Origin: an uncultured Alphaproteobacteria bacterium
GTDB lineage: Bacteria; Pseudomonadota; Alphaproteobacteria; HIMB59
DNA length: 55,721 nucleotides
Reading direction: 5' to 3'
Assembly: GCA_902617465.1 (NCBI GenBank)
Contig: CACMWO010000002.1
Location: 1 to 55,721 of the forward strand
Positions 1 to 55,721 of this stretch are shown piece by piece. The position numbers and the translations under genes were made by a program. The notes beneath the pieces were generated by a model. It searched no databases. It was not told the origin of the DNA and saw only the letters and a list, made by a program, of their open reading frames with translations. The first letter of the stretch is position 1. Each line of letters starts with the position of its first letter.

Positions 1-1
1 T

Positions 2-538
2 GGTTTAGAAAGAGAATTCAAGCTAAATATCGAACAAAATCACGCTATTTTAGCAAAACATTCATTCGAGCACGAGATTGCATATGCACTTTCCAATGAC
101 ATCTTTGGGAGTATTGATATTAACAGAGGAGACTATTTAGTAGGATGGGACACAGACCAATTCCCAAACAATGTAGAAGAATTAGTTTTGCCTTTTTACT
201 ACATTTTTAAAAATGGTGGTTTTTCCTCAGGAGGTCTCAACATGGATGCTAAGATTAGAAGACAATCAATAGATCCTGAGGATCTATTCTATGCGCATAT
301 TGGCTCTATGGATACTTGTGCTAGAACTCTTATTGCTGTTGAAAAAATGATTAATGATGGAAGTTATGAAAATTTTTTAAAACAAAGATATGAACAGTGG
401 GCCTCTGAAAAACAACTCATGACTTCAATGTCTCTTGAAGATATTCATAAAAATGTCATTGCTAAAAATTTAAACCCTCAACCAAAGTCCGGTCGCCAAG
501 AATATCTTGAAAATCTAATTAATTCTTTTGTCGATTGA
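2..538 (+). CDS. xylA: Xylose isomerase, 3' part only
   Basis: This is the C-terminal ~178 residues of D-xylose isomerase, which interconverts D-xylose and D-xylulose in the cytoplasm using two divalent metals. Reading from base 2, the family landmarks appear in order: KLNIEQNHA, the FEHE helix, GSIDINRGD, the metal-ligand segment GWDTDQFP, then GGLNMDAKIRRQS, DLFYAHIGSMD and a C-terminal SGRQEYLE. The 5' end lies outside the window. The gene is followed after a few bases by a HAD phosphatase and an aldo/keto reductase on the same strand, so it probably heads or belongs to a sugar-utilisation operon. A xylulokinase would be expected upstream but cannot be seen. Identification is firm; substrate in vivo (xylose or another aldose) is inferred. 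Confidence 0.95.
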   Translation, partial: GLEREFKLNIEQNHAILAKHSFEHEIAYALSNDIFGSIDINRGDYLVGWDTDQFPNNVEELVLPFYYIFKNGGFSSGGLNMDAKIRRQSIDPEDLFYAHIGSMDTCARTLIAVEKMINDGSYENFLKQRYEQWASEKQLMTSMSLEDIHKNVIAKNLNPQPKSGRQEYLENLINSFVD

Positions 539-542
539 GTCG

Positions 543-1148
543 ATGAAAATTACAAAATTTCTATTTGATTTAGGTAATGTTTTTTTTGATTGGGATCCAC
601 ATTATGTATTTAAAAATATTATTCCTGATCAAACTAAAAGAGAATATTTTATGAATACAATCGCGTTCCCTCATTTAGATATGAGATGCGATGCTGGAGT
701 AAAAATTGATGACGCAGTTAAAGATGCAATAAAAAATTTCCCTAATTATGAGAATGAAATAAAGCAATATTATCCAAATCACAGGAATATGGTTAACGGG
801 GTTTATCAAGATACAGTTGATATTTTTCGAAAAATAAAATCAAGTGGTTATCCCTGCTATGTCTTGTCAAACTGGTCAGATGAGACTTATGAGGGTATGG
901 AAGATCAACACCCATTCCTGAAAGAATTTGATGATAAAATTATCTCTGGTAGAGAGTTTTTAGTAAAACCAGACCCTGAAATTTATAAATTAGCGATTTT
1001 AAGATTTAATTTAACACCTGAACAAACTCTTTTCATTGATGATCGTATTGAAAATATTGAGGCGGCGCAATCACTTGGCTTTCAAACTATTCATTTAACT
1101 GACCCACTGACAATAAAAAGTCAAATAGCAAATCATATAATTGTTTAA
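543..1148 (+). CDS. HAD-superfamily phosphatase (YihX-like)
   Basis: A 201-residue haloacid dehalogenase-type hydrolase. Motif I is near the N-terminus as FLFDLGNVFFDWD, in which the usual second Asp is replaced as in the DxG/N subclass that includes YihX glucose-1-phosphate phosphatase. Motif II is VLSNWS, motif III is the Lys in LVKPDPEIY, and motif IV is LFIDDRIEN. I chose the ATG at 543, five bases after the xylA stop; a TTG at 528 would overlap xylA. The 3' end overlaps the next gene by 8 bp, indicating translational coupling. The likely role is dephosphorylation of a sugar phosphate within this operon, but substrate cannot be read from sequence. Confidence 0.85.
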   Translation: MKITKFLFDLGNVFFDWDPHYVFKNIIPDQTKREYFMNTIAFPHLDMRCDAGVKIDDAVKDAIKNFPNYENEIKQYYPNHRNMVNGVYQDTVDIFRKIKSSGYPCYVLSNWSDETYEGMEDQHPFLKEFDDKIISGREFLVKPDPEIYKLAILRFNLTPEQTLFIDDRIENIEAAQSLGFQTIHLTDPLTIKSQIANHIIV

Positions 1149-2094
1149 ATTAGACAATAAAATAGGCCTAGGATTGGCTTCTCTTGGGAGGCCCGGATAT
1201 ATAAACATTGGTCATAGTTCAGATTTAGGCAGCGACATATCAAAAAATTCTATGAGATCTCATTGTCACGAAGTACTTAGTCATGCTTACAAGAGAGGTA
1301 TTCGATATTTCGATGCGGCAAGGGTATATGGAGATGCTGAGGAATTTTTATCTAGTTGGATTAGAGCTCAAAAACAATTTGATGGTTTTGTGGGGTCTAA
1401 GTGGGGCTATGAATATTTAGCAAATTGGGAAGTTCAGGCAGATCAACATGAAAGAAAAGATCACTCAGTTGAATTTCTAAAACAACAATGGGTGGAGACA
1501 AGACTTAATTTAGGAAAAAGTATTGATCTTTACCACATCCATTCTGTCAATTCAGAAAGTAAAGTCTTAGATGATATTAATGTTCTAAAGGAGCTTGAGA
1601 CAATAAAAAAAAATGGAATAGAAATAGGAATCTCAACAAGTGGCCCAGATCAAGAGAAAACTATTAATGACCTTTTAATTAAGAATGAAAAACTTAATCT
1701 ATTTTCTTATTTACAAACGACCATTAATATCTTTGACCAATCTTGTATTTCCATTTTAAAAGAAGTATCTGAAAAAAAGATCAATGTAATTGCAAAAGAG
1801 ATTTTCTCAAATGGAAGACTAACTAATTCAAATAAAGAATTTCATCAAAACAAAATTAAAGAATTAAAGTCAGTTGCCTCATCTATGGATTTAACTTTGG
1901 AGCAATTGTCTTATCTCTGGGTTTATCGACTACCGTTTGTTAAAATTTGTCTAACAGGAGCATCAACAATCAAACAGTTGGATGAAAATTTAAGTTGTCT
2001 TGAAAAAATAGATACCGAATTGCCCTCTCTTGAGTCTTTTAGCCTGTCCACTCAAGATTATTGGGAAACACGTAAAAAACTAAGTTGGAATTAA
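1141..2094 (+). CDS. Aldo/keto reductase
   Basis: A 317-residue NAD(P)-dependent oxidoreductase of the aldo/keto reductase TIM-barrel family. The catalytic tetrad is visible: Asp and Tyr in YFDAARVYGDAE, Lys in GSKWGYE and His in LYHIHS. The start is TTG, within the last codons of the HAD gene (8-bp overlap), supporting coupling. The 3' end overlaps the convergent dehydrogenase gene by 4 bp. In this neighbourhood (xylose isomerase, sugar ABC importer, dihydroxyacetone kinase) a sugar, polyol or small aldehyde substrate is plausible. The family is broad, so the exact reaction is unknown. Confidence 0.85.
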   Translation: MFKLDNKIGLGLASLGRPGYINIGHSSDLGSDISKNSMRSHCHEVLSHAYKRGIRYFDAARVYGDAEEFLSSWIRAQKQFDGFVGSKWGYEYLANWEVQADQHERKDHSVEFLKQQWVETRLNLGKSIDLYHIHSVNSESKVLDDINVLKELETIKKNGIEIGISTSGPDQEKTINDLLIKNEKLNLFSYLQTTINIFDQSCISILKEVSEKKINVIAKEIFSNGRLTNSNKEFHQNKIKELKSVASSMDLTLEQLSYLWVYRLPFVKICLTGASTIKQLDENLSCLEKIDTELPSLESFSLSTQDYWETRKKLSWN

Positions 2095-3248
2095 TTGAAA
2101 CTTACCCAGCTTGAATTTGATGAGCTAGAGGCGATTGACCTTTCGATAAATTTAATACCTTCAAGTCCATCTTCTATACTTGGAAAATGGTGATTTTCCT
2201 CATTAAATTTGCCATTTTTCTGATCAATTAGCGCATTAGCTACATCTGTATAGATATTTGCGAAGCCCTCTAAATATCCCTCGGGGTGTCCAGCAGGAAT
2301 TCTAGTAACATCTCCTGCATCGCTCATAGCACCTGATCCACCCCTTGTAATTTTTTGTTTGGGTTCTCCAAATTTTGTAAAGTAAAGGTAATTTGGATCT
2401 TCTTGACACCATTCTAGTCCGGCCTTATTACCATAAATTCTTATTTGTAAATGATTTTCATTTCCTGGGGCTACTTGAGAAGACCAAATAGTACCTTTTG
2501 CTCCTCCTTTAAATCGTATCGATATTTGAGCATTATCATCTAATTTTCTCCCAGGCACAAAAGATGTTAACTCTGCAGATATCTCCTCAGTATTGAGATC
2601 AGTTATAAACCTAATCAGATTGTAAGCATGAGTTCCAATGTCACCAATACATCCACCAGCACCTGATTGATTAGGATCAGTTCTCCAAGAGGCCTGTTTG
2701 TTTCCCCCATCATTAATTCTATTTTCTAAATTTTCGGTCAGCCAATCTTGAGCATACTCTGCTTGAATTACTCTTATTTCACCTAAGTCACCTCTCTTAC
2801 AAAGAGCTCTGGCATTCCTAATCATGGGATAACCAGTGTAGTTATGAGTTAAAGCAAAAAGAACGTTATTGTCTTTTTTACATTTTATTAGTTCCTCACA
2901 TTGATTAACATTCATGGCAAGGGGTTTGTCACAAATTATGTTAAAACCTTTCTCCATGAAAGCTTTAGCGATCGGATGGTGCATATGATTTGGTGTCACT
3001 ATGGCTACAGCATCTATTTTATCCTCTCTGATCAATTCTTTTTCGACCATTTCAAGGTAGTCTTTATAATTCCTTTCATCTGCTATTCCAATATCTCTGC
3101 CAGAGGCTTGAGCTTTTTCAGGATTAGATGAAAAGGCACCAGCGACCAGTTCAAAGCGGTCATCAATTCTAGATGCTATACGGTGAACTTCTCCAATAAA
3201 TGCTCCTGAGCCACCACCAACCATTCCTAATTTTAATTTTTTGGTCAT
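2091..3248 (-). CDS. Gfo/Idh/MocA-family dehydrogenase
   Basis: A 385-residue NAD(P)-dependent oxidoreductase. The N-terminal Rossmann nucleotide-binding segment is LKLGMVGGGSGAFIG, followed by AIVTPNHMHHP and the family's EKP-type motif, here CDKPLA. The substrate-domain catalytic region GGCIGDIGTHAYN contains the Asp and His characteristic of inositol/glucose dehydrogenase relatives. I start at the ATG at 3248, which gives MTKKLKLG; a longer reading would run into the upstream gene. It begins 4 bp after the end of the sugar isomerase/epimerase gene, so the two form an operon. Such pairs oxidise and then isomerise sugars or inositols. The specific substrate is not determinable here. Confidence 0.88.
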   Translation of the reverse strand: MTKKLKLGMVGGGSGAFIGEVHRIASRIDDRFELVAGAFSSNPEKAQASGRDIGIADERNYKDYLEMVEKELIREDKIDAVAIVTPNHMHHPIAKAFMEKGFNIICDKPLAMNVNQCEELIKCKKDNNVLFALTHNYTGYPMIRNARALCKRGDLGEIRVIQAEYAQDWLTENLENRINDGGNKQASWRTDPNQSGAGGCIGDIGTHAYNLIRFITDLNTEEISAELTSFVPGRKLDDNAQISIRFKGGAKGTIWSSQVAPGNENHLQIRIYGNKAGLEWCQEDPNYLYFTKFGEPKQKITRGGSGAMSDAGDVTRIPAGHPEGYLEGFANIYTDVANALIDQKNGKFNEENHHFPSIEDGLEGIKFIERSIASSSSNSSWVSFN

Positions 3249-3252
3249 ATTA

Positions 3253-4305
3253 TCATTCAATTCCAAGCATTTTTTTGTTTGCATCTTGATCAGTACCAGC
3301 ATCGGCAAAATCATCGAAAGCATTCTCGGTAACTCTAATTAAATGATCTTTAATAAATACAGAACCCTCTTTAGCTCCGTCTTCAGGATGTTTCAAAGCA
3401 CATTCCCATTCTAAAACAGCCCATCCATCAAAGCCGTAAGTAGTAAGTTTGGAGAAAATTGACTTGAAATCGACTTGCCCATCTCCTAAAGATCTAAATC
3501 GACCTGCTCTGTTCTTCCAAGATTGAAATCCACTATAGACCCCTTGTTTACCAGTGGGATTGAGTTCTGCGTCTTTCACATGAAACATTTTTATTTTCTC
3601 GTGATAAATATCAATATGCTGCAAATAATCTAAATGCTGCAAAACAAAGTGGCTAGGATCATATAACATGTTGCAGCGCTCATGATTCCCTACTTTATCT
3701 AGAAACATTTCAAAAGTTATTCCATCAAAAAGATCCTCGCCTGGATGAATTTCATAACATAAATTCACCCCACACTCATCAAATTCATTAAGAATAGGTT
3801 TCCACCTTTTAGCCAGTTCATCAAATGCAGTTTCAACTAACCCTTCTGGTCTTTGAGGCCATGGATAAACATATGGCCAAGCCAATGCTCCTGAAAAAGT
3901 GACATGTTCAGTCAATCCAAAATTTTTCGAAGCCTTAGCGGCCATCATTAATTGATCAACTGCCCATTGCTGCCTTGCAGATGGATTTCCTCTTACCTCT
4001 GAGGCTGCAAAACCATCAAATACAGAGTCATATGCAGGATGAACAGCTACAAGTTGACCTTGGAGATGTGTCGAAAGCTCAGTTATATTTAAATTAAAAC
4101 TTTTAAGAGTCCCTTTTATTTCGTCACAGTAATCTTTGCTTTCAGATGCTTGTTTTAAATTAATTAACCTCTCATCCCAACTAGGTATCTGAACACCTAA
4201 GTATCCCAAATCACTAGCCCATTTTGAGATATTCTCTAAATTGTTAAACGGAGCATCATCACCTGCAAATTGAGCTAAAAATATAGCTGGACCTTTTATA
4301 GACAT
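3253..4305 (-). CDS. Sugar phosphate isomerase/epimerase (IolE-like TIM barrel)
   Basis: A 350-residue protein of the xylose-isomerase-like TIM-barrel family that includes IolE and other sugar isomerases/epimerases. Recognisable elements are the strand-end YLGVQIPSWD, the metal-binding Glu/His region NLCYEIHPGEDL, MLYDPSHFVLQ, KMFHVKDAEL and the late VLEWECA. These supply the Glu-Asp-His-Glu metal set common to the fold. A very strong Shine-Dalgarno run (AGGAGGGGGG) lies 7 bp upstream of the ATG. The gene leads a two-gene operon with the dehydrogenase and is divergent from the ABC transporter operon, sharing its 148-bp control region. A carbohydrate-catabolic role is well supported; the substrate is unknown. 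Confidence 0.85.
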   Translation of the reverse strand: MSIKGPAIFLAQFAGDDAPFNNLENISKWASDLGYLGVQIPSWDERLINLKQASESKDYCDEIKGTLKSFNLNITELSTHLQGQLVAVHPAYDSVFDGFAASEVRGNPSARQQWAVDQLMMAAKASKNFGLTEHVTFSGALAWPYVYPWPQRPEGLVETAFDELAKRWKPILNEFDECGVNLCYEIHPGEDLFDGITFEMFLDKVGNHERCNMLYDPSHFVLQHLDYLQHIDIYHEKIKMFHVKDAELNPTGKQGVYSGFQSWKNRAGRFRSLGDGQVDFKSIFSKLTTYGFDGWAVLEWECALKHPEDGAKEGSVFIKDHLIRVTENAFDDFADAGTDQDANKKMLGIE

Positions 4306-4388
4306 CGCTTAACCCCCCTCCTGCGACAAACTATAATATTACAGTTAACTGCTATTTAAAATGTTTTTAAAAATATGAATAATCTGCA

Positions 4389-4417
4389 TTTATAAATATG
4401 TAAAAAGACTGTATAAT
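4389..4417 (+). promoter_or_regulatory. Sigma-70-type promoter of the ABC transporter operon
   Basis: A -35-like TTTATA at 4389-4394 and a perfect -10 TATAAT at 4412-4417 are separated by 17 bp. They lie about 37 bp upstream of the binding-protein start codon, which is itself preceded by AGAGGAGGA. This is the only control region between the divergent catabolic and transporter genes, so a regulator of either direction would act here. No clear operator palindrome was seen. Confidence 0.6.
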
Positions 4418-4453
4418 CAGCCAGTTTTGTTATTAAAGAGGAGGAATAATAAC

Positions 4454-5764
4454 ATGAAAAAAATACTATCTGTATTTCTAGTTCCTGTTTTTGCCTTACT
4501 TTTTTCTTTGAATGCTAAATCTGAGTCTTTGACTTTGGGCTGGGCCGCTTGGGATCCTGCTAACGCATTACAAGAACTAAGTAAAGAATTTACAGCTGAA
4601 ACAGGTGTTGAAATGAACTTCGAATTTGTGCCATGGCCAAATTTTGCTGAGAGAATGCTTAACGAGTTAAATAACCAAGGTAAAACTTTTGACTTGTTAA
4701 TTGGTGACTCACAGTGGATCGGACAAGGTGCTGAATATGGTCACTATGTTAAGCTAAATGATTTCTTTGATGCTAACGGAATTTCAATGGATGATTTTAA
4801 CCCAGCAACTGTTTACGCATATTCAACATGGCCAAAAGGATCACCTAACTATTACGCTCTCCCAGCAATGGGTGATGCTTTAGCATGGGCTTATCGAAAA
4901 GACTGGTTTGATAGACCAGAGCTTCAAGCTGAATTTAAAAGTAAGCATGGATATGATCTAGGTGTTCCAAAAACTTGGGATGAGTTATATGACATGTGTA
5001 CTTTCTTCCAAGGAAGAGAAATTGATGGACAAGTAAGATATGGTGCAGCCATCAATACAGAGCGTGGATCTGAAGGTATCACCATGGGTGTAACAGCAGC
5101 CATGTATGCTTGGGGTATGCAGTACGAAAATCCTGATAACCCATACGAGATGGATGGTTACTTCAACTCAGATGCTTCTGTAGAGGCTGTTGAATTTTAT
5201 AGAAAAATGTATGAAGACTGTGCACCTCCAGGGCATTCAGATGCTTATATGGTCGCAAATCTTGATGCATATAAATCAGGACAGGTTGCATTTCAAATGA
5301 ACTGGTATGCTTTCTGGCCTGGCGTTTCTAAAGAAGACAGTGACGGAAGAGTTTCTGGTTTCTTTGCTAACCCATGTCAAAACGTATGTGCAGCTACTCT
5401 TGGTGGTCAAGGTATCTCAGTTGTGAGTTACTCTGATAAACAAGACTTGGCTCTTGAATACATGAAGTGGTTTGCAAAGCCAGATATACAACAAAAATGG
5501 TGGGATTTAGGAGGATATTCATGTCATATGGATGTTCTTGGATCACCTGATTTCGTCGACTCAGCTGTTTACGCACAAGGCTTCCTTGACTCAATGGGTA
5601 TCGTCAAAGACTTTTGGCAAGAGCCTACATTTGTTGAATTAATGCTTCCAATGCAGGAGAGAATTCATGACTACGTTGTGAATGGAAAAGGTTCTGCAAA
5701 AGACGCATTAGACAAAATCATTGATGATTGGACTGAAGTCTTCGAAGACGACGGTAAAATTTAA
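4454..5764 (+). CDS. Sugar/polyol ABC transporter substrate-binding protein
   Basis: A 436-residue periplasmic binding protein of the CUT1 (MalE/UgpB-like) class. Residues 1-24 form a signal peptide (MKKILSVFLVPVFALLFSL, then NAKSE). The mature part begins LTLGWAAWDPANALQEL, followed by FEFVPWPNFAERML and the family-typical FDLLIGDSQW. The ATG at 4454 is chosen because AGAGGAGGA sits just upstream and the signal peptide starts there; the upstream in-frame TTG is unlikely. It is the first gene of the importer operon and is separated from the permeases by a hairpin, which commonly lets the binding protein accumulate in excess. The organisation resembles my recollection of the rhizobial glycerol importer GlpSTPQUV. 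The ligand remains unproven. Confidence 0.9.
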   Translation: MKKILSVFLVPVFALLFSLNAKSESLTLGWAAWDPANALQELSKEFTAETGVEMNFEFVPWPNFAERMLNELNNQGKTFDLLIGDSQWIGQGAEYGHYVKLNDFFDANGISMDDFNPATVYAYSTWPKGSPNYYALPAMGDALAWAYRKDWFDRPELQAEFKSKHGYDLGVPKTWDELYDMCTFFQGREIDGQVRYGAAINTERGSEGITMGVTAAMYAWGMQYENPDNPYEMDGYFNSDASVEAVEFYRKMYEDCAPPGHSDAYMVANLDAYKSGQVAFQMNWYAFWPGVSKEDSDGRVSGFFANPCQNVCAATLGGQGISVVSYSDKQDLALEYMKWFAKPDIQQKWWDLGGYSCHMDVLGSPDFVDSAVYAQGFLDSMGIVKDFWQEPTFVELMLPMQERIHDYVVNGKGSAKDALDKIIDDWTEVFEDDGKI

Positions 5765-5780
5765 TCACTAAATTAATATA

Positions 5781-5804
5781 AAGGGTGGGATTAATCCCGC
5801 CCTT
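5781..5804 (+). terminator. Intra-operon hairpin after the binding-protein gene
   Basis: A 10-bp stem (AAGGGTGGGA paired with TCCCGCCCTT, one U-G wobble) closes a TTAA loop. It lies 16 bp after the binding-protein stop and 15 bp before the first permease. There is no U-tract after the stem, so it is better read as a 3'-stabilising or partial-attenuation hairpin than as a full terminator. Confidence 0.65.
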
Positions 5805-5819
5805 CAATCTAAAACATAT

Positions 5820-6722
5820 ATGAAAAGTGCTGTTAAAAAGTTCAAAGGCTTATCTGATAAAGCAATAGCCTGGATTTTCATAGCACCAACTTTAATTCTA
5901 TTACTTGCTATAAATATTTATCCTCTCATCTATGCCATAAGGATGTCATTCACCAACTTTTATGCCAATAAAATAGGTAGAGAAGTAAAATTTGTGGGTT
6001 TAAAAAACTATAAAAAGATTTTAGGAAAAGAAGAGATATGGGAAAAGATGCAGATAACTGCCCACTTCGTTTGTTGGACATTAGTCTTACAAGCATTAAT
6101 TGGATTGGGTCTTGCTCTTCTTTTAAATAAAAAATTTAAAGGCAATGAACTACTCACTACTTTAATAGTTTTACCAATGATGCTTTCCCCCGCAGTCGTA
6201 GGTGTATTTTGGACTTACTTATATAATCCTCAAGTAGGTTTATTTAATTACGTAGTTAATTTTTTCTATGACTTTGGTATTTTTGATATGATTGGTTCAA
6301 GCACTTTAGCCCCTTGGTCAATTGTGATTGTCGATACATGGATGTGGACACCTTTTACCATGTTAATTTGTCTGGCAGGATTAAGATCAATCCCAAATTA
6401 TTTGTACGAGGCTGCAGAAGTTGACCGAGCTAGTAAGTGGCAGCAATTTATCCATATAACATTGCCATCTGTCCTTCCTTTTCTACTTCTTGCATTATTA
6501 TTTAGAGGGATCGAGAATTTCAAAATGTTTGATCTGGTCGCTGAGCTTACTTCAGGGGGTCCAGGATCGGCGACTGAACTAGCATCAATCAATTTAAAAC
6601 GTGAAGCATTTGAAAAATGGAAAACAGGTTACAGTTCTGCTTTTGCTGTAATATTATTTGTCACCATATTCGGCTTTGGAAATGTGTATGTAAAAGTTAT
6701 GAACAAAATTAAAGAGCGATAA
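5820..6722 (+). CDS. CUT1 ABC transporter permease (MalF/UgpA type)
   Basis: A 300-residue inner-membrane permease with about six transmembrane helices, beginning with the segment IAWIFIAPTLILLLAINIY. The EAA loop that docks the ATPase is YEAAEVDRASKWQQFIHITLP near residues 198-218. LTSGGPGSAT near residues 242-252 is also typical of MalF/UgpA-type permeases. The stop overlaps the next permease start by one base (TAATG), showing tight coupling. It forms the membrane channel with the downstream MalG-type permease and is powered by the two ATPases. Family assignment is firm; substrate specificity cannot be deduced. Confidence 0.92.
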   Translation: MKSAVKKFKGLSDKAIAWIFIAPTLILLLAINIYPLIYAIRMSFTNFYANKIGREVKFVGLKNYKKILGKEEIWEKMQITAHFVCWTLVLQALIGLGLALLLNKKFKGNELLTTLIVLPMMLSPAVVGVFWTYLYNPQVGLFNYVVNFFYDFGIFDMIGSSTLAPWSIVIVDTWMWTPFTMLICLAGLRSIPNYLYEAAEVDRASKWQQFIHITLPSVLPFLLLALLFRGIENFKMFDLVAELTSGGPGSATELASINLKREAFEKWKTGYSSAFAVILFVTIFGFGNVYVKVMNKIKER

Positions 6723-7666
6723 TGGACACTTCAAGATCACCACTAGAGGCAACAGGATTCTCAAGAAAATTAGCTGCTACTATCATCATCGTTTACATGA
6801 TTGTAACACTTATACCGATCACATGGATGGTTGCTACAAGCTTTAAAAGTGTTGATAGTGCCATCTCTTATCCTCCAGAGGTCTTTTTTGAACCATCTTT
6901 AGAGGGCTATGTGAATTTATTTACAAATCGATCAAGACAACCAAAGGATTATTTGGACTCTCTTCCACCACCAGATACATGGTATGAGGAGTTAGTTCGC
7001 AGTAGAGAAATGGTCATAACAGGACCATCAAAATTTTTACCGAGGTATTCCAATTCTTTAATAATTGGATTTGGTGCAACGTTCTTTTCGGTATTTTTAG
7101 GCTCCTTAGCTGCCTACGCTCTTTCTAGATTTAAAGTCCCACTGAAAGATGATTTATTATTTTTTATTTTATCTACGAGAATGTTCCCACCAATAGCAGT
7201 GGCAGTACCTATATTTATTATGTACAGAAAACTTGGTCTCGGTGATACTCATGTTGGCATGATTATTCTGTACACTGTTGTAAATTTAAGTTTGTCAGTT
7301 TGGCTGTTAAAAGGCTTTATGGACGAGATACCGAGAGAGTATGAGGAGGCTGCGATGATAGATGGTTACTCTAGAATGCAAGCATTTTTTAAAGTAGTCC
7401 TTCCGCAAGCAACTACAGGTATTGCAGCAACAGCAATTTTCTGCATGATATTTTCGTGGAATGAATATGCATTTGCTGTTTTACTAACACAATTTAATGC
7501 GCAAACTGCACCACCATTTATCCCAACAATTATAGGAGAGGGTGGTCTTGATTGGCCTGCTATTGGAGCAGGGACAACATTATTTTTAATCCCAGTGATG
7601 ATATTTACAGTTGTATTGAGAAAGCATCTTCTAAGGGGAATAACATTTGGAGCTGTGAGAAAATAA
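6722..7666 (+). CDS. CUT1 ABC transporter permease (MalG/UgpE type)
   Basis: A 314-residue second permease. It has an N-terminal helix (TIIIVYMIVTLIPITWMVAT), four or five later helices and the EAA loop YEEAAMIDGYSRMQAFFKVVLP, then the MalG-like FSWNEYAFAVLLT. Residues about 58-110 form a periplasmic loop longer than in MalG, containing PPPDTWYEELVRSREM, which also occurs in polyol-type importers as far as I recall. The stop codon overlaps the start of the small membrane protein by one base. It pairs with the preceding permease in the importer. Confidence 0.92.
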   Translation: MDTSRSPLEATGFSRKLAATIIIVYMIVTLIPITWMVATSFKSVDSAISYPPEVFFEPSLEGYVNLFTNRSRQPKDYLDSLPPPDTWYEELVRSREMVITGPSKFLPRYSNSLIIGFGATFFSVFLGSLAAYALSRFKVPLKDDLLFFILSTRMFPPIAVAVPIFIMYRKLGLGDTHVGMIILYTVVNLSLSVWLLKGFMDEIPREYEEAAMIDGYSRMQAFFKVVLPQATTGIAATAIFCMIFSWNEYAFAVLLTQFNAQTAPPFIPTIIGEGGLDWPAIGAGTTLFLIPVMIFTVVLRKHLLRGITFGAVRK

Positions 7667-7857
7667 TGGCTGAGAAAAAAAGTTTATTGAGAAGAATTTT
7701 TAGAAGATCCATTTGGGAAAATGCATCAACTGTTTTAATTTTATTGGGTGTATTTATGTTGATGCAGCCTTTTGCTATGTGGATGTATACATATTCCTTT
7801 ATTGTTATTTTGGTGGGAACTATCGGATTTGTGATCACAAGTCATTTCCCGGATTAG
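7666..7857 (+). CDS. Small two-helix membrane protein of the ABC operon (GlpU-like position)
   Basis: A 63-residue protein with a basic N-terminus (MAEKKSLLRRIFRR) and two hydrophobic helices, STVLILLGVFMLMQPFAMWM and YSFIVILVGTIGFVI. It starts on the last base of the upstream stop (TAATG) and ends 2 bp before the first ATPase, so it is co-translated with the transporter. I recall a small membrane protein (GlpU) in the same relative setting of the rhizobial glycerol importer GlpSTPQUV; homology is inferred from position and architecture only. It may be an accessory subunit or assembly factor. Function unknown. Confidence 0.75.
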   Translation: MAEKKSLLRRIFRRSIWENASTVLILLGVFMLMQPFAMWMYTYSFIVILVGTIGFVITSHFPD

Positions 7858-7859
7858 CC

Positions 7860-8942
7860 ATGGCAGAAATAGAAATTAAAAATTTACATAAATCTTTTGG
7901 AGATTTCGTAGCAGTGAAAAACTCCAACCTTATTATTGAAAATAAAGAATTCTTTGTTTTACTCGGTCCTTCAGGTTGTGGAAAAACTACCACTTTGAGA
8001 ATGATTGCTGGTTTAGAGCTGCCAACTTCTGGAAATATATATTTGGATAAGGAAGATGTGGGCTATCTAAGGGCCTCTCAGCGAGATATAGCCTTTGTTT
8101 TTCAGCTTTTTGCACTCTATCCACACATGAATGTAAGAAATAATCTGGCTTTCCCACTAAAAATGCAAAAGCTCTCACGAAGCGAAATAGATGCTAAAGT
8201 TCTGGAAGCCGCAAAGCTTCTCAGAATTGATCACTTATTAAAATCAAAAGTATCCTCTTTAGCAGGAGGTGATCGTCAACGTGTTGCACTCGGAAGAGCC
8301 CTAGTTAGAAGACCTAAAGCATTTTTAATGGATGAACCTTTGGGTACACTTGATGCAGAATTTAGAGAATTGATGTGTTTGGAATTAAGAAAACTTCACG
8401 ATGATATTGATGCAACTACAGTTTATGTAACACACGATCAACAAGAGGCAATGTCGATGGCTGATCGAATAGCAGTAATGAATGAGGGAGTGGTGTTGCA
8501 GGCAGACTCACCAAAAGTTATTTATAATAAACCTAAAACAAAGTTTGTTGCCAATTTTATTGGATCACCAGGAATGAACTTCATACCAATAAATGAAAAA
8601 ATTTCTCCTAGTCAATCAAGTATTAAATTATTAGACTCATCATTAAATATTCCTGAACAAAAAGAAGGAACAGATTCCAATGAAAATTTTTTAGGTGTAA
8701 GACCGGAAAATTTAAAATTAGTTTCAGAAAATGGTGTAAAAGGCAATGTCTTTGGTGTTGAATATTTAGGTTCAAGAAAAATTCTTACAATTGAAACTCA
8801 ACTAGGAAATATAAAAATTCGAGTTGATAGCGACACACAAGTTAATATTAATGAGCAAATTCAATTTGATACTCTTAATAATAATCAAATAATTTTTGAT
8901 GGTTCAAATGATAAGGCACTTCAAAGTGAGTTTATGAATTAA
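7860..8942 (+). CDS. CUT1 ABC transporter ATPase 1
   Basis: A 360-residue MalK/UgpC-like ATPase. Walker A is GPSGCGKTT, the Q-loop is FVFQLF, Walker B is FLMDEPLGTLD and the H-loop is YVTHDQ. A C-terminal TOBE regulatory region contains LGVRPENLKL. The ABC signature reads LAGGDRQ rather than LSGGQ, a degenerate version, which suggests that this subunit and the next form an asymmetric heterodimer. The ATG at 7860 is 2 bp after the small membrane gene; upstream in-frame codons would run into that gene. The 3' end abuts ATPase 2 with a one-base overlap. It energises import in the inner-membrane complex. Confidence 0.92.
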   Translation: MAEIEIKNLHKSFGDFVAVKNSNLIIENKEFFVLLGPSGCGKTTTLRMIAGLELPTSGNIYLDKEDVGYLRASQRDIAFVFQLFALYPHMNVRNNLAFPLKMQKLSRSEIDAKVLEAAKLLRIDHLLKSKVSSLAGGDRQRVALGRALVRRPKAFLMDEPLGTLDAEFRELMCLELRKLHDDIDATTVYVTHDQQEAMSMADRIAVMNEGVVLQADSPKVIYNKPKTKFVANFIGSPGMNFIPINEKISPSQSSIKLLDSSLNIPEQKEGTDSNENFLGVRPENLKLVSENGVKGNVFGVEYLGSRKILTIETQLGNIKIRVDSDTQVNINEQIQFDTLNNNQIIFDGSNDKALQSEFMN

Positions 8943-9952
8943 TGTCTAAAGTAGAACTACAAAATATTACAAAAATATATGATAAAACTATTAAGGCTTT
9001 AGAAGATATTAGTTTTACAGTAAACGATGGAGAGTTTTTTGTATTATTGGGGCCAACCGGTGCAGGTAAAACAACAACATTAAGATCAATAGCAGGTTTA
9101 GAAAAAATTGATAAAGGAAAGATCCTTTTTGATGATGAGGATTTCTCACAAGCACAACCTGCAGCAAGAGACACAGCATTTGTATTTCAACAATACTCTT
9201 TATACCCTCATTATAAGGTTTACGACAATTTAGCTTTTCCTCTTCGATCCCCTCTTAGAAAAATCCCAGAAGATAAGATTAGAGAAAAAGTCACAAAAAT
9301 AGCGGAAATGTTGAAGATTTCTGCTAAATTAGACAACAAAGCCACTGAATTATCCGGGGGAGAAATGCAAAGAGTTGCGATAGGTCGTGCTCTAGTCAGA
9401 GACCCAAGTATATATTTAATGGACGAACCCCTTTCATCTCTTGATGCAAAATTAAGGGAAAGTTTGAGAGTCGAACTGAAAAAAATCCAATTAAATTTAG
9501 GCTCCACAATTCTCTATGTCACACATGATCAAGCTGAAGCCACAACTATGGCAGATCGCATCGGAGTATTAGAAAATGGTAAAATCGCCCAGATTGATAA
9601 GCCAGAAGATATATACAATAATCCAAAATCTATTTATGTAGCAAATAGATTAGGCTCACCAAAAATTAATATTCTCAACAGAACTACTTTAAATGCTTCA
9701 TCACCAGATAAAGCAAGTCAACTTGGTTTAAGACCTGAGCACATTAAGATAGGAGAAGGTGAACTTTCAGGCTCAATTAAAACTGTTGAGTCTCTCGGTG
9801 CAGAAACTGTTGTAGAGTTAGATTTTAATGGAACAGAAATTTTATCCTTATATCAAGGAGCATTCCAAGGACAAAAAGGGGACAAAGTAAATTTCGCGAT
9901 AGATCAAAATAAAATTTTGTTTTTTGACGAAAAAGGAATTAGCGTGCAATGA
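8942..9952 (+). CDS. CUT1 ABC transporter ATPase 2
   Basis: A 336-residue ATPase paralogous to its upstream neighbour. Walker A is GPTGAGKTT, the Q-loop is FVFQQYSLYPHY, the signature is a canonical-type LSGGEMQR, Walker B is YLMDEPLSSLD and the H-loop is YVTHDQAEA. A C-terminal TOBE segment includes QLGLRPEHIKI. Its stop overlaps dhaL by 4 bp (ATGA), tying import to dihydroxyacetone kinase expression. Two dedicated ATPases in one CUT1 operon are unusual relative to maltose-type systems (one MalK) but match glycerol/polyol importers of Alphaproteobacteria as I recall them. Confidence 0.92.
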   Translation: MSKVELQNITKIYDKTIKALEDISFTVNDGEFFVLLGPTGAGKTTTLRSIAGLEKIDKGKILFDDEDFSQAQPAARDTAFVFQQYSLYPHYKVYDNLAFPLRSPLRKIPEDKIREKVTKIAEMLKISAKLDNKATELSGGEMQRVAIGRALVRDPSIYLMDEPLSSLDAKLRESLRVELKKIQLNLGSTILYVTHDQAEATTMADRIGVLENGKIAQIDKPEDIYNNPKSIYVANRLGSPKINILNRTTLNASSPDKASQLGLRPEHIKIGEGELSGSIKTVESLGAETVVELDFNGTEILSLYQGAFQGQKGDKVNFAIDQNKILFFDEKGISVQ

Positions 9953-10578
9953 GTGTTAATTTTTTAATCCATAGAGCAAAAGAAATTCAAGCTGTAATTG
10001 ATGCAAATGCAAGTGAAATAGAAAAATTGGACCAAGAAATAGGAGATGGGGATCATATTTTTAATGTCCAAAGAGGGATCAAGCTTGTTATAGAATTAGA
10101 AGCTGTAATTAAAGATTTGCCAATATCTAAAGCTCTAAATCAAATAGCAATGAAAGTTCTTTCTGGTATTGGTGGCTCATCAGGAGCCCTGTTTGGCACA
10201 TTGTTTATGACTATGGCCAAAGGTAAGGATATAGATAATGGTGTTGATTATAAAAAGGCAATCGAAATTTTTGCAGATGGCGTTGAAGCTGTAAAACAAA
10301 GAGGTAAAGCAGATGTAGGTGAAAAAACAATGATGGATGTTCTCATACCTGTATCTAACTGCCTTAAAAAAGGTGTCGAGGATAACAAAGATGTTAAAGA
10401 GATACTTCAAGAAGCTATAGAAGTGGCGGAAAAAGGGATGTTTTCAACAAAAGATCTTTTAGCTACAAAAGGGAGAGCTTCTTTTTTAGGAGAGCGAGCG
10501 AAAGGTCATATCGATCCTGGAGCCAGGTCTTCACAATTAATGATAAAAACTGTCTGTGAGTCAGTGTTAAATAGTTAG
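9949..10578 (+). CDS. dhaL: Dihydroxyacetone kinase, nucleotide-binding L subunit
   Basis: A 209-residue DhaL-type subunit, the all-helical barrel that binds the nucleotide through Mg-coordinating aspartates. These are visible as LDQEIGDGDH (Asp28, Asp33, Asp35). SGIGGSSGALFGT, DVGEKTMMDVL and the C-terminal GERAKGHIDPGARSS are the other family signatures. It overlaps ATPase 2 by 4 bp and is followed by dhaK with an AGGAGG ribosome site. The order L-K is reversed relative to E. coli dhaKLM. No DhaM phosphocarrier gene is present, so phosphoryl donor is either ATP directly or a PTS encoded elsewhere. Confidence 0.93.
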   Translation: MSVNFLIHRAKEIQAVIDANASEIEKLDQEIGDGDHIFNVQRGIKLVIELEAVIKDLPISKALNQIAMKVLSGIGGSSGALFGTLFMTMAKGKDIDNGVDYKKAIEIFADGVEAVKQRGKADVGEKTMMDVLIPVSNCLKKGVEDNKDVKEILQEAIEVAEKGMFSTKDLLATKGRASFLGERAKGHIDPGARSSQLMIKTVCESVLNS

Positions 10579-10587
10579 GAGGATACT

Positions 10588-11580
10588 ATGAAAAAATTTA
10601 TGAATTCAGCGGATGATTTTCTAAAGGAGAGTCTGAAAGGTTTTGGTGCTGCGCATCAAGATATTGTTAATTGCCACTACGACCCCAATTTCATCACCAG
10701 AGCCACTCCCACAAAAGAGGGAAAAGTAGCTCTGATCAGTGGAGGGGGGAGTGGACACGAACCAATGCATGGTGGCTTAGTCGGCTACGGTATGCTGGAT
10801 GCAGCCTGCCCTGGATTTGTTTTTTCATCTCCTACACCAGATCAAATGTTAGCTGCTGCTGAAAAAGTAGACAGTGGAGCAGGAGTTTTATTTATCGTTA
10901 AAAACTATTCTGGAGATGTAATGAATTTCCAAATGGCAGCTGAGATGATGCAAGGTCCAAATGAGTCTGTATTGACAAATGATGATGTTGCTGTGGAGGA
11001 CTCTTCATTTACAACTGGTAGAAGAGGTGTTGCTGCTACTGTTGTTGTTGAAAAAATAGTTGGTTCTTTAGCTGAGCACGGAGGTAGCTTACAAGAATGT
11101 AAAGCCTTAGGAGATAAGGTAAATAAAAATTCAGGTTCTATGGGAGTTGCATTTTCAAGTTGCACTGTCCCGGCTGCAGGAAAACCAAATTTTGATATAG
11201 GTGATGATGAAATGGAATTCGGTGTTGGAATTCATGGTGAACCTGGAAGAAGAAGAGATAAAATGAAATCTGCACAAGAGATTACAAACGAGTTATTAGA
11301 GGCAATTAATGAGGATTTAAAGCCTGAGACAAACGAAGAAATTCTTTTATTCGTCAATGGTATGGGAGGTACTCCTTTAACAGAGCTATACCTAATTTAT
11401 GACAATGCTAAAAATATGTTAGACAAAAAAAATATAAAGATATCTAGGTCTCTTGTTGGAAATTATTGCACTTCTCTTGAAATGCAGGGCGCTTCAATTA
11501 CTCTTACAAAGCTTGACGAAGAGCTTTTAAAGCATTGGGACTCATCTGTTCACACAGCAGCTATGAGATGGGGTGTCTAA
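10588..11580 (+). CDS. dhaK: Dihydroxyacetone kinase, substrate-binding K subunit
   Basis: A 330-residue DhaK subunit. The covalent substrate-binding His is His216 in GVGIHGEPG; supporting active-site residues are His57 in GGGSGHEP and Asp110 in KNYSGDVMNF. Length and motifs match family norms, so the enzyme appears intact. It phosphorylates dihydroxyacetone or a related small ketose (C3-C4 ketoses are known for related DhaK-type kinases) to feed glycolysis. TTAGGAGG lies just before the ATG. It is the last gene of the importer operon, followed immediately by a strong terminator. Confidence 0.95.
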   Translation: MKKFMNSADDFLKESLKGFGAAHQDIVNCHYDPNFITRATPTKEGKVALISGGGSGHEPMHGGLVGYGMLDAACPGFVFSSPTPDQMLAAAEKVDSGAGVLFIVKNYSGDVMNFQMAAEMMQGPNESVLTNDDVAVEDSSFTTGRRGVAATVVVEKIVGSLAEHGGSLQECKALGDKVNKNSGSMGVAFSSCTVPAAGKPNFDIGDDEMEFGVGIHGEPGRRRDKMKSAQEITNELLEAINEDLKPETNEEILLFVNGMGGTPLTELYLIYDNAKNMLDKKNIKISRSLVGNYCTSLEMQGASITLTKLDEELLKHWDSSVHTAAMRWGV

Positions 11581-11587
11581 AAATCAT

Positions 11588-11615
11588 AAAGCCTTTAGAC
11601 TGATCTAAAGGCTTT
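11588..11615 (+). terminator. Rho-independent terminator after dhaK
   Basis: A perfect 12-bp stem, AAAGCCTTTAGA with TCTAAAGGCTTT, closes a CTGA loop 7 bp after the dhaK stop. It is followed by a T-rich stretch (TTATATTTG). It closes the transporter-kinase operon and may also serve the convergent gene, since the stem is symmetrical. Confidence 0.85.
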
Positions 11616-11640
11616 TATATTTGTCTGATTACCCTCATCA

Positions 11641-11928
11641 TTATTTATTATGATGATCTAATGTAACCTCGCCAACTATTGTCTCGACTGAGACCCTATT
11701 TTCTATATTAGTATTTAATCTTTTTTCTCGTGCTGTATCTGCTGCCTTCATAGTTTCAGCATCAGGATAAATTGTAACTGCCATTAATGTAACATCATCA
11801 ATTCTAATGCCAATTAACTGACTTGCTTGTGGGAATTCTGATGGAGCATTTTGTACGTACCCTTGTGTTTGTTCGTCAGCTGCCTCCTTTGAGTCCATTT
11901 TTACTGTTGTTACTCTTGCTATACTCAT
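11641..11928 (-). CDS. Small dimeric alpha/beta-barrel-like protein, function unknown
   Basis: A 95-residue protein not firmly recognised. It reads as alternating strands and helices: an N-terminal strand ARVTTVKM, an acidic helix, a central hydrophobic strand VTLMAVTIYP, a helix DAETMKAADTAREK and a final strand VSVETIVGEVTLDH. This resembles ferredoxin-like ABM/Dabb-type small dimers. A clear AAGGAGGG ribosome site lies before the ATG, so it is a real gene. It converges on dhaK. Two other proteins of similar size and style occur at 21.5-22.1 kb. No catalytic residues are evident. Confidence 0.6.
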   Translation of the reverse strand: MSIARVTTVKMDSKEAADEQTQGYVQNAPSEFPQASQLIGIRIDDVTLMAVTIYPDAETMKAADTAREKRLNTNIENRVSVETIVGEVTLDHHNK

Positions 11929-12071
11929 ATATTACCCTCCTTAATTGTGACCTAAATAACTTAGTTTATTAGTAAACATTACACTCAATTAACAATAAAA
12001 TTAAATATTTTATAGGCTAATTAACCTGACTATTTTGCATATCAACAGATAAAATTATCTTCGTGAGCTAA

Positions 12072-12278
12072 TTAACTATAGAAGTATATTAAGAAGCCGA
12101 AAATAAAAATAAAAATTAAAAAATAACTGATTGCTGATTTTTTAAAATAAATCTCTGATTTAAATAAAATATTAAATATTTTATAGCTAGCAAAAATTAC
12201 GAGAGCTATTACAGCAAGAGTAATAAGCCATGTTCCCAAAAAATTAATTGAAAAAAGTTTATCTAAGTTTTGTTCCAT
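12072..12278 (-). CDS. Small two-helix membrane protein, unknown
   Basis: A 68-residue hydrophobic protein with two predicted transmembrane helices (LGTWLITLAVIALVIFASY and ISYFLIFIFIFGFLIYF) separated by a short Lys-containing loop. No family was recognised. It is isolated, on the minus strand, with no strong ribosome site that I could see. It marks the beginning of the accessory stretch. Confidence 0.5.
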   Translation of the reverse strand: MEQNLDKLFSINFLGTWLITLAVIALVIFASYKIFNILFKSEIYFKKSAISYFLIFIFIFGFLIYFYS

Positions 12279-12352
12279 ATTTTTATTCTATTTTGGTGGA
12301 CCAAGTATCCAGAAATTGGAACACCTACTATCTATTATTATTATCATGGAAA

Positions 12353-12371
12353 GAGCATTTACAAAATGCTC
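12353..12371. other. Short perfect hairpin in an intergenic gap
   Basis: GAGCATTT-ACA-AAATGCTC forms an 8-bp stem with a 3-base loop in the 181-bp gap between the small membrane gene and the HTH gene. There is no T-run, so it is not a convincing terminator. Nothing else in this gap is assignable; a 61-codon reading frame across it shows no family features. Confidence 0.4.
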
Positions 12372-12459
12372 AATACATAACTATTAATCAACAAAATCAG
12401 GATATTTATGATGCAGGTATTGTTGATTATTAACACCATAGGGGTATCCAAATATAAAA

Positions 12460-12849
12460 ATGTCTAAAAACCTCAATGAAAATCAACTTCTAGCCGTTCA
12501 GTTAGTAGCACAGGGTAGGTCGGGCAAGGAGATAGCTAAAGAAATATCTGTTACTGAAGAGACAATCTCTAGATGGAAAAAACAACCAGCGTTTATTGCG
12601 CTGGTTAACGACCTATTGGGTCAGCTCAGAGACACCACGCAGCAGAAGATGAGAAATTTAGTTCTCCTTGCTTTAGAGATATTAGAGAAAGAGTTATTTG
12701 ATGAGAGTAATAAGAATAGAGTAAATATCGCCCTTAAAGTCCTCAATAACTACAAATTCAGCACCTTAATAGACCAGAAAATCGGTTCAGAGAATGCCGA
12801 TACTATTGAGCGTAAGCAGTTAGATAAAAAGTTTGCAGAGATGTTCTGA
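12460..12849 (+). CDS. HTH protein resembling phage terminase small subunit / transposase HTH
   Basis: A 129-residue protein whose first ~50 residues are a helix-turn-helix: LNENQLLAVQLVAQGRSGKE, then EISVTEETISRWKKQPAF. This pattern is typical of terminase small subunits and insertion-element HTH domains (phBC6A51-like). The C-terminal half is helical and charged and ends EMF. No large terminase, portal or transposase lies nearby. It is therefore either a phage/element remnant or a stand-alone DNA-binding regulator. It sits 18 bp upstream of the alginate-lyase-like gene. Confidence 0.6.
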   Translation: MSKNLNENQLLAVQLVAQGRSGKEIAKEISVTEETISRWKKQPAFIALVNDLLGQLRDTTQQKMRNLVLLALEILEKELFDESNKNRVNIALKVLNNYKFSTLIDQKIGSENADTIERKQLDKKFAEMF

Positions 12850-12867
12850 TTTTTTTAATATTAGAAT

Positions 12868-12951
12868 ATGAAAACCCTCTTAGCCCTATTTTTATTAATC
12901 CCTAGTTTGAGTTGGGGACTTACTTTCAAGGATGGGAAACAAGTTGATAGC
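12868..12951 (+). repeat. Signal-peptide cassette, copy 1
   Basis: The 28-codon leader encoding MKTLLALFLLIPSLSWG plus LTFKDGKQVD. Over its first 16 codons it differs from copy 2 at only about four bases. Over the following ~11 codons the differences are all synonymous. Confidence 0.75.
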
Positions 12952-14223
12952 GATCAAAATAACTTAAAAGATTACGATACAAATATTGAATGGAAGATAA
13001 ATAATCCATTTCAAGTTTTCTTACCTTTGGATCAATTACAAAGCAACATTGATTTTTATAAATCTTCTAATAGTGCATTTATTTGTAAGCATGATGAAGA
13101 TGGTTTTAATAATGATTTCGTTACTTTTAACAACAATGAATTTCGCGAGTCATTAAAGCAATCATTTAACAAAACATTTACAGATTGGGATACCATGGAT
13201 GAATTTTCAGCAGCAATGTTAGAATTTTCTCTAGCAAGTTGTAAAACAATGTTATCTGGTATTGAAAAAGATAAAAAAGAATTATTAAGTTTCATCATTG
13301 AAATCTCAAAATTAGAAAAATTTTATTCTATTACTCCTGAATGGGTAATGGATCATAGTGGACCTTTTTGGTTTGCACGACATATACCTCCTATTTTAAT
13401 GGCATGGAGTTATGTACGCGATATAGCAACTAATGAGCAACAGCTACAAATGCACAAATGGATTGATAGCTTGTACAATCAATTGATTGTTGATGATAAT
13501 TGTCTTGAGTGGAAAGCGGGATCTTGTTTTGCAAATCATGCTTATAGTGTCCGCAATGCATTGATAACAATGGCTATTATGTTAGATGATGAAAAAAAGT
13601 TTAACCATAATGTTAAAGCTTTTTTTAAAGTTTTGAAAATGAATATTCGCAAAGATGGTTTACTAGAAAATGAGCTACGTCGAGGACATTGTAGCTCTCA
13701 TTACCATATATTTACCTTTAGTGCCCTTTTTGGTGTTTTACAGAACTTACAAGCGCAGGATTACGATTACTACAACGAGGAGCTTGGCAATGGTTTTACT
13801 ATTAAAGATATTATAAATGCAACATTCAATAAATTCCTAATTTATCCAAAAAAATATTTAGCTTCAGTTAAAGATCCATATGCGATAGATACATGCCCGA
13901 CTAAAGGTCAGAAATTTGTTTATGAGTATGAGCAAATTGATTTTTTTCAAACATCATTATTTGGCTTTGTTTCTCTCTTTGAAAATAATGTAAATAATGC
14001 ACAAGAAATTGATTTTTCAAATATTCAAAAGCTTCAAATAATTTGGGATGAAAAAAAATCAGATGGAAACAAATATATCTATGAGGATTATAATGAAAAT
14101 GGAAAGGTAGATTCATTATATTATGTTACCTACGATGTGAGGAAAGATATGTATAATCATACATGGGGAAATGCCGTTTATGGAGGAAATCCTATACTTC
14201 TAAATAAAATTAATTTTGATTAA
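12868..14223 (+). CDS. Secreted PL5-like alginate lyase-fold protein
   Basis: A 451-residue exported protein. Residues 1-17 (MKTLLALFLLIPSLSWG) are a signal peptide followed by LTFKDGKQVD, a motif shared with the next gene. The middle resembles the (alpha/alpha) barrel of PL5 alginate lyases: Asn223-His224 (ANHAYS), then DGLLENELRRGH and Tyr279 in SSHYHIF. Arg272 and Tyr279 are 7 apart and His224-Tyr279 are 55 apart, matching my recollection of Asn191/His192/Arg239/Tyr246 in enzyme A1-III. The C-terminus holds an EF-hand-like DYNENGKVD. A role in cleaving alginate or a related uronate polymer is inferred. It overlaps nothing upstream and is 4 bp from the next gene's signal peptide start. Confidence 0.65.
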   Translation: MKTLLALFLLIPSLSWGLTFKDGKQVDSDQNNLKDYDTNIEWKINNPFQVFLPLDQLQSNIDFYKSSNSAFICKHDEDGFNNDFVTFNNNEFRESLKQSFNKTFTDWDTMDEFSAAMLEFSLASCKTMLSGIEKDKKELLSFIIEISKLEKFYSITPEWVMDHSGPFWFARHIPPILMAWSYVRDIATNEQQLQMHKWIDSLYNQLIVDDNCLEWKAGSCFANHAYSVRNALITMAIMLDDEKKFNHNVKAFFKVLKMNIRKDGLLENELRRGHCSSHYHIFTFSALFGVLQNLQAQDYDYYNEELGNGFTIKDIINATFNKFLIYPKKYLASVKDPYAIDTCPTKGQKFVYEYEQIDFFQTSLFGFVSLFENNVNNAQEIDFSNIQKLQIIWDEKKSDGNKYIYEDYNENGKVDSLYYVTYDVRKDMYNHTWGNAVYGGNPILLNKINFD

Positions 14224-14227
14224 ATTT

Positions 14228-14311
14228 ATGAAAACTATCTTAGCCCTATTGTTATTAATCCCTAGTTTGAGTTGGGGTTTAACATTCAAAGATGGAAAAC
14301 AGGTTGATGAA
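14228..14311 (+). repeat. Signal-peptide cassette, copy 2
   Basis: Second copy of the leader (MKTILALLLLIPSLSWG plus LTFKDGKQVD). The signal-peptide half is nearly identical in DNA to copies 1 and 3. The post-cleavage motif is shared only with copy 1. Confidence 0.75.
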
Positions 14312-15811
14312 GATAAAACATTTGAAATTATAGAAAATGAAAATTCTAATAAACCATCACAAGGAGAAATAGTTATTAAAAGAGTAAATGATAACGGTAC
14401 CCATTACTCTCCCGAATTCAAAATTAAAGGAAAATATGTCTTACCATTAAAATCTATTGTTACTAAGAATCCCCAAGGAGCTGCTGACAAACACGAATGG
14501 AGAGCAAAATTAGAGTCTTTCATGACAAATTTTTATGCTCTAGGAGATTTTAATAATGATGGTATTCAAGATTTTATCATTACTGCATTAAGACACTCTG
14601 AACAGCAAATTGATAGCGTTGACTCCGTAAACATTTATAAGTACAAAACGTCATCTAAGAGAAATTTCAAAGTATTTGCAGGTCATAAAAAAACAGGATG
14701 GGCTAATGACTATTACAGAAGTAGTGGCGAAGATATAACCCATTTGTTTGTTGAAGACCCTGAAATGGCAGGAGTAGCTGACCATCAGTTAGAGTCTCAA
14801 AGACCTTCGGTTGCCGATTTTAATGGAGATGGTATTGATGATGTATACATTAGCTCAGCAACACATACAGATAGAAAAACAGAAGGAGACGGTTTTTTTG
14901 GGGGGTACCATTCATACTATCTTTCACAATCAGACGGCACTTATAAAGAAAGTAGTCGTGAAATGATTAAAGGTTTGTTTGTTGACAAAAAAACAGGTAG
15001 ATACGTAGAGTTTTCACACAGGTCAGATATTGGAGATATTGATGGTGACGGAGATATTGATGTAGTTCATACAAGCGTTTCGTGGAAAGGTGATAATGGG
15101 TACATTATTTGTATGTACAATGATGGCAAAGGTAAATTAACCAGTAAACAATGTGGTGAGCAGTGGGGTAACAATGTTAAAATTGGTGACTTTAATGGTG
15201 ACGGTCATGCGGATTTACTTGTAGTAAGTCCAGATTATGATTGTCTTAAAGTACACAGTTTTACAGGGGTGCGTGAAACAAAACAAGCTACAAAAACTCG
15301 AAATCAAAGTATGCTAATATTTGGTAACGGTTCTGGTAAGTTCAAAAACAAGCAAGGTAAAAAGTTTATTGAATTTGGCAAACATGTGATGCATAACGGT
15401 CAGGATATCCCATTGTGTGAAATGCCAACTGCTACGGTAGCGGATGTAGATAACGACGGTGACTTAGATATTATTGGCAACACCATTGGATTTCTTTATG
15501 TTGGCGGTTACTTTCAAGTATTTTTGAATGATGGAAAGGGTAACTTTAGTTTAGGTCAACAAATTATTGGTGATACACCAAAAAAGCAATTTTCTCTTGA
15601 TAATTGGCCTACCCATGAAGCAACACATGGTAATCAAAATTATTGTTTCAATATTCATACCGTAGATTTCAATAATGATAATTTCCTAGACTTTATTTGT
15701 GATGGTGGCTTTATGCAACCCACAGATGGGTTTGTTTATGTTAATAGCGGAGACGGAACTTATACAGTTGCATCAGAGCAGTTAATAAAAAATCATGTAT
15801 CTTCATTCTAA
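14228..15811 (+). CDS. Secreted FG-GAP/VCBS-repeat calcium-binding protein
   Basis: A 527-residue exported protein: signal peptide MKTILALLLLIPSLSWG, then LTFKDGKQVDEDK. Six Asp-rich calcium loops of the FG-GAP/integrin-propeller type recur: GDFNNDGIQD (~106), ADFNGDGIDD (~196), GDIDGDGDID (~269), GDFNGDGHAD (~320), ADVDNDGDLD (~405) and VDFNNDNFLD (~478). This predicts a beta-propeller that binds carbohydrate or protein outside the membrane. I start at the ATG at 14228 because it begins the signal peptide. It directly follows the alginate-lyase-like gene, so the two may act together on a surface polysaccharide; that is inference. Confidence 0.8.
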   Translation: MKTILALLLLIPSLSWGLTFKDGKQVDEDKTFEIIENENSNKPSQGEIVIKRVNDNGTHYSPEFKIKGKYVLPLKSIVTKNPQGAADKHEWRAKLESFMTNFYALGDFNNDGIQDFIITALRHSEQQIDSVDSVNIYKYKTSSKRNFKVFAGHKKTGWANDYYRSSGEDITHLFVEDPEMAGVADHQLESQRPSVADFNGDGIDDVYISSATHTDRKTEGDGFFGGYHSYYLSQSDGTYKESSREMIKGLFVDKKTGRYVEFSHRSDIGDIDGDGDIDVVHTSVSWKGDNGYIICMYNDGKGKLTSKQCGEQWGNNVKIGDFNGDGHADLLVVSPDYDCLKVHSFTGVRETKQATKTRNQSMLIFGNGSGKFKNKQGKKFIEFGKHVMHNGQDIPLCEMPTATVADVDNDGDLDIIGNTIGFLYVGGYFQVFLNDGKGNFSLGQQIIGDTPKKQFSLDNWPTHEATHGNQNYCFNIHTVDFNNDNFLDFICDGGFMQPTDGFVYVNSGDGTYTVASEQLIKNHVSSF

Positions 15812-15826
15812 AAAAAATAAATATTA

Positions 15827-15877
15827 ATGAAAACTATCTTAGCTCTATTGTTTTTAATACCTAGTTTGAGTTGGGGA
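15827..15877 (+). repeat. Signal-peptide cassette, copy 3
   Basis: Third leader copy, identical to copy 2 over most of the 17-codon signal peptide (about three base differences) but lacking the LTFKDGKQVD continuation. Confidence 0.75.
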
Positions 15878-15959
15878 GATAATGACGAAAAAATTACAAC
15901 ACCCAAATTATCTATACCTTTCAACGATTACAGAGAAAATTCTGATAATAAAAGTAATA
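15827..15959 (+). pseudogene. Truncated third secreted-protein gene (signal peptide only)
   Basis: An ATG at 15827 starts a third copy of the same leader (MKTILALLFLIPSLSWG), then about 27 unrelated residues (DNDEKITTPKLSIPF...). The frame then runs straight into the antisense strand of tRNA-Ala and stops inside it at 16009. The last residues are therefore a translation of tRNA antisense, not real protein. I interpret it as a gene cut off at the tRNA 3' boundary, or a leader left without its cargo. It could still express a ~60-residue secreted peptide. Confidence 0.55.
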
Positions 15960-16035
15960 TGGTGGAGCCAAGGGGGATCGAACCCCTGACCTCTACGCTG
16001 CCAGCGTAGCGCTCTCCCAGCTGAGCTATGGCCCC
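15960..16035 (-). tRNA. tRNA-Ala (anticodon GGC)
   Basis: A complete 76-nt tRNA on the minus strand. The 5' acceptor strand GGGGCCA pairs with TGGCTCC (one G-U). The D-arm contains AGCTCAGCTGGGAGAGC, the anticodon stem CTACG/CGTAG closes loop CTGGCAG with anticodon GGC, and the T-arm is AGGGGTTCGATCCCC. The discriminator A and an encoded CCA end at 15960. Its 5' half (positions 1-38) is duplicated exactly at 21015-21052, marking it as an integration site. Confidence 0.97.
15998..16035. repeat. att-like direct repeat, left copy (inside tRNA-Ala)
   Basis: Thirty-eight bases from the anticodon loop to the 5' end of tRNA-Ala, beginning CTGCCAGCGT and ending ATGGCCCC, identical to the right copy. 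Similarity stops abruptly on both sides. Confidence 0.8.
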
Positions 16036-16132
16036 GACAGTTCGTTCACGCTTAATTCCTATGTTTTCCAAGCGTTATCAGACTTGATTCTAGTATGCGC
16101 TGAATCCACAATCAATAGAAAAATAAATTTTT

Positions 16133-16151
16133 GTGATAACATTGTGATAAC
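16133..16151 (+). repeat. GTGATAAC tandem repeat cluster, left
   Basis: Two direct copies of GTGATAAC (16133-16140 and 16144-16151) with an 11-bp period, each followed by ATT. They lie 98 bp inside the tRNA boundary and about 72 bp before the HNH-HIT start codon. They could be arm-type recombination sites or an operator for the gene. Confidence 0.65.
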
Positions 16152-16222
16152 ATTTTTTGTACACACAATTGCTAAAAATTAGTTTCAAATCCTTTATACT
16201 TATTTGATATTTAAACTTACTA

Positions 16223-17209
16223 ATGGGTAACTATAAAAATATAAAAAACTATATTTCTCAGAAAATGAGAATGTCTCATATTTATCAACCTTTGATGTTA
16301 ATGGAACTTATGAAAGGAAAGGGTAAAGCTTCGGGTCAAAAAATAGCCCAGGCTTTTTTAAGTTATGATGAGACTCAAATTGATTATTATAAAGAAATAG
16401 TCAAGCTAATGCCCTTTAAGTATTTATCTAAACACTTAAAGGAAATCAAAAGAGATAAAGATAAATATTATTATGATGGATTTGATTTATCTGATGCGCA
16501 AAGAAAAGAAATCATTGAGCTCTGCCAAGCAAAGTTAGATGAATATATTGATAAAAGAGGATTGAAGAAAATCTTCAAACATCGGACTCTAGCTTCAGGA
16601 GTCATTTCAGGAAGTATTCGTTATAAAGTTCTAACCCGAGCAAAGAATAGATGTGAGCTTTGTGGAATATCTTCAAAAGAAAAGGCCCTAGAAGTTGACC
16701 ATATTGAACCCAGAAGTTTAGGGGGCAAAGATGAATTGAGTAATTTCCAAGCTCTTTGCTATACATGTAATGCTCAAAAGGGAAATAAGGACAATACAGA
16801 GTTTAAAAAAATAATTGATAGTTATGAGAGTCGAGAGAAAGATTGTTTATTTTGTAATATTCCCAAATCAAGAATTATCAAGTCTAATAAATTAGCTTTT
16901 GTCATCGAAGACCAATACCCTGTAACTAAACATCATTGTCTTATTATTCCTTATCGGCACTCAGAAAGTTACTTTGATTTATATCAACCAGAATTAAATG
17001 CTATTAATCAGCTTATTAAAGAGCTGCAATCAGAATTAATAAATAAAGATAAAACCATAGAGGGCTTTAATATTGGCACCAATTCAGGGGAAGTATCGGG
17101 ACAATCAATATTTCATACCCATATACATCTTATTCCTAGGAGAAAAGGAGACTCCAAAAATCCACGAGGTGGCGTGAGGGGAGTAATAGAGTCAAAAAAA
17201 AGTTATTAA
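16223..17209 (+). CDS. HNH nuclease - HIT hydrolase fusion protein
   Basis: A 328-residue fusion. Residues 1-130 are a helical N-terminal region (ISQKMRMSHIYQPLMLMEL). An HNH nuclease follows: zinc Cys144/Cys147 in CELCG, the core VDHIEPRSLGGKDELSNFQA and CYTCN. Residues ~210-328 are a HIT domain with CLFCNIP and the catalytic histidine triad His298-Thr-His300-Ile-His302 in FHTHIHLIPR. HIT domains hydrolyse or transfer nucleotidyl groups, while HNH domains cut DNA. I recall similar HNH-HIT fusions in other bacteria, some in defence-rich regions, but no assigned function. It is the leftmost gene of the tRNA-bounded element, flanked by GTGATAAC clusters. Confidence 0.88.
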   Translation: MGNYKNIKNYISQKMRMSHIYQPLMLMELMKGKGKASGQKIAQAFLSYDETQIDYYKEIVKLMPFKYLSKHLKEIKRDKDKYYYDGFDLSDAQRKEIIELCQAKLDEYIDKRGLKKIFKHRTLASGVISGSIRYKVLTRAKNRCELCGISSKEKALEVDHIEPRSLGGKDELSNFQALCYTCNAQKGNKDNTEFKKIIDSYESREKDCLFCNIPKSRIIKSNKLAFVIEDQYPVTKHHCLIIPYRHSESYFDLYQPELNAINQLIKELQSELINKDKTIEGFNIGTNSGEVSGQSIFHTHIHLIPRRKGDSKNPRGGVRGVIESKKSY

Positions 17210-17248
17210 TAAAATACAAATTTTTTTCACAATAAAATTATAAACCAA

Positions 17249-17279
17249 GTGATAACATTTGTGATAACATTGTGATAAC
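17249..17279 (+). repeat. GTGATAAC tandem repeat cluster, middle
   Basis: Three direct copies (17249-17256, 17261-17268, 17272-17279) with 12- and 11-bp periods. They lie between the 3' ends of two convergent genes, so they are not a promoter operator for either. This argues for a recombination, replication or packaging role. Confidence 0.7.
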
Positions 17280-17284
17280 AAATG

Positions 17285-17668
17285 TTAGTGTGATTTTTTC
17301 AATTTATTTAGGAGGATAATGATGTTTTCGAAGTATTTTTCCTCCATTTTTCTTACCTCATTTAACTCTATTGTCTCAAGTGCATTTTTTTTTCGATTTA
17401 TTAGTCTGTACCTTACGTAAATAACAGCATCTCTTAATCCATATTTTTTTTCTAAAGCTTCAAGGACGTAATCCATCGCATCATAATAAAATGAATTTGT
17501 AATTTCTATGGAGTCCTCTAATGAATTTTTTTGAATTTTAATATTAATGTTGAAACTTAGGTCGAAGAGCCAATAGATTATCTCTCTCTTAGTTGGCTCT
17601 TCGTTACTGATATATTTATGGATGACCATTTGACTAAATTCAGGGTCATACAATGGCCTTCCAAACAT
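17285..17668 (-). CDS. Unknown 127-residue protein of the DUF2130 operon
   Basis: Not recognised. It is a mixed-charge, mostly helical soluble protein beginning MFGRPLYDPEFSQMVIHKYI, with a central region FYYDAMDYVLEALEKKYGLR and a Lys-rich end. No signal peptide, membrane helix or catalytic motif is visible. It starts 1 bp after the DUF2130 stop, so it is the last gene of a three-gene operon. Only the GTGATAAC cluster separates it from the HNH-HIT gene. Confidence 0.6.
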   Translation of the reverse strand: MFGRPLYDPEFSQMVIHKYISNEEPTKREIIYWLFDLSFNINIKIQKNSLEDSIEITNSFYYDAMDYVLEALEKKYGLRDAVIYVRYRLINRKKNALETIELNEVRKMEEKYFENIIILLNKLKKSH

Positions 17669-17669
17669 A

Positions 17670-18899
17670 TTAATTTATGACCTCCTCCTTAATACTTTCA
17701 ATTTTGATGACATTGGACTCTTCAAAATCAGTATCAACGAGCAAAGTAGACGATATTTTCTCATCCCCTCCAGCCATATCTGAAAATATTCTTCTAATTT
17801 GAGTCTTTTTTTGTTCAAGATTTTTCAATCTATTACCTCTTGATTTCTCAAAATAGCTAGAGTCTTTATCAATTATCTCAGCTTCTTTAGCAAACGAGTC
17901 AATCAGACTCCTTATTTTCATAGGAAGACTTGAACTGGTTAACCTATTGTATAGTTCTGATTGTTTTGTCTCAGACAGGCTATTGATTTTCTTAGAGTTA
18001 TGTAGATGTATCACAGCCTGCTTTAATGTTGCTATTATAAGATTGAGACTAAAATAACTCATTTTAATGATAACAATCCTTCCGCCAAACTCCCATTGAA
18101 CTCCTGTAAAATTTTTAGGAACTGAGGTTGATGCTATAATTGCAAAATCTAAGTTATTTCTGGTCATATCATCTTTGAGTTTTTCAACCCACTTTTTTGA
18201 GTAATTGAGAGTGTCTTTTGACTCTACACCAATAGTCCCAACATTCTTTCCTGCATCACGCACGATAATATGTACATCATCACCTAATGCACCTTTACCT
18301 ACAGGTTTCACATTACAGTCAGGAAATTGTTTCTTGATGAACTCCTCAATTACGTCCTCTTGAGCTTCTCCTTTAAGCTCAACATCTTTACCAGCTTTGA
18401 GTTTTTTATTTAACTCTTCAACTTCTTTTTCATATCTTGCAAGCTTTATATCTTTGGCTTTGCTATCTTTATCTTTTTGAAGTTTATATTCTTCAAATTC
18501 ATTTTTTGATTTAGAAGCACCAAGTTCAATTAGCTTGTTTTTTTCTTTTTGAAGTTTTGCTTTATTATCTTTTTTGATTTTCGCTTCAAATTGAATAATA
18601 GTCTTGCTAGCAATTTTTTCTGCTTCTTTAGCTATTGATAAATCAGCTTTCTCTTTATATGCTTTTATCTTAGCTAAGGCATCTTTGTTTGCTTTCTTTT
18701 GTGCCATTGCTTCAATTTGTTTTTTGTTACCCCTAGCCTCTGATACCTGAGCCTTAAGGGTTCTTATATGAAACTGTAGTTCTTTTTTAGTTCTCTCAGC
18801 TTCATCTTGTTGTTTCATGTATGAGTTGATTTTCTTTTCAAATTCCTCAGTACGTAAAACGCTACTTCCACAAAGTGGACATTCTATAGTTTTAGTCAT
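17670..18899 (-). CDS. DUF2130 protein: zinc ribbon, coiled coil, PD-(D/E)xK-like domain
   Basis: A 409-residue protein with three parts. An N-terminal knuckle has Cys7 and Cys10 (ECPLCG). Residues ~15-200 are a Lys/Glu/Ala-rich coiled coil. From ~205 comes a DUF2130 domain: LKGEAQEDVIEEFIKKQFPD, PVGKGALGDDVHI and VGTIGVESKDTLNYSKKWVE, in which the Asp and the ExK fit a restriction-endonuclease-like fold, then DFAIIASTSVPK. I recall the family as a predicted nuclease-like fold of unknown biological role. It overlaps the membrane gene upstream by 8 bp and abuts the 127-residue gene downstream. Within a tRNA-bounded element with an HNH-HIT protein, a DNA-processing or defence role is a reasonable guess. 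Confidence 0.82.
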   Translation of the reverse strand: MTKTIECPLCGSSVLRTEEFEKKINSYMKQQDEAERTKKELQFHIRTLKAQVSEARGNKKQIEAMAQKKANKDALAKIKAYKEKADLSIAKEAEKIASKTIIQFEAKIKKDNKAKLQKEKNKLIELGASKSKNEFEEYKLQKDKDSKAKDIKLARYEKEVEELNKKLKAGKDVELKGEAQEDVIEEFIKKQFPDCNVKPVGKGALGDDVHIIVRDAGKNVGTIGVESKDTLNYSKKWVEKLKDDMTRNNLDFAIIASTSVPKNFTGVQWEFGGRIVIIKMSYFSLNLIIATLKQAVIHLHNSKKINSLSETKQSELYNRLTSSSLPMKIRSLIDSFAKEAEIIDKDSSYFEKSRGNRLKNLEQKKTQIRRIFSDMAGGDEKISSTLLVDTDFEESNVIKIESIKEEVIN

Positions 18900-19248
18900 T
18901 TTTAAAGGCCTCCTTAGCCTTTCCCTGATTAAAGGACCTCATGTCCTTTTCGTTTGATAAATCGTCTACAAATTTTGCCTCTTCAAATCTGTAGACCTTG
19001 TTTTGAAATGAAAATATCCACCACGTTTTCATCATCCCTTCATCTGCCGCGTAGATAAATCCATGTTCGATTAATTCAGCCTCAGTGCCCAAGTTGAGCT
19101 CTTGGCCGACGGCGGCCCCGTTAGAAAGATTAGGCATATAAAGAACGGGGCCTAGAAACAAAAATGACCAAAAAGCAATAAGAAAGAAGAAAGGATAGAT
19201 GTTGTTAAAACACCTGTTTTGAGGGCTTTTTAGTTTTTTTTTGTTCAT
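18892..19248 (-). CDS. Single-pass membrane protein, unknown
   Basis: A 118-residue protein with a basic N-terminus, one hydrophobic helix (IYPFFFLIAFWSFLFLGPVL) and a soluble C-terminal domain, probably outside the membrane (ELNLGTEAELIEHGFIYAAD, then a Trp-rich patch MKTWWIFSF). No family recognised. It is the first gene of the minus-strand operon and overlaps the DUF2130 gene by 8 bp, so the two are translationally coupled. A membrane partner for a nuclease-like protein is a familiar pattern in defence modules but is only suggestive here. Confidence 0.6.
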   Translation of the reverse strand: MNKKKLKSPQNRCFNNIYPFFFLIAFWSFLFLGPVLYMPNLSNGAAVGQELNLGTEAELIEHGFIYAADEGMMKTWWIFSFQNKVYRFEEAKFVDDLSNEKDMRSFNQGKAKEAFKND

Positions 19249-19275
19249 AAGAGCAAAATAGGCAATTTAAATGTG

Positions 19276-19304
19276 TTTACAATAATCACATTGAATTTTA
19301 TACT
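19276..19304 (+). promoter_or_regulatory. Sigma-70-type promoter for the zinc-finger gene
   Basis: TTTACA at 19276-19281 and TATACT at 19299-19304 with a 17-bp spacer lie about 92 bp upstream of the 508-residue gene, in the divergent gap facing the DUF2130 operon. Confidence 0.6.
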
Positions 19305-19396
19305 AGTATGAATGTTAAAAAATAAAACACATCGAAAGACATTGAAATTTAAATTTAAGACTTACAAATAGCAAAATTATAAATATTTAACTTCTT

Positions 19397-20923
19397 ATGA
19401 AAAACAACAAATTAAATTTTAATTTAAAATGGTGGAAATTTGACAAGTACGAATGGCATGACCATAAAGAACTTGGTCCAATAATTAGACCTGCTCATGG
19501 AGCTAAATTTTCTGAGTATAATCCTTGGGAATTAAATGAAAAAAAGAAATCATCTAGTATGTACAATCTTCCATTGTATGGTTCTTTACTCTCTGAAATA
19601 GATGCTCAAAAGTATGAAGAGTTATTAATTACAATAAATTCTTATTCAGAGAATAATTTGCAACAAAATGATGAAAATATTGAAACTTTAGCAGATTTAC
19701 AATCTGAAAAAATTAGACTTGAAGCCCATATTAAAAGACAGATTCTTGTATTTGCAGAGGAATATGGACTGCTAGGAGTATTTTTTAATTACGCAAATAA
19801 AATGGTATGTCCAACTTTTTGGCATCCTATTTTCGATTTCAAAAAAACAGATTTTTCAAATAATAAAAAACCAAGTTATTTTAAATCAGAATATTACTTA
19901 AAGATAAATAGTTTCGATAATGAAGTTATTTCTTTAGATTTTAACCACTTGGACTACTTTTATTACCAAACTATAGGGCGGCAGTATCACGATATTTTAT
20001 TTGATTTCTATAATCATAGAAAAATTCCTGAAGAATTATATTTAAAAACTGTAATTCCCTTACATCATATTGATTTTTTTGATGGCGCTGAATGGAAAAG
20101 AACCCAAACAAAAGCAAATCTTAATCAAAAGGGTCTAGACTATTTTGAGGGTAAAAATTTTGATGAATTAATAAATTTAGGTGAGCATTTGGGTATTGTT
20201 GATGAAAAGTATTTAGAGAAAAGTTCAGAGCCAGGTCTGTATTATAATGTCAAACCACCATCTTTAGAACAACAATGGTATATAGACAACAAAAGACCAT
20301 ATTATGAAATAACTAGCATGGCCCCATTAGAGTTTTTTATACCATTTAAATATCAATCTCATTATTTTAAAAAAAAAGGTGGAACAAATTATATTTTACC
20401 TAGTATTTTATATGCCCATGTAAATAACCCTACAAGAACCTGGGATGAGAAAAATGGGACATATAATTATGATAAAAAAGATGAGTATTATTCTGACTAT
20501 TTTGAGTCTCTGACTGATATAATTATTTTTATTTCAACTTTACAAGAAACAGCAGAATTAGAAAATAAAAAGAAATCTTTAGCGGATGGAACATTTGAAA
20601 TCATGCCTGAGAATATTACAGGTAACATATCAGACTCAATAGATATAAACTCAAATATCTTTTTAAATAAATTTATTTCAAGAAATTATACAAGAACAGA
20701 TTACTCTAATATCGAAAATCCAATTACTTTTCGCTCACCATCATTGGCTGGTATGATTTCCGAGATGTTTTTAAGAGATAAACTTGATGGGCAACAATAT
20801 AGAAAATGTGCTTATGAAAAATGTAATCGATGGAGTATTATGAGAGATAATCAACTTTATTGTAAAAAACCAAGAACATGTGAACAGAAAGCAAATTATT
20901 ACAAAAGGAAAAATAAAAAATAG
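19397..20923 (+). CDS. Large unknown protein with C-terminal CGNR-like zinc finger
   Basis: A 508-residue protein. The first ~450 residues are not recognised. They are Asn/Lys/Tyr-rich with an early WHDHKELGPIIRPAHGAKF motif and a stretch PSLEQQWYIDNKRPYYEI. The C-terminal ~45 residues form a zinc-finger-like module: CAYEKCNRW, then LYCKKPRTCEQKANYYKR, i.e. four cysteines plus a basic tail, similar in layout to CGNR-type nucleic-acid-binding fingers. No recombinase catalytic residues (RHRY or Ser) are seen. It is the rightmost gene of the tRNA-bounded element and ends 10 bp before a GTGATAAC cluster. It could be a DNA-binding controller or an antiphage effector; function unknown. Confidence 0.6.
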   Translation: MKNNKLNFNLKWWKFDKYEWHDHKELGPIIRPAHGAKFSEYNPWELNEKKKSSSMYNLPLYGSLLSEIDAQKYEELLITINSYSENNLQQNDENIETLADLQSEKIRLEAHIKRQILVFAEEYGLLGVFFNYANKMVCPTFWHPIFDFKKTDFSNNKKPSYFKSEYYLKINSFDNEVISLDFNHLDYFYYQTIGRQYHDILFDFYNHRKIPEELYLKTVIPLHHIDFFDGAEWKRTQTKANLNQKGLDYFEGKNFDELINLGEHLGIVDEKYLEKSSEPGLYYNVKPPSLEQQWYIDNKRPYYEITSMAPLEFFIPFKYQSHYFKKKGGTNYILPSILYAHVNNPTRTWDEKNGTYNYDKKDEYYSDYFESLTDIIIFISTLQETAELENKKKSLADGTFEIMPENITGNISDSIDINSNIFLNKFISRNYTRTDYSNIENPITFRSPSLAGMISEMFLRDKLDGQQYRKCAYEKCNRWSIMRDNQLYCKKPRTCEQKANYYKRKNKK

Positions 20924-20933
20924 TGTAAAAAAA

Positions 20934-20953
20934 GTGATAACAATTGTGATAAC
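20934..20953 (+). repeat. GTGATAAC tandem repeat cluster, right
   Basis: Two direct copies (20934-20941 and 20946-20953) with a 12-bp period, both followed by A. They lie 61 bp inside the right tRNA remnant and just after the stop of the preceding gene. Confidence 0.65.
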
Positions 20954-21014
20954 AACCGGAAATTATTTGAAAATATTATTGAATTTAATGATTAATATAA
21001 AAAAAAGAATTACT

Positions 21015-21052
21015 CTGCCAGCGTAGCGCTCTCCCAGCTGAGCTATGGCCCC
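21015..21052 (-). repeat. Partial tRNA-Ala copy (att-like repeat, right)
   Basis: Exact 38-bp copy of tRNA-Ala(GGC) from its 5' end to the anticodon loop, with no anticodon 3' strand or T-arm, so it cannot be a functional tRNA. It is the displaced end expected after site-specific integration in which the element supplies a replacement 5' half to the intact gene. Confidence 0.85.
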
Positions 21053-21165
21053 TACGTCAGCATTATCAAGGATTTTATACAAATTGGTAGTTAGTTCAAA
21101 TCGTATTTCCTATAAGTTTCCGAGAATAAATACAAAGAAAGTGAACTATTTGATAAGTTAAAATT

Positions 21166-21489
21166 ATGAGACTCGTTCTGATATTTATATTCTCATTAAT
21201 TTCTATTTCCTCTCATAGCTATCATGAAAAAGATATAATTTATGATGAAGAGGAAATAATCTGTATTGCAACCTATGAGCTAGCCGAAGATTTTTTTTTA
21301 CAAATGAAAGACCCTAACACTTCTGAAGAAATGAATAAAAGAAAACAAGCTCTATTGGATAAATACGATGAGGGTCACTTTCCTCAGGAGGATATAGAAT
21401 TTTATACTCTTGAAATTCATTATGCATGGACTGCTAATTTTGATTTTTTACCACCAATTTTAAAAAATTGTCGTGAAAATATCCGTTGA
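21166..21489 (+). CDS. Small secreted protein, unknown
   Basis: A 107-residue protein with an N-terminal signal peptide (MRLVLIFIFSLISISSHS) and an acidic mature part containing two cysteines (EEIICIATYELAEDFF and ILKNCREN) that could form a disulfide. No family recognised. It converges with the small barrel-like gene downstream. It lies just outside the right tRNA remnant. Confidence 0.55.
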   Translation: MRLVLIFIFSLISISSHSYHEKDIIYDEEEIICIATYELAEDFFLQMKDPNTSEEMNKRKQALLDKYDEGHFPQEDIEFYTLEIHYAWTANFDFLPPILKNCRENIR

Positions 21490-21504
21490 TCAATTTGGGT
21501 ATTA

Positions 21505-21759
21505 CTACATTTTTTCCAACTTATATACGTCATCTACATTATTAAATTTAGCATCAAATTCCTTTGATCTTGGATCTTCAAACAAAGCATAAAATTTTTC
21601 CTCATCGGTGACATTTGCTACAATTATCACTTTTCCATCTCTGACAAATCCCATCTCAAATCCATCAGTATATTTCGCAATGTCATCTTTAAAAGAGTCA
21701 TACAATTTTAAGTAGTCTTCTTTAGTTCCGTTATAAGTAGATACAACACATAAATTCAT
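21505..21759 (-). CDS. Small alpha/beta-barrel-like protein, unknown
   Basis: An 84-residue soluble protein with a ferredoxin-like pattern: strand LCVVSTYNG, helix EDYLKLYDSFKDDIAKY, strands FEMGFVRDGKVIIVANVT, helix KFYALFEDPRSKEF and strand DVYKLEKM. This resembles small dimeric alpha/beta-barrel (ABM-like) proteins. A reasonable ribosome site (AAAGGAGAA) precedes the ATG. It is divergent from a protein of the same size and style. Function unknown. Confidence 0.6.
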   Translation of the reverse strand: MNLCVVSTYNGTKEDYLKLYDSFKDDIAKYTDGFEMGFVRDGKVIIVANVTDEEKFYALFEDPRSKEFDAKFNNVDDVYKLEKM

Positions 21760-21870
21760 AATTATTTTCTCCTTTAAACTAATTTACGTATTGTTCAATT
21801 TTAGAGATCAATATCTTTTGAATGAATTATTTTTAAATAAACTTTATAATAATTTATAGAGAGGACAGCT

Positions 21871-22146
21871 ATGAAAATTATTACAAATGCAAAAATAACT
21901 AAAGGTTATGAACATTGGAAACAAATGTTTGAAGAAAATGAAAATCTGAGACAGGAATATGGTCTTAATGTATTAGCCTATGGACATCCAAAAGATAACA
22001 ATGATGAAATTTATACTGTTATAGAAGTAGAGTCGATGGATAAAATGCAAGAAATGTTAAAACTTCCTGAAATGATAAAACTTAGAACAGAAGCTGGAGT
22101 TGATCTAGATACACAAAAATTTATTTTACTTGAGGGTGGAAACTAA
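21871..22146 (+). CDS. Small alpha/beta-barrel-like protein, unknown
   Basis: A 91-residue protein with strand IITNAKIT, helix YEHWKQMFEENENLRQEYG, strand LNVLAYGHP, strand IYTVIEVES, helix MDKMQEMLKLPEMIKLRTEA and final strand QKFILLEG. The pattern is that of dimeric alpha/beta-barrel proteins acting on, or sensing, small molecules. It is divergent from the 84-residue relative, and both resemble the 95-residue gene at 11.6 kb. Ribosome site GAGAGGACA precedes the ATG. Confidence 0.62.
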   Translation: MKIITNAKITKGYEHWKQMFEENENLRQEYGLNVLAYGHPKDNNDEIYTVIEVESMDKMQEMLKLPEMIKLRTEAGVDLDTQKFILLEGGN

Positions 22147-22331
22147 GATTGTGTAAGTAAGAAGTATAAGCTTAGAAATATTAAAAATATTGATACAGAT
22201 AAGCCTAATTTAAAGGCTTTATCTATAATAGAATATTCCTTTTTACCTACATACCTCTTTTTAATAATGTAAATAGCTGCTGTAAAAATCGAAAAAAACC
22301 AAAATGTATTTACCACTAATTCTATGTTCAT
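22143..22331 (-). CDS. Small two-helix membrane protein, unknown
   Basis: A 62-residue protein with helices NTFWFFSIFTAAIYIIK and LGLSVSIFLIFLSLYFLLT and a basic loop (KKRYVGKKEY) between them. No family recognised. It overlaps the upstream 113-residue gene by 4 bp and so is the last member of a four-gene minus-strand set starting at 23542. Confidence 0.5.
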   Translation of the reverse strand: MNIELVVNTFWFFSIFTAAIYIIKKRYVGKKEYSIIDKAFKLGLSVSIFLIFLSLYFLLTQS

Positions 22332-22669
22332 GTGCTCTTGTATGAATTTCTTTCTAAATATTTTTCACCGTTCTCTGACAAATACCAAAGATATCGCTTT
22401 TCATTATTTTGATCGTCTTCCCACATAATTTTATTTGCTAGATTCATTCTTATAAGTTTTGCCCCAGTATCACTCACAATATTGAAATTTAATCCTGTCA
22501 AGAATGAAATTTCATCCAAGTCAAAAGCATTAATCACATTTTTTGAAATTAAAGACTTATCATTTATCTGTTTACCTGTTGTTTTTAGTGTGACATGTCT
22601 TTTACATATTTTTTCCTGGAGACACTTCATAAATATGTAATCTTGAGTTTCAATATCATCACTATTCAT
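22328..22669 (-). CDS. Unknown 113-residue protein, possibly winged-helix
   Basis: Not recognised. It contains CLQEKICKRHVTLKTTGKQI, a helical centre DEISFLTGLNFNIVSDTGAK, then LANKIMWEDDQNNEKRYLWY and LSENGEKYLERN. The last part looks like the wing and final helix of a winged-helix fold, where LSENGEKYL is a common ending. No membrane segment. It is coupled (4-bp overlap) to a small membrane protein. Assignment as a regulator is speculative. Confidence 0.5.
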   Translation of the reverse strand: MNSDDIETQDYIFMKCLQEKICKRHVTLKTTGKQINDKSLISKNVINAFDLDEISFLTGLNFNIVSDTGAKLIRMNLANKIMWEDDQNNEKRYLWYLSENGEKYLERNSYKST

Positions 22670-22678
22670 AAGTTTCGA

Positions 22679-22888
22679 TTATTTAAACCAATCGCCATAA
22701 ACACTAATTAAAACTAGTGAGAAAGTCCCGTACCCTAAAACGATTATAATGAAATATTTAATATATATTCTTTTGGAACTAACATTTTTTGTTAATTTAC
22801 CAAATTTTTTTTGAGTATAGATAAAAGCTGCCCATAGTAAAATTGCAAAGCCGTATGAGGATAATAATACTTTAATTACCTCTGACAT
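22679..22888 (-). CDS. Small two-helix membrane protein, unknown
   Basis: A 69-residue protein with helices VLLSSYGFAILLWAAFIYT and YFIIIVLGYGTFSLVLISVY separated by a basic segment (KKFGKLTKNVSSKRIY). It begins directly after the stop of the 217-residue gene, with no gap, so the genes are transcribed together. No family recognised. Confidence 0.5.
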   Translation of the reverse strand: MSEVIKVLLSSYGFAILLWAAFIYTQKKFGKLTKNVSSKRIYIKYFIIIVLGYGTFSLVLISVYGDWFK

Positions 22889-23542
22889 TTAAAAAGACAA
22901 TGATCCTGACAATAAGTTTTCATTCAAGGTGCCTAAATTTTTAGGGTAGGTTAGTATACCATCAGATATATATTTATCATCAAATTGTGACACACACCAA
23001 GATAGCGAAGCTGGTTTGGGCACTAGAGTTTTATTATCTCTAATAGAGTAAAGTAAATTATCTCTAACAGCTAAGTCACCCATATATACTAAATAAGCAA
23101 CTTTTGTCCGCCTTGTAATAAAGTTACTTTCGCCTTGGTTGAGACTTTTAGGAGGATTGTAGATCACTGGCTTTTTTTTGACATATTCATCTTTGAGTCT
23201 CTTTATTAACCAATTTCTCATTATTTTTCTGACCGCATGATAAGCTGCAAATTGTGGTTTAATTAAATATGTGGTTTGGTGCCCAATATTCAAAATTGTA
23301 TTATTTTCAGAAAACTTGTAAGAGTAGCCGTCTTTATATCTTTGATGAAACTTTGAGAATTCTTTAGCCCAAGTTACTCCCTCAATTACCCTATCTTTAG
23401 TTTGAGAGGTGTACTTTTCTCTAGTTGAGGTGTCATGTAAAACTACGTCCCGGAAAAAAGATAAGTAATCTGACTCATTTTTAAATTTTTCCTTATGAAT
23501 TTGTTTTAATTCTTCCCAAGGTTTGATTTTTATATCTTTCAC
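22889..23542 (-). CDS. Unknown 217-residue soluble protein
   Basis: Not recognised. It starts MKDIKIKPWEELKQIHKEKF and is basic and aromatic-rich, with FFRDVVLHDTSTREKYTSQT, AAYHAVRKIMRNWLIKRLKD and FITRRTKVAYLVYMGDLAVR. No signal peptide, membrane helix or clear catalytic motif. It heads a four-gene minus-strand group with two small membrane proteins and a possible winged-helix protein. Upstream is a 309-bp AT-rich gap with repeats. Codon use looks like that of neighbours. Confidence 0.5.
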   Translation of the reverse strand: MKDIKIKPWEELKQIHKEKFKNESDYLSFFRDVVLHDTSTREKYTSQTKDRVIEGVTWAKEFSKFHQRYKDGYSYKFSENNTILNIGHQTTYLIKPQFAAYHAVRKIMRNWLIKRLKDEYVKKKPVIYNPPKSLNQGESNFITRRTKVAYLVYMGDLAVRDNLLYSIRDNKTLVPKPASLSWCVSQFDDKYISDGILTYPKNLGTLNENLLSGSLSF

Positions 23543-23851
23543 TTCTATTGAACTTATATTATTTTCAATTTATACACAAACTATTATATAATCTATGTGT
23601 AATTTATGATAAAAATAGAAAAATTATCAATAAAATCAACAATTTTTCAATAAAATCGAAAAATTAGAAAAAATTTCAAATTTAAGGTAAATTTAAAAAA
23701 AATCATAATTAATTTTTTTAAATCCTTGGTTTCCATTTGAAAGATTTTTATATGATTATTATATATTTTGTTACACTCAATTTTATAAATTATGTGTGTA
23801 ATTTACAAAATTAAAAAAACACTTCTAATTACTTCTAAATATTTAATTTTG
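23543..23851. other. 309-bp AT-rich noncoding gap with repeats
   Basis: No gene is visible. Contents: TTATACACA at 23570-23578, which fits the DnaA-box consensus; two imperfect dyads, TACACA/TGTGTA (23573-23601) and TTACAC/GTGTAA (23771-23801), at opposite ends; and a tandem CAATAAAATC repeat near 23630-23665. It could be the control region of the minus-strand operon that begins at 23542. A replication role is a weak alternative because only one DnaA-like box was found. Confidence 0.45.
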
Positions 23852-24259
23852 TCAGAGATAGCCCTTAAATTTTATAGGTTTCCAATTTTTGGGAGCAATT
23901 TCTAAATCCTCAAATTCAAAAGCTGGAGCAACTGTACAACCAATTAAACTAAATAATCCAGTCGTTTCTAGTGAGAACCATATATTACTTTCGACGCTGT
24001 AAATAAATCTATTTTTAGATCCTATCTCATTTATTTCATATTCTTCAGCATTTTTCGATGTATATATTCTCAAAGGACTACCAGTATAAAAGTGTATTGT
24101 TTCGTTCTTTTTAATGCGATGCCAATGCGAATATTGCCCTTTTTCTAACAAATAGTATATGTGACTAACATCCTTATTTTTGTATACTTCGACATAATGA
24201 CCGCCTTCAGGATGAGGTATCATTTTATGACTTTTTATAAGGGATTTAATTGTATCCAT
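23852..24259 (-). CDS. Cupin-5 (DUF985) family protein
   Basis: A 135-residue single-domain cupin. Family landmarks are MIPHPEGGHYVEVY at the N-terminus, IYYLLEKGQYSHWHRIKKNE (metal or ligand His pair), ETIHFYTGSPLRIY, and the end SLIGCTVAPAFEFEDLEIAP. Length equals the family norm, so the gene is intact. Enzymatic function is not established for most members; sugar-related roles have been suggested. It is monocistronic on the minus strand, separated from its neighbours by AT-rich gaps. Confidence 0.88.
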   Translation of the reverse strand: MDTIKSLIKSHKMIPHPEGGHYVEVYKNKDVSHIYYLLEKGQYSHWHRIKKNETIHFYTGSPLRIYTSKNAEEYEINEIGSKNRFIYSVESNIWFSLETTGLFSLIGCTVAPAFEFEDLEIAPKNWKPIKFKGYL

Positions 24260-24396
24260 TTAAATTAAAAGTACATTTTTATTTCGATCAATCAAAATAG
24301 AAACTTATAAAGCAAAAATACTGAATTTATTGATTATTAATTGTTTTTCGTAATCTATTTCATTCTTCATCTAAAAAGGTATATTAGTAGTATTAT

Positions 24397-24582
24397 ATGG
24401 CAATGGAAAACGCACAAACAATATCTTGTCCGAAGTGTGACTTATCTGTTTCTTCTATTTGTTCTAAGTGTAACAAAGAAGTAGAGGTATCTCGATTAGC
24501 TGATGGATGTGTAGTTCAAATCACAAAATGTGTTGAATGCACTAATACACCAGTTATTAAAGATATCTGCGCGGAAAATTAG
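24397..24582 (+). CDS. Small zinc-ribbon protein, unknown
   Basis: A 61-residue protein with four CxxC pairs or near-pairs: CPKC, CSKC and CVEC plus a final Cys, consistent with one or two small zinc sites. No other domain is present. A second in-frame ATG is two codons downstream. Unknown role; such proteins may bind nucleic acid or act as partners. Confidence 0.5.
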   Translation: MAMENAQTISCPKCDLSVSSICSKCNKEVEVSRLADGCVVQITKCVECTNTPVIKDICAEN

Positions 24583-24674
24583 TCCTCACTTTTAACTGAC
24601 ACTAAACCTTTAATCAGTCTGTTAAGATCCAAAGATTACTATTAGACTAAAAAGTAGTATCGGAGATATAATTA

Positions 24675-24866
24675 ATGAAAATATTAAAAATTTTGGATGA
24701 TGCAGAATTAATTCTTGTGGATTTAGAAGTAAATTTGGGAAAAGAAATAAGAAACGCCCCAACTTTATGTGTCAGGTATAAAGGTAAAATTATACCTTTA
24801 AACACTGCACATGATGGTCGACCTATTCTGATGAGAGAAGAAAACGCCATCCCAAGTGAAAACTAA
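24675..24866 (+). CDS. Small hypothetical protein
   Basis: A 63-residue protein (MKILKILDDAELILVDLEVN...) with a good ribosome site (CGGAGAT) just upstream. It reads as beta-rich: ELILVDLEVN, TLCVRYKGKIIPLN. No family recognised. The antisense frame over the same bases is judged a shadow because this one has the ribosome site and fits the run of small plus-strand genes. Confidence 0.45.
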   Translation: MKILKILDDAELILVDLEVNLGKEIRNAPTLCVRYKGKIIPLNTAHDGRPILMREENAIPSEN

Positions 24867-24872
24867 AATTAT

Positions 24873-24959
24873 ATGTTCACTGGTACTCTTTGGGTAGATT
24901 TAACTATTTCGCTCATACTTTTAGCTACTTTTTTTATGTGGATAATGAGGGGGGATTAA
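24873..24959 (+). CDS. 28-residue single-helix membrane peptide
   Basis: A short reading frame, ATG at 24873 to TAA at 24957-24959. It encodes MFTGTLWVDLTISLILLATF followed by a short tail ending in RGD. The composition is one hydrophobic helix with charged ends. It lies 7 bp after the preceding gene's stop and ends shortly before the next gene's ATG, so it may be co-translated. Evidence is composition and position only. Confidence 0.4.
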   Translation: MFTGTLWVDLTISLILLATFFMWIMRGD

Positions 24960-24976
24960 ATAAAATTAACTCCTTA

Positions 24977-25264
24977 ATGGAAATATTAACCAACAAAGAG
25001 GAAGTAAGAGAAAAACTCAAAAACAACCCCTTACAAGCTGCCCATTTACTCAGACTCAATGGGTATGGTTCTATTAAATACGAATGTGCCTGTGGTGAAA
25101 CACATGATGCTAATGGTAAAGATGTAAGTTGTAAAGGATCTGCTAAACCTTTTAAAGCTCTTCTTAAATGTTCAAACAATTTTGTAACGATGATAAAAAT
25201 TGAGGGTTTTTTTCGAAAAAAAGCTATCTCAGAGTATGGATTTAAAGCAAGTATAATGGATTAA
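24977..25264 (+). CDS. Small Cys-containing protein, unknown
   Basis: A 95-residue protein from the ATG at 24977 (MEILTNKEEVREKLKNNPLQ). A cysteine cluster CACGETH...C suggests a zinc site. The C-terminus is basic. A longer reading from a TTG at 24890 would overlap the 28-residue membrane ORF and begins with unconvincing residues, so I prefer the internal ATG. It is 3 bp from the next gene. Function unknown. Confidence 0.5.
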   Translation: MEILTNKEEVREKLKNNPLQAAHLLRLNGYGSIKYECACGETHDANGKDVSCKGSAKPFKALLKCSNNFVTMIKIEGFFRKKAISEYGFKASIMD

Positions 25265-25267
25265 ATT

Positions 25268-25660
25268 ATGAGGTTTTTTTTTATATTATTTTTTATTCCA
25301 ACTTTATCTTTCGGCAAGAGTATAAAATTAGCTTGTCAAGAAACATCTCTTATTGATTACTCAAAAGTACAAATTATTGAATTTAAAAATGAGGATATAA
25401 ATGAATTTGAATACTCATTTGACCAAAACCTTTTTGTATTAAAGGAGAGATTTCAAGATTTACAATATGAGTACATGGGAGAAGATGACGTAAGCTATCA
25501 TTTTAGAATTGAAACTGACTTTTCCTTTAACACCCTTATTCTATATAAAAAAATCCTTAGATATGAGAGAAACATATTTTATCCTGATAGTGTAAATTTG
25601 AAAAAAACTTATTACGGGGATTGCAATAAATCAGATAGTTTTTTTGCTGCTTTGAAATAG
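25268..25660 (+). CDS. Small secreted protein, unknown
   Basis: A 130-residue protein with signal peptide MRFFFILFFIPTLSFG, then KSIKLACQETS. The leader has the same IPxLSxG ending as the three cassette leaders at 12.9-15.9 kb but a different DNA sequence. The mature part is beta-rich (FEYSFDQNLFVLKERFQDLQ) with two cysteines. No family recognised. Confidence 0.55.
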   Translation: MRFFFILFFIPTLSFGKSIKLACQETSLIDYSKVQIIEFKNEDINEFEYSFDQNLFVLKERFQDLQYEYMGEDDVSYHFRIETDFSFNTLILYKKILRYERNIFYPDSVNLKKTYYGDCNKSDSFFAALK

Positions 25661-25749
25661 AATACAGAAAAATCCCCTTTTATTAATTTTTTAGGTAATA
25701 CATTTTCACGAACTAGACTTAAATACTATTTTTTGTATAGTTTTCCTAT

Positions 25750-25956
25750 ATGTCCGATGTTTATAGTTTAATGAAATATTTAACGCCCTATGAACTAGAT
25801 CATATTAAGTTCTTGGCACATAACGACGAGATACCATACCAAATAATAAATTCACAATATAATATTGATAAAAATGATGTAAAAAACTTGATGAGATTTA
25901 TGTTAAATGACCAAGACTATTTAAAATGGAAAAAAATTTATAATAGAACGCATTGA
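25750..25956 (+). CDS. DUF2805 (TIGR03643)-like small protein
   Basis: A 68-residue protein with the layout of the DUF2805 family: LTPYELDHIKFLAHNDEIPY, then an HTH-like NIDKNDVKNLMRFMLN and a final YLKWKKIYNR matching the family's LWRKRV-type end. The family is conserved in many bacteria with unknown function; the helical pattern suggests nucleic-acid or protein binding. It lies at the edge of the accessory zone, convergent with the FAD-protein gene. Confidence 0.65.
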   Translation: MSDVYSLMKYLTPYELDHIKFLAHNDEIPYQIINSQYNIDKNDVKNLMRFMLNDQDYLKWKKIYNRTH

Positions 25957-25991
25957 GGAACTTCCTAAATTTTATTATTCACAATCTTTAT

Positions 25992-26972
25992 TTAATTTTT
26001 TAGTCTCATTTCACTGAAATGCTGAGCTAATTTCTTACCAGATAACCAAGCATCTTGCATACTTGGACCCTCACACCAATCCCCAAAAGCATATAGACGC
26101 TGATCTATGGACTCAATAAATCTTTTAGAGTTTTGATCTCTTAGACTTCTCTTTGTATAAGAGTATCTCCATCTATGTGACTTCTTAAAAACAGCATCAG
26201 CATTTGATTGAAAAGACTTTTTCATTTGATTTACCACATAGTCCTCTAAAACATAATTTTCTATGTTGTAATACTCTTTTGTCCAATCAGCTCTCATATT
26301 TACAACCCAGCACTCTTCATTAAAAAATTCGTGTTTAAAATTTTGATTCATTAAGAAACTAATTTCAGGTGTTAAGTGATATCCAAATTGAAACGGAGCT
26401 CCCAATCTTTTATTAAATGCAATCATGACTGTCCAAATGGAGTCAAACTCTATTTCAGGAATATCGCTATAATCTATAAATTGATCTAACAATTTTTTTG
26501 ATTGTTCAAAGGGCATGCTACAAAAAACATAATCATAAGGTCCAAATTTCTCATCTGCTGCGATTAAGAAATATTCATTATTATGGCTTTCAATGTTGGT
26601 TATTTGTTTTGAAAAATGCGTAGGGTAGTGCAGTGATTTATGTATCTTTATAGGAATTGATTCATTTCCATCTTTACCAACAATGACCTCTTTATCTTCA
26701 ATTGGAGAATTTTGTGAGATATTTGAACAAAATTGACCTTTTAAAGTTTTAATAGCATCAATTTTTTTTAAAAATTCATTTAAGCCAATAACACCATGAT
26801 CTAATTTCAAATAGTGAGCACCATGATCAAAAGCATATTGCTCATGTTTTCTTGTGCTTATTCGTCCACCTGGTCTCCAGGATTTCTCAAAAAATGTAAT
26901 ATCAAGTGCAGGCAAGTGATATGCTAAAGAAAGCGCACTAAGCCCAGTTCCAATGACTGCAATTTTTTTCAA
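25992..26972 (-). CDS. FAD-dependent amine oxidase/renalase-like protein
   Basis: A 326-residue flavoprotein. The Rossmann FAD motif is IAVIGTGLSALSLAYHL, followed by FFEKSWRPGGRISTRK (ribose-binding Glu and GGR motif). C-terminal LYAFGDWCEGPSMQDAWLSG is the typical final FAD contact. Architecture matches renalase-like or short NAD(P)/FAD amine oxidases. Substrate unknown. It lies a few bases downstream of the psiE-like gene in a minus-strand run with ung. Confidence 0.85.
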   Translation of the reverse strand: MKKIAVIGTGLSALSLAYHLPALDITFFEKSWRPGGRISTRKHEQYAFDHGAHYLKLDHGVIGLNEFLKKIDAIKTLKGQFCSNISQNSPIEDKEVIVGKDGNESIPIKIHKSLHYPTHFSKQITNIESHNNEYFLIAADEKFGPYDYVFCSMPFEQSKKLLDQFIDYSDIPEIEFDSIWTVMIAFNKRLGAPFQFGYHLTPEISFLMNQNFKHEFFNEECWVVNMRADWTKEYYNIENYVLEDYVVNQMKKSFQSNADAVFKKSHRWRYSYTKRSLRDQNSKRFIESIDQRLYAFGDWCEGPSMQDAWLSGKKLAQHFSEMRLKN

Positions 26973-26977
26973 TTTTA

Positions 26978-27400
26978 TTACTTTTTTGTGCTTCTAGGTT
27001 TAATTTCATCAACATCTTCAATAGGACGAAGTATTGGGACATACCTAAGTCGAAGAATGATGACTGCAATCGCAACTAAGACTATTGCTCCTGCTTCGTA
27101 AAGAAGAAGCTCGGGGTTTGAGTCTTTACCTTGAAGTATAATAAGACGAGATAAAGCGGTAATAGCAATAAATAACGGATATGTCATTCTAACACGATTG
27201 GAAACATAGTAGACTCGAACCATCCCAATAACTTCAACATAGATAAATAAGAGAAGTAGATCAGCTAACTCTACATACTGAACTTCTATCATTCTCATTA
27301 TCTCAAACATAATGGCTGTAATAGTAGCTACTAATATTATTGCAATAACTGCTTTTTCAATAAAACCTACGAGATTTTCAACATCAGTCTTCATTACCAT
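26978..27400 (-). CDS. PsiE-family membrane protein
   Basis: A 140-residue protein with four predicted helices: AVIAIILVATITAIMFEIM, LADLLLLFIYVEVIGMVRVY, YPLFIAITALSRLIIL and LLYEAGAIVLVAIAVIILRL. The conserved FIYVEVIGMV..Y region matches the phosphate-starvation-inducible PsiE family. Physiological function is unknown. The start overlaps the ung stop by 7 bp, implying co-transcription. The cytoplasmic tail is charged. Confidence 0.85.
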   Translation of the reverse strand: MVMKTDVENLVGFIEKAVIAIILVATITAIMFEIMRMIEVQYVELADLLLLFIYVEVIGMVRVYYVSNRVRMTYPLFIAITALSRLIILQGKDSNPELLLYEAGAIVLVAIAVIILRLRYVPILRPIEDVDEIKPRSTKK

Positions 27401-28071
27401 TCAACCATATCAATTTGTTTTGATTTTAGAAAGGTATTTGTCTTAGAAAAAGGCTTACTCCCAAAAAAACCGCGGTGAGCCGATAATGGGGAAGGGTGCG
27501 GTGCTGATAAAATAAGATGTTTATTCGAATCAATTATCTCTTTCTTTGATTGAGCAAACGAACCCCATAATATGAAAACAATATTTTCTAATTCATTACT
27601 AATAACTGAGATAACTTTGTCTGTAAAAATATCCCAACCAAACTTTTGATGTGAGAGGGGTTTTGATTTTTCTACTGTAAGAGTTGTGTTTAAAAGAAAT
27701 ACTCCCTGCTTAGCCCACTTATCTAAATTACCATTGTTGTAATTCACCTCTTTTTTTAAGTCATTTTGAAGTTCTTTATAAATATTCAACAGTGAGGGCG
27801 GTGGTTTTATATTTTCTGGTACAGAAAAACTGAGCCCATGAGCTTGGCCAGGTCCATGGTAGGGATCTTGACCTAATATCACTACCTTCACCTTGTCTAA
27901 AGGAGTTAAATTAAATGCATTAAAAATTTGTTTTCCTGGAGGATAAAAAATAATTTTATTTTTTTTTAATTCTAAAAGTTTGTCTTTGAGTTTAATCATA
28001 TAATCTTGATTAAATTCCTCTTTTAAATGTTCAAGCCAAGTATCAGGAAGTTGAATGGTAGATTTTTCCAT
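27394..28071 (-). CDS. ung: Uracil-DNA glycosylase
   Basis: A 225-residue family-1 uracil-DNA glycosylase that removes uracil from DNA in base excision repair. The catalytic Asp69 lies in GQDPYHG, the uracil-binding region is GLSFSVPENIKPPPSLLNIY, LLNTTLTVE follows, and the DNA-intercalating His motif is HPSPLSAHRGFFG. Length is normal for the family. It heads a minus-strand run with the PsiE-like gene (7-bp overlap). Confidence 0.97.
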   Translation of the reverse strand: MEKSTIQLPDTWLEHLKEEFNQDYMIKLKDKLLELKKNKIIFYPPGKQIFNAFNLTPLDKVKVVILGQDPYHGPGQAHGLSFSVPENIKPPPSLLNIYKELQNDLKKEVNYNNGNLDKWAKQGVFLLNTTLTVEKSKPLSHQKFGWDIFTDKVISVISNELENIVFILWGSFAQSKKEIIDSNKHLILSAPHPSPLSAHRGFFGSKPFSKTNTFLKSKQIDMVEW

Positions 28072-28082
28072 TCAGATTTTAG

Positions 28083-28355
28083 TTAATTTAAAGTTGCGTC
28101 TTTACTTCTGCCGTATTTTTCAAGCTTGTAAATAATCTTTTCTTTAAGTTCATGATTTTCTTCTAAAGCCATGACTAAGGCTTGTGTATAGAAAAAACAT
28201 GCTGCTTCAATATCAGCCTTATCTTCGAAGTAATTTGCTGCTTCATAGTAGAGAGAACATACTTTATCCATTTGCTTTTTTTGAAAAGCATCAGCAATAT
28301 CGCTATCTAATTGAAAAGTGTCTTTCATAAGTATTCTGAAACTAGCACATTTCAT
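28083..28355 (-). CDS. Small helical (TPR-like) protein, unknown
   Basis: A 90-residue protein composed of helices (VCSLYYEAANYFEDKADIEA, FFYTQALVMALEENHELKEK) consistent with one or two TPR-like helical hairpins. No family name can be given. An in-frame ATG at 28328 is an alternative start; neither has a strong ribosome site. It lies between gloB and ung on the same strand. Confidence 0.55.
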   Translation of the reverse strand: MKCASFRILMKDTFQLDSDIADAFQKKQMDKVCSLYYEAANYFEDKADIEAACFFYTQALVMALEENHELKEKIIYKLEKYGRSKDATLN

Positions 28356-28381
28356 TAAAACACCAAGACTAAAATAATTTT

Positions 28382-29143
28382 CTAGAAATTATCCTTTGCA
28401 GAGCGCATTTTAGCAAATACCTCTGTTGCATCTTGCGTATCAAAAAATTTCATAAATTGATCTGTGTCACATCTCAAAAATGGATTACATAGCAATTGGT
28501 CTGAGAGAGTTGTTGGAATTGTTGGTCGATGCTCTTTTTCTTGATGTGAGGCCCATTTATAATATTCATTAAGCTTTTCATTATCAGGGTCTATGTTTAG
28601 GGCGAATTTTAAATTAGCCATCGTATATTCATGCCCACAATATACTTTTGTATCTTCAGGTAATTGTTTTAACTTAGACAAACTGTTCCAAAAAACTTCA
28701 GGATTTCCCTCAAACATTCTTCCACATCCAATGCTAAATAGAGTATCCCCAGAAAATAAAATATTATGTTTTAGCATAAAATAATTTATGTGTTGAAGCG
28801 TATGCCCAGGAGTATGTATGACTTTATATTCATTTCCATGTATCTCAAAAATATCCTGATCTTCAACTTCTTTATCTGGTTTTGGTATTTTGGAGTCATT
28901 TTTGTACCCTATGACTAAAGATTTAAATCTTGATTTAATTTCATCAACAGCATTAATGTGATCATCGTGATGATGTGTAATGATTATGTGAGAAGCACTG
29001 CAATCATTTAGCTCAAGTATCTTCAAACACATATCTAGATCTGAGGGATCAACTAGCACTCCTTTTGTTTCATGAGGATTTTTAATTAGATATCCATAGT
29101 TATCATCTAATTGAGGAAACAAATACACATTAGGTTTTTGCAT
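28382..29143 (-). CDS. gloB: Hydroxyacylglutathione hydrolase (glyoxalase II)
   Basis: A 253-residue metallo-beta-lactamase-fold enzyme that hydrolyses S-lactoylglutathione in methylglyoxal detoxification. The binuclear metal motif is His57-x-His59-x-Asp61-His62 (THHHDDH). Later ligands are in HTPGHTLQH, the bridging Asp in FSGDTLFSIGCGR and the His in YCGHEYT. The CGRMFEG motif and the C-terminal glutathione-contacting region (RPTIPTTL) are present. It is divergent from a methyltransferase gene, an arrangement common in Alphaproteobacteria. Confidence 0.96.
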   Translation of the reverse strand: MQKPNVYLFPQLDDNYGYLIKNPHETKGVLVDPSDLDMCLKILELNDCSASHIIITHHHDDHINAVDEIKSRFKSLVIGYKNDSKIPKPDKEVEDQDIFEIHGNEYKVIHTPGHTLQHINYFMLKHNILFSGDTLFSIGCGRMFEGNPEVFWNSLSKLKQLPEDTKVYCGHEYTMANLKFALNIDPDNEKLNEYYKWASHQEKEHRPTIPTTLSDQLLCNPFLRCDTDQFMKFFDTQDATEVFAKMRSAKDNF

Positions 29144-29183
29144 AAGAAATAGAATGTTATGTAAATCTCGTTAAAATACAACT

Positions 29184-29891
29184 ATGGATATCAACGCATC
29201 CGATATTTATAGTTTTTATAATTCAAGACTAGGCACTATTGTTAAACGTAACATACGTCATCAATTAAACACCCATTTAAATTCTGTAAACGATAGTGTT
29301 ATTTGTGGATATGGTTATACAAACCCTTTTCTTTCTTTTCTTAGTAAGCAAAATAAAAATTTACAAATATCCTCTATGCAACCAGAATTTTTAGATGGTA
29401 ATGTTAAAGAGAAATACGATTTCGAACACCAAATAATACATGAATATTTCTTACCTTTGGATCCAAGTTCAGTTGATGTGGTAATATCTACTCATTTACT
29501 TGAGTTCGTTGATAAGCCCCAGAGTAGTATTGAAGAAATATGGAGAATACTTAAGCCAAACGGTTTATTTTTATCAATTATTCCCAGAAGGTCAGGTATA
29601 TGGACTCGGTATGATAACAATCCTTTTGGGTTTGGTCGATCATACTCAAACAAGCAATTTAAATCACTAATACAAGACTTTTTGGTTCTTGATTATAGAA
29701 AAACATTTTTGCACTTTCCTCCATGGAGTCATTATTTAAATTACAAAACACATCGAACAATTGAAAAAATAGGTAAATTATTTTTTCCTTATATGGGAGG
29801 ACTAATGATTTGCGTATGTAAAAAGATTGTTTACGCAAAGAGTTCAAAAAAACAAAAAAAAATACCTATTAAAAATTTTGTGCCAACTTAA
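29184..29891 (+). CDS. Class I SAM-dependent methyltransferase
   Basis: A 235-residue protein of the methyltransferase-11 type that is regularly found divergent from gloB in Alphaproteobacteria. The N-terminus has DIYSFYNSRLGTIVKRNIRH, motif I is weak (VICGYGYTNPFLSF), and later motifs VDVVISTHLLEFVDKPQ and IWRILKPNGLFLSII are clear. Substrate unknown. The glycine-rich loop is degenerate, so activity is not certain. Confidence 0.8.
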   Translation: MDINASDIYSFYNSRLGTIVKRNIRHQLNTHLNSVNDSVICGYGYTNPFLSFLSKQNKNLQISSMQPEFLDGNVKEKYDFEHQIIHEYFLPLDPSSVDVVISTHLLEFVDKPQSSIEEIWRILKPNGLFLSIIPRRSGIWTRYDNNPFGFGRSYSNKQFKSLIQDFLVLDYRKTFLHFPPWSHYLNYKTHRTIEKIGKLFFPYMGGLMICVCKKIVYAKSSKKQKKIPIKNFVPT

Positions 29892-29931
29892 TATTAATTT
29901 ATATTGAGATTTTAAAATATAGGATAAATTA

Positions 29932-30681
29932 TTGTTAGATATTAGTTATTACTTAATAGTTTCTTTTTCTATTCTTTTATTTGCAATTTCAAAATCAGGT
30001 TTTTCTGGGGGTGGATTGGCTTTAATTTCAGTAACCCTATTATCCATAACTTATGGTCCTTTAACTGCAATAGCTATATTAATGCCAATGTTAATTGTAT
30101 GTGATGTAATTGCTTTGTTTTTAAATAGAAAACATTTTGAATATAAAATTTTATGGTCAATTGCACCATATTCTTTATTGGGGGTTATTATTGGAACAAT
30201 CTTGTTTAAATTTATCAATTTATCAATGATAAGTATTTTTATTGGATCAATTTCCTTACTATATGTTTTGCTTAATTACTTAATCGCAGACAAAAGAAAT
30301 TTAAAAAAAATACCCTTTTATGGAAGTAAATCTTTTTGGGGAGCACTAGCGGGGTTTACTAGTTTTGTACTCCACTCTGGAGGATTGCCATTAAATATAT
30401 ATTTTATGTCAATTTATAATAAAAAAGTGCAGTTTGTTGCAGGCGTAGTTTTTTCTATTGCTTTAATAAATTTATTTAAATTAATCCCGTATTTCTATTT
30501 GGAAATATTAAACTTTGAGAAGTTATATAGTTATTTAATTTTTTCACCAATTGCAATAATAGGAGTAATTTTGGGACACTGGATGAATAGTAAACTTTCA
30601 GACAATTCTTTTTTTACCATTATTAATATTTTTGTAGTGATAGGTTCGCTTCGATTAATTTATTTGGGTTTAGTTGGTTAA
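29932..30681 (+). CDS. TauE/SafE-family membrane permease
   Basis: A 249-residue membrane protein with about seven to eight helices. The family's first repeat appears as FSGGGLALISVTLLSITYGP followed by TAIAILMPMLIVCDVIAL; the second repeat is GALAGFTSFVLHSGGLPLN. These proteins export or import anions such as sulfite, sulfoacetate or other organic anions. The start is TTG at 29932 with AGGAT 6-8 bp upstream. It overlaps the convergent gene by 12 bp. Confidence 0.88.
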   Translation: MLDISYYLIVSFSILLFAISKSGFSGGGLALISVTLLSITYGPLTAIAILMPMLIVCDVIALFLNRKHFEYKILWSIAPYSLLGVIIGTILFKFINLSMISIFIGSISLLYVLLNYLIADKRNLKKIPFYGSKSFWGALAGFTSFVLHSGGLPLNIYFMSIYNKKVQFVAGVVFSIALINLFKLIPYFYLEILNFEKLYSYLIFSPIAIIGVILGHWMNSKLSDNSFFTIINIFVVIGSLRLIYLGLVG

Positions 30682-31035
30682 TAATATCTTTTCTAAAATA
30701 TTGATTAATTCAAATTCATTTTTAAATTCATTCATTTGTTTATTATCTATCAATAATTTGTATTTACCTTCTTTTTCCTCAAGACATATAGGCAGTTCAT
30801 CTTTGTAATTTAGAAGATTAAATTCTTCCAATTCTTCTGAATGTAAAAACTTAAAATTATGTGGTGAGCTCTCTATAAATTTCTTCCACGACTCGCGCAT
30901 TTTCAGGTCGTGAGTAATTTTACATAAATTGCAATCATAGGTGCTGGGGGAGGCATATTTATGGACTGTATCAAGAATATAGTTCCATTTACCACCTTTT
31001 GCGTTATAGACAAAAATTATATTTTTATTGTTCAT
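30670..31035 (-). CDS. Conserved small protein with CxxC, next to metW
   Basis: A 121-residue protein from the ATG at 31035 ([20 protein letters not shown]). The motif ASPSTYDCNLCKITH recurs in a family of uncharacterised bacterial proteins I recall, where the CxxC and the Trp of MRESWKKF are constant. No catalytic assignment can be made. The start lies inside the last codons of metW (11-bp overlap), so it is coupled to the metX-metW operon; a methionine-pathway link is inference. Confidence 0.65.
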   Translation of the reverse strand: MNNKNIIFVYNAKGGKWNYILDTVHKYASPSTYDCNLCKITHDLKMRESWKKFIESSPHNFKFLHSEELEEFNLLNYKDELPICLEEKEGKYKLLIDNKQMNEFKNEFELINILEKILLTN

Positions 31036-31621
31036 TAGTAATATGGAAGAGAACTTCTTTACAAAATAAATTTGAAGGAATTTTACCGTTTTCAAATTTC
31101 TTTTGAGAAAGGACATCAAAAGTTGAAATTATTTTTAGATCTAAATCTGTTGCTAATTTTTTAAAATCTTTGATGCTACATGGGTGAATATAATCAGTAT
31201 TATACCAGTGATCACTATTTGCTTTTCTTAAAAGTGAGTCAAAACTTCCTGTTAAAAGAAAATTTGAAATTTTACTCAGACGTGCTGAATTATTAAAGCT
31301 CACAATGATATTTTTACTTACTTTTTTGAGGGTGTTTAATAATTGGTCTGGTTCTTGAACTGCCTGAATTGTCTGAGTCAAAAGACAATAATCGAATTGA
31401 TTAAATGGAAAATCTTCAACTATTAAATTTATATCACCGTGTATTACATCTAATCCTTTTTCCAAACATTTGATTACTTTTTCTTGACTCAATTCCACAC
31501 CTTGAGCACTTATTCCTTTATTTTCTAAGTAAGTGATTAGCTCTCCATCAGAACAACCAATATCCAACACCTTTGAGTTTTCTGGAATTAAATTTAAAAT
31601 GATCTCATAGTCTTTTCTCAT
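31025..31621 (-). CDS. metW: Methionine biosynthesis protein MetW
   Basis: A 198-residue SAM-methyltransferase-fold protein. Motif I is [19 protein letters not shown], followed by [23 protein letters not shown] and [20 protein letters not shown], which are the MetW signatures. It is coupled to metX by a 4-bp overlap. In many Proteobacteria MetW is needed for full homoserine acyltransferase activity of MetX. The downstream CxxC gene overlaps its end. Confidence 0.95.
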
Positions 31622-32739
31622 TTTATTCCCTTTAAAAATCCCTGAGCAACTTTAAAAAATTGTGGCTCATCTAATAAAAAACTATCGTGACCTCTATCTG
31701 ATACGACTTCAGCAAAACTAACATTGGACCCAATAGAATTTAATAAAGATACTATCTCTCTTGACTCTTTTGTTGGAAATAGCCAATCACTGGTAAATGA
31801 TAAAACTAGAAATCGGATCGAATTATCAATTATAGTTTTTTTATTTGCAATAATTTCATCTTTCACATCAAAATAATCCATTGCTCGAGTCATATATAGA
31901 TAGCTATTAGCATCAAATCGATCAACAAAAGATCTACCTTGATATCGAAGATAACTTTCGACCTGAAAGTCTATTCCAAAGCCAAAAGATAAATCATTTT
32001 TTTCTTGTAAATTTCGACCAAATTTATTTTGAAAAGCTCTCTCAGATAAGTAAGTAATATGAGCTATCATTCTTGCAACAGAAAGACCATTCTCAGGTTT
32101 TTCATTACTCTCCAAATATCTTCCATTTTGCCAATTAGGATCCAACATAATGGATTGCCTTCCTGCCTCGTCAAATGCAATATTTTGGGCAGAGTGTTTC
32201 AATGAACCTGCTATACTCATAATAGACCTTACACTCTCCGGATAAGTAGCAGCCCATTGTAGAACTTGCATTGCACCCATTGAACCACCTGCTACAGAAA
32301 GTAATTTGGATATTCCAAGCTCATCAACAAGTATTTTTTGTACTCTCACCATATCTCTAATCGTTATGGTAGGAAAATCTAAACCATATATTTTTGAGGT
32401 ATCAGGATTAGTATCATTAGGACCTGTCGTTCCAACACAGCCCCCAAGAACATTCGAGCAGATAACAAAGTATTTATTCGTATCAATAGGCTTATCGGGT
32501 CCAATCATTAATTCCCACCAACCATTTTTTTTAGTTATAGGATTTTCCTCTGCAGGGAATTGATCACCAGTTAATGCATGACAAACCAAAATTGCATTAT
32601 TTTTTTGAGCATTAAGACTTCCATATGTTTGATAAGCGATTTGAAAATTCTTAATTTTTTTACCAGAGTCCAATTGTAGCTCTTCTTGGCATTTCAGTAA
32701 GAAACCTGGATATTCAGTATTTGCAATTATTTCTCTCAT
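31618..32739 (-). CDS. metX: Homoserine O-acyltransferase MetX
   Basis: A 373-residue alpha/beta-hydrolase acyltransferase that activates homoserine for methionine synthesis. Early motif [12 protein letters not shown], the family loop [14 protein letters not shown], nucleophile Ser153 in GGSMGAMQ, acid Asp in FTSDWLFP and His in [10 protein letters not shown] are visible. It heads the metX-metW-CxxC operon. Upstream is a SAM-II/SAM-V-like leader, so expression is probably lowered when S-adenosylmethionine is plentiful. Whether acetyl-CoA or succinyl-CoA is used is not read here. Confidence 0.96.
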
Positions 32740-32762
32740 TTTTAAACCTGTTCGAAAGATAA

Positions 32763-32820
32763 CTGCGGGAGATACGCTTTAGCTGTTTTACACCCGCAAG
32801 CTGCTATCAAATCGGTGAAA
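32763..32820 (-). promoter_or_regulatory. SAM-II/SAM-V-like riboswitch upstream of metX
   Basis: On the metX strand, CACC (32817-32814) pairs with GGUG (32794-32791) as P1. The intervening loop starts GAUUUGAUAG and ends CUUGCG, and after P1 comes UAAAACAGCUAAAGCG. The order P1-GAUUU...UUGC-P1'-UAAA...GCUAAA matches the SAM-II/SAM-V pseudoknot core as I remember it. UUGCGGG (32798-32792 region) can alternatively pair with CCCGCAG (32769-32763), disrupting P1, which gives an obvious on/off choice. Lies 24-81 bases upstream of the metX start. Covariance search not run. Confidence 0.72.
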
Positions 32821-32903
32821 CTGGAATTTAAGGCTTTTTGGGTTAATTTTCAATATAAAATGATGATATTTTCTTTATATAGTTTATTTATTATCAAAAA
32901 ATT

Positions 32904-33959
32904 ATGAAAAATAGCCAACCAAAAAATACCTACAAGGGTGGAGCAGAAGTATTTAAAGGGTATGTAAGGCTTTCATCAAATGAGAACAACTATGGCCCAG
33001 CTAAATCAGTAAAGTCATTAATAAAAAAAAATATTAAATTTTCAAATATCTATCCTGAGCTTGATGGAGAGAGTTTAATTAATCAAATTGCTAAAACTTA
33101 TAAAATAAATAATAAACAAATTATATTAGGCGCAGGCTCAGATGAAGTTCTCCAAATGATATATGCTACTTTTTCAAAACCCAATGATGAAGTCGTTTTT
33201 ACTAAATATGCTTTTGCTATGTATTCAATCTATGCAAAACACTTTAGATGCAAAGTAAAAAAATATGATGATAAAGAGTTTCAATTTAAATTAGAAAATT
33301 TAAGTAAAATTATCAGCTCAAAAACAAAAATTGTTTTTTTAGCTAACCCCAATAATCCTACAGGGTCTATTTTTTACAAAAATGAATTAATTAAATTTTT
33401 AAATAAAATAAGTAAAAAAACAATTGTTGTATTAGACTCAGCATACTGTGAATACATTAGAGATAAAAAATATGATGATGGAATGCAATTAGTTAAAAAA
33501 TATTCTAATTTGATTATAACAAGGTCTTTTTCAAAAATATTTGCTCTAGGTGGCTTAAGAGTAGGTTGGGGATATGCTAATTCAAAGCTTATTTCTCATC
33601 TCTATCAATATAAAAAGCCTTTTAATGTATCTAGATTATCATGTATTGCAGCTCAAGAGTCTTTGAAAAATAAAAAATGGATTAATGACTCTGTAAAAAA
33701 TAATTTTGTAAACAAATCTCTTACTTGCAGAGGCTTAAATAACAAATTATTTGAAACCATTGATACTCAGGCCAATTTTATCCTTTTAAAGTTTAAAAGT
33801 TCATCAATAACGCAAAAATTTGTTGATTTTTTACACTCCAATAAAATTACAGTCAGATCATTGTCATCATATGGATTACATAATTTTGTTAGGATGACCA
33901 TTGGAACAAAAAGTGACATGAAAAAGGCAGTAAAAACAGCGAATAAATTTAATGTTTAA
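32904..33959 (+). CDS. hisC: Histidinol-phosphate aminotransferase
   Basis: A 351-residue PLP-dependent class II aminotransferase. Landmarks: RLSSNENNYGP, ILGAGSDEVLQMIYATF, FLANPNNPTG, LDSAYCEYI and the PLP lysine Lys211 in TRSFSKIFALGGLRVGW, then an Arg near the C-terminus (NFVRMTIG). It converts imidazole-acetol phosphate to histidinol phosphate, and members of this group also act on aromatic amino acids. Coupled to the following dehydrogenase by an 8-bp overlap; the pair next to metX is a common alphaproteobacterial order, suggesting a tyrosine/phenylalanine role as well. Confidence 0.93.
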   Translation: MKNSQPKNTYKGGAEVFKGYVRLSSNENNYGPAKSVKSLIKKNIKFSNIYPELDGESLINQIAKTYKINNKQIILGAGSDEVLQMIYATFSKPNDEVVFTKYAFAMYSIYAKHFRCKVKKYDDKEFQFKLENLSKIISSKTKIVFLANPNNPTGSIFYKNELIKFLNKISKKTIVVLDSAYCEYIRDKKYDDGMQLVKKYSNLIITRSFSKIFALGGLRVGWGYANSKLISHLYQYKKPFNVSRLSCIAAQESLKNKKWINDSVKNNFVNKSLTCRGLNNKLFETIDTQANFILLKFKSSSITQKFVDFLHSNKITVRSLSSYGLHNFVRMTIGTKSDMKKAVKTANKFNV

Positions 33960-34848
33960 AAATATTCTCATAATTGGTTTTGGAATGATTGGATCATCAA
34001 TAGCAAGATCAGTAATTAAAAAATACAAAAATGTTAATATTTTTGCCTTTGATAAATCCAATAACCTTAAAATAAGAATTAAAAAATCAAAATTAAACAA
34101 TGTAATAGTTTTGAAATCACTTCTAGAAATCAACAAATTAAACATTGATCTCATAATTATTTGTGTACCTATGCTCCAGTATCAATCTATATTCAAAAAA
34201 CTTAGCAACATTAATTTAGATAAAACAATTGTTACAGATGTGGGCTCAACAAAACTAAACATAGAAAAATTATATAATCAAAAAAAGTATAAATTTAATT
34301 TTATTCCCTCACATCCAATAGCGGGTATTGAAAAAGCTGGACTGGAACATGGATTTGATGGACTATTTACAAATAGATATAATATTATTTGTCCTTTAAA
34401 AAAATCTTCCAAGACAAATATCAATAAAATTGTTAGGTTTTGGAAGTCACTAAATATGAAAATTGAAATTATGTCTGCAAAAGAGCATGATAATGTGCTT
34501 AGTTTGACTTCACATTTGCCTCATTTAATTTCCTATTCATTAGTTTTGACCGCAATGAAAAAAGAATCTTCACTAAATTCAAAGCTTGTAAAATTTTCTG
34601 CTGGTGGATTTAGAGACTTTACTAGAGTAGCAGGAAGTGATCCAGAAATGTGGAGGGATATATTTTTAGCAAATAATTCCCAAATTCTAAAATTAACTAA
34701 TAATTTCATAAGTGAATTAAAAAAATTTTCTAAAACCCTCAATCAGGGAAATTCTAAGAATTTATTAACAAAATTAAAGAAGACCAAAAGTGTAAGAGAT
34801 AGAATTGTTAAAGCAAGACAGGCAGGAAAATTTATTCCTAATGATTAA
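33952..34848 (+). CDS. tyrA: Prephenate/arogenate dehydrogenase (TyrA/TyrC type)
   Basis: A 298-residue NAD(P)-dependent dehydrogenase of tyrosine synthesis. The dinucleotide-binding loop is IIGFGMIGSSIARSV. VTDVGSTK, the prephenate-binding FIPSHPIAGIEKAG, LTSHLPHLISYSL and the late GGFRDFTRVAGSDPEMW are all family hallmarks. It overlaps hisC by 8 bp, and its end overlaps the convergent acyltransferase gene by 11 bp. No chorismate mutase or ACT domain is fused. Confidence 0.93.
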   Translation: MFKNILIIGFGMIGSSIARSVIKKYKNVNIFAFDKSNNLKIRIKKSKLNNVIVLKSLLEINKLNIDLIIICVPMLQYQSIFKKLSNINLDKTIVTDVGSTKLNIEKLYNQKKYKFNFIPSHPIAGIEKAGLEHGFDGLFTNRYNIICPLKKSSKTNINKIVRFWKSLNMKIEIMSAKEHDNVLSLTSHLPHLISYSLVLTAMKKESSLNSKLVKFSAGGFRDFTRVAGSDPEMWRDIFLANNSQILKLTNNFISELKKFSKTLNQGNSKNLLTKLKKTKSVRDRIVKARQAGKFIPND

Positions 34849-35509
34849 GGCTATTTATCTCAATTTTGAGTTTATTTAAAAATTCTTGCTTGCTCAACCC
34901 AGGAGGTATCGGCTGTTTAAACTCTACTGTTATGGAGCCTTTATGAATCTGATTATTTTTAGGCCAAAATTTTCCAGAATTTAAAGCAATAGGTACAACT
35001 GGCTTGTTCAAAGACTTGTACATAGAATAAATTCCAGATTTTAATTCAGGTTGATCTTTAAAGGTTGTTCTGGTTCCCTCGGGAAAAATTATTACAGGTC
35101 TATGATCTAAATATTCAGCTGTTTGCTGATTTACATAACGAAGACTATGGATTCCTTGTTTTCTATCAATAGCAATCATTCCCAATTTTTTAAGGTAGGT
35201 CCCAAATAGTGGAATATTCAATAATTCTTTTTTTAAAATATATGCAGGATTATAAAAGAGTTCATTAAAGTATATTGTTTCAAACATTGACTGATGTTTA
35301 CTCGCATAGAGATAACCCTTTTTGTGAGCAATATCAGAATTAATCACTTCTATATTAATTCCAAACAGTTTTAAAATTACTGCCATGTTCCTTGTAAAGA
35401 AAAGCACAAAAAATCTAAATTTTGTATATTTGAAGGGAAGGCCTAACAAAGAAATAATTAATACAATAGCTGTTGTAAAATAAAATGTTATTAAAAAACT
35501 AAATTTCAT
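34838..35509 (-). CDS. plsC: 1-acyl-sn-glycerol-3-phosphate acyltransferase
   Basis: A 223-residue membrane-anchored acyltransferase that makes phosphatidic acid. An N-terminal hydrophobic helix (FLITFYFTTAIVLIISLLGL) is followed by the catalytic box ASKHQSMFET, in which the usual Asp of HxxxxD is Glu, and the phosphate-binding motif IIFPEGTRT. A third block PVVPIALNSG is also present. The Glu substitution occurs in some relatives but is worth noting. It overlaps the upstream DUF218 gene by 11 bp. Confidence 0.9.
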   Translation of the reverse strand: MKFSFLITFYFTTAIVLIISLLGLPFKYTKFRFFVLFFTRNMAVILKLFGINIEVINSDIAHKKGYLYASKHQSMFETIYFNELFYNPAYILKKELLNIPLFGTYLKKLGMIAIDRKQGIHSLRYVNQQTAEYLDHRPVIIFPEGTRTTFKDQPELKSGIYSMYKSLNKPVVPIALNSGKFWPKNNQIHKGSITVEFKQPIPPGLSKQEFLNKLKIEINSLNH

Positions 35510-36065
35510 ATTTTTTTATAAAAACTAATTTTGAGACAATTAACTTAATGTACTCCTCTACCAATTTTTCAAAAGGAATAACTATATCACTATTGCTTAC
35601 AGAATAAGGAGTTACTTTCAAACCTGATAGTTGATTAAATAAAAATTCTGCACGTTGCATATGTAAATCTGAAGTAATTAATAAAATTGATTTTATTTTT
35701 TTTTCTAAGGCCCAATATCTTGTTTCTAACGCATTTTCATATGTATTTTTTGATAAATATCCAACCTCAATACAACATTCAACAATGTTTTGATCAAAGT
35801 TAAGAATATTCACTAATACAACTTCTGAATTAAAGGTATTATCAACACCAGAAATAAACAACTTATTTTGATTAGATTTTTCAATTTGTTTATAACCCTC
35901 AATAATTCTTTCTCCTTTCCCTCCTGTTAATACAACAATCGCATCAACATTAAAGTTACTTACAGGATCATGAGATAAATTATTTTTAAATTTAATTAAA
36001 CCAAGAGTTAAAAATAATAAAATTAAGGCGATTATAATATTTACACGCTTTAAAAATATTATCAT
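35499..36065 (-). CDS. YdcF-like (DUF218) membrane-anchored protein
   Basis: A 188-residue protein with one N-terminal hydrophobic helix (VNIIIALILLFLTLGLIKF) and a DUF218 domain: VDAIVVLTGGKGERIIEGYK, KLFISGVDN, SKNTYENALETRYWA and SILLITSDLHMQRAEFLF. The family includes YdcF and SanA/ElyC-like envelope proteins. It may act in cell-envelope maintenance. It shares one base with the lysA stop, so translation is coupled within the argH-lipoprotein-lysA operon. Confidence 0.87.
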   Translation of the reverse strand: MIIFLKRVNIIIALILLFLTLGLIKFKNNLSHDPVSNFNVDAIVVLTGGKGERIIEGYKQIEKSNQNKLFISGVDNTFNSEVVLVNILNFDQNIVECCIEVGYLSKNTYENALETRYWALEKKIKSILLITSDLHMQRAEFLFNQLSGLKVTPYSVSNSDIVIPFEKLVEEYIKLIVSKLVFIKKYEI

Positions 36066-37252
36066 TACATGATCTCATTTTTACATAGATCTTCTAAGGT
36101 ATCACGAGATCGGATTACACGATACTCATCTTTGTTGAATAATACCTCTAGAGGTCGAGGTCGACTATTATAAGTTGAGGACATAGAGGATCCATAAGCA
36201 CCGACATTCATAAATATTAAATTATCTCCAACTTTTATCTTAGGTAGTTCAATATCTTTTACAAAATAATCAGTAGACTCACAAATTCCACCTGCGATAT
36301 CATAAATTTCAACATCTTTTGAATTGTTTGAAACTTTTATTGGAGGCTTTATGTCATACAAAGCTGGACGAATGTATTCAGAAAATGAACAGTCAATAAT
36401 AGCAATTTTCTTATTGCCACTTTTTTTTATATATAAAACTTTACTGATAAGTTCACAGCTATCAGCTACTATAAATCTTCCAGGTTCAAAAATAATATTA
36501 TAATTTTTTCCGCTAAGTAATTTGTTACAATTATTTTTCCAACTATCAAAATTGATTTCTTTATCTGAGTGATCAAGAACAGCAAATCCTCCACCAAAAT
36601 CTAAAGTATCAATATTTATATTATTTTTAAGATTTTGCTCATCTGCAATTTTGATTAGATTTTCATATGAACCAAGTAACTTCTGATAATCAGTTATTTG
36701 ACTTCCTATATGAACAGAAAGTGTTTTTAAGTTTACCCCATCTAAATTAGAGATTGTATCGAAGTCAATTTGATCAATTGAAATACCAAATTTACCTCCT
36801 GATAAACCAGTCGTAATCTTATCCATGGTCGACCCATCAATATCGGGGTTTATTCTGATACCAATATTTGTTTTTAGCCCCTTACTTAAAGAGTAATCAT
36901 TAATGAATTCAACTTCCTCAATATTTTCAACATTTATAGAGTGAATTTTCTGCGTGATAGCGTACTTTAAATCAAAATCAGTTTTTCCTGGCCCATCAAA
37001 TATAATATCCTCAGGTTCAAATCCGGCTTTCAATGATTTAAATAGTTCACCAGCAGAGACAACTTCAGCACCAAAACCACAACGATGAATAAGGTTTAAA
37101 ATTGCAAGGTTAGGATTAGCTTTGACGGCAAAATTAAATTTTCTAGGAAAGTCTAATTCTAAATTATTTAGAAAATTTATCTTATTTTTAATTTTATCCT
37201 CATCATAAAGATAAAAAGGACTAGAAAACTCTTTTAATATTTTATCCAGCAT
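36065..37252 (-). CDS. lysA: Diaminopimelate decarboxylase
   Basis: A 395-residue PLP enzyme of fold type III that makes L-lysine from meso-diaminopimelate. The Schiff-base Lys44 is in FAVKANPN. Others are GFGAEVVSAGEL, GGKFGIS, HIGSQ, LDFGGGFAV, FEPGRFIVAD, the catalytic GGICESTDYF and MNVGAYGSSMSS. Its start codon overlaps the stop of the small lipoprotein by one base, and its stop touches the DUF218 gene. The argH-lipoprotein-lysA order is standard in Alphaproteobacteria. Confidence 0.96.
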   Translation of the reverse strand: MLDKILKEFSSPFYLYDEDKIKNKINFLNNLELDFPRKFNFAVKANPNLAILNLIHRCGFGAEVVSAGELFKSLKAGFEPEDIIFDGPGKTDFDLKYAITQKIHSINVENIEEVEFINDYSLSKGLKTNIGIRINPDIDGSTMDKITTGLSGGKFGISIDQIDFDTISNLDGVNLKTLSVHIGSQITDYQKLLGSYENLIKIADEQNLKNNINIDTLDFGGGFAVLDHSDKEINFDSWKNNCNKLLSGKNYNIIFEPGRFIVADSCELISKVLYIKKSGNKKIAIIDCSFSEYIRPALYDIKPPIKVSNNSKDVEIYDIAGGICESTDYFVKDIELPKIKVGDNLIFMNVGAYGSSMSSTYNSRPRPLEVLFNKDEYRVIRSRDTLEDLCKNEIM

Positions 37253-37401
37253 TATTCGCTCTCAGGGTAATCATAGTCATCATTAGGGGGAAATGGATAT
37301 TGAGATTTATCTATGACACCCTCTGGTAATTTATTAGGTTTTTGGTTTCCACAGCCAATGATAAATATGGGCAATAATATTATTAATAAAAACTTGATCA
37401 T
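37252..37401 (-). CDS. Small lipoprotein between argH and lysA
   Basis: A 49-residue reading frame: signal helix MIKFLLIILLPIFIIGC, where the lipobox ends at Cys17 (FIIGC), then a short hydrophilic Pro/Asp/Tyr-rich tail (GNQKPNKLPEG, PFPPNDDYDYPESE). Its ATG overlaps the argH stop by 4 bp (ATGA) and its TAA overlaps the lysA ATG by one base, strong evidence that it is real. Similar tiny lipoproteins (YifL/LptM-like) sit beside lysA in other bacteria. An LptM-like role in LPS transport assembly is inference. Confidence 0.8.
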   Translation of the reverse strand: MIKFLLIILLPIFIIGCGNQKPNKLPEGVIDKSQYPFPPNDDYDYPESE

Positions 37402-38789
37402 CTTATTCTAAGAAATTTAATATATTTTTTAATCACTTTAGAAACCTCTTTTGGATTAGAGCTCATGGGTGTTTTTTTTCTTGATAGACTGTTATTTATA
37501 TCAACATATTTATAAATATTTTTATCAATTGATTTTTGAAATTTTTGGTATTCATCAATTTTTATTTGTGAGAGATTTTTATTATTTTTCTGCGCATAAT
37601 TTACTATATCAGCAATAATTTTATAAGAGTCTCTAAAAGGTATTTTCTTTTCTATAACTAGATAGTCTGCTAAATCTGTAGCTGTAGCAAAATAATTATT
37701 GCATAAATCTCTTCCAATAGATTTTTCAAAATAAGATTTTTTTATAACTTCTTCCATAATTTTAATACAGCTTATTAACTCATCATAACAATCAAATATT
37801 ATCCTTTTATCCTCCTGAAAATCTTTAAAATAAGTTAAAGGAAGGTTTGAAACAATATTTGAGAGTTCTATTGACTTAATTCTAATGCTATTCGTTTTTG
37901 ATCTTATAAGTTCTAATGAGTCGGGATTTCTTTTTTGAGGCATTATGGAACTACCTGTAGAATATTCACTACTTATATTAAATAACTTCATGAAATTACT
38001 TGACCATAAAATTAGCTCAGATGATAATTTACTTAAATGCGTCGCAGTTAAAGAACTAGCATGTAGAAAATACATGCAAAAATCACGATCACTGACACCA
38101 TCCATAGAATTATTTTTAGATTTTGAAAAATGTAAACTTTTATTTAGTAAACCTATATCTAAGTTATAATTACTACCTGCTAAAGCAGCACTGCCTAATA
38201 CATTTTCATCGCTGTTATTTATACAAAAATCAAAATAATTTAAGTCTCTTTTAAACATCTCTAAATATGCAATTAAGTGATGAGCCAAAGATACAGGTTG
38301 TGCCACTTGCAAATGAGTAAATCCAGGAATAATAGTTTTTTCATTTCCACGAGCTTGATTTAAAATAGACTTCATTAAATTCTTGATTTCTTCTTGTAAA
38401 TTTTTGGAGGCTTTAATTGTCCATAATCTAGTATCAGTTGCTACCTGATCATTACGAGACCTTCCAGTATGTATCTTATTAGCTACATTACCTATTTTTT
38501 TATTGAGGAAAGACTCTACATTCATGTGAATATCCTCATTTTTTTTTGAAAATTTTAGTCTACCTTTTTTATGATCACTCAATATTGAATTTAATCCTTT
38601 TTGAATAGTAAGAGCTTCTTTTTTTGAAATAACTTTTAGTTTTACTAAAGCTTTTACATGTGCACTTGTAACAGCAATATCCTCTTCAATTAATCTTTTA
38701 TCAATATTAATTGAGCTATTAAAATCATCCATTAAACTGGAAGTGCTTTTATTAATTGTGGTTGATAGTATTTTACTTTTCTTATTCAT
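37398..38789 (-). CDS. argH: Argininosuccinate lyase
   Basis: A 463-residue fumarase/aspartase-superfamily enzyme that splits argininosuccinate into arginine and fumarate. Landmarks: EDIHMNVESFL, HTGRSRNDQVATD, GFTHLQVAQPVSLAHHLIAY, LGSAALAGSNY and the signature loop GSSIMPQKRNPDSLEL containing the catalytic Ser. Length is normal. It is the first gene of the argH-lipoprotein-lysA-DUF218-plsC run. Confidence 0.96.
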   Translation of the reverse strand: MNKKSKILSTTINKSTSSLMDDFNSSINIDKRLIEEDIAVTSAHVKALVKLKVISKKEALTIQKGLNSILSDHKKGRLKFSKKNEDIHMNVESFLNKKIGNVANKIHTGRSRNDQVATDTRLWTIKASKNLQEEIKNLMKSILNQARGNEKTIIPGFTHLQVAQPVSLAHHLIAYLEMFKRDLNYFDFCINNSDENVLGSAALAGSNYNLDIGLLNKSLHFSKSKNNSMDGVSDRDFCMYFLHASSLTATHLSKLSSELILWSSNFMKLFNISSEYSTGSSIMPQKRNPDSLELIRSKTNSIRIKSIELSNIVSNLPLTYFKDFQEDKRIIFDCYDELISCIKIMEEVIKKSYFEKSIGRDLCNNYFATATDLADYLVIEKKIPFRDSYKIIADIVNYAQKNNKNLSQIKIDEYQKFQKSIDKNIYKYVDINNSLSRKKTPMSSNPKEVSKVIKKYIKFLRIR

Positions 38790-38805
38790 GATTTTAGTAA
38801 TTAAA

Positions 38806-39006
38806 TTATCTTGATAAATATATTATCGCAGCGAATACTAAAACAGCAATACCTTGAAACAATACTCTCATTCGCATAAGTTTGTTACTGTGTTTTTTAT
38901 TAAAACTTCCATTTTTAGCCATAGCTATTACACCAATTACAACCATGAGAAGAGCTAAAATCATGGATACAACTAAAACAAAAGGCAATACAGTAGATGA
39001 AAACAT
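38806..39006 (-). CDS. HIG1-type twin-transmembrane protein
   Basis: A 66-residue protein with two helices (VLPFVLVVSMILALLMVVIG and VLFQGIAVLVFAAIIYL) joined by the conserved HIG1-like linker NGSFNKKHSNKLMRMRVLFQ. In mitochondria and alphaproteobacteria HIG1 proteins associate with respiratory complexes such as cytochrome c oxidase. The family match rests on the linker motif. It lies 16 bp upstream of argH on the same strand. Confidence 0.8.
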   Translation of the reverse strand: MFSSTVLPFVLVVSMILALLMVVIGVIAMAKNGSFNKKHSNKLMRMRVLFQGIAVLVFAAIIYLSR

Positions 39007-39063
39007 GGTAAATAGTTATCAAATTATCTATAAATGTCTAATTATTAAATTTAAGAAGAATTG

Positions 39064-39666
39064 ATGAAGAAAATTGTATTATTTTTGCATGGTTATGGGT
39101 CTAATGGAAATGACCTAATTTCCTTAAAAGATTATATATCTTTGGAAAAAGAAGAAACTGAGTTTATATCTCCTAATGCCCCGGAGCCCTGTGAATTCAA
39201 TTATTTTGGGTATCAGTGGTTTCCATTAAAAGAAAGATCAATTGAAGAATTAAAAGAAGGCCTAAAAACAGCCTTCTTTCATCTTGAAAAAATAATTGAA
39301 AAAATAATTTATGAACACTCAGTTGATGAAACTCAGATTTCTATCATTGGTTTTTCTCAGGGGTCTATGTTGGCGACATATTATGCTCTACAAAAAAATT
39401 TAAATTTTCACAGTATCATTTCATTATCAGGATCATTACCAAAAGAAATTTTAAATGATTTAAAAATATCTGAAATCAAATCTAGTTTTTTAATTTTTCA
39501 TGGAAAAATGGATGATGTCGTACCATTTAATAGGGCAGTTGAGACAAATTCGTTTTTGGAATCAAAAAAATTTTCTAGTAAACTGGTTTTAGATGATAAC
39601 TGTGCACATTCAATTAGCCCAATTGCTTTGGATGAGATTAACAAGCTGTATGAACACTGGAATTAA
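39064..39666 (+). CDS. Alpha/beta-hydrolase (carboxylesterase/phospholipase, YpfH-like)
   Basis: A 200-residue serine hydrolase. The oxyanion region is VLFLHGYGSNGNDL. The nucleophile Ser is in IGFSQGSMLA, the acid Asp in FHGKMDDVVPF and the His in NCAHSIS; all three triad residues are present. The family hydrolyses short esters, lysophospholipids or thioesters. The ATG at 39064 is preferred to a TTG one codon upstream. Monocistronic or followed by the HNH gene 45 bp later. Confidence 0.88.
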   Translation: MKKIVLFLHGYGSNGNDLISLKDYISLEKEETEFISPNAPEPCEFNYFGYQWFPLKERSIEELKEGLKTAFFHLEKIIEKIIYEHSVDETQISIIGFSQGSMLATYYALQKNLNFHSIISLSGSLPKEILNDLKISEIKSSFLIFHGKMDDVVPFNRAVETNSFLESKKFSSKLVLDDNCAHSISPIALDEINKLYEHWN

Positions 39667-39711
39667 TAAACTATTAAACATACTCTTTTTTGGATATGTT
39701 AATATTAAATC

Positions 39712-40272
39712 ATGATTAACTCGAATCATTGTCCATCTTTAGTATTAAATGCAGACTACCGGCCTCTTAGTTATTTCCCCTTATCCATATGGAGTTGGAA
39801 AGATACGGTAAAAGCAGTTTTTCTTGATAGAGTTAATATTGTTGAAGAATATGATCAAAAGGTTTCATCCCCATCTTTTGAAATAAAACTCCCTAGCATT
39901 ATCGCACTCAAAGATTACATACCACATAGTCATAAACCTGCATTTACAAGATTTAATGTTTTTTTGAGAGATGATTTCACATGTCAATATTGCAATGATA
40001 AATTTTCAACAAAAGAATTAACTTTTGATCATTTGATACCTCGTTCAAAAGGTGGACTGACAAATTGGGAGAACGTTGTGACTGCATGTTCAAAATGTAA
40101 TTGGACCAAAGGAAGTAGGGATTTAAGTCAAGTTGGTTTTAAATTGCTTAGAAAACCTAAAGAACCCTCTCAATATTCTTTAAGATTAAAAAGTAAAAAT
40201 TTCCCTTCTGATTATCTTCATTCAAGTTGGAGAGATTATTTATATTGGGATAGTGTCTTAGAGAAGGATTAA
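39712..40272 (+). CDS. HNH endonuclease family protein
   Basis: A 186-residue protein with a conserved N-terminal region (VLNADYRPLSYFPLSIWSWK) and a C-terminal HNH nuclease: CQYCNDKFSTKELTFDHLIP with the DH pair, PRSKGGLTNWENVV, then CSKCN. This architecture is chromosomally conserved in many bacteria and is not a selfish homing endonuclease. Function is not established. The 3' end overlaps coq7 convergently by 4 bp. Confidence 0.88.
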   Translation: MINSNHCPSLVLNADYRPLSYFPLSIWSWKDTVKAVFLDRVNIVEEYDQKVSSPSFEIKLPSIIALKDYIPHSHKPAFTRFNVFLRDDFTCQYCNDKFSTKELTFDHLIPRSKGGLTNWENVVTACSKCNWTKGSRDLSQVGFKLLRKPKEPSQYSLRLKSKNFPSDYLHSSWRDYLYWDSVLEKD

Positions 40273-40826
40273 TATTTTTTAGTTATTTTTATTGCAGTAT
40301 AGCATAGCTGTTTTATTGTTTTAGACAAAAGAACATACCCAGTTGTCATTTCTGCCTGGTGTTCGACGCCTGTATCATGATGTTCTAGCTCATCTTCTCT
40401 AAACTTTTTTACAGTCTTCAATAAATCTGGTTTTAATTTTCTTTTTGATAGTTCCTTGGCTTGTTCCTCATAGTGTTGACCAATAACCTCCTCAACAGCA
40501 ACGGTGCATGCCATTGCAGCTTTTTTCCCCATTAATGCAGTACCTAATCCAAGGGCATAACCTGCTAAATTCCAAAATGGAAATAAAGCGGTTGGTTTTA
40601 CATTCTCTTTTACTATGTATTCATCAAAAGTTGATTTATGAATTTCCTCTTGGTCAGCCATCTCCTTAATTTCTTTACCAAATTCTGTGTTTTCTTTAAA
40701 AATAGCTAATTGTCCACGATATATTTGTGTTGCTCCATGCTCACCTGCGTGATCAACTCTGATAATTTCTTCAATTAATTTTTTATCTTCGCCGCTTAGT
40801 GATTTATTTTTCTTTTTTGTAGGCAT
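40269..40826 (-). CDS. coq7: COQ7-type ubiquinone biosynthesis hydroxylase
   Basis: A 185-residue diiron carboxylate monooxygenase that hydroxylates 3-demethylubiquinone precursors. Iron ligands are seen in RVDHAGEHGA, ADQEEIHKSTF, VEEVIGQHYEEQ and EDELEHHDTGVEH, giving the ExxH pairs of the four-helix bundle. Size equals bacterial COQ7 enzymes, which replace UbiF in many Alphaproteobacteria. Overlaps the dsbB 3' end by 23 bp. Its presence implies aerobic respiration with ubiquinone. Confidence 0.94.
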   Translation of the reverse strand: MPTKKKNKSLSGEDKKLIEEIIRVDHAGEHGATQIYRGQLAIFKENTEFGKEIKEMADQEEIHKSTFDEYIVKENVKPTALFPFWNLAGYALGLGTALMGKKAAMACTVAVEEVIGQHYEEQAKELSKRKLKPDLLKTVKKFREDELEHHDTGVEHQAEMTTGYVLLSKTIKQLCYTAIKITKKY

Positions 40827-41274
40827 TGAAAATAATTAATAACAGAAAAGTCATTGAAAACAAGAAGTTATAAACTGATAATGGAATACCAAAGTAAGGT
40901 AAGTTGGCATCAGAGCATGTGGTAATTAATGTATTAGACATTAATTCTTCTTTTAATTTTGTAATATCATTTGGAAGCGTGGCAGCTTCACATCCGTTGT
41001 ACTCAATTATCCCAAATGTTGTCAGAGAATGATAACCGGAAATTAGTAATTCAACAAGAAGCAAGATAGTTAGCAATATATAAATTAAATTGAAATATCT
41101 CTTCATTAAAAAATAAAATACACCCAATACCAAAATTAAATAATATGGAACTCGTTGATATACACACAATTTACATGGGCTATAACCATATGCATATTGT
41201 AATATTAAAGCAAAAGACATAGCTACCAGCGAAAACAAAAAAACAAGAAATAAAATATTAGTTTGTTTAATCAT
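40804..41274 (-). CDS. dsbB: Disulfide bond formation protein DsbB
   Basis: A 156-residue four-helix membrane oxidase that regenerates DsbA using quinone. The first redox pair is Cys-x-x-Cys in GYSPCKLCVYQRVPYY. The second periplasmic loop has Cys residues at YNGCEAATLP and ITTCSDANL, as required. It overlaps the YqaA-like gene by 8 bp and coq7 by 23 bp, so the three form one operon. No dsbA is in the window. Confidence 0.93.
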   Translation of the reverse strand: MIKQTNILFLVFLFSLVAMSFALILQYAYGYSPCKLCVYQRVPYYLILVLGVFYFLMKRYFNLIYILLTILLLVELLISGYHSLTTFGIIEYNGCEAATLPNDITKLKEELMSNTLITTCSDANLPYFGIPLSVYNFLFSMTFLLLIIFNAYKKEK

Positions 41275-41836
41275 GATAAAAAAATAAATAAATAAAAAAG
41301 ACTATTCCAAGAGGTATAATTATAAAAATTAATAGTTTATTTCTTTGTAAAATTTCCATACCTAATTCCCCAAATTGTTTAATGATAAAAGCAACAATAA
41401 AAAACCTCAACCCCCTAGATAACAATGAAAGGAGTATAAAATAGATAAAATTAAATTGAGCATATCCACTTGTTAAAGCTATAACTTTGTAAGGTATAGG
41501 TGTAAAACCACCCAAAAAAACTGCAAAAATACCCCAATCATTATAAAAATTCATAAATGCACCCTGTTTGCTTATATCAAAATAAGATTGGGCAACATCA
41601 AAAATGAAATAACCTATGATATATCCAAAAGCGCCACCAATGACTGAAAATATTGTACAATTGAGAGCAGTCACTAAAAACTTTTTAGGGTTAAAATAAA
41701 CTATTGGTATTAAAATTAAATCTGGAGGAATTGGAAAAAAAATACTTTCTATAAAAGCAACTAAAGATAAAAAATATTGTGAATATTTTGATTTAGATTT
41801 TTTTTCAACATATATATGTAAATTCTTCCAAATCAT
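41267..41836 (-). CDS. YqaA/DedA-family membrane protein
   Basis: A 189-residue integral membrane protein of the SNARE-associated/DedA superfamily, YqaA type. Motifs are AFIESIFFPIPPDLILIPIV, GGAFGYIIGY and the signature GGFTPIPYKVIALTSGYAQF, followed by LLSRGLRFF. About four to five helices. DedA relatives are thought to act as lipid or ion transporters; substrate unknown. It leads the operon with dsbB and coq7. Confidence 0.87.
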   Translation of the reverse strand: MIWKNLHIYVEKKSKSKYSQYFLSLVAFIESIFFPIPPDLILIPIVYFNPKKFLVTALNCTIFSVIGGAFGYIIGYFIFDVAQSYFDISKQGAFMNFYNDWGIFAVFLGGFTPIPYKVIALTSGYAQFNFIYFILLSLLSRGLRFFIVAFIIKQFGELGMEILQRNKLLIFIIIPLGIVFFIYLFFYHD

Positions 41837-41859
41837 ATCGATTAATTAATATTTAGTAT

Positions 41860-42987
41860 TTAACCTATAAGGTAATACCAGAGATAAGCAATTATAATAG
41901 CTGGGATCGCACTGTAGAGTGTTGCAACTATTGCTGCCTTTGCAGATATAGCTATCGCAGGGAAAAGTGCATCACCGTCGTTAGATATAGAGTTTCCTAT
42001 TTGTGCGGACATAGGAATTTGACCACTAACATACATGGATGTGATCATAATTTGAGGACCACAGCCAGGAATAAAACCAATTAGTATAGCCATAAGAGGA
42101 ATAAATGGACCAAATAGGATTAATGACTCAAATATTAAACCATTAGTTGATAGATCTATTAATTCGTAGACAACAAATGAAATAATGACCCAAACAGTAA
42201 CAAAGCAAGTTGTGTCTGCAACTTTTCTATAGGAGTTTTCGTGTATTGAAGCCATTTGAATATCTGTTAATGGATTCAAAACCCACAACAAGACACAGTA
42301 TATCGCCAAAATAAATGCCATTACTTCGACCACATTAATCCCAATAAAATTAAAGTTTAGTTCAATGTTAAAAGCATTTAAAATTCCCAAAATAAATCCA
42401 GGAGCTAAAAATAAAAACCAAATAAAATAGAACTTATTTGAAATTTTGTTTTTAGGTAAAAGGTTCGTATTTATATTCTTATTAATTTTATTTTGTAAAA
42501 AATTTTTTGTAAAAGGTTGAGCAATATATCCAGATATTATGCCAACTATAAAAGTTACTGGTAGAATGATTAAAGCAGCCTGAGGTTTTGTTGCAATGAG
42601 AAGAAAAGCTGCATCACCCATAGTACTAATAAGTGCTGCGAGCACACCTCCAAAAGAAACTACTTTTCTAGTGAATAAGCTCATTACCATTATTGCTCCA
42701 CCACAACCAGGTATAACTCCTAACATAGAGCAAATGGGAATTTCAAATTTCCTATTTTGTAAAATTAATTTTTGTAAATTAAAATTTCTCTTTTCAAGAA
42801 TAACAAACAGAAGAAGTGTCACTCCAACAAAGCTAGATACAGCTATGTAGGCGTCACTCGATGATGAAATTAAAATACTTCTAGTCTGTTCAGAAAATAA
42901 AAGAAGGAGAATACATATAAAGAGGAAAATTTTTGAAAATCTTAAATATTGAAATTTTCTACTTAATTCTAATACTAATTCTGTCAT
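41860..42987 (-). CDS. Putative 10-11 TM metal exporter (manganese/ArsP_2-like)
   Basis: A 375-residue polytopic membrane protein with two similar halves, each carrying a GCG motif: GVIPGCGGAIMVMSLFT in the first and GFIPGCGPQIMITSMYVSG in the second. This is the pattern of proteins annotated as putative manganese or heavy-metal exporters. It is divergent from an MntR-type regulator, with a perfect 16-bp palindrome (TTTAGCCTAGGCTAAA) just upstream of its start. Manganese efflux is therefore inferred; iron or another metal is possible. Confidence 0.8.
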   Translation of the reverse strand: MTELVLELSRKFQYLRFSKIFLFICILLLLFSEQTRSILISSSSDAYIAVSSFVGVTLLLFVILEKRNFNLQKLILQNRKFEIPICSMLGVIPGCGGAIMVMSLFTRKVVSFGGVLAALISTMGDAAFLLIATKPQAALIILPVTFIVGIISGYIAQPFTKNFLQNKINKNINTNLLPKNKISNKFYFIWFLFLAPGFILGILNAFNIELNFNFIGINVVEVMAFILAIYCVLLWVLNPLTDIQMASIHENSYRKVADTTCFVTVWVIISFVVYELIDLSTNGLIFESLILFGPFIPLMAILIGFIPGCGPQIMITSMYVSGQIPMSAQIGNSISNDGDALFPAIAISAKAAIVATLYSAIPAIIIAYLWYYLIG

Positions 42988-42990
42988 ATT

Positions 42991-43006
42991 TTTAGCCTAG
43001 GCTAAA
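42991..43006. promoter_or_regulatory. Perfect palindrome, candidate MntR-family operator
   Basis: TTTAGCCTAGGCTAAA is a perfect 16-bp palindrome, 3 bp upstream of the exporter start codon and 74 bp upstream of the MntR-type gene. Its core resembles DtxR/MntR-family boxes, which contain similar AGCCTNNGCT-like dyads. Its location between a metal-responsive regulator and a putative metal exporter makes it the obvious operator. Confidence 0.65.
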
Positions 43007-43080
43007 CAATATAGATATAACTAAATATTAGTCAAACAATTCTTTACTTTTAATTGTTAACAAAATAGATTGAATCAGCT

Positions 43081-43488
43081 ATGAAAAACACTAGATCTAG
43101 TGAGCCATATCAATTTTCAAATATCAGAAGTCAAAATAAGAATGAAATACTAGAGGATTATGTTGAGGCTATTCAAGAAATTCTAAAAAATAAGGGTGAT
43201 GTTAAAAATGCTGATTTAGCTCAACATTTTGGTGTGTCACAAGCTACTGTTAATAAAAATTTGAAGCGTTTAATAAGTTTTAATTTAGCAAAATCTGAAC
43301 CATACCGTTCGATTTTTTTGACAGAAAAGGGAGAAAAATTAGCCACGCAGTCAAAACAAAAGCATGAAATTGTTTATAATTTCTTAATAAAGTTAGGTGT
43401 CTCCAGAAAGACTGCAGAAAATGACAGTGAAGGTATTGAGCATCACGTTAGTGATGAAACATTAAAGTTAATGAAAAAATTTAAATAA
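43081..43488 (+). CDS. mntR: MntR/DtxR-family metal-dependent regulator
   Basis: A 135-residue regulator. The N-terminal winged HTH reads EDYVEAIQEILKNKGDVKNA, then DLAQHFGVSQATVNKNLKRL. The dimerisation/metal-binding half contains QKHEIVYNFLIKLGV and ENDSEGIEHHVSDETL, where His and Glu residues match metal ligands of MntR. It lacks an SH3-like C-terminal domain, as in MntR rather than DtxR. Divergent from the putative metal exporter across a palindrome. Metal identity (Mn or Fe) is inferred from the family. Confidence 0.87.
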   Translation: MKNTRSSEPYQFSNIRSQNKNEILEDYVEAIQEILKNKGDVKNADLAQHFGVSQATVNKNLKRLISFNLAKSEPYRSIFLTEKGEKLATQSKQKHEIVYNFLIKLGVSRKTAENDSEGIEHHVSDETLKLMKKFK

Positions 43489-45057
43489 TTATTTTTTAGT
43501 CTTCGACAGCATTCTTTTTTCTAGCACGTTATCGAACAAATAAATTACGATAGATAGAAAACAAATAATTGTTAAAGCATGCAAACTTCCATACTCAAAC
43601 ATTTCATTAGATGAATATTCGTATAGGCTAGTAGCAAGTGTATCAAAATTAAAAGGTCTAAGTAGTAAAGTAATAGGTAACTCTTTTACAGTATCGACAA
43701 ATACTAAAAAAAATCCTGCTAATATACTTAACTTCACCTGAGGTAAAATTATTCGAAAATATGTTGTTGACGATCTTCTTCCAATTAATCTTGAGGCATC
43801 ATCAATTGATTTTCCAATTTTTTCCAACCCTGAGTCTAAAGAATTATTTGATAGAGCAATTAATCTAATTATCAGAGCTAAGGACAAGCCCAATAAAGTG
43901 GTAGACAAAGATAATGTTGTTAATCGATCAAAATAAAATAAAAAGAAAAGTACTCCTAAAGCTATTACTACACCTGGTATTGCATACCCAATATTTATTA
44001 TTTTTTTGTAATATATAATGTGATTTTTATTAGTGAATCTTGAGTAAAAACTAATAAATACTGAGATTACAGCACATCCAATTCCAGCAATAACTCCAAG
44101 CACGATTGAATTATATAGTGAGGTAAAATAGTTATTAAAATCAATAAAATTTAAATTATTTAAAAATGTATAAATTACAAAAATAAGAGGCAGAATAAAG
44201 CCAAACAAAATAGGTAAGACTCCTAAGATTAATGCAATTATTCCAATGAACTTTCCTAATTTATATTTTGACCACTGAATATTTTCATAAGTATTATTAT
44301 TGAATTTCCTTTTACCCCTTAATTTTTGCTCAAAAAAATATAACAAACCCATTACTAAAATAATAAATAAGGCCAATAGAAAAGCTAAAGGTAAGTCATT
44401 TAATATCGCTATATAATGAAAAACTCCAACCGAAAGTGTTTGTAAACCAAAAAAATCTGCAACACCAAAATCATTGACTGTTTCCATCAAAACTAATGCT
44501 AGTCCCGCAGCTATTCCAGGTAGGGCCATGGGTAAACCAATTTTAAAAAAACATTGATAGGGATTTTTACCAAGAGTTTTTGCAGCCTCTATATATCTTG
44601 CTGAGAAATTTATGATTGCAATCCTAGTTAGGATATAAACATATGGAAAAAAAGATAATGAAATTATTAGCGAAGCCACAATACTATTTCTTATAGAGAA
44701 ACCATTATAAAACAAAAATTTGAGAGTTATAAAACCACCTGGCTCCAAAATTTCGGCATAAGTATATGCTGAAATATAGGCTGGAACTGCTAAGGGCAGT
44801 ATTGCAAATATTTGTAAAAATTTTCGTCCCCAAAATTCGGTCATTGTATTTATCCATGCCAATGGCACACTGATGATTGTTGTAAAAATACTTACCATTA
44901 CTATGAGTTTAGTAGACCCAATTAAATATCTATTAATGTAGAGCTCATTGGTTAAAAAAATTGCACTCAAACCATTTGTTATAACCAAGGCTATAGGGGT
45001 AAGTAGTAAGAAGCTAATTAATAAAAAGAAAAATAATTTAAATATATTTTCTATCAT
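43489..45057 (-). CDS. Iron(III) ABC transporter permease (FbpB-like, two-domain)
   Basis: A 522-residue permease with about twelve helices formed by two homologous halves, typical of FbpB/SfuB/ThiP permeases. EAA loops are IEAAKTLGKNPYQCFFKIGL in the first half and DDASRLIGRRSSTTYFRIIL in the second. The late DTVKELPITLLLRPFNFDTL is a hallmark of iron-type permeases. No binding protein or ATPase lies nearby, so partners must be elsewhere. It overlaps the LysE-family gene by 4 bp. Confidence 0.87.
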   Translation of the reverse strand: MIENIFKLFFFLLISFLLLTPIALVITNGLSAIFLTNELYINRYLIGSTKLIVMVSIFTTIISVPLAWINTMTEFWGRKFLQIFAILPLAVPAYISAYTYAEILEPGGFITLKFLFYNGFSIRNSIVASLIISLSFFPYVYILTRIAIINFSARYIEAAKTLGKNPYQCFFKIGLPMALPGIAAGLALVLMETVNDFGVADFFGLQTLSVGVFHYIAILNDLPLAFLLALFIILVMGLLYFFEQKLRGKRKFNNNTYENIQWSKYKLGKFIGIIALILGVLPILFGFILPLIFVIYTFLNNLNFIDFNNYFTSLYNSIVLGVIAGIGCAVISVFISFYSRFTNKNHIIYYKKIINIGYAIPGVVIALGVLFFLFYFDRLTTLSLSTTLLGLSLALIIRLIALSNNSLDSGLEKIGKSIDDASRLIGRRSSTTYFRIILPQVKLSILAGFFLVFVDTVKELPITLLLRPFNFDTLATSLYEYSSNEMFEYGSLHALTIICFLSIVIYLFDNVLEKRMLSKTKK

Positions 45058-45650
45058 ATGATTATGTAAAAAACACAGCCTAGTAACAATAGTGCCATTA
45101 ATCTATTAAAATAAATAATTTTTCTTTTATCATTAAGATATTTTCTAAATGAGTGCCCAATAGCAGCCCAAACTACAGCACTAGTTGATGTTGAAATTAT
45201 AAAACAAATAAAGATTAAAATAAATTCCTCTAGATATGAGAATTTATTTTGTATAAAAATTGCAGAACTAGACATGGAAACACTTACAGCTTTAGGATTT
45301 ATTAATTGAAAAAAATAAATATCTCTAAATGTAAATCTCCTTTTATTATTATTGTCTGAAAATTCAGTTGAAATAAAAATTTTATAAGCCAGATAAGTTA
45401 AGAAGATCGTGGCTACTATTTTTATAAAATTCTTAAAATTTGGATAGTTTTCATAAATCTCTCCTATTCCTAATAAGCAAAGCGTTAAAACCGATAAAAA
45501 TCCAAAAAAGACACCTAACATAAGTGGAATTGTTGCTTTAAAACCATAATTAACAGCATTTGTTGAAAGAATTATGTTATTAGGTCCCGGTGTAATGGCA
45601 GCAGTCATTGCAAAAGTGAGTATGGGCGCCATAAAGTAAATGTATTCCAA
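45054..45650 (-). CDS. LysE/RhtB-family amino acid exporter
   Basis: A 198-residue membrane protein with six helices. The signature TPGPNNIIL lies near residue 21, followed by GFKATIPLMLGVFFGFLSVL and QLINPKAVSVSMSS. These match RhtB-type exporters of amino acids or their derivatives. It is coupled to the iron permease by a 4-bp overlap. Substrate unknown. Confidence 0.88.
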   Translation of the reverse strand: MEYIYFMAPILTFAMTAAITPGPNNIILSTNAVNYGFKATIPLMLGVFFGFLSVLTLCLLGIGEIYENYPNFKNFIKIVATIFLTYLAYKIFISTEFSDNNNKRRFTFRDIYFFQLINPKAVSVSMSSSAIFIQNKFSYLEEFILIFICFIISTSTSAVVWAAIGHSFRKYLNDKRKIIYFNRLMALLLLGCVFYIII

Positions 45651-45711
45651 AGTATCGAGATATTATTCTTAAATTTAAATAAATATACAATTAGTTATCA
45701 ATTTGCCTAAT

Positions 45712-45739
45712 TTGTCTTAATAATATAAGTAAATAAGAT
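45712..45739 (+). promoter_or_regulatory. Possible promoter of tRNA-Leu
   Basis: TTGTCT (45712-45717) and TAAGAT (45734-45739) with a 16-bp spacer end 8 bp before the first base of tRNA-Leu, a suitable distance for transcription start. The match is moderate. Confidence 0.4.
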
Positions 45740-45747
45740 TATTTTAA

Positions 45748-45833
45748 GGCGTTGTGGCGGAATGGTAGACGCGCCGGATTCAAAATCCGGTGAGGGCAAC
45801 CTCGTGAGAGTTCGAGTCTCTCCAGCGCTACCA
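45748..45833 (+). tRNA. tRNA-Leu (anticodon CAA)
   Basis: An 86-nt class II tRNA. Acceptor GGCGTTG pairs with CAGCGCT (with wobbles), the D-arm includes TGGCGGAATGGTAGACGC, the anticodon stem CCGGA/TCCGG closes TTCAAAA with anticodon CAA, the variable arm is GGGCAACCTC, and the T-arm is GAGAGTTCGAGTCTCTC. Discriminator A and CCA end at 45833. Confidence 0.95.
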
Positions 45834-45848
45834 ACAACAGTTAAAACT

Positions 45849-46319
45849 ATGAAAAATATTAAAAATTTAACGGCAGTTTTCTCATTGTTTTCCACAGGTA
45901 TTACGATTGTAACAAATGGAACAAACAGAAAACAATTTTTTGGTTGTACAGTCAACTCTTTCTCAAGCCTTTCTCTTGTCCCTCCAAAGTTTTTATTTTG
46001 TCTTGGAAATGAAAATTTAAATTTAAAAAGCTTTAAATTAAATAGTCCTTTAAACGTAAATTTTTTAGCTAAATCTCAACTTAATTTATCTAATAGATTT
46101 GCTGGATCATTAGAGAAGAGATGGGTGAATACAAAATATAAAATTGCGAATAATAAGGTTCCTTTCTTTCCGGAGTCTTTAGGGTTATTAGAGGCAAAAG
46201 TCGAAAAAAAAGTAATATCAGGCGATCATACAATTATCATATGTTTAATAACAAACTGCATAAAATTAAACACAAAAAAACCCCTTATTTATTATAAGAG
46301 CAAATATCACACCGTTTAA
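45849..46319 (+). CDS. Flavin reductase-like (FMN-binding split barrel) protein
   Basis: A 156-residue protein of the flavin reductase DIM6/NTAB type. The start MKNIKNLTAVFSLFSTGITI is followed by VTNG and FGCTVNSFSSLSLVPPKFLF, the standard FMN-binding strand. Near the end is GDHTIIICLI, matching the family's HxxxxG-type strand. It likely supplies reduced flavin to a monooxygenase, partner unknown. I start at the ATG at 45849; an upstream frame runs through tRNA-Leu and is not coding. Confidence 0.85.
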   Translation: MKNIKNLTAVFSLFSTGITIVTNGTNRKQFFGCTVNSFSSLSLVPPKFLFCLGNENLNLKSFKLNSPLNVNFLAKSQLNLSNRFAGSLEKRWVNTKYKIANNKVPFFPESLGLLEAKVEKKVISGDHTIIICLITNCIKLNTKKPLIYYKSKYHTV

Positions 46320-46327
46320 TTCTTTCT

Positions 46328-47263
46328 ATGAAATATATCAATAGTAGTTTTGATGAAATTAATATCGATGAAAAACTGTGTTTAACAATAGGTAACTTTG
46401 ATGGCATTCATAAAGGCCATAGAGAAATTATAGAAAACTTAATACATAAAACTAAAATATCAAAATCTAAATCTGCTATTTTATCATTCACACCACATCC
46501 AAAAATTTATTTTAAAAAACAAAATAATTTTATGATTAATTCTCAATTAAAAAAAAAAGAGATTTTAGAAAGCTTAGGTTTAGACTATTTGATTGACTTA
46601 CATTTTAATAAAAAATTTACTCAACTAAATCACTTAGAATTCGAAGAAAAAATTTTATTAGGAAAACTTAATGCCAAAAAAATTTTAATAGGAAGAGACT
46701 TCCAATATGGAAATCAAAGAAAAGGAAACATAGAGACATTAAGAATATTTTGTGAGAAAAATAATATTCAACTAAACGAAATTGATCTAATTTTCGATGA
46801 CCAAAATAATAATAAAATTTCCTCAAGTAAAATAAGAGAAAATCTAAATTTAGGAAATATTGAATTAGCAAATAAAGATTTGAAAAGAAAATTTAGCATT
46901 TCTGGTAAAGTTATTAAAGGCGATCAGAGAGGTCGTTCAATTGGTATTCCCACAGCCAATATAGAGTACCCTCTCAATACAATTATTGTTCCATATGGTG
47001 TCTATGCTGTAGAGACCACGATTGATGGAAATACTTATTTTGGTATTGTTAATTTTGGTATAAGACCAACCTTTAATAAAGAAAAGCCAATTGTTGAGAC
47101 CTATTTGTTTGATTTTGACAATAATATTTATGATAAGAATATAGAATTATTTTTTTATAAACAAATTCGACAAGAGAAAAAATTTAATGGTATAAAAGAA
47201 TTATTAAATCAAATCAATTTAGATATCGTTGAAGCAAAAAAAATATTAAATTATGGAAATTAA
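46328..47263 (+). CDS. ribF: Bifunctional riboflavin kinase/FAD synthetase
   Basis: A 311-residue protein. The N-terminal FAD synthetase domain has TIGNFDGIHKGHREI (nucleotidyltransferase HxGH-type motif), TPHPKIYF, FTQLNHLEFEEKIL, IGRDFQYG and ISSSKIR. The C-terminal riboflavin kinase domain has VIKGDQRGRSIGIPTANIEY, YGVYAVET and VNFGIRPTF. It makes FMN and FAD. Overlaps ileS by 11 bp, the standard ribF-ileS-lspA arrangement. Confidence 0.95.
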   Translation: MKYINSSFDEINIDEKLCLTIGNFDGIHKGHREIIENLIHKTKISKSKSAILSFTPHPKIYFKKQNNFMINSQLKKKEILESLGLDYLIDLHFNKKFTQLNHLEFEEKILLGKLNAKKILIGRDFQYGNQRKGNIETLRIFCEKNNIQLNEIDLIFDDQNNNKISSSKIRENLNLGNIELANKDLKRKFSISGKVIKGDQRGRSIGIPTANIEYPLNTIIVPYGVYAVETTIDGNTYFGIVNFGIRPTFNKEKPIVETYLFDFDNNIYDKNIELFFYKQIRQEKKFNGIKELLNQINLDIVEAKKILNYGN

Positions 47264-50033
47264 AGACTCTATTACTCTTCCAAAGACTGGATTTTCTATG
47301 AAAGCTGACTTGCCTAAAAAAGAGCCAGGAATTCTTGATGAATGGCTTAAAAATGACATATATAAAAAATTAAGAAAACAATCCAATTCTAAAGAAAAAT
47401 TTATTCTTCACGACGGACCTCCTTATGCAAATGGTCATCTTCATATGGGTCATGCCCTTAATAAAATTTTAAAAGATATAATTGTTAAATATCAACAACT
47501 TCTTAATAAAAACTCTATTTATGTTCCTGGATGGGATTGTCACGGACTACCCATTGAATGGAAAATAGAGGAGGAATATAGAGCTAAAAAGAAAAATAAA
47601 GACGATGTACCTGTGATTGAATTCAGAAAACAGTGTAGGGACTTTGCCAATAAGTGGATATCTATTCAAAAAAAAGAATTCCAAAGATTGGGAGTAATTG
47701 GCGATTGGGATAACCCATACACAACCATGCATTTTCATGCAGAGGCACAAATAGTAAGAGAGTTAGGAAAGTTTCTCAAAAATGGTGGTATTTACAAAGG
47801 ACACAGACCAGTTTTATGGTCTGTCATAGAAAAAACAGCACTGGCAGATGCAGAGGTTGAATATCATGACCATAAATCAACAACAATATATGCTTGTTTT
47901 CCAATTTCAAAAACTGATAACAATAAATTAAAAGATAACTCTATTGTTATTTGGACAACTACTCCCTGGACAATACCAGGTAATAGAGCTCTGGCAGTTC
48001 ATAACGATATTGAATACAAATCTTTAAATTTAAAAATTAATGATGGAAACAAAAACGTTATTATAGCTAGCGATTTGGTTGAGTCATTTATTAAAGAAAA
48101 TAAAATTGAAGATTATAAAATTAATTTTTCTATTAAAGGTCATGAATTAACTAATTCTTTTTGCAAACACACTTTATACGACTCTGGATATAATTTTGAA
48201 ATTCCTATTCTTCATGGTGATTTTGTAACTACTGAACAAGGTACGGGCATAGTTCATATTTGTCCAGTTCATGGAATGGATGATTTTATTTTGGGCAAAA
48301 AACATGATTTAGAATTACCCATGACAATAAATGAAAGTGGAATATATTATGATCATATTCCTGTGTTTAATGGCCAACATATCTTTAAAGTTGATCAAAA
48401 TGTTTGTGATGAAATAAAAAAAAATAAAAACCTTATATCACAAGGTATTTTAGTTCATAGCTATCCTCACTCTTGGAGATCTAAAGCCCCCTTGGTATAT
48501 AAAAATACATCACAGTGGTTTATCTCAATGGACACAAATGATTTAAGAACAAAAGCACTTAAAGCTATTGATGAAACTGATTTTTTCCCAAAACAAGGAC
48601 AAAAAAGATTAAGAAGTATGATAAAGGATCGTCCAGATTGGTGCGTGTCGAGACAAAGAGTTTGGGGGGTGCCCTTACCAATATTTGTCAACAAAAAAAC
48701 AGGTGAACCGCTACGCGATCAAAATATTATTGAAAAAATTGCAAAGATTTATGAATTAGAGGGCGGCGATGCTTGGTTTAATTCCGAACCCTCAAGATTT
48801 TTATCACCTGAATATGACCCAAATGATTTTGAACAAGTAAAAGATGTCGTTGAAGTTTGGTTTGATAGTGGTTCAACTCATTCTTATGTATTAGAGGCTA
48901 GAGAAGATCTTCACTGGCCAGCATCGATGTATTTAGAGGGCTCAGACCAACATAGAGGTTGGTTTCACTCCTCATTACTTGAGTCGTGCGGAACAAGAGA
49001 CAAGGCACCTTTTGAAAGTATTTTATCACATGGCTTTGTTGTGGATGGTAAAGGTAGAAAAATGTCCAAGTCAGTCGGAAACGTTATTTCCCCGGATGAA
49101 ATAATCAATAAATACGGCGCAGACATATTGCGTATTTGGGTTGTTGCATCAGATTATTCTGAGGACTTAAAAATTGATAATCAGATTATCAACTACCAAA
49201 TAGACTCTTACAGAAAAATAAGAAACACACTAAGATTCCTCTTAGGAAATCTTAATAACTTTAATAAACAAAATTTAGTTGTCCCAGAAGAAATGCCTGA
49301 ATTAGAAAGGTATCTCTTAACGCGAATTTCAAGCCTTAATGAAAAACTTAAAGAATTAGTTTCAAAACATGATTACCATGCGATTTACACTGCTTTACTA
49401 AATTTTTGCACTCTTGAGCTATCAGCATTTTATTTTGATATTAGAAAGGACTCCTTATATTGTGATGATATAAAAAGTATAAAAAGAAGATCAACTTCAA
49501 CATGTTTACATGTAACATTTGAGTTTTTAACAAAATGGCTTTCACCCATAGTTTCATTTACATGTGAGGAAGCATGGAAATCTAGGAGCTATAGTAACGA
49601 AGAAAGTATTTTATTACAAAATGTTAAAGATGATGAATTTACTTATAAGGATATTTCGCTTGAAAAAGTTTTTGAAGAATTAAAAAAAGTAAGAAAAAGT
49701 GTTACATCTGCCTTAGAGCTAAAAAGAAATGAAAAATTAATTGGCTCAAGCCTTCAAGCTAAAGCAATTTTATTTTTATCAAAAGATACACAAAAATTAA
49801 TTGCAGATTTAGATTTAGCTGAGATGTGCATTGTCAGCAATGTAGAAACACACGATATTTTAAATAGGTCAAAGGAGTCAATCAGTATTGAAGATGAGGA
49901 AATATTTGTAGAGATAAAATTAGCTGATGGAAAAAAATGTGAACGATGCTGGACTGTATTACAAGAAGTATCATCTAGTAAAAATAATTTATGCAATCGA
50001 TGTGAAGATGTTTGGAAATATTTTCAAAAATAA
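47253..50033 (+). CDS. ileS: Isoleucyl-tRNA synthetase
   Basis: A 926-residue class I synthetase. The HIGH-type motif appears as PPYANGHLHMGHALN, the editing domain contains TTPWTIPGNRALAV, and the tryptophan-rich WFISMDTNDLRTKAL follows. KMSKS is in GRKMSKSVGN. The C-terminal zinc finger is CERCWTVLQ with CNRCEDVW. Length and motifs are those of the bacterial type, indicating an intact essential gene. It overlaps lspA by 26 bp. Confidence 0.97.
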   Translation: MEIKDSITLPKTGFSMKADLPKKEPGILDEWLKNDIYKKLRKQSNSKEKFILHDGPPYANGHLHMGHALNKILKDIIVKYQQLLNKNSIYVPGWDCHGLPIEWKIEEEYRAKKKNKDDVPVIEFRKQCRDFANKWISIQKKEFQRLGVIGDWDNPYTTMHFHAEAQIVRELGKFLKNGGIYKGHRPVLWSVIEKTALADAEVEYHDHKSTTIYACFPISKTDNNKLKDNSIVIWTTTPWTIPGNRALAVHNDIEYKSLNLKINDGNKNVIIASDLVESFIKENKIEDYKINFSIKGHELTNSFCKHTLYDSGYNFEIPILHGDFVTTEQGTGIVHICPVHGMDDFILGKKHDLELPMTINESGIYYDHIPVFNGQHIFKVDQNVCDEIKKNKNLISQGILVHSYPHSWRSKAPLVYKNTSQWFISMDTNDLRTKALKAIDETDFFPKQGQKRLRSMIKDRPDWCVSRQRVWGVPLPIFVNKKTGEPLRDQNIIEKIAKIYELEGGDAWFNSEPSRFLSPEYDPNDFEQVKDVVEVWFDSGSTHSYVLEAREDLHWPASMYLEGSDQHRGWFHSSLLESCGTRDKAPFESILSHGFVVDGKGRKMSKSVGNVISPDEIINKYGADILRIWVVASDYSEDLKIDNQIINYQIDSYRKIRNTLRFLLGNLNNFNKQNLVVPEEMPELERYLLTRISSLNEKLKELVSKHDYHAIYTALLNFCTLELSAFYFDIRKDSLYCDDIKSIKRRSTSTCLHVTFEFLTKWLSPIVSFTCEEAWKSRSYSNEESILLQNVKDDEFTYKDISLEKVFEELKKVRKSVTSALELKRNEKLIGSSLQAKAILFLSKDTQKLIADLDLAEMCIVSNVETHDILNRSKESISIEDEEIFVEIKLADGKKCERCWTVLQEVSSSKNNLCNRCEDVWKYFQK

Positions 50034-50493
50034 ATCAAATAATATTTTAATAATTTTATTTTTATCACTAGTGATTTTAGATCAATCTACTAAATCTCTA
50101 GTTATTAATAATTTTAATCTTTACGAATCAATAGCATTCCTTCCATACATTAACTTCACTTTTGTAGTTAATTATGGCTTTGCTTTTGGACTATTAAACA
50201 ACCCATCTCTTAATCAAATACTAGTCTCAACAGTAATTCTATTAATAATTTTTTATTTTGTTTATTTACTCTTAAAAACACAAGATAAAATTTCTAGACT
50301 AACACTTGTCTTAATTTTAGCTGGAGCAATTGGGAATTTTATCGACAGAATAATGAGAGGTTTTGTTATTGATTTTATTGATGTTTATATAATCAATTTT
50401 CACTGGCCTGCATTTAATATTGCAGATGGCTGCATTACGATTGGATTTATGATATTGATGATAAATATTTTATTTTTAAATAAAAAATTATGA
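50008..50493 (+). CDS. lspA: Signal peptidase II (prolipoprotein signal peptidase)
   Basis: A 161-residue four-helix membrane aspartyl protease that cleaves lipoprotein signal peptides. Conserved blocks are DQSTKSLVI, NYGFAFGLLNN, GAIGNFIDRIMRGFVIDFID and FNIADGCI; the two catalytic Asp residues are in NFIDR and NIAD. I start at the ATG at 50008, which gives MFGNIFKNKSNNIL; it lies within the end of ileS. It is followed by a lipoprotein gene, its likely substrate. Confidence 0.94.
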   Translation: MFGNIFKNKSNNILIILFLSLVILDQSTKSLVINNFNLYESIAFLPYINFTFVVNYGFAFGLLNNPSLNQILVSTVILLIIFYFVYLLLKTQDKISRLTLVLILAGAIGNFIDRIMRGFVIDFIDVYIINFHWPAFNIADGCITIGFMILMINILFLNKKL

Positions 50494-50801
50494 AAAATTT
50501 TTTAATAATTTTATTAGTTTTCACTTTAATATCTTGTCAAAGAGAGGTAAGAAATCAACTTGGAGTTGGATATAATCAAATATTAATAATTCCTCCAACA
50601 AATGATCTTCCCTTACCTGGCGCTAATGAACAAGATAAAAATTCTGTTGATAATGATAATTTGATTGTCAACTCAATAATTAATAACACACAAGCAAATG
50701 ATGTAGATTCTAACATAATAGATAAAATAAATGCAGACAGTGGATATGAAACTGACGAAAATCTTTTTCAAAAATTATTTAAAGGCAAAAGTAAAAGATA
50801 A
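50490..50801 (+). CDS. Small lipoprotein after lspA (DUF3035-like)
   Basis: A 103-residue lipoprotein: signal MKNFLIILLVFTLISC with lipobox LISC, then an acidic Asn/Asp-rich mature part containing GVGYNQILIIPPTNDLPLPG. The PPxDLPLPG-like motif and position after lspA match the DUF3035 family seen in Alphaproteobacteria. Overlaps the lspA stop by 4 bp (ATGA). The function is unknown; outer-membrane assembly is a possibility. Confidence 0.75.
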   Translation: MKNFLIILLVFTLISCQREVRNQLGVGYNQILIIPPTNDLPLPGANEQDKNSVDNDNLIVNSIINNTQANDVDSNIIDKINADSGYETDENLFQKLFKGKSKR

Positions 50802-50828
50802 AAATTTACTAACTGTAGGAAACAAAAA

Positions 50829-51986
50829 TTGATATTAAAAAATAATTCAAATAATCTTAAATTCAATTTTAAAACAAAAGTAAATTATTCAATTTATGAT
50901 TTTTTTTCATTGGATATGTTCACTCCAATTAATCAAAAAAATTATTTTGATATTTATAATTTAGATATTTTTAAAAAAAAGAAATTTAGAACACATGTTT
51001 TTGGCATGGGAGGATCTTCACTAAGCTCAAAACTACTTGCACAATTTTTAGATCCAGACTGTATAGGAAAAAAACTTTTCATATATGATAACCCATCTAT
51101 GATAAAAATTAAAAATTCATTAATGAATTTAAATATTAATAAAAATGATAAATTTATATTTATTTCTAAATCTGGAAATACAATTGAAACAAAATATTTT
51201 CTTAAATTTGTTCTAAAAATTTTAAATAGAAAAAAAATTTCAAATATTTTCGATAAATTTATTTTTATTACTGAAGATAAAGATAATTACATGAATAATT
51301 TTGCAAAAAAAAATAATATTTCAACTTATAAACACGACCCAAATATTGGCGGGAGATTTAGCATTTTTTCAATCACAGCTTTATTACCATTAATATCAAT
51401 TGGTTTTAACCTTAAAAAAATTACAAATTCATTTAATGTGGCTAAAAAATTATTCCTTAAAAGTCATACTAAATTATCTAAAAATATTTTTTGCAACATT
51501 GGATTTGAAAAAAAATACAAGTTAAATATTCTGGTAGGTTTAAGTTACCATGATAAAATCAATTGTGTTAACGAGTGGTATAGGCAAATTTTTGCTGAAA
51601 GTTTAGGCAAAAATAGACACGCAAAAAATTATATATCTTCTTATGGATCTATTGATCAGCATAGTCAGTTTCAACTTTATATTGATGGCCCTCATGATAA
51701 ACATTTTAATTTTTTTAAATTGAATAATAAAAAAAATTTTATTTTATCAAATTCTAATCTAATAAATGGCAATAATTTAATTAGTGCTCTTGAAGAAGGT
51801 GCTGTAAAAACATTGAAGCAAAAAAAATTTCTTGTTACAGAAATCTCAATTAATGATAACTTTAATGATTATTGTTACTTATTGATATATCTAATATTTG
51901 ATATTTATTTGAGATCCATTTCTGAAAAAATCAATTTTTTAGATCAACCAGCTGTAGAAATCTTAAAAAAAAATACAAGAGCATAA
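50829..51986 (+). CDS. pgi: Glucose-6-phosphate isomerase, short form
   Basis: A 385-residue isomerase with the expected motifs: VFGMGGSSLSSKLLA, SKSGNTIETKYF (phosphate binding), GGRFSIFSIT, EWYRQIFAESLGK (catalytic Glu), SYGSIDQHSQ and a C-terminal DQPAVEILKK with the catalytic Lys. It is clearly shorter than typical 450-550 residue enzymes, with reduced connecting regions. The start is TTG with TAGGA 8 bp upstream. It interconverts glucose-6-phosphate and fructose-6-phosphate. Confidence 0.93.
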   Translation: MILKNNSNNLKFNFKTKVNYSIYDFFSLDMFTPINQKNYFDIYNLDIFKKKKFRTHVFGMGGSSLSSKLLAQFLDPDCIGKKLFIYDNPSMIKIKNSLMNLNINKNDKFIFISKSGNTIETKYFLKFVLKILNRKKISNIFDKFIFITEDKDNYMNNFAKKNNISTYKHDPNIGGRFSIFSITALLPLISIGFNLKKITNSFNVAKKLFLKSHTKLSKNIFCNIGFEKKYKLNILVGLSYHDKINCVNEWYRQIFAESLGKNRHAKNYISSYGSIDQHSQFQLYIDGPHDKHFNFFKLNNKKNFILSNSNLINGNNLISALEEGAVKTLKQKKFLVTEISINDNFNDYCYLLIYLIFDIYLRSISEKINFLDQPAVEILKKNTRA

Positions 51987-51987
51987 A

Positions 51988-52281
51988 TTGATAAATAGTT
52001 TAATTAATTTTTTTGGAGCTAGTTCTAAATTTCATTTATTTAAAATTTTTATTATTTTTGGTTTAACAGGATCTTTTTCAGTCGTTTTATCAGAGCCATT
52101 ACTTCAACTTTTATCAATAGAAAATTTTATTTCTAATAAATTTTTCTACTGGTTAATTAGATTAATATTAATTTTTCCTATATATCAATTTGTTTTAATT
52201 GGTGTAGCTTTGCTATTCGGAGAATTTAGATATTTCAAAAAATTTTTTACAAAATTCATTAATTTTTTTAAAATTCACTAA
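51988..52281 (+). CDS. Small membrane protein, DUF6787-like
   Basis: A 97-residue protein with two helices: FKIFIIFGLTGSFSVVLSEP and FYWLIRLILIFPIYQFVLIG, followed by a LLFGEFRYFKKF motif that matches my recollection of DUF6787 (FPLYQ...GQFRFF). The start is TTG one base after the pgi stop. Function unknown. Overlaps rsmD convergently by 4 bp. Confidence 0.65.
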   Translation: MINSLINFFGASSKFHLFKIFIIFGLTGSFSVVLSEPLLQLLSIENFISNKFFYWLIRLILIFPIYQFVLIGVALLFGEFRYFKKFFTKFINFFKIH

Positions 52282-52805
52282 GATCTAAAAAAAAATAAAT
52301 TTTTATTTTTATATTGTTTTTTTAATATTTGATTATTTAATTTGATAATATTTGCACTTTCAAATATAAGTAAGATATTAGGTTTGATATTATTTAGAAT
52401 TTTATTTTGAATTAATTCAAAGCTGTGTTCATAAGGAGGATCCATGTAAATCACTTGACAGGTATTTAGAATATCTATTCTTTGTTTGTATGGATTAATA
52501 TTAATTATCTCATAATTCTTCTCATTAATCTTTTTTAAAAACTCTTCGATCTTGTTAGTATGTTTTTTTTCGATATCGTTAAATATTACTTTTTTAACAC
52601 CCCTAGATAACGCTTCTATCCCAATTGAACCTGTTCCTGCAAATAAATCACAAAAGACAACATTACTAAGGTCTATACTCAGATCATTGTTATGTAGTAG
52701 TAAATTGAATATATCCTCTCTAATTCTTGTTAATGTCGGTCTATATTCACTTTTAGACTCAACTTGTATTTTTCGTCCTTTGTATTTACCGCTGATAACC
52801 CTCAT
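52278..52805 (-). CDS. rsmD: 16S rRNA (guanine966-N2)-methyltransferase
   Basis: A 175-residue methyltransferase. It starts with the family opening MRVISGKYKGRKI, then RPTLTRIREDIFNLL, SAM motif FCDLFAGTGSIGIEALSRG and the catalytic IYMDPPYE (DPPY, N-methylation of guanine). I start at the ATG at 52805; an upstream frame extends into the pseudouridine synthase gene. It overlaps that gene by 20 bp. Confidence 0.94.
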   Translation of the reverse strand: MRVISGKYKGRKIQVESKSEYRPTLTRIREDIFNLLLHNNDLSIDLSNVVFCDLFAGTGSIGIEALSRGVKKVIFNDIEKKHTNKIEEFLKKINEKNYEIININPYKQRIDILNTCQVIYMDPPYEHSFELIQNKILNNIKPNILLIFESANIIKLNNQILKKQYKNKNLFFFRS

Positions 52806-53478
52806 TAACCTCCACTTCTTTGTATTCACCATAGGTTATAGATTTTAATAGAAAACGACCGTAAGAGATCCTTTTAAGTTTTTCTACTTTTAAATTGAAT
52901 AATGAGCAGATATTTCTAATTTCTCTATTTTTTCCCTCAGTAAGATTAAACCTAAGCACATGTTTATTTATATTAGAGTGAACTAATTTTACATTAGGTT
53001 TTTTATAAATTTCTTTTCCAAAAATTTTTTTATTCATTGATTTAAGCTTATTTTGATCAAAGGTACCCATTACATTAACAAGATAAGATCTTTTAATATT
53101 TGATTTAGGAAGTTCCATATATCTTTTAAAAGAAGTCTCTTTTGTAAATAGTAATAAACCCTCAGAATTATAATCTAATCTACCAATATAGTGATACTGG
53201 TGATATTTCTTAGGAAGAAAGTCGTAAACAATTTTTCTATCTTTTTCATCTTTTTTGGATGTGATACAACCTCGCGGTTTATGAAATAGTATTATATTAA
53301 GTTTATTAGATTTAAGTTTTTTAATCTCAAAAATATCTTTATCAGTAACTGATATAAAAGGTCTTGTTTCAATATTACCATTTAAAGTTACTTTTTTATT
53401 TTTTATTAAACTTTCTGCTTGGTTTCTCGAAATTTTAAATTGAATTGATAATTTTTTACTAAAAGTTATTTTTTGCAT
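52786..53478 (-). CDS. RsuA/RluB-family rRNA pseudouridine synthase
   Basis: A 230-residue enzyme with an N-terminal S4 domain (KLSIQFKISRNQAESLIKNK, VTLNG) and a synthase domain: HKPRGCITSKKDE, catalytic Asp in GRLDYNSEGLLLFT, then RSYLVNVMG and LTEGKNREIRNICSLFNLKV. These fit RluB/RluE/RsuA. It overlaps the GATase gene by 20 bp and rsmD by 20 bp. Which uridine is modified cannot be told from sequence alone. Confidence 0.92.
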   Translation of the reverse strand: MQKITFSKKLSIQFKISRNQAESLIKNKKVTLNGNIETRPFISVTDKDIFEIKKLKSNKLNIILFHKPRGCITSKKDEKDRKIVYDFLPKKYHQYHYIGRLDYNSEGLLLFTKETSFKRYMELPKSNIKRSYLVNVMGTFDQNKLKSMNKKIFGKEIYKKPNVKLVHSNINKHVLRFNLTEGKNREIRNICSLFNLKVEKLKRISYGRFLLKSITYGEYKEVEVNEGYQR

Positions 53479-54166
53479 GATCTGTAAACAGCTTTATTAT
53501 ACTTTTATCAAACTCTGTTATTAAAAATTCAGGATGCCATTGAACACCCATACATAATGGATGTTGATTATGATGAAAAGCTTCAATTAGATTATCAGAC
53601 GCATAAGCATCTACTATTAAATTTTGACCAATTTTATTAATGCCCTGATGATGAGCGCTATTAACAAAAATTTTTTGACTATTTTTAAATATCTTAAGAT
53701 TAGATTCATCACTTAAAAATATTTCATGACTAGTCTCATCTCTTGGATTGGGTTGTTCGTGTTCAATAAATGACTCAATATCTTGGATTAAACTACCACC
53801 AAAAAATACATTAAGAAGTTGGCACCCTCCACATATTCCCAAAATAGGTTTATTACAGGGAAAATACTTTTCTAATATTTCAAATTCAAATTTAGTCCTA
53901 TCTTTAACGGTTTGAATTTTATCTGACTGAATATTTTCACCGTAATATTTTGGATCAATATCAAAGTCCCCTCCCGAAATGAGTAATCCATCTAAAAAAT
54001 CTATATTTTCTATAGTTTCTGTTATAGGCAGTATTATTGGTGTACACCCAAACTGATATAAACAGTCCGAATAATGGCGTCTTAAAGCAAACCAAGGATA
54101 TTTAGAATATGTGTTTTCTTTTTCTTTATAATCAGTTGTAATACCAATGACTGGGGATCTATTCAC
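53459..54166 (-). CDS. PuuD-like class I glutamine amidotransferase (gamma-glutamyl hydrolase)
   Basis: A ~235-residue class I GATase. The nucleophile Cys is in LGICGGCQLLNVFFGG, the oxyanion area in LLISGGDFDIDP, and the His-Glu in GVQWHPEF. The layout (SPVIGITTDYK at the N-terminus, ISGGDFD) matches gamma-glutamyl-GABA hydrolases. Start uncertain: GTG at 54166 has an AGG 9 bp upstream, while a TTG at 54175 would overlap tadA's start region. Divergent from tadA with no intergenic space. Substrate unknown. Confidence 0.85.
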   Translation of the reverse strand: MNRSPVIGITTDYKEKENTYSKYPWFALRRHYSDCLYQFGCTPIILPITETIENIDFLDGLLISGGDFDIDPKYYGENIQSDKIQTVKDRTKFEFEILEKYFPCNKPILGICGGCQLLNVFFGGSLIQDIESFIEHEQPNPRDETSHEIFLSDESNLKIFKNSQKIFVNSAHHQGINKIGQNLIVDAYASDNLIEAFHHNQHPLCMGVQWHPEFLITEFDKSIIKLFTDHAKNNF

Positions 54167-54167
54167 A

Positions 54168-54593
54168 ATGAACAACCTAACAAATTTTATACATATTGTA
54201 CTTAGTCAAAGTAAATTAGCTATGGAAAAAGGTGAGATTCCTATAGCATCCGTAATAGTTGACCCGATCGATGGGAGGATTGTTGCTAGATCTTTCAATC
54301 AAGAGATTGCTTCAAATGATCCAACAGCACATGCAGAGATTTTATGTATAAGAAAGGCATGTAAAAAATTAAATCAGAAGAGATTAGATGGTCTCATAAT
54401 GATATCTTATTTAGAACCATGTAATATGTGCAAAGAGATTATAAAATCCTCGAGATTATCTGAGGTTTATTATTTATTTAAAAATGAAAATCCCAGTAGA
54501 AAAACTATATCGAAGGTAAAGTATAAATTAATTAAAAATAATGAGGAAAATTTAATAAAAAAATTTTTTAAAAATAAGAGAACTAAATATTAG
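54168..54593 (+). CDS. tadA: tRNA-adenosine deaminase / CMP-dCMP deaminase family
   Basis: A 141-residue zinc deaminase. Zinc ligand His and catalytic Glu are in DPTAHAEILCIRKA; the Cys pair is in YLEPCNMCKEII. The opening KLAMEKGEIPIASVIVDP matches tRNA-specific adenosine deaminases, which make inosine at tRNA-Arg position 34. I start at the ATG at 54168; the upstream in-frame ATG would place the gene inside the divergent GATase. The 3' end overlaps purD by 11 bp. Confidence 0.88.
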   Translation: MNNLTNFIHIVLSQSKLAMEKGEIPIASVIVDPIDGRIVARSFNQEIASNDPTAHAEILCIRKACKKLNQKRLDGLIMISYLEPCNMCKEIIKSSRLSEVYYLFKNENPSRKTISKVKYKLIKNNEENLIKKFFKNKRTKY

Positions 54594-55721
54594 CACCAAT
54601 ATCAGATCTATAATATTTTTCAGGCCAGTCTATAATATCTGCTATTTCATATACTTTATTTCTACACTCGAGATAATTATCTCCGCATACAACGATTGAT
54701 AGAACTCTTCCTCCATTAGAAAAGACTTTGTTGTTTATTAATTTAGTCGCCGCATGAAAAATATAAATTTCATCATTATTTTTTAATTCATTTAAATTTC
54801 TGATTTCAGTATTTTTAGGATAATCTCCAGGATATCCTTTCGTTGCTAAAATTAAACAAATTGATTTTTTATTTTCAAATAATTCAATATTAGCATATTT
54901 TAAATTTTTTGTTGCAGTTGAATGAAGTAAAGATAAAAAATCCGACTTTATCCTAAGAGAAATACTTTGAATTTCAGGATCTCCAAATCTAGTATTGTAT
55001 TCTAGCAAATATGGTTGATTGTGTTCATTGACGATTATTCCAAAAAATATAACACCTTGAAATGCTATGTTGTCATGCTTTAAACCCTCTATAGTTTTTT
55101 TTACTATTTGATCTTGAATTATCATATCTAGATTATTATCTAAAATAGGGGCAGGGCTGATAGTACCCATTCCTCCAGTATTTGGTCCGGTATCATTATT
55201 TCCAACTCTTTTATAATCTTGGGCAGAACCAATATTGCAATATTCATCACCATCAGTAATTGTAAAAAAACTCAATTCTTTTCCCTCAATAAATTCTTCA
55301 ATTACAACTTTGTTGTATTCTTGATTAAATTCTTTTTTAATAAAAATCCTTTCACAAGCCTCTATTGCTTCGTTTGTATTTGTGCATACAAATACCCCTT
55401 TACCAGCGGCTAATCCATCATATTTTACAACTATGGGCCCATTAAAACTTTCGAGATAGTTTTTTGCTTCATCAAAATCTTCAAAAGTTTGACACTTTGC
55501 AGTTGGAATATTGTGAGATTGACAAAATTCTTTCATGAATTCCTTGGAAGATTCAAGTTTTGCGCCCCCAGAGTCAGGGCCAAAAACATTTAAACCCTTA
55601 TATCTAAGTTCTCCCGCAAGATTTTCTGATAAATAGTTTTCTGGACCTACAACAACGAGGTCTGGATTAATTTTAATACATTCCTCAACAATATCTTCTT
55701 TGGTTGAGATATCTTTACACT
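54583..55721 (-). CDS. purD: Phosphoribosylamine-glycine ligase, C-terminal part (gene cut by window end)
   Basis: The frame stays open to the window edge. It covers VGPENYLSENLAGEL, FGPDSGGAKLESSKEFMKEF, the ATP-grasp VKYDGLAAGKGVFVC, EEFIEGKELSFFTITDG, QDYKRVGNNDTGPNTGGMGT, YLEYNTRFGDPEIQ and a C-terminal GRVLSIVVCGD. PurD makes glycinamide ribonucleotide in purine synthesis. The N-terminal ~50 residues lie outside the window; an internal Met at 55536 is not the real start. Confidence 0.95.
   Translation of the reverse strand, partial: CKDISTKEDIVEECIKINPDLVVVGPENYLSENLAGELRYKGLNVFGPDSGGAKLESSKEFMKEFCQSHNIPTAKCQTFEDFDEAKNYLESFNGPIVVKYDGLAAGKGVFVCTNTNEAIEACERIFIKKEFNQEYNKVVIEEFIEGKELSFFTITDGDEYCNIGSAQDYKRVGNNDTGPNTGGMGTISPAPILDNNLDMIIQDQIVKKTIEGLKHDNIAFQGVIFFGIIVNEHNQPYLLEYNTRFGDPEIQSISLRIKSDFLSLLHSTATKNLKYANIELFENKKSICLILATKGYPGDYPKNTEIRNLNELKNNDEIYIFHAATKLINNKVFSNGGRVLSIVVCGDNYLECRNKVYEIADIIDWPEKYYRSDIGANI

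Follow-up and report, generated by a model that had tools for sequence, protein, structure and literature searches.

Origin of a leader shared by unrelated genes

How do neighbouring genes with unrelated products come to begin with nearly the same DNA, and is it the nucleotides or the encoded peptide that is maintained? The question is raised by a window of 55,721 nucleotides (contig CACMWO010000002.1, positions 1 to 55,721) from an uncultured alphaproteobacterium of HIMB59, a genus of tiny, streamlined ocean bacteria in which one leader stands before dozens of different secreted proteins. A first-pass annotation had offered two answers, that the leader moves between cargo genes by recombination or that it acts as a functional N-terminal tag for sorting or anchoring. 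Our analysis supports both, each for a different segment: the leader recombines, and the peptide that follows it, LTFKDGKQVD, is under selection as a peptide.

The leader is 51 bp long, with DNA of about ATGAAAACCCTCTTAGCCCTATTGTTATTAATCCCTAGTTTGAGTTGGGG, and its three nearly identical copies lie on the plus strand at 12868..12918, 14228..14278 and 15827..15877, as the annotation had placed them. It encodes a putative Sec signal peptide (MKTLLALFLLIPSLSWG) of the SPase I type (MKT-LLALLLLIPSL-SWG, with LTF after the cleavage site), which we recognized by reading the sequence directly rather than with a predictor, from its Lys n-region, hydrophobic core, small residues at -3 and -1 and lack of a lipobox Cys. 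In the first two copies LTFKDGKQVD follows immediately (12919..12948 and 14279..14308, plus strand); between these copies 4 of 51 leader bases and 6 of 30 tag bases differ, the latter changes leaving all ten tag residues the same, so that the synonymous pattern described earlier is confirmed.

The proteins behind copies 1 and 2 are unrelated. Cargo 1 (12868..14223, plus strand) is classed as alginate-lyase-like by its Pfam match (PF05426, E 3e-16, 60.1 bits against a cut-off of 22.2), and cargo 2 (14228..15811, plus strand) matches FG-GAP beta-propeller proteins (E 8e-21). The sole significant BLASTP match between them covers residues 1-30, in place of the full-length paralogy that simple vertical inheritance of the leader would predict. 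The annotation's claim of a third unrelated cargo did not stand. Copy 3 heads a 60-aa open reading frame whose tail (15878..16009, plus strand) runs into the tRNA-Ala(ggc) gene that anchors this variable site (15960..16035, minus strand) and ends antisense to it. The near-identical genome G014 has the same sequence as the window up to the leader ATG, departs there and rejoins in the tail. Because the same C-terminus closes a longer open frame in G014, copy 3 is best read as a leader fused to what is left of a gene, with no third cargo of its own.

Distribution and cargo of the leader

A search of relatives found the leader DNA in 39 of the 52 species genomes of genus HIMB59/AEGEAN-169. A sample of 385 genomes drawn from the whole class contained it only within the genus, and the other genomes, about 380, lacked it. 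Exact matches in GTDB contigs comprised 23 stretches, every one in uncultured marine alphaproteobacterial records, and two pattern scans of viral contigs gave no match. A combined leader and tag profile matched 48 of the 52 genus genomes, and the genomes sampled from the rest of the order gave no match.

The collection comprised 122 candidate genes and 36 cargo clusters, with cargo types that, by Pfam, included alginate-lyase-like and glucuronan-lyase-like enzymes, FG-GAP proteins, alpha/beta-hydrolases and small secreted proteins. Among the untagged small cargos (e.g., L105:4701-6076, L119, L122), a Cys falls within mature residues 4-14 in 17 of 22, often as LxC, and many have another Cys near the C-terminus. 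These small proteins may form one divergent, fast-diverging two-cysteine secreted family, and in view of their shared Cys pattern there are fewer unrelated cargos than the first count of 31-36 clusters would indicate.

Codon choice distinguishes shared DNA from a shared peptide. Taking one gene per cluster, we computed the fraction of same-residue pairs that use the same codon and compared it with 500 simulations, which take the sequences as independent. For the leaders of 31 cargo clusters the fraction was 0.747, against 0.361 expected (z about 22) and a highest simulated value of 0.419; for 11 cargos of clearly different type it was 0.78 against 0.36. The rare codon CTC (background 4%) occupies leader residue 4 in 21 of 27 cases, and TTG (background 12%) occupies residue 8 in 28 of 31, while codon sharing over the 15 codons that follow the leader is at chance (z 0.4). 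On these statistics chance is excluded, and the leader codons point to shared DNA rather than to convergent peptides. A simple duplication, in which one secreted ancestor kept its leader as its body diverged past recognition, would account for the tandem arrangement and for small untagged cargos that possibly form one divergent family. We nevertheless judge it extremely improbable, given that the cargos belong to distinct Pfam families, that leader codons agree across clearly different cargo types and that the first 15 post-leader codons are unshared.

Cargo switches at the leader

The window and G014, whose flanks are 98-99.7% identical, differ by an extra PF14099 lyase gene in G014, and the junctions fall inside the leader. 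Leader 2 of the window corresponds on its upstream side to the G014 lyase leader and on its downstream side to the G014 FG-GAP leader, the two being joined through a 32-bp stretch common to both (14246..14277, plus strand), the putative recombination junction; the arrangement in the window is the one expected if two copies of the leader had recombined. Most of the genomes seem to come from amplified single cells, and because amplification can create chimeras where short direct repeats occur, this single junction could be an artefact; a second locus, beside tRNA-Arg, is backed by several genomes. There, G004 and G027 (L105 and L068) share 96% identity between -4500 and +47 and are unrelated beyond, and in another pair (L067 vs L084) one gene between two leaders has been cleanly lost. 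The FG-GAP gene of G014 (L047:11335) is interrupted near codon 104 by an in-frame stop and may be a pseudogene or reflect a sequencing error.

The same pattern recurs across the genus. Among 17 distinct cargo pairs with shared upstream DNA, the cargo switches at the leader edge in 16, one pair being unresolved, with homology stopping at +35 to +52, or at +68 to +78 where both cargos are tagged. A further 39 distinct pairs have the same cargo behind different upstream DNA, and in 28 of them homology starts at -4 to 0. Crossovers within the leader are also preserved: the hybrid leader of L108 matches the 352-aa gene of L068 over its first 12 codons and the 310-aa gene of L060 over the remainder. 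Together, the edge switches, the same-cargo pairs and the hybrid leaders bear out the proposal that the leader recombines between cargo genes.

Selection acting directly on the leader nucleotides, through codon pausing, mRNA structure or a regulator site, could produce the position-specific codons with no recombination at all, but it fits these comparisons poorly. Orthologous cargos that are 98-100% identical have leaders only 76-80% identical where the upstream DNA differs, which speaks against nucleotide constraint on the leader; moreover, unrelated cargos share upstream DNA together with the leader, and tagged genes at other loci have quite different leaders. We consider this explanation very unlikely and retain recombination as the source of the shared leader DNA.

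Leader genes in tRNA-anchored islands

Strong-leader genes are concentrated beside tRNA genes: 54 of 66 lie within 4 kb of one, compared with 11% of control positions (20 control stretches). Leader loci also contain partial tRNA copies, and most relatives have no leader genes at the tRNA-Ala site of the window. These features agree with tRNA-integrated genomic islands, which adjoin a tRNA gene and have a partial copy of it at the far end. A leader gene is found within 5 kb of seven of the 15 accessory integrases, and an integrase is present in islands L061, L057, L123, L119 and others; none was seen in the window's own island. An integrative element at tRNA-Arg was seen at L061, L057, L123 and L119. 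Its excisionase-like, DUF1376-like and integrase genes are about 95% identical between some species, and its cargo region, which includes leader genes, differs completely.

A site-specific recombinase that used the leader as its attachment site, inserting cargo cassettes as in integrons, would account for breakpoints at leader edges and for accessory integrases near leader genes. Against this, crossovers occur at varied points within the leader, as in the L108 hybrid and as expected of general homologous recombination, the sequences that resemble attachment sites are the partial tRNA copies rather than the leaders, and the array in the window has no integrase. We rate such a recombinase as quite unlikely and favour general homologous recombination between leader copies.

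Directly 5' of the leader array lies a gene for a phage terminase-small-subunit-like protein (12460..12849, plus strand), which was found only in G000, G010 and G014, with a remnant in G030 that lies on the same contig as the tRNA-Ala of that genome. This lone gene hints at a phage-satellite origin. On the other side of the tRNA gene, about 5.8 kb of the window (16036-21834) is missing from the near-identical G014. The segment contains a 5'-half copy of tRNA-Ala (21011..21055, minus strand), a possible attachment-site repeat, and genes for an HNH+HIT fusion protein with weak PADLOC similarity to PtuB and ThsC, a DUF2130 protein and an orphan 508-aa protein.

A selected peptide behind the leader

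Directly after the predicted cleavage site, LTFKDGKQVD occurs on lyases (PF14099, PF05426), FG-GAP proteins, alpha/beta-hydrolases and two unassigned families, mainly on polysaccharide-lyase-type enzymes. Its codons are shared only at background level (0.546 vs 0.534, z 0.5), and over seven codons pN is 0.055 and pS 0.75, a signature of strong purifying selection on the peptide that agrees with the earlier reading of its synonymous differences. The tag is missing from homologous lyases (L085, L066) and from an FG-GAP protein that shares 71% identity with a tagged counterpart, and it also occurs with unrelated leaders, on proteins of 552, 621, 717 and 465 aa. These comparisons show a separate, modular, selected mature N-terminus that has been gained or lost within homologous families.

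The tag adjoins the leader and, in the first two copies, shares an upstream boundary with it, as it would if it had no function of its own and were hitch-hiking with the leader. We find this unlikely, since the tag accompanies the unrelated leaders noted above, its residues are fixed while its codons are at background, and codons 13-21 after the tag start are unconstrained (pN/pS 0.65/0.63). The alternative that we favour, selection on the mature peptide itself, raises the question of what the tag does. A role in type II secretion is unlikely, secretins being rare in the genus (5 of 52 genomes, none of them among the 10 most complete), and their near absence suggests that tagged enzymes are placed in the periplasm or envelope. 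Our guess is that the tag serves to dock them to a shared partner in the envelope. A search for relatives of known structure gave nothing significant for the 423-aa and 621-aa tagged proteins, and no binding partner for the tag was found.

A model for cargo exchange

We propose that the 51-bp segment, which encodes a complete Sec signal peptide, serves as an exchange adaptor for exported-protein genes in tRNA-anchored islands. Because many cargo genes start with nearly the same 51 bp, leader copies could recombine with one another, and homologous recombination between them would insert, delete or replace cargo behind a fixed upstream region. Every exchange would leave an in-frame export signal, and repeated exchange would hold the leader DNA homogeneous. 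The window would then represent one such array beside tRNA-Ala, in which genes for a lyase and an FG-GAP protein are followed by an empty leader fused to a remnant. LTFKDGKQVD would be an older, separate element, kept by purifying selection on polysaccharide-lyase-type cargo, that probably docks lyase-type enzymes to a common envelope partner. We hold this reading, of a recombination adaptor in tRNA-anchored islands combined with a separately selected tag that probably docks lyase-type cargo, with considerable confidence. We infer that RecA-type recombination performs the exchange and that the islands carry cargo between cells. ComEC had no match in the 52 genus genomes, and ComEC-type natural competence was set aside as a route of DNA entry. 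A more speculative version, which we put forward only tentatively and which may well prove wrong, is a plug-in export system, in which the leader adaptor would export any captured gene in frame and a post-cleavage address peptide would assign polysaccharide-degrading cargo to one envelope partner.

If this model is right, recombination at leader junctions would give streamlined ocean bacteria a route to change their exported proteins, polysaccharide-lyase-type enzymes included. It also makes the LTFKDGK tag a specific and testable candidate for an envelope sorting or docking signal. Homology of leader DNA and selection on the mature N-terminus are usually confounded and are here separated.

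Relation to known systems

In conotoxins, prochlorosins and mycoplasma surface lipoproteins, a constant leader precedes a variable body, and the bodies form one paralogous family; the HIMB59 cargos, in contrast, come from unrelated families. The nearest precedent is the phytoplasma SVM signal-peptide motif (PF12113), which likewise starts different secreted proteins, the effectors SAP11 and SAP54 among them (PMC8026896), in genomes with mosaic clusters named PMUs or SVMs (PMC3743221). Pfam scans of the leader-bearing proteins gave no match to PF12113. The HIMB59 system differs in that its host is a free-living marine alphaproteobacterium, its cargo includes polysaccharide lyases, and junctions within the leader are seen between close genomes.

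Flexible genomic islands with replaceable gene content at equivalent positions, in the form of phosphate and phosphonate islands, have been described in HIMB59 (PMC10734472), and the leader islands belong to the same clade and likewise have replaceable content. That paper mentions neither a signal peptide nor FG-GAP; PMC10734472 and PMC10308909 do not describe polysaccharide-lyase-type exported enzymes, and a keyword search of these two papers and of a Pacific gyre paper (PMC11366302) found no passage on such a leader. Tycheposons and other tRNA-anchored marine elements or phage satellites are tRNA-flanked and have a tyrosine recombinase and variable cargo (PMC10872708, PMC11389934). In a comparison covering tRNA, integrase and variable cargo, the leader islands resemble them, and differ in that only some have an integrase. 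Two Chalcone_3 proteins (L134:2701, L139:2701) have a similar leader peptide (MKKLLALLTLIPSLSW) encoded by different codons, and their leader is perhaps independent or older.
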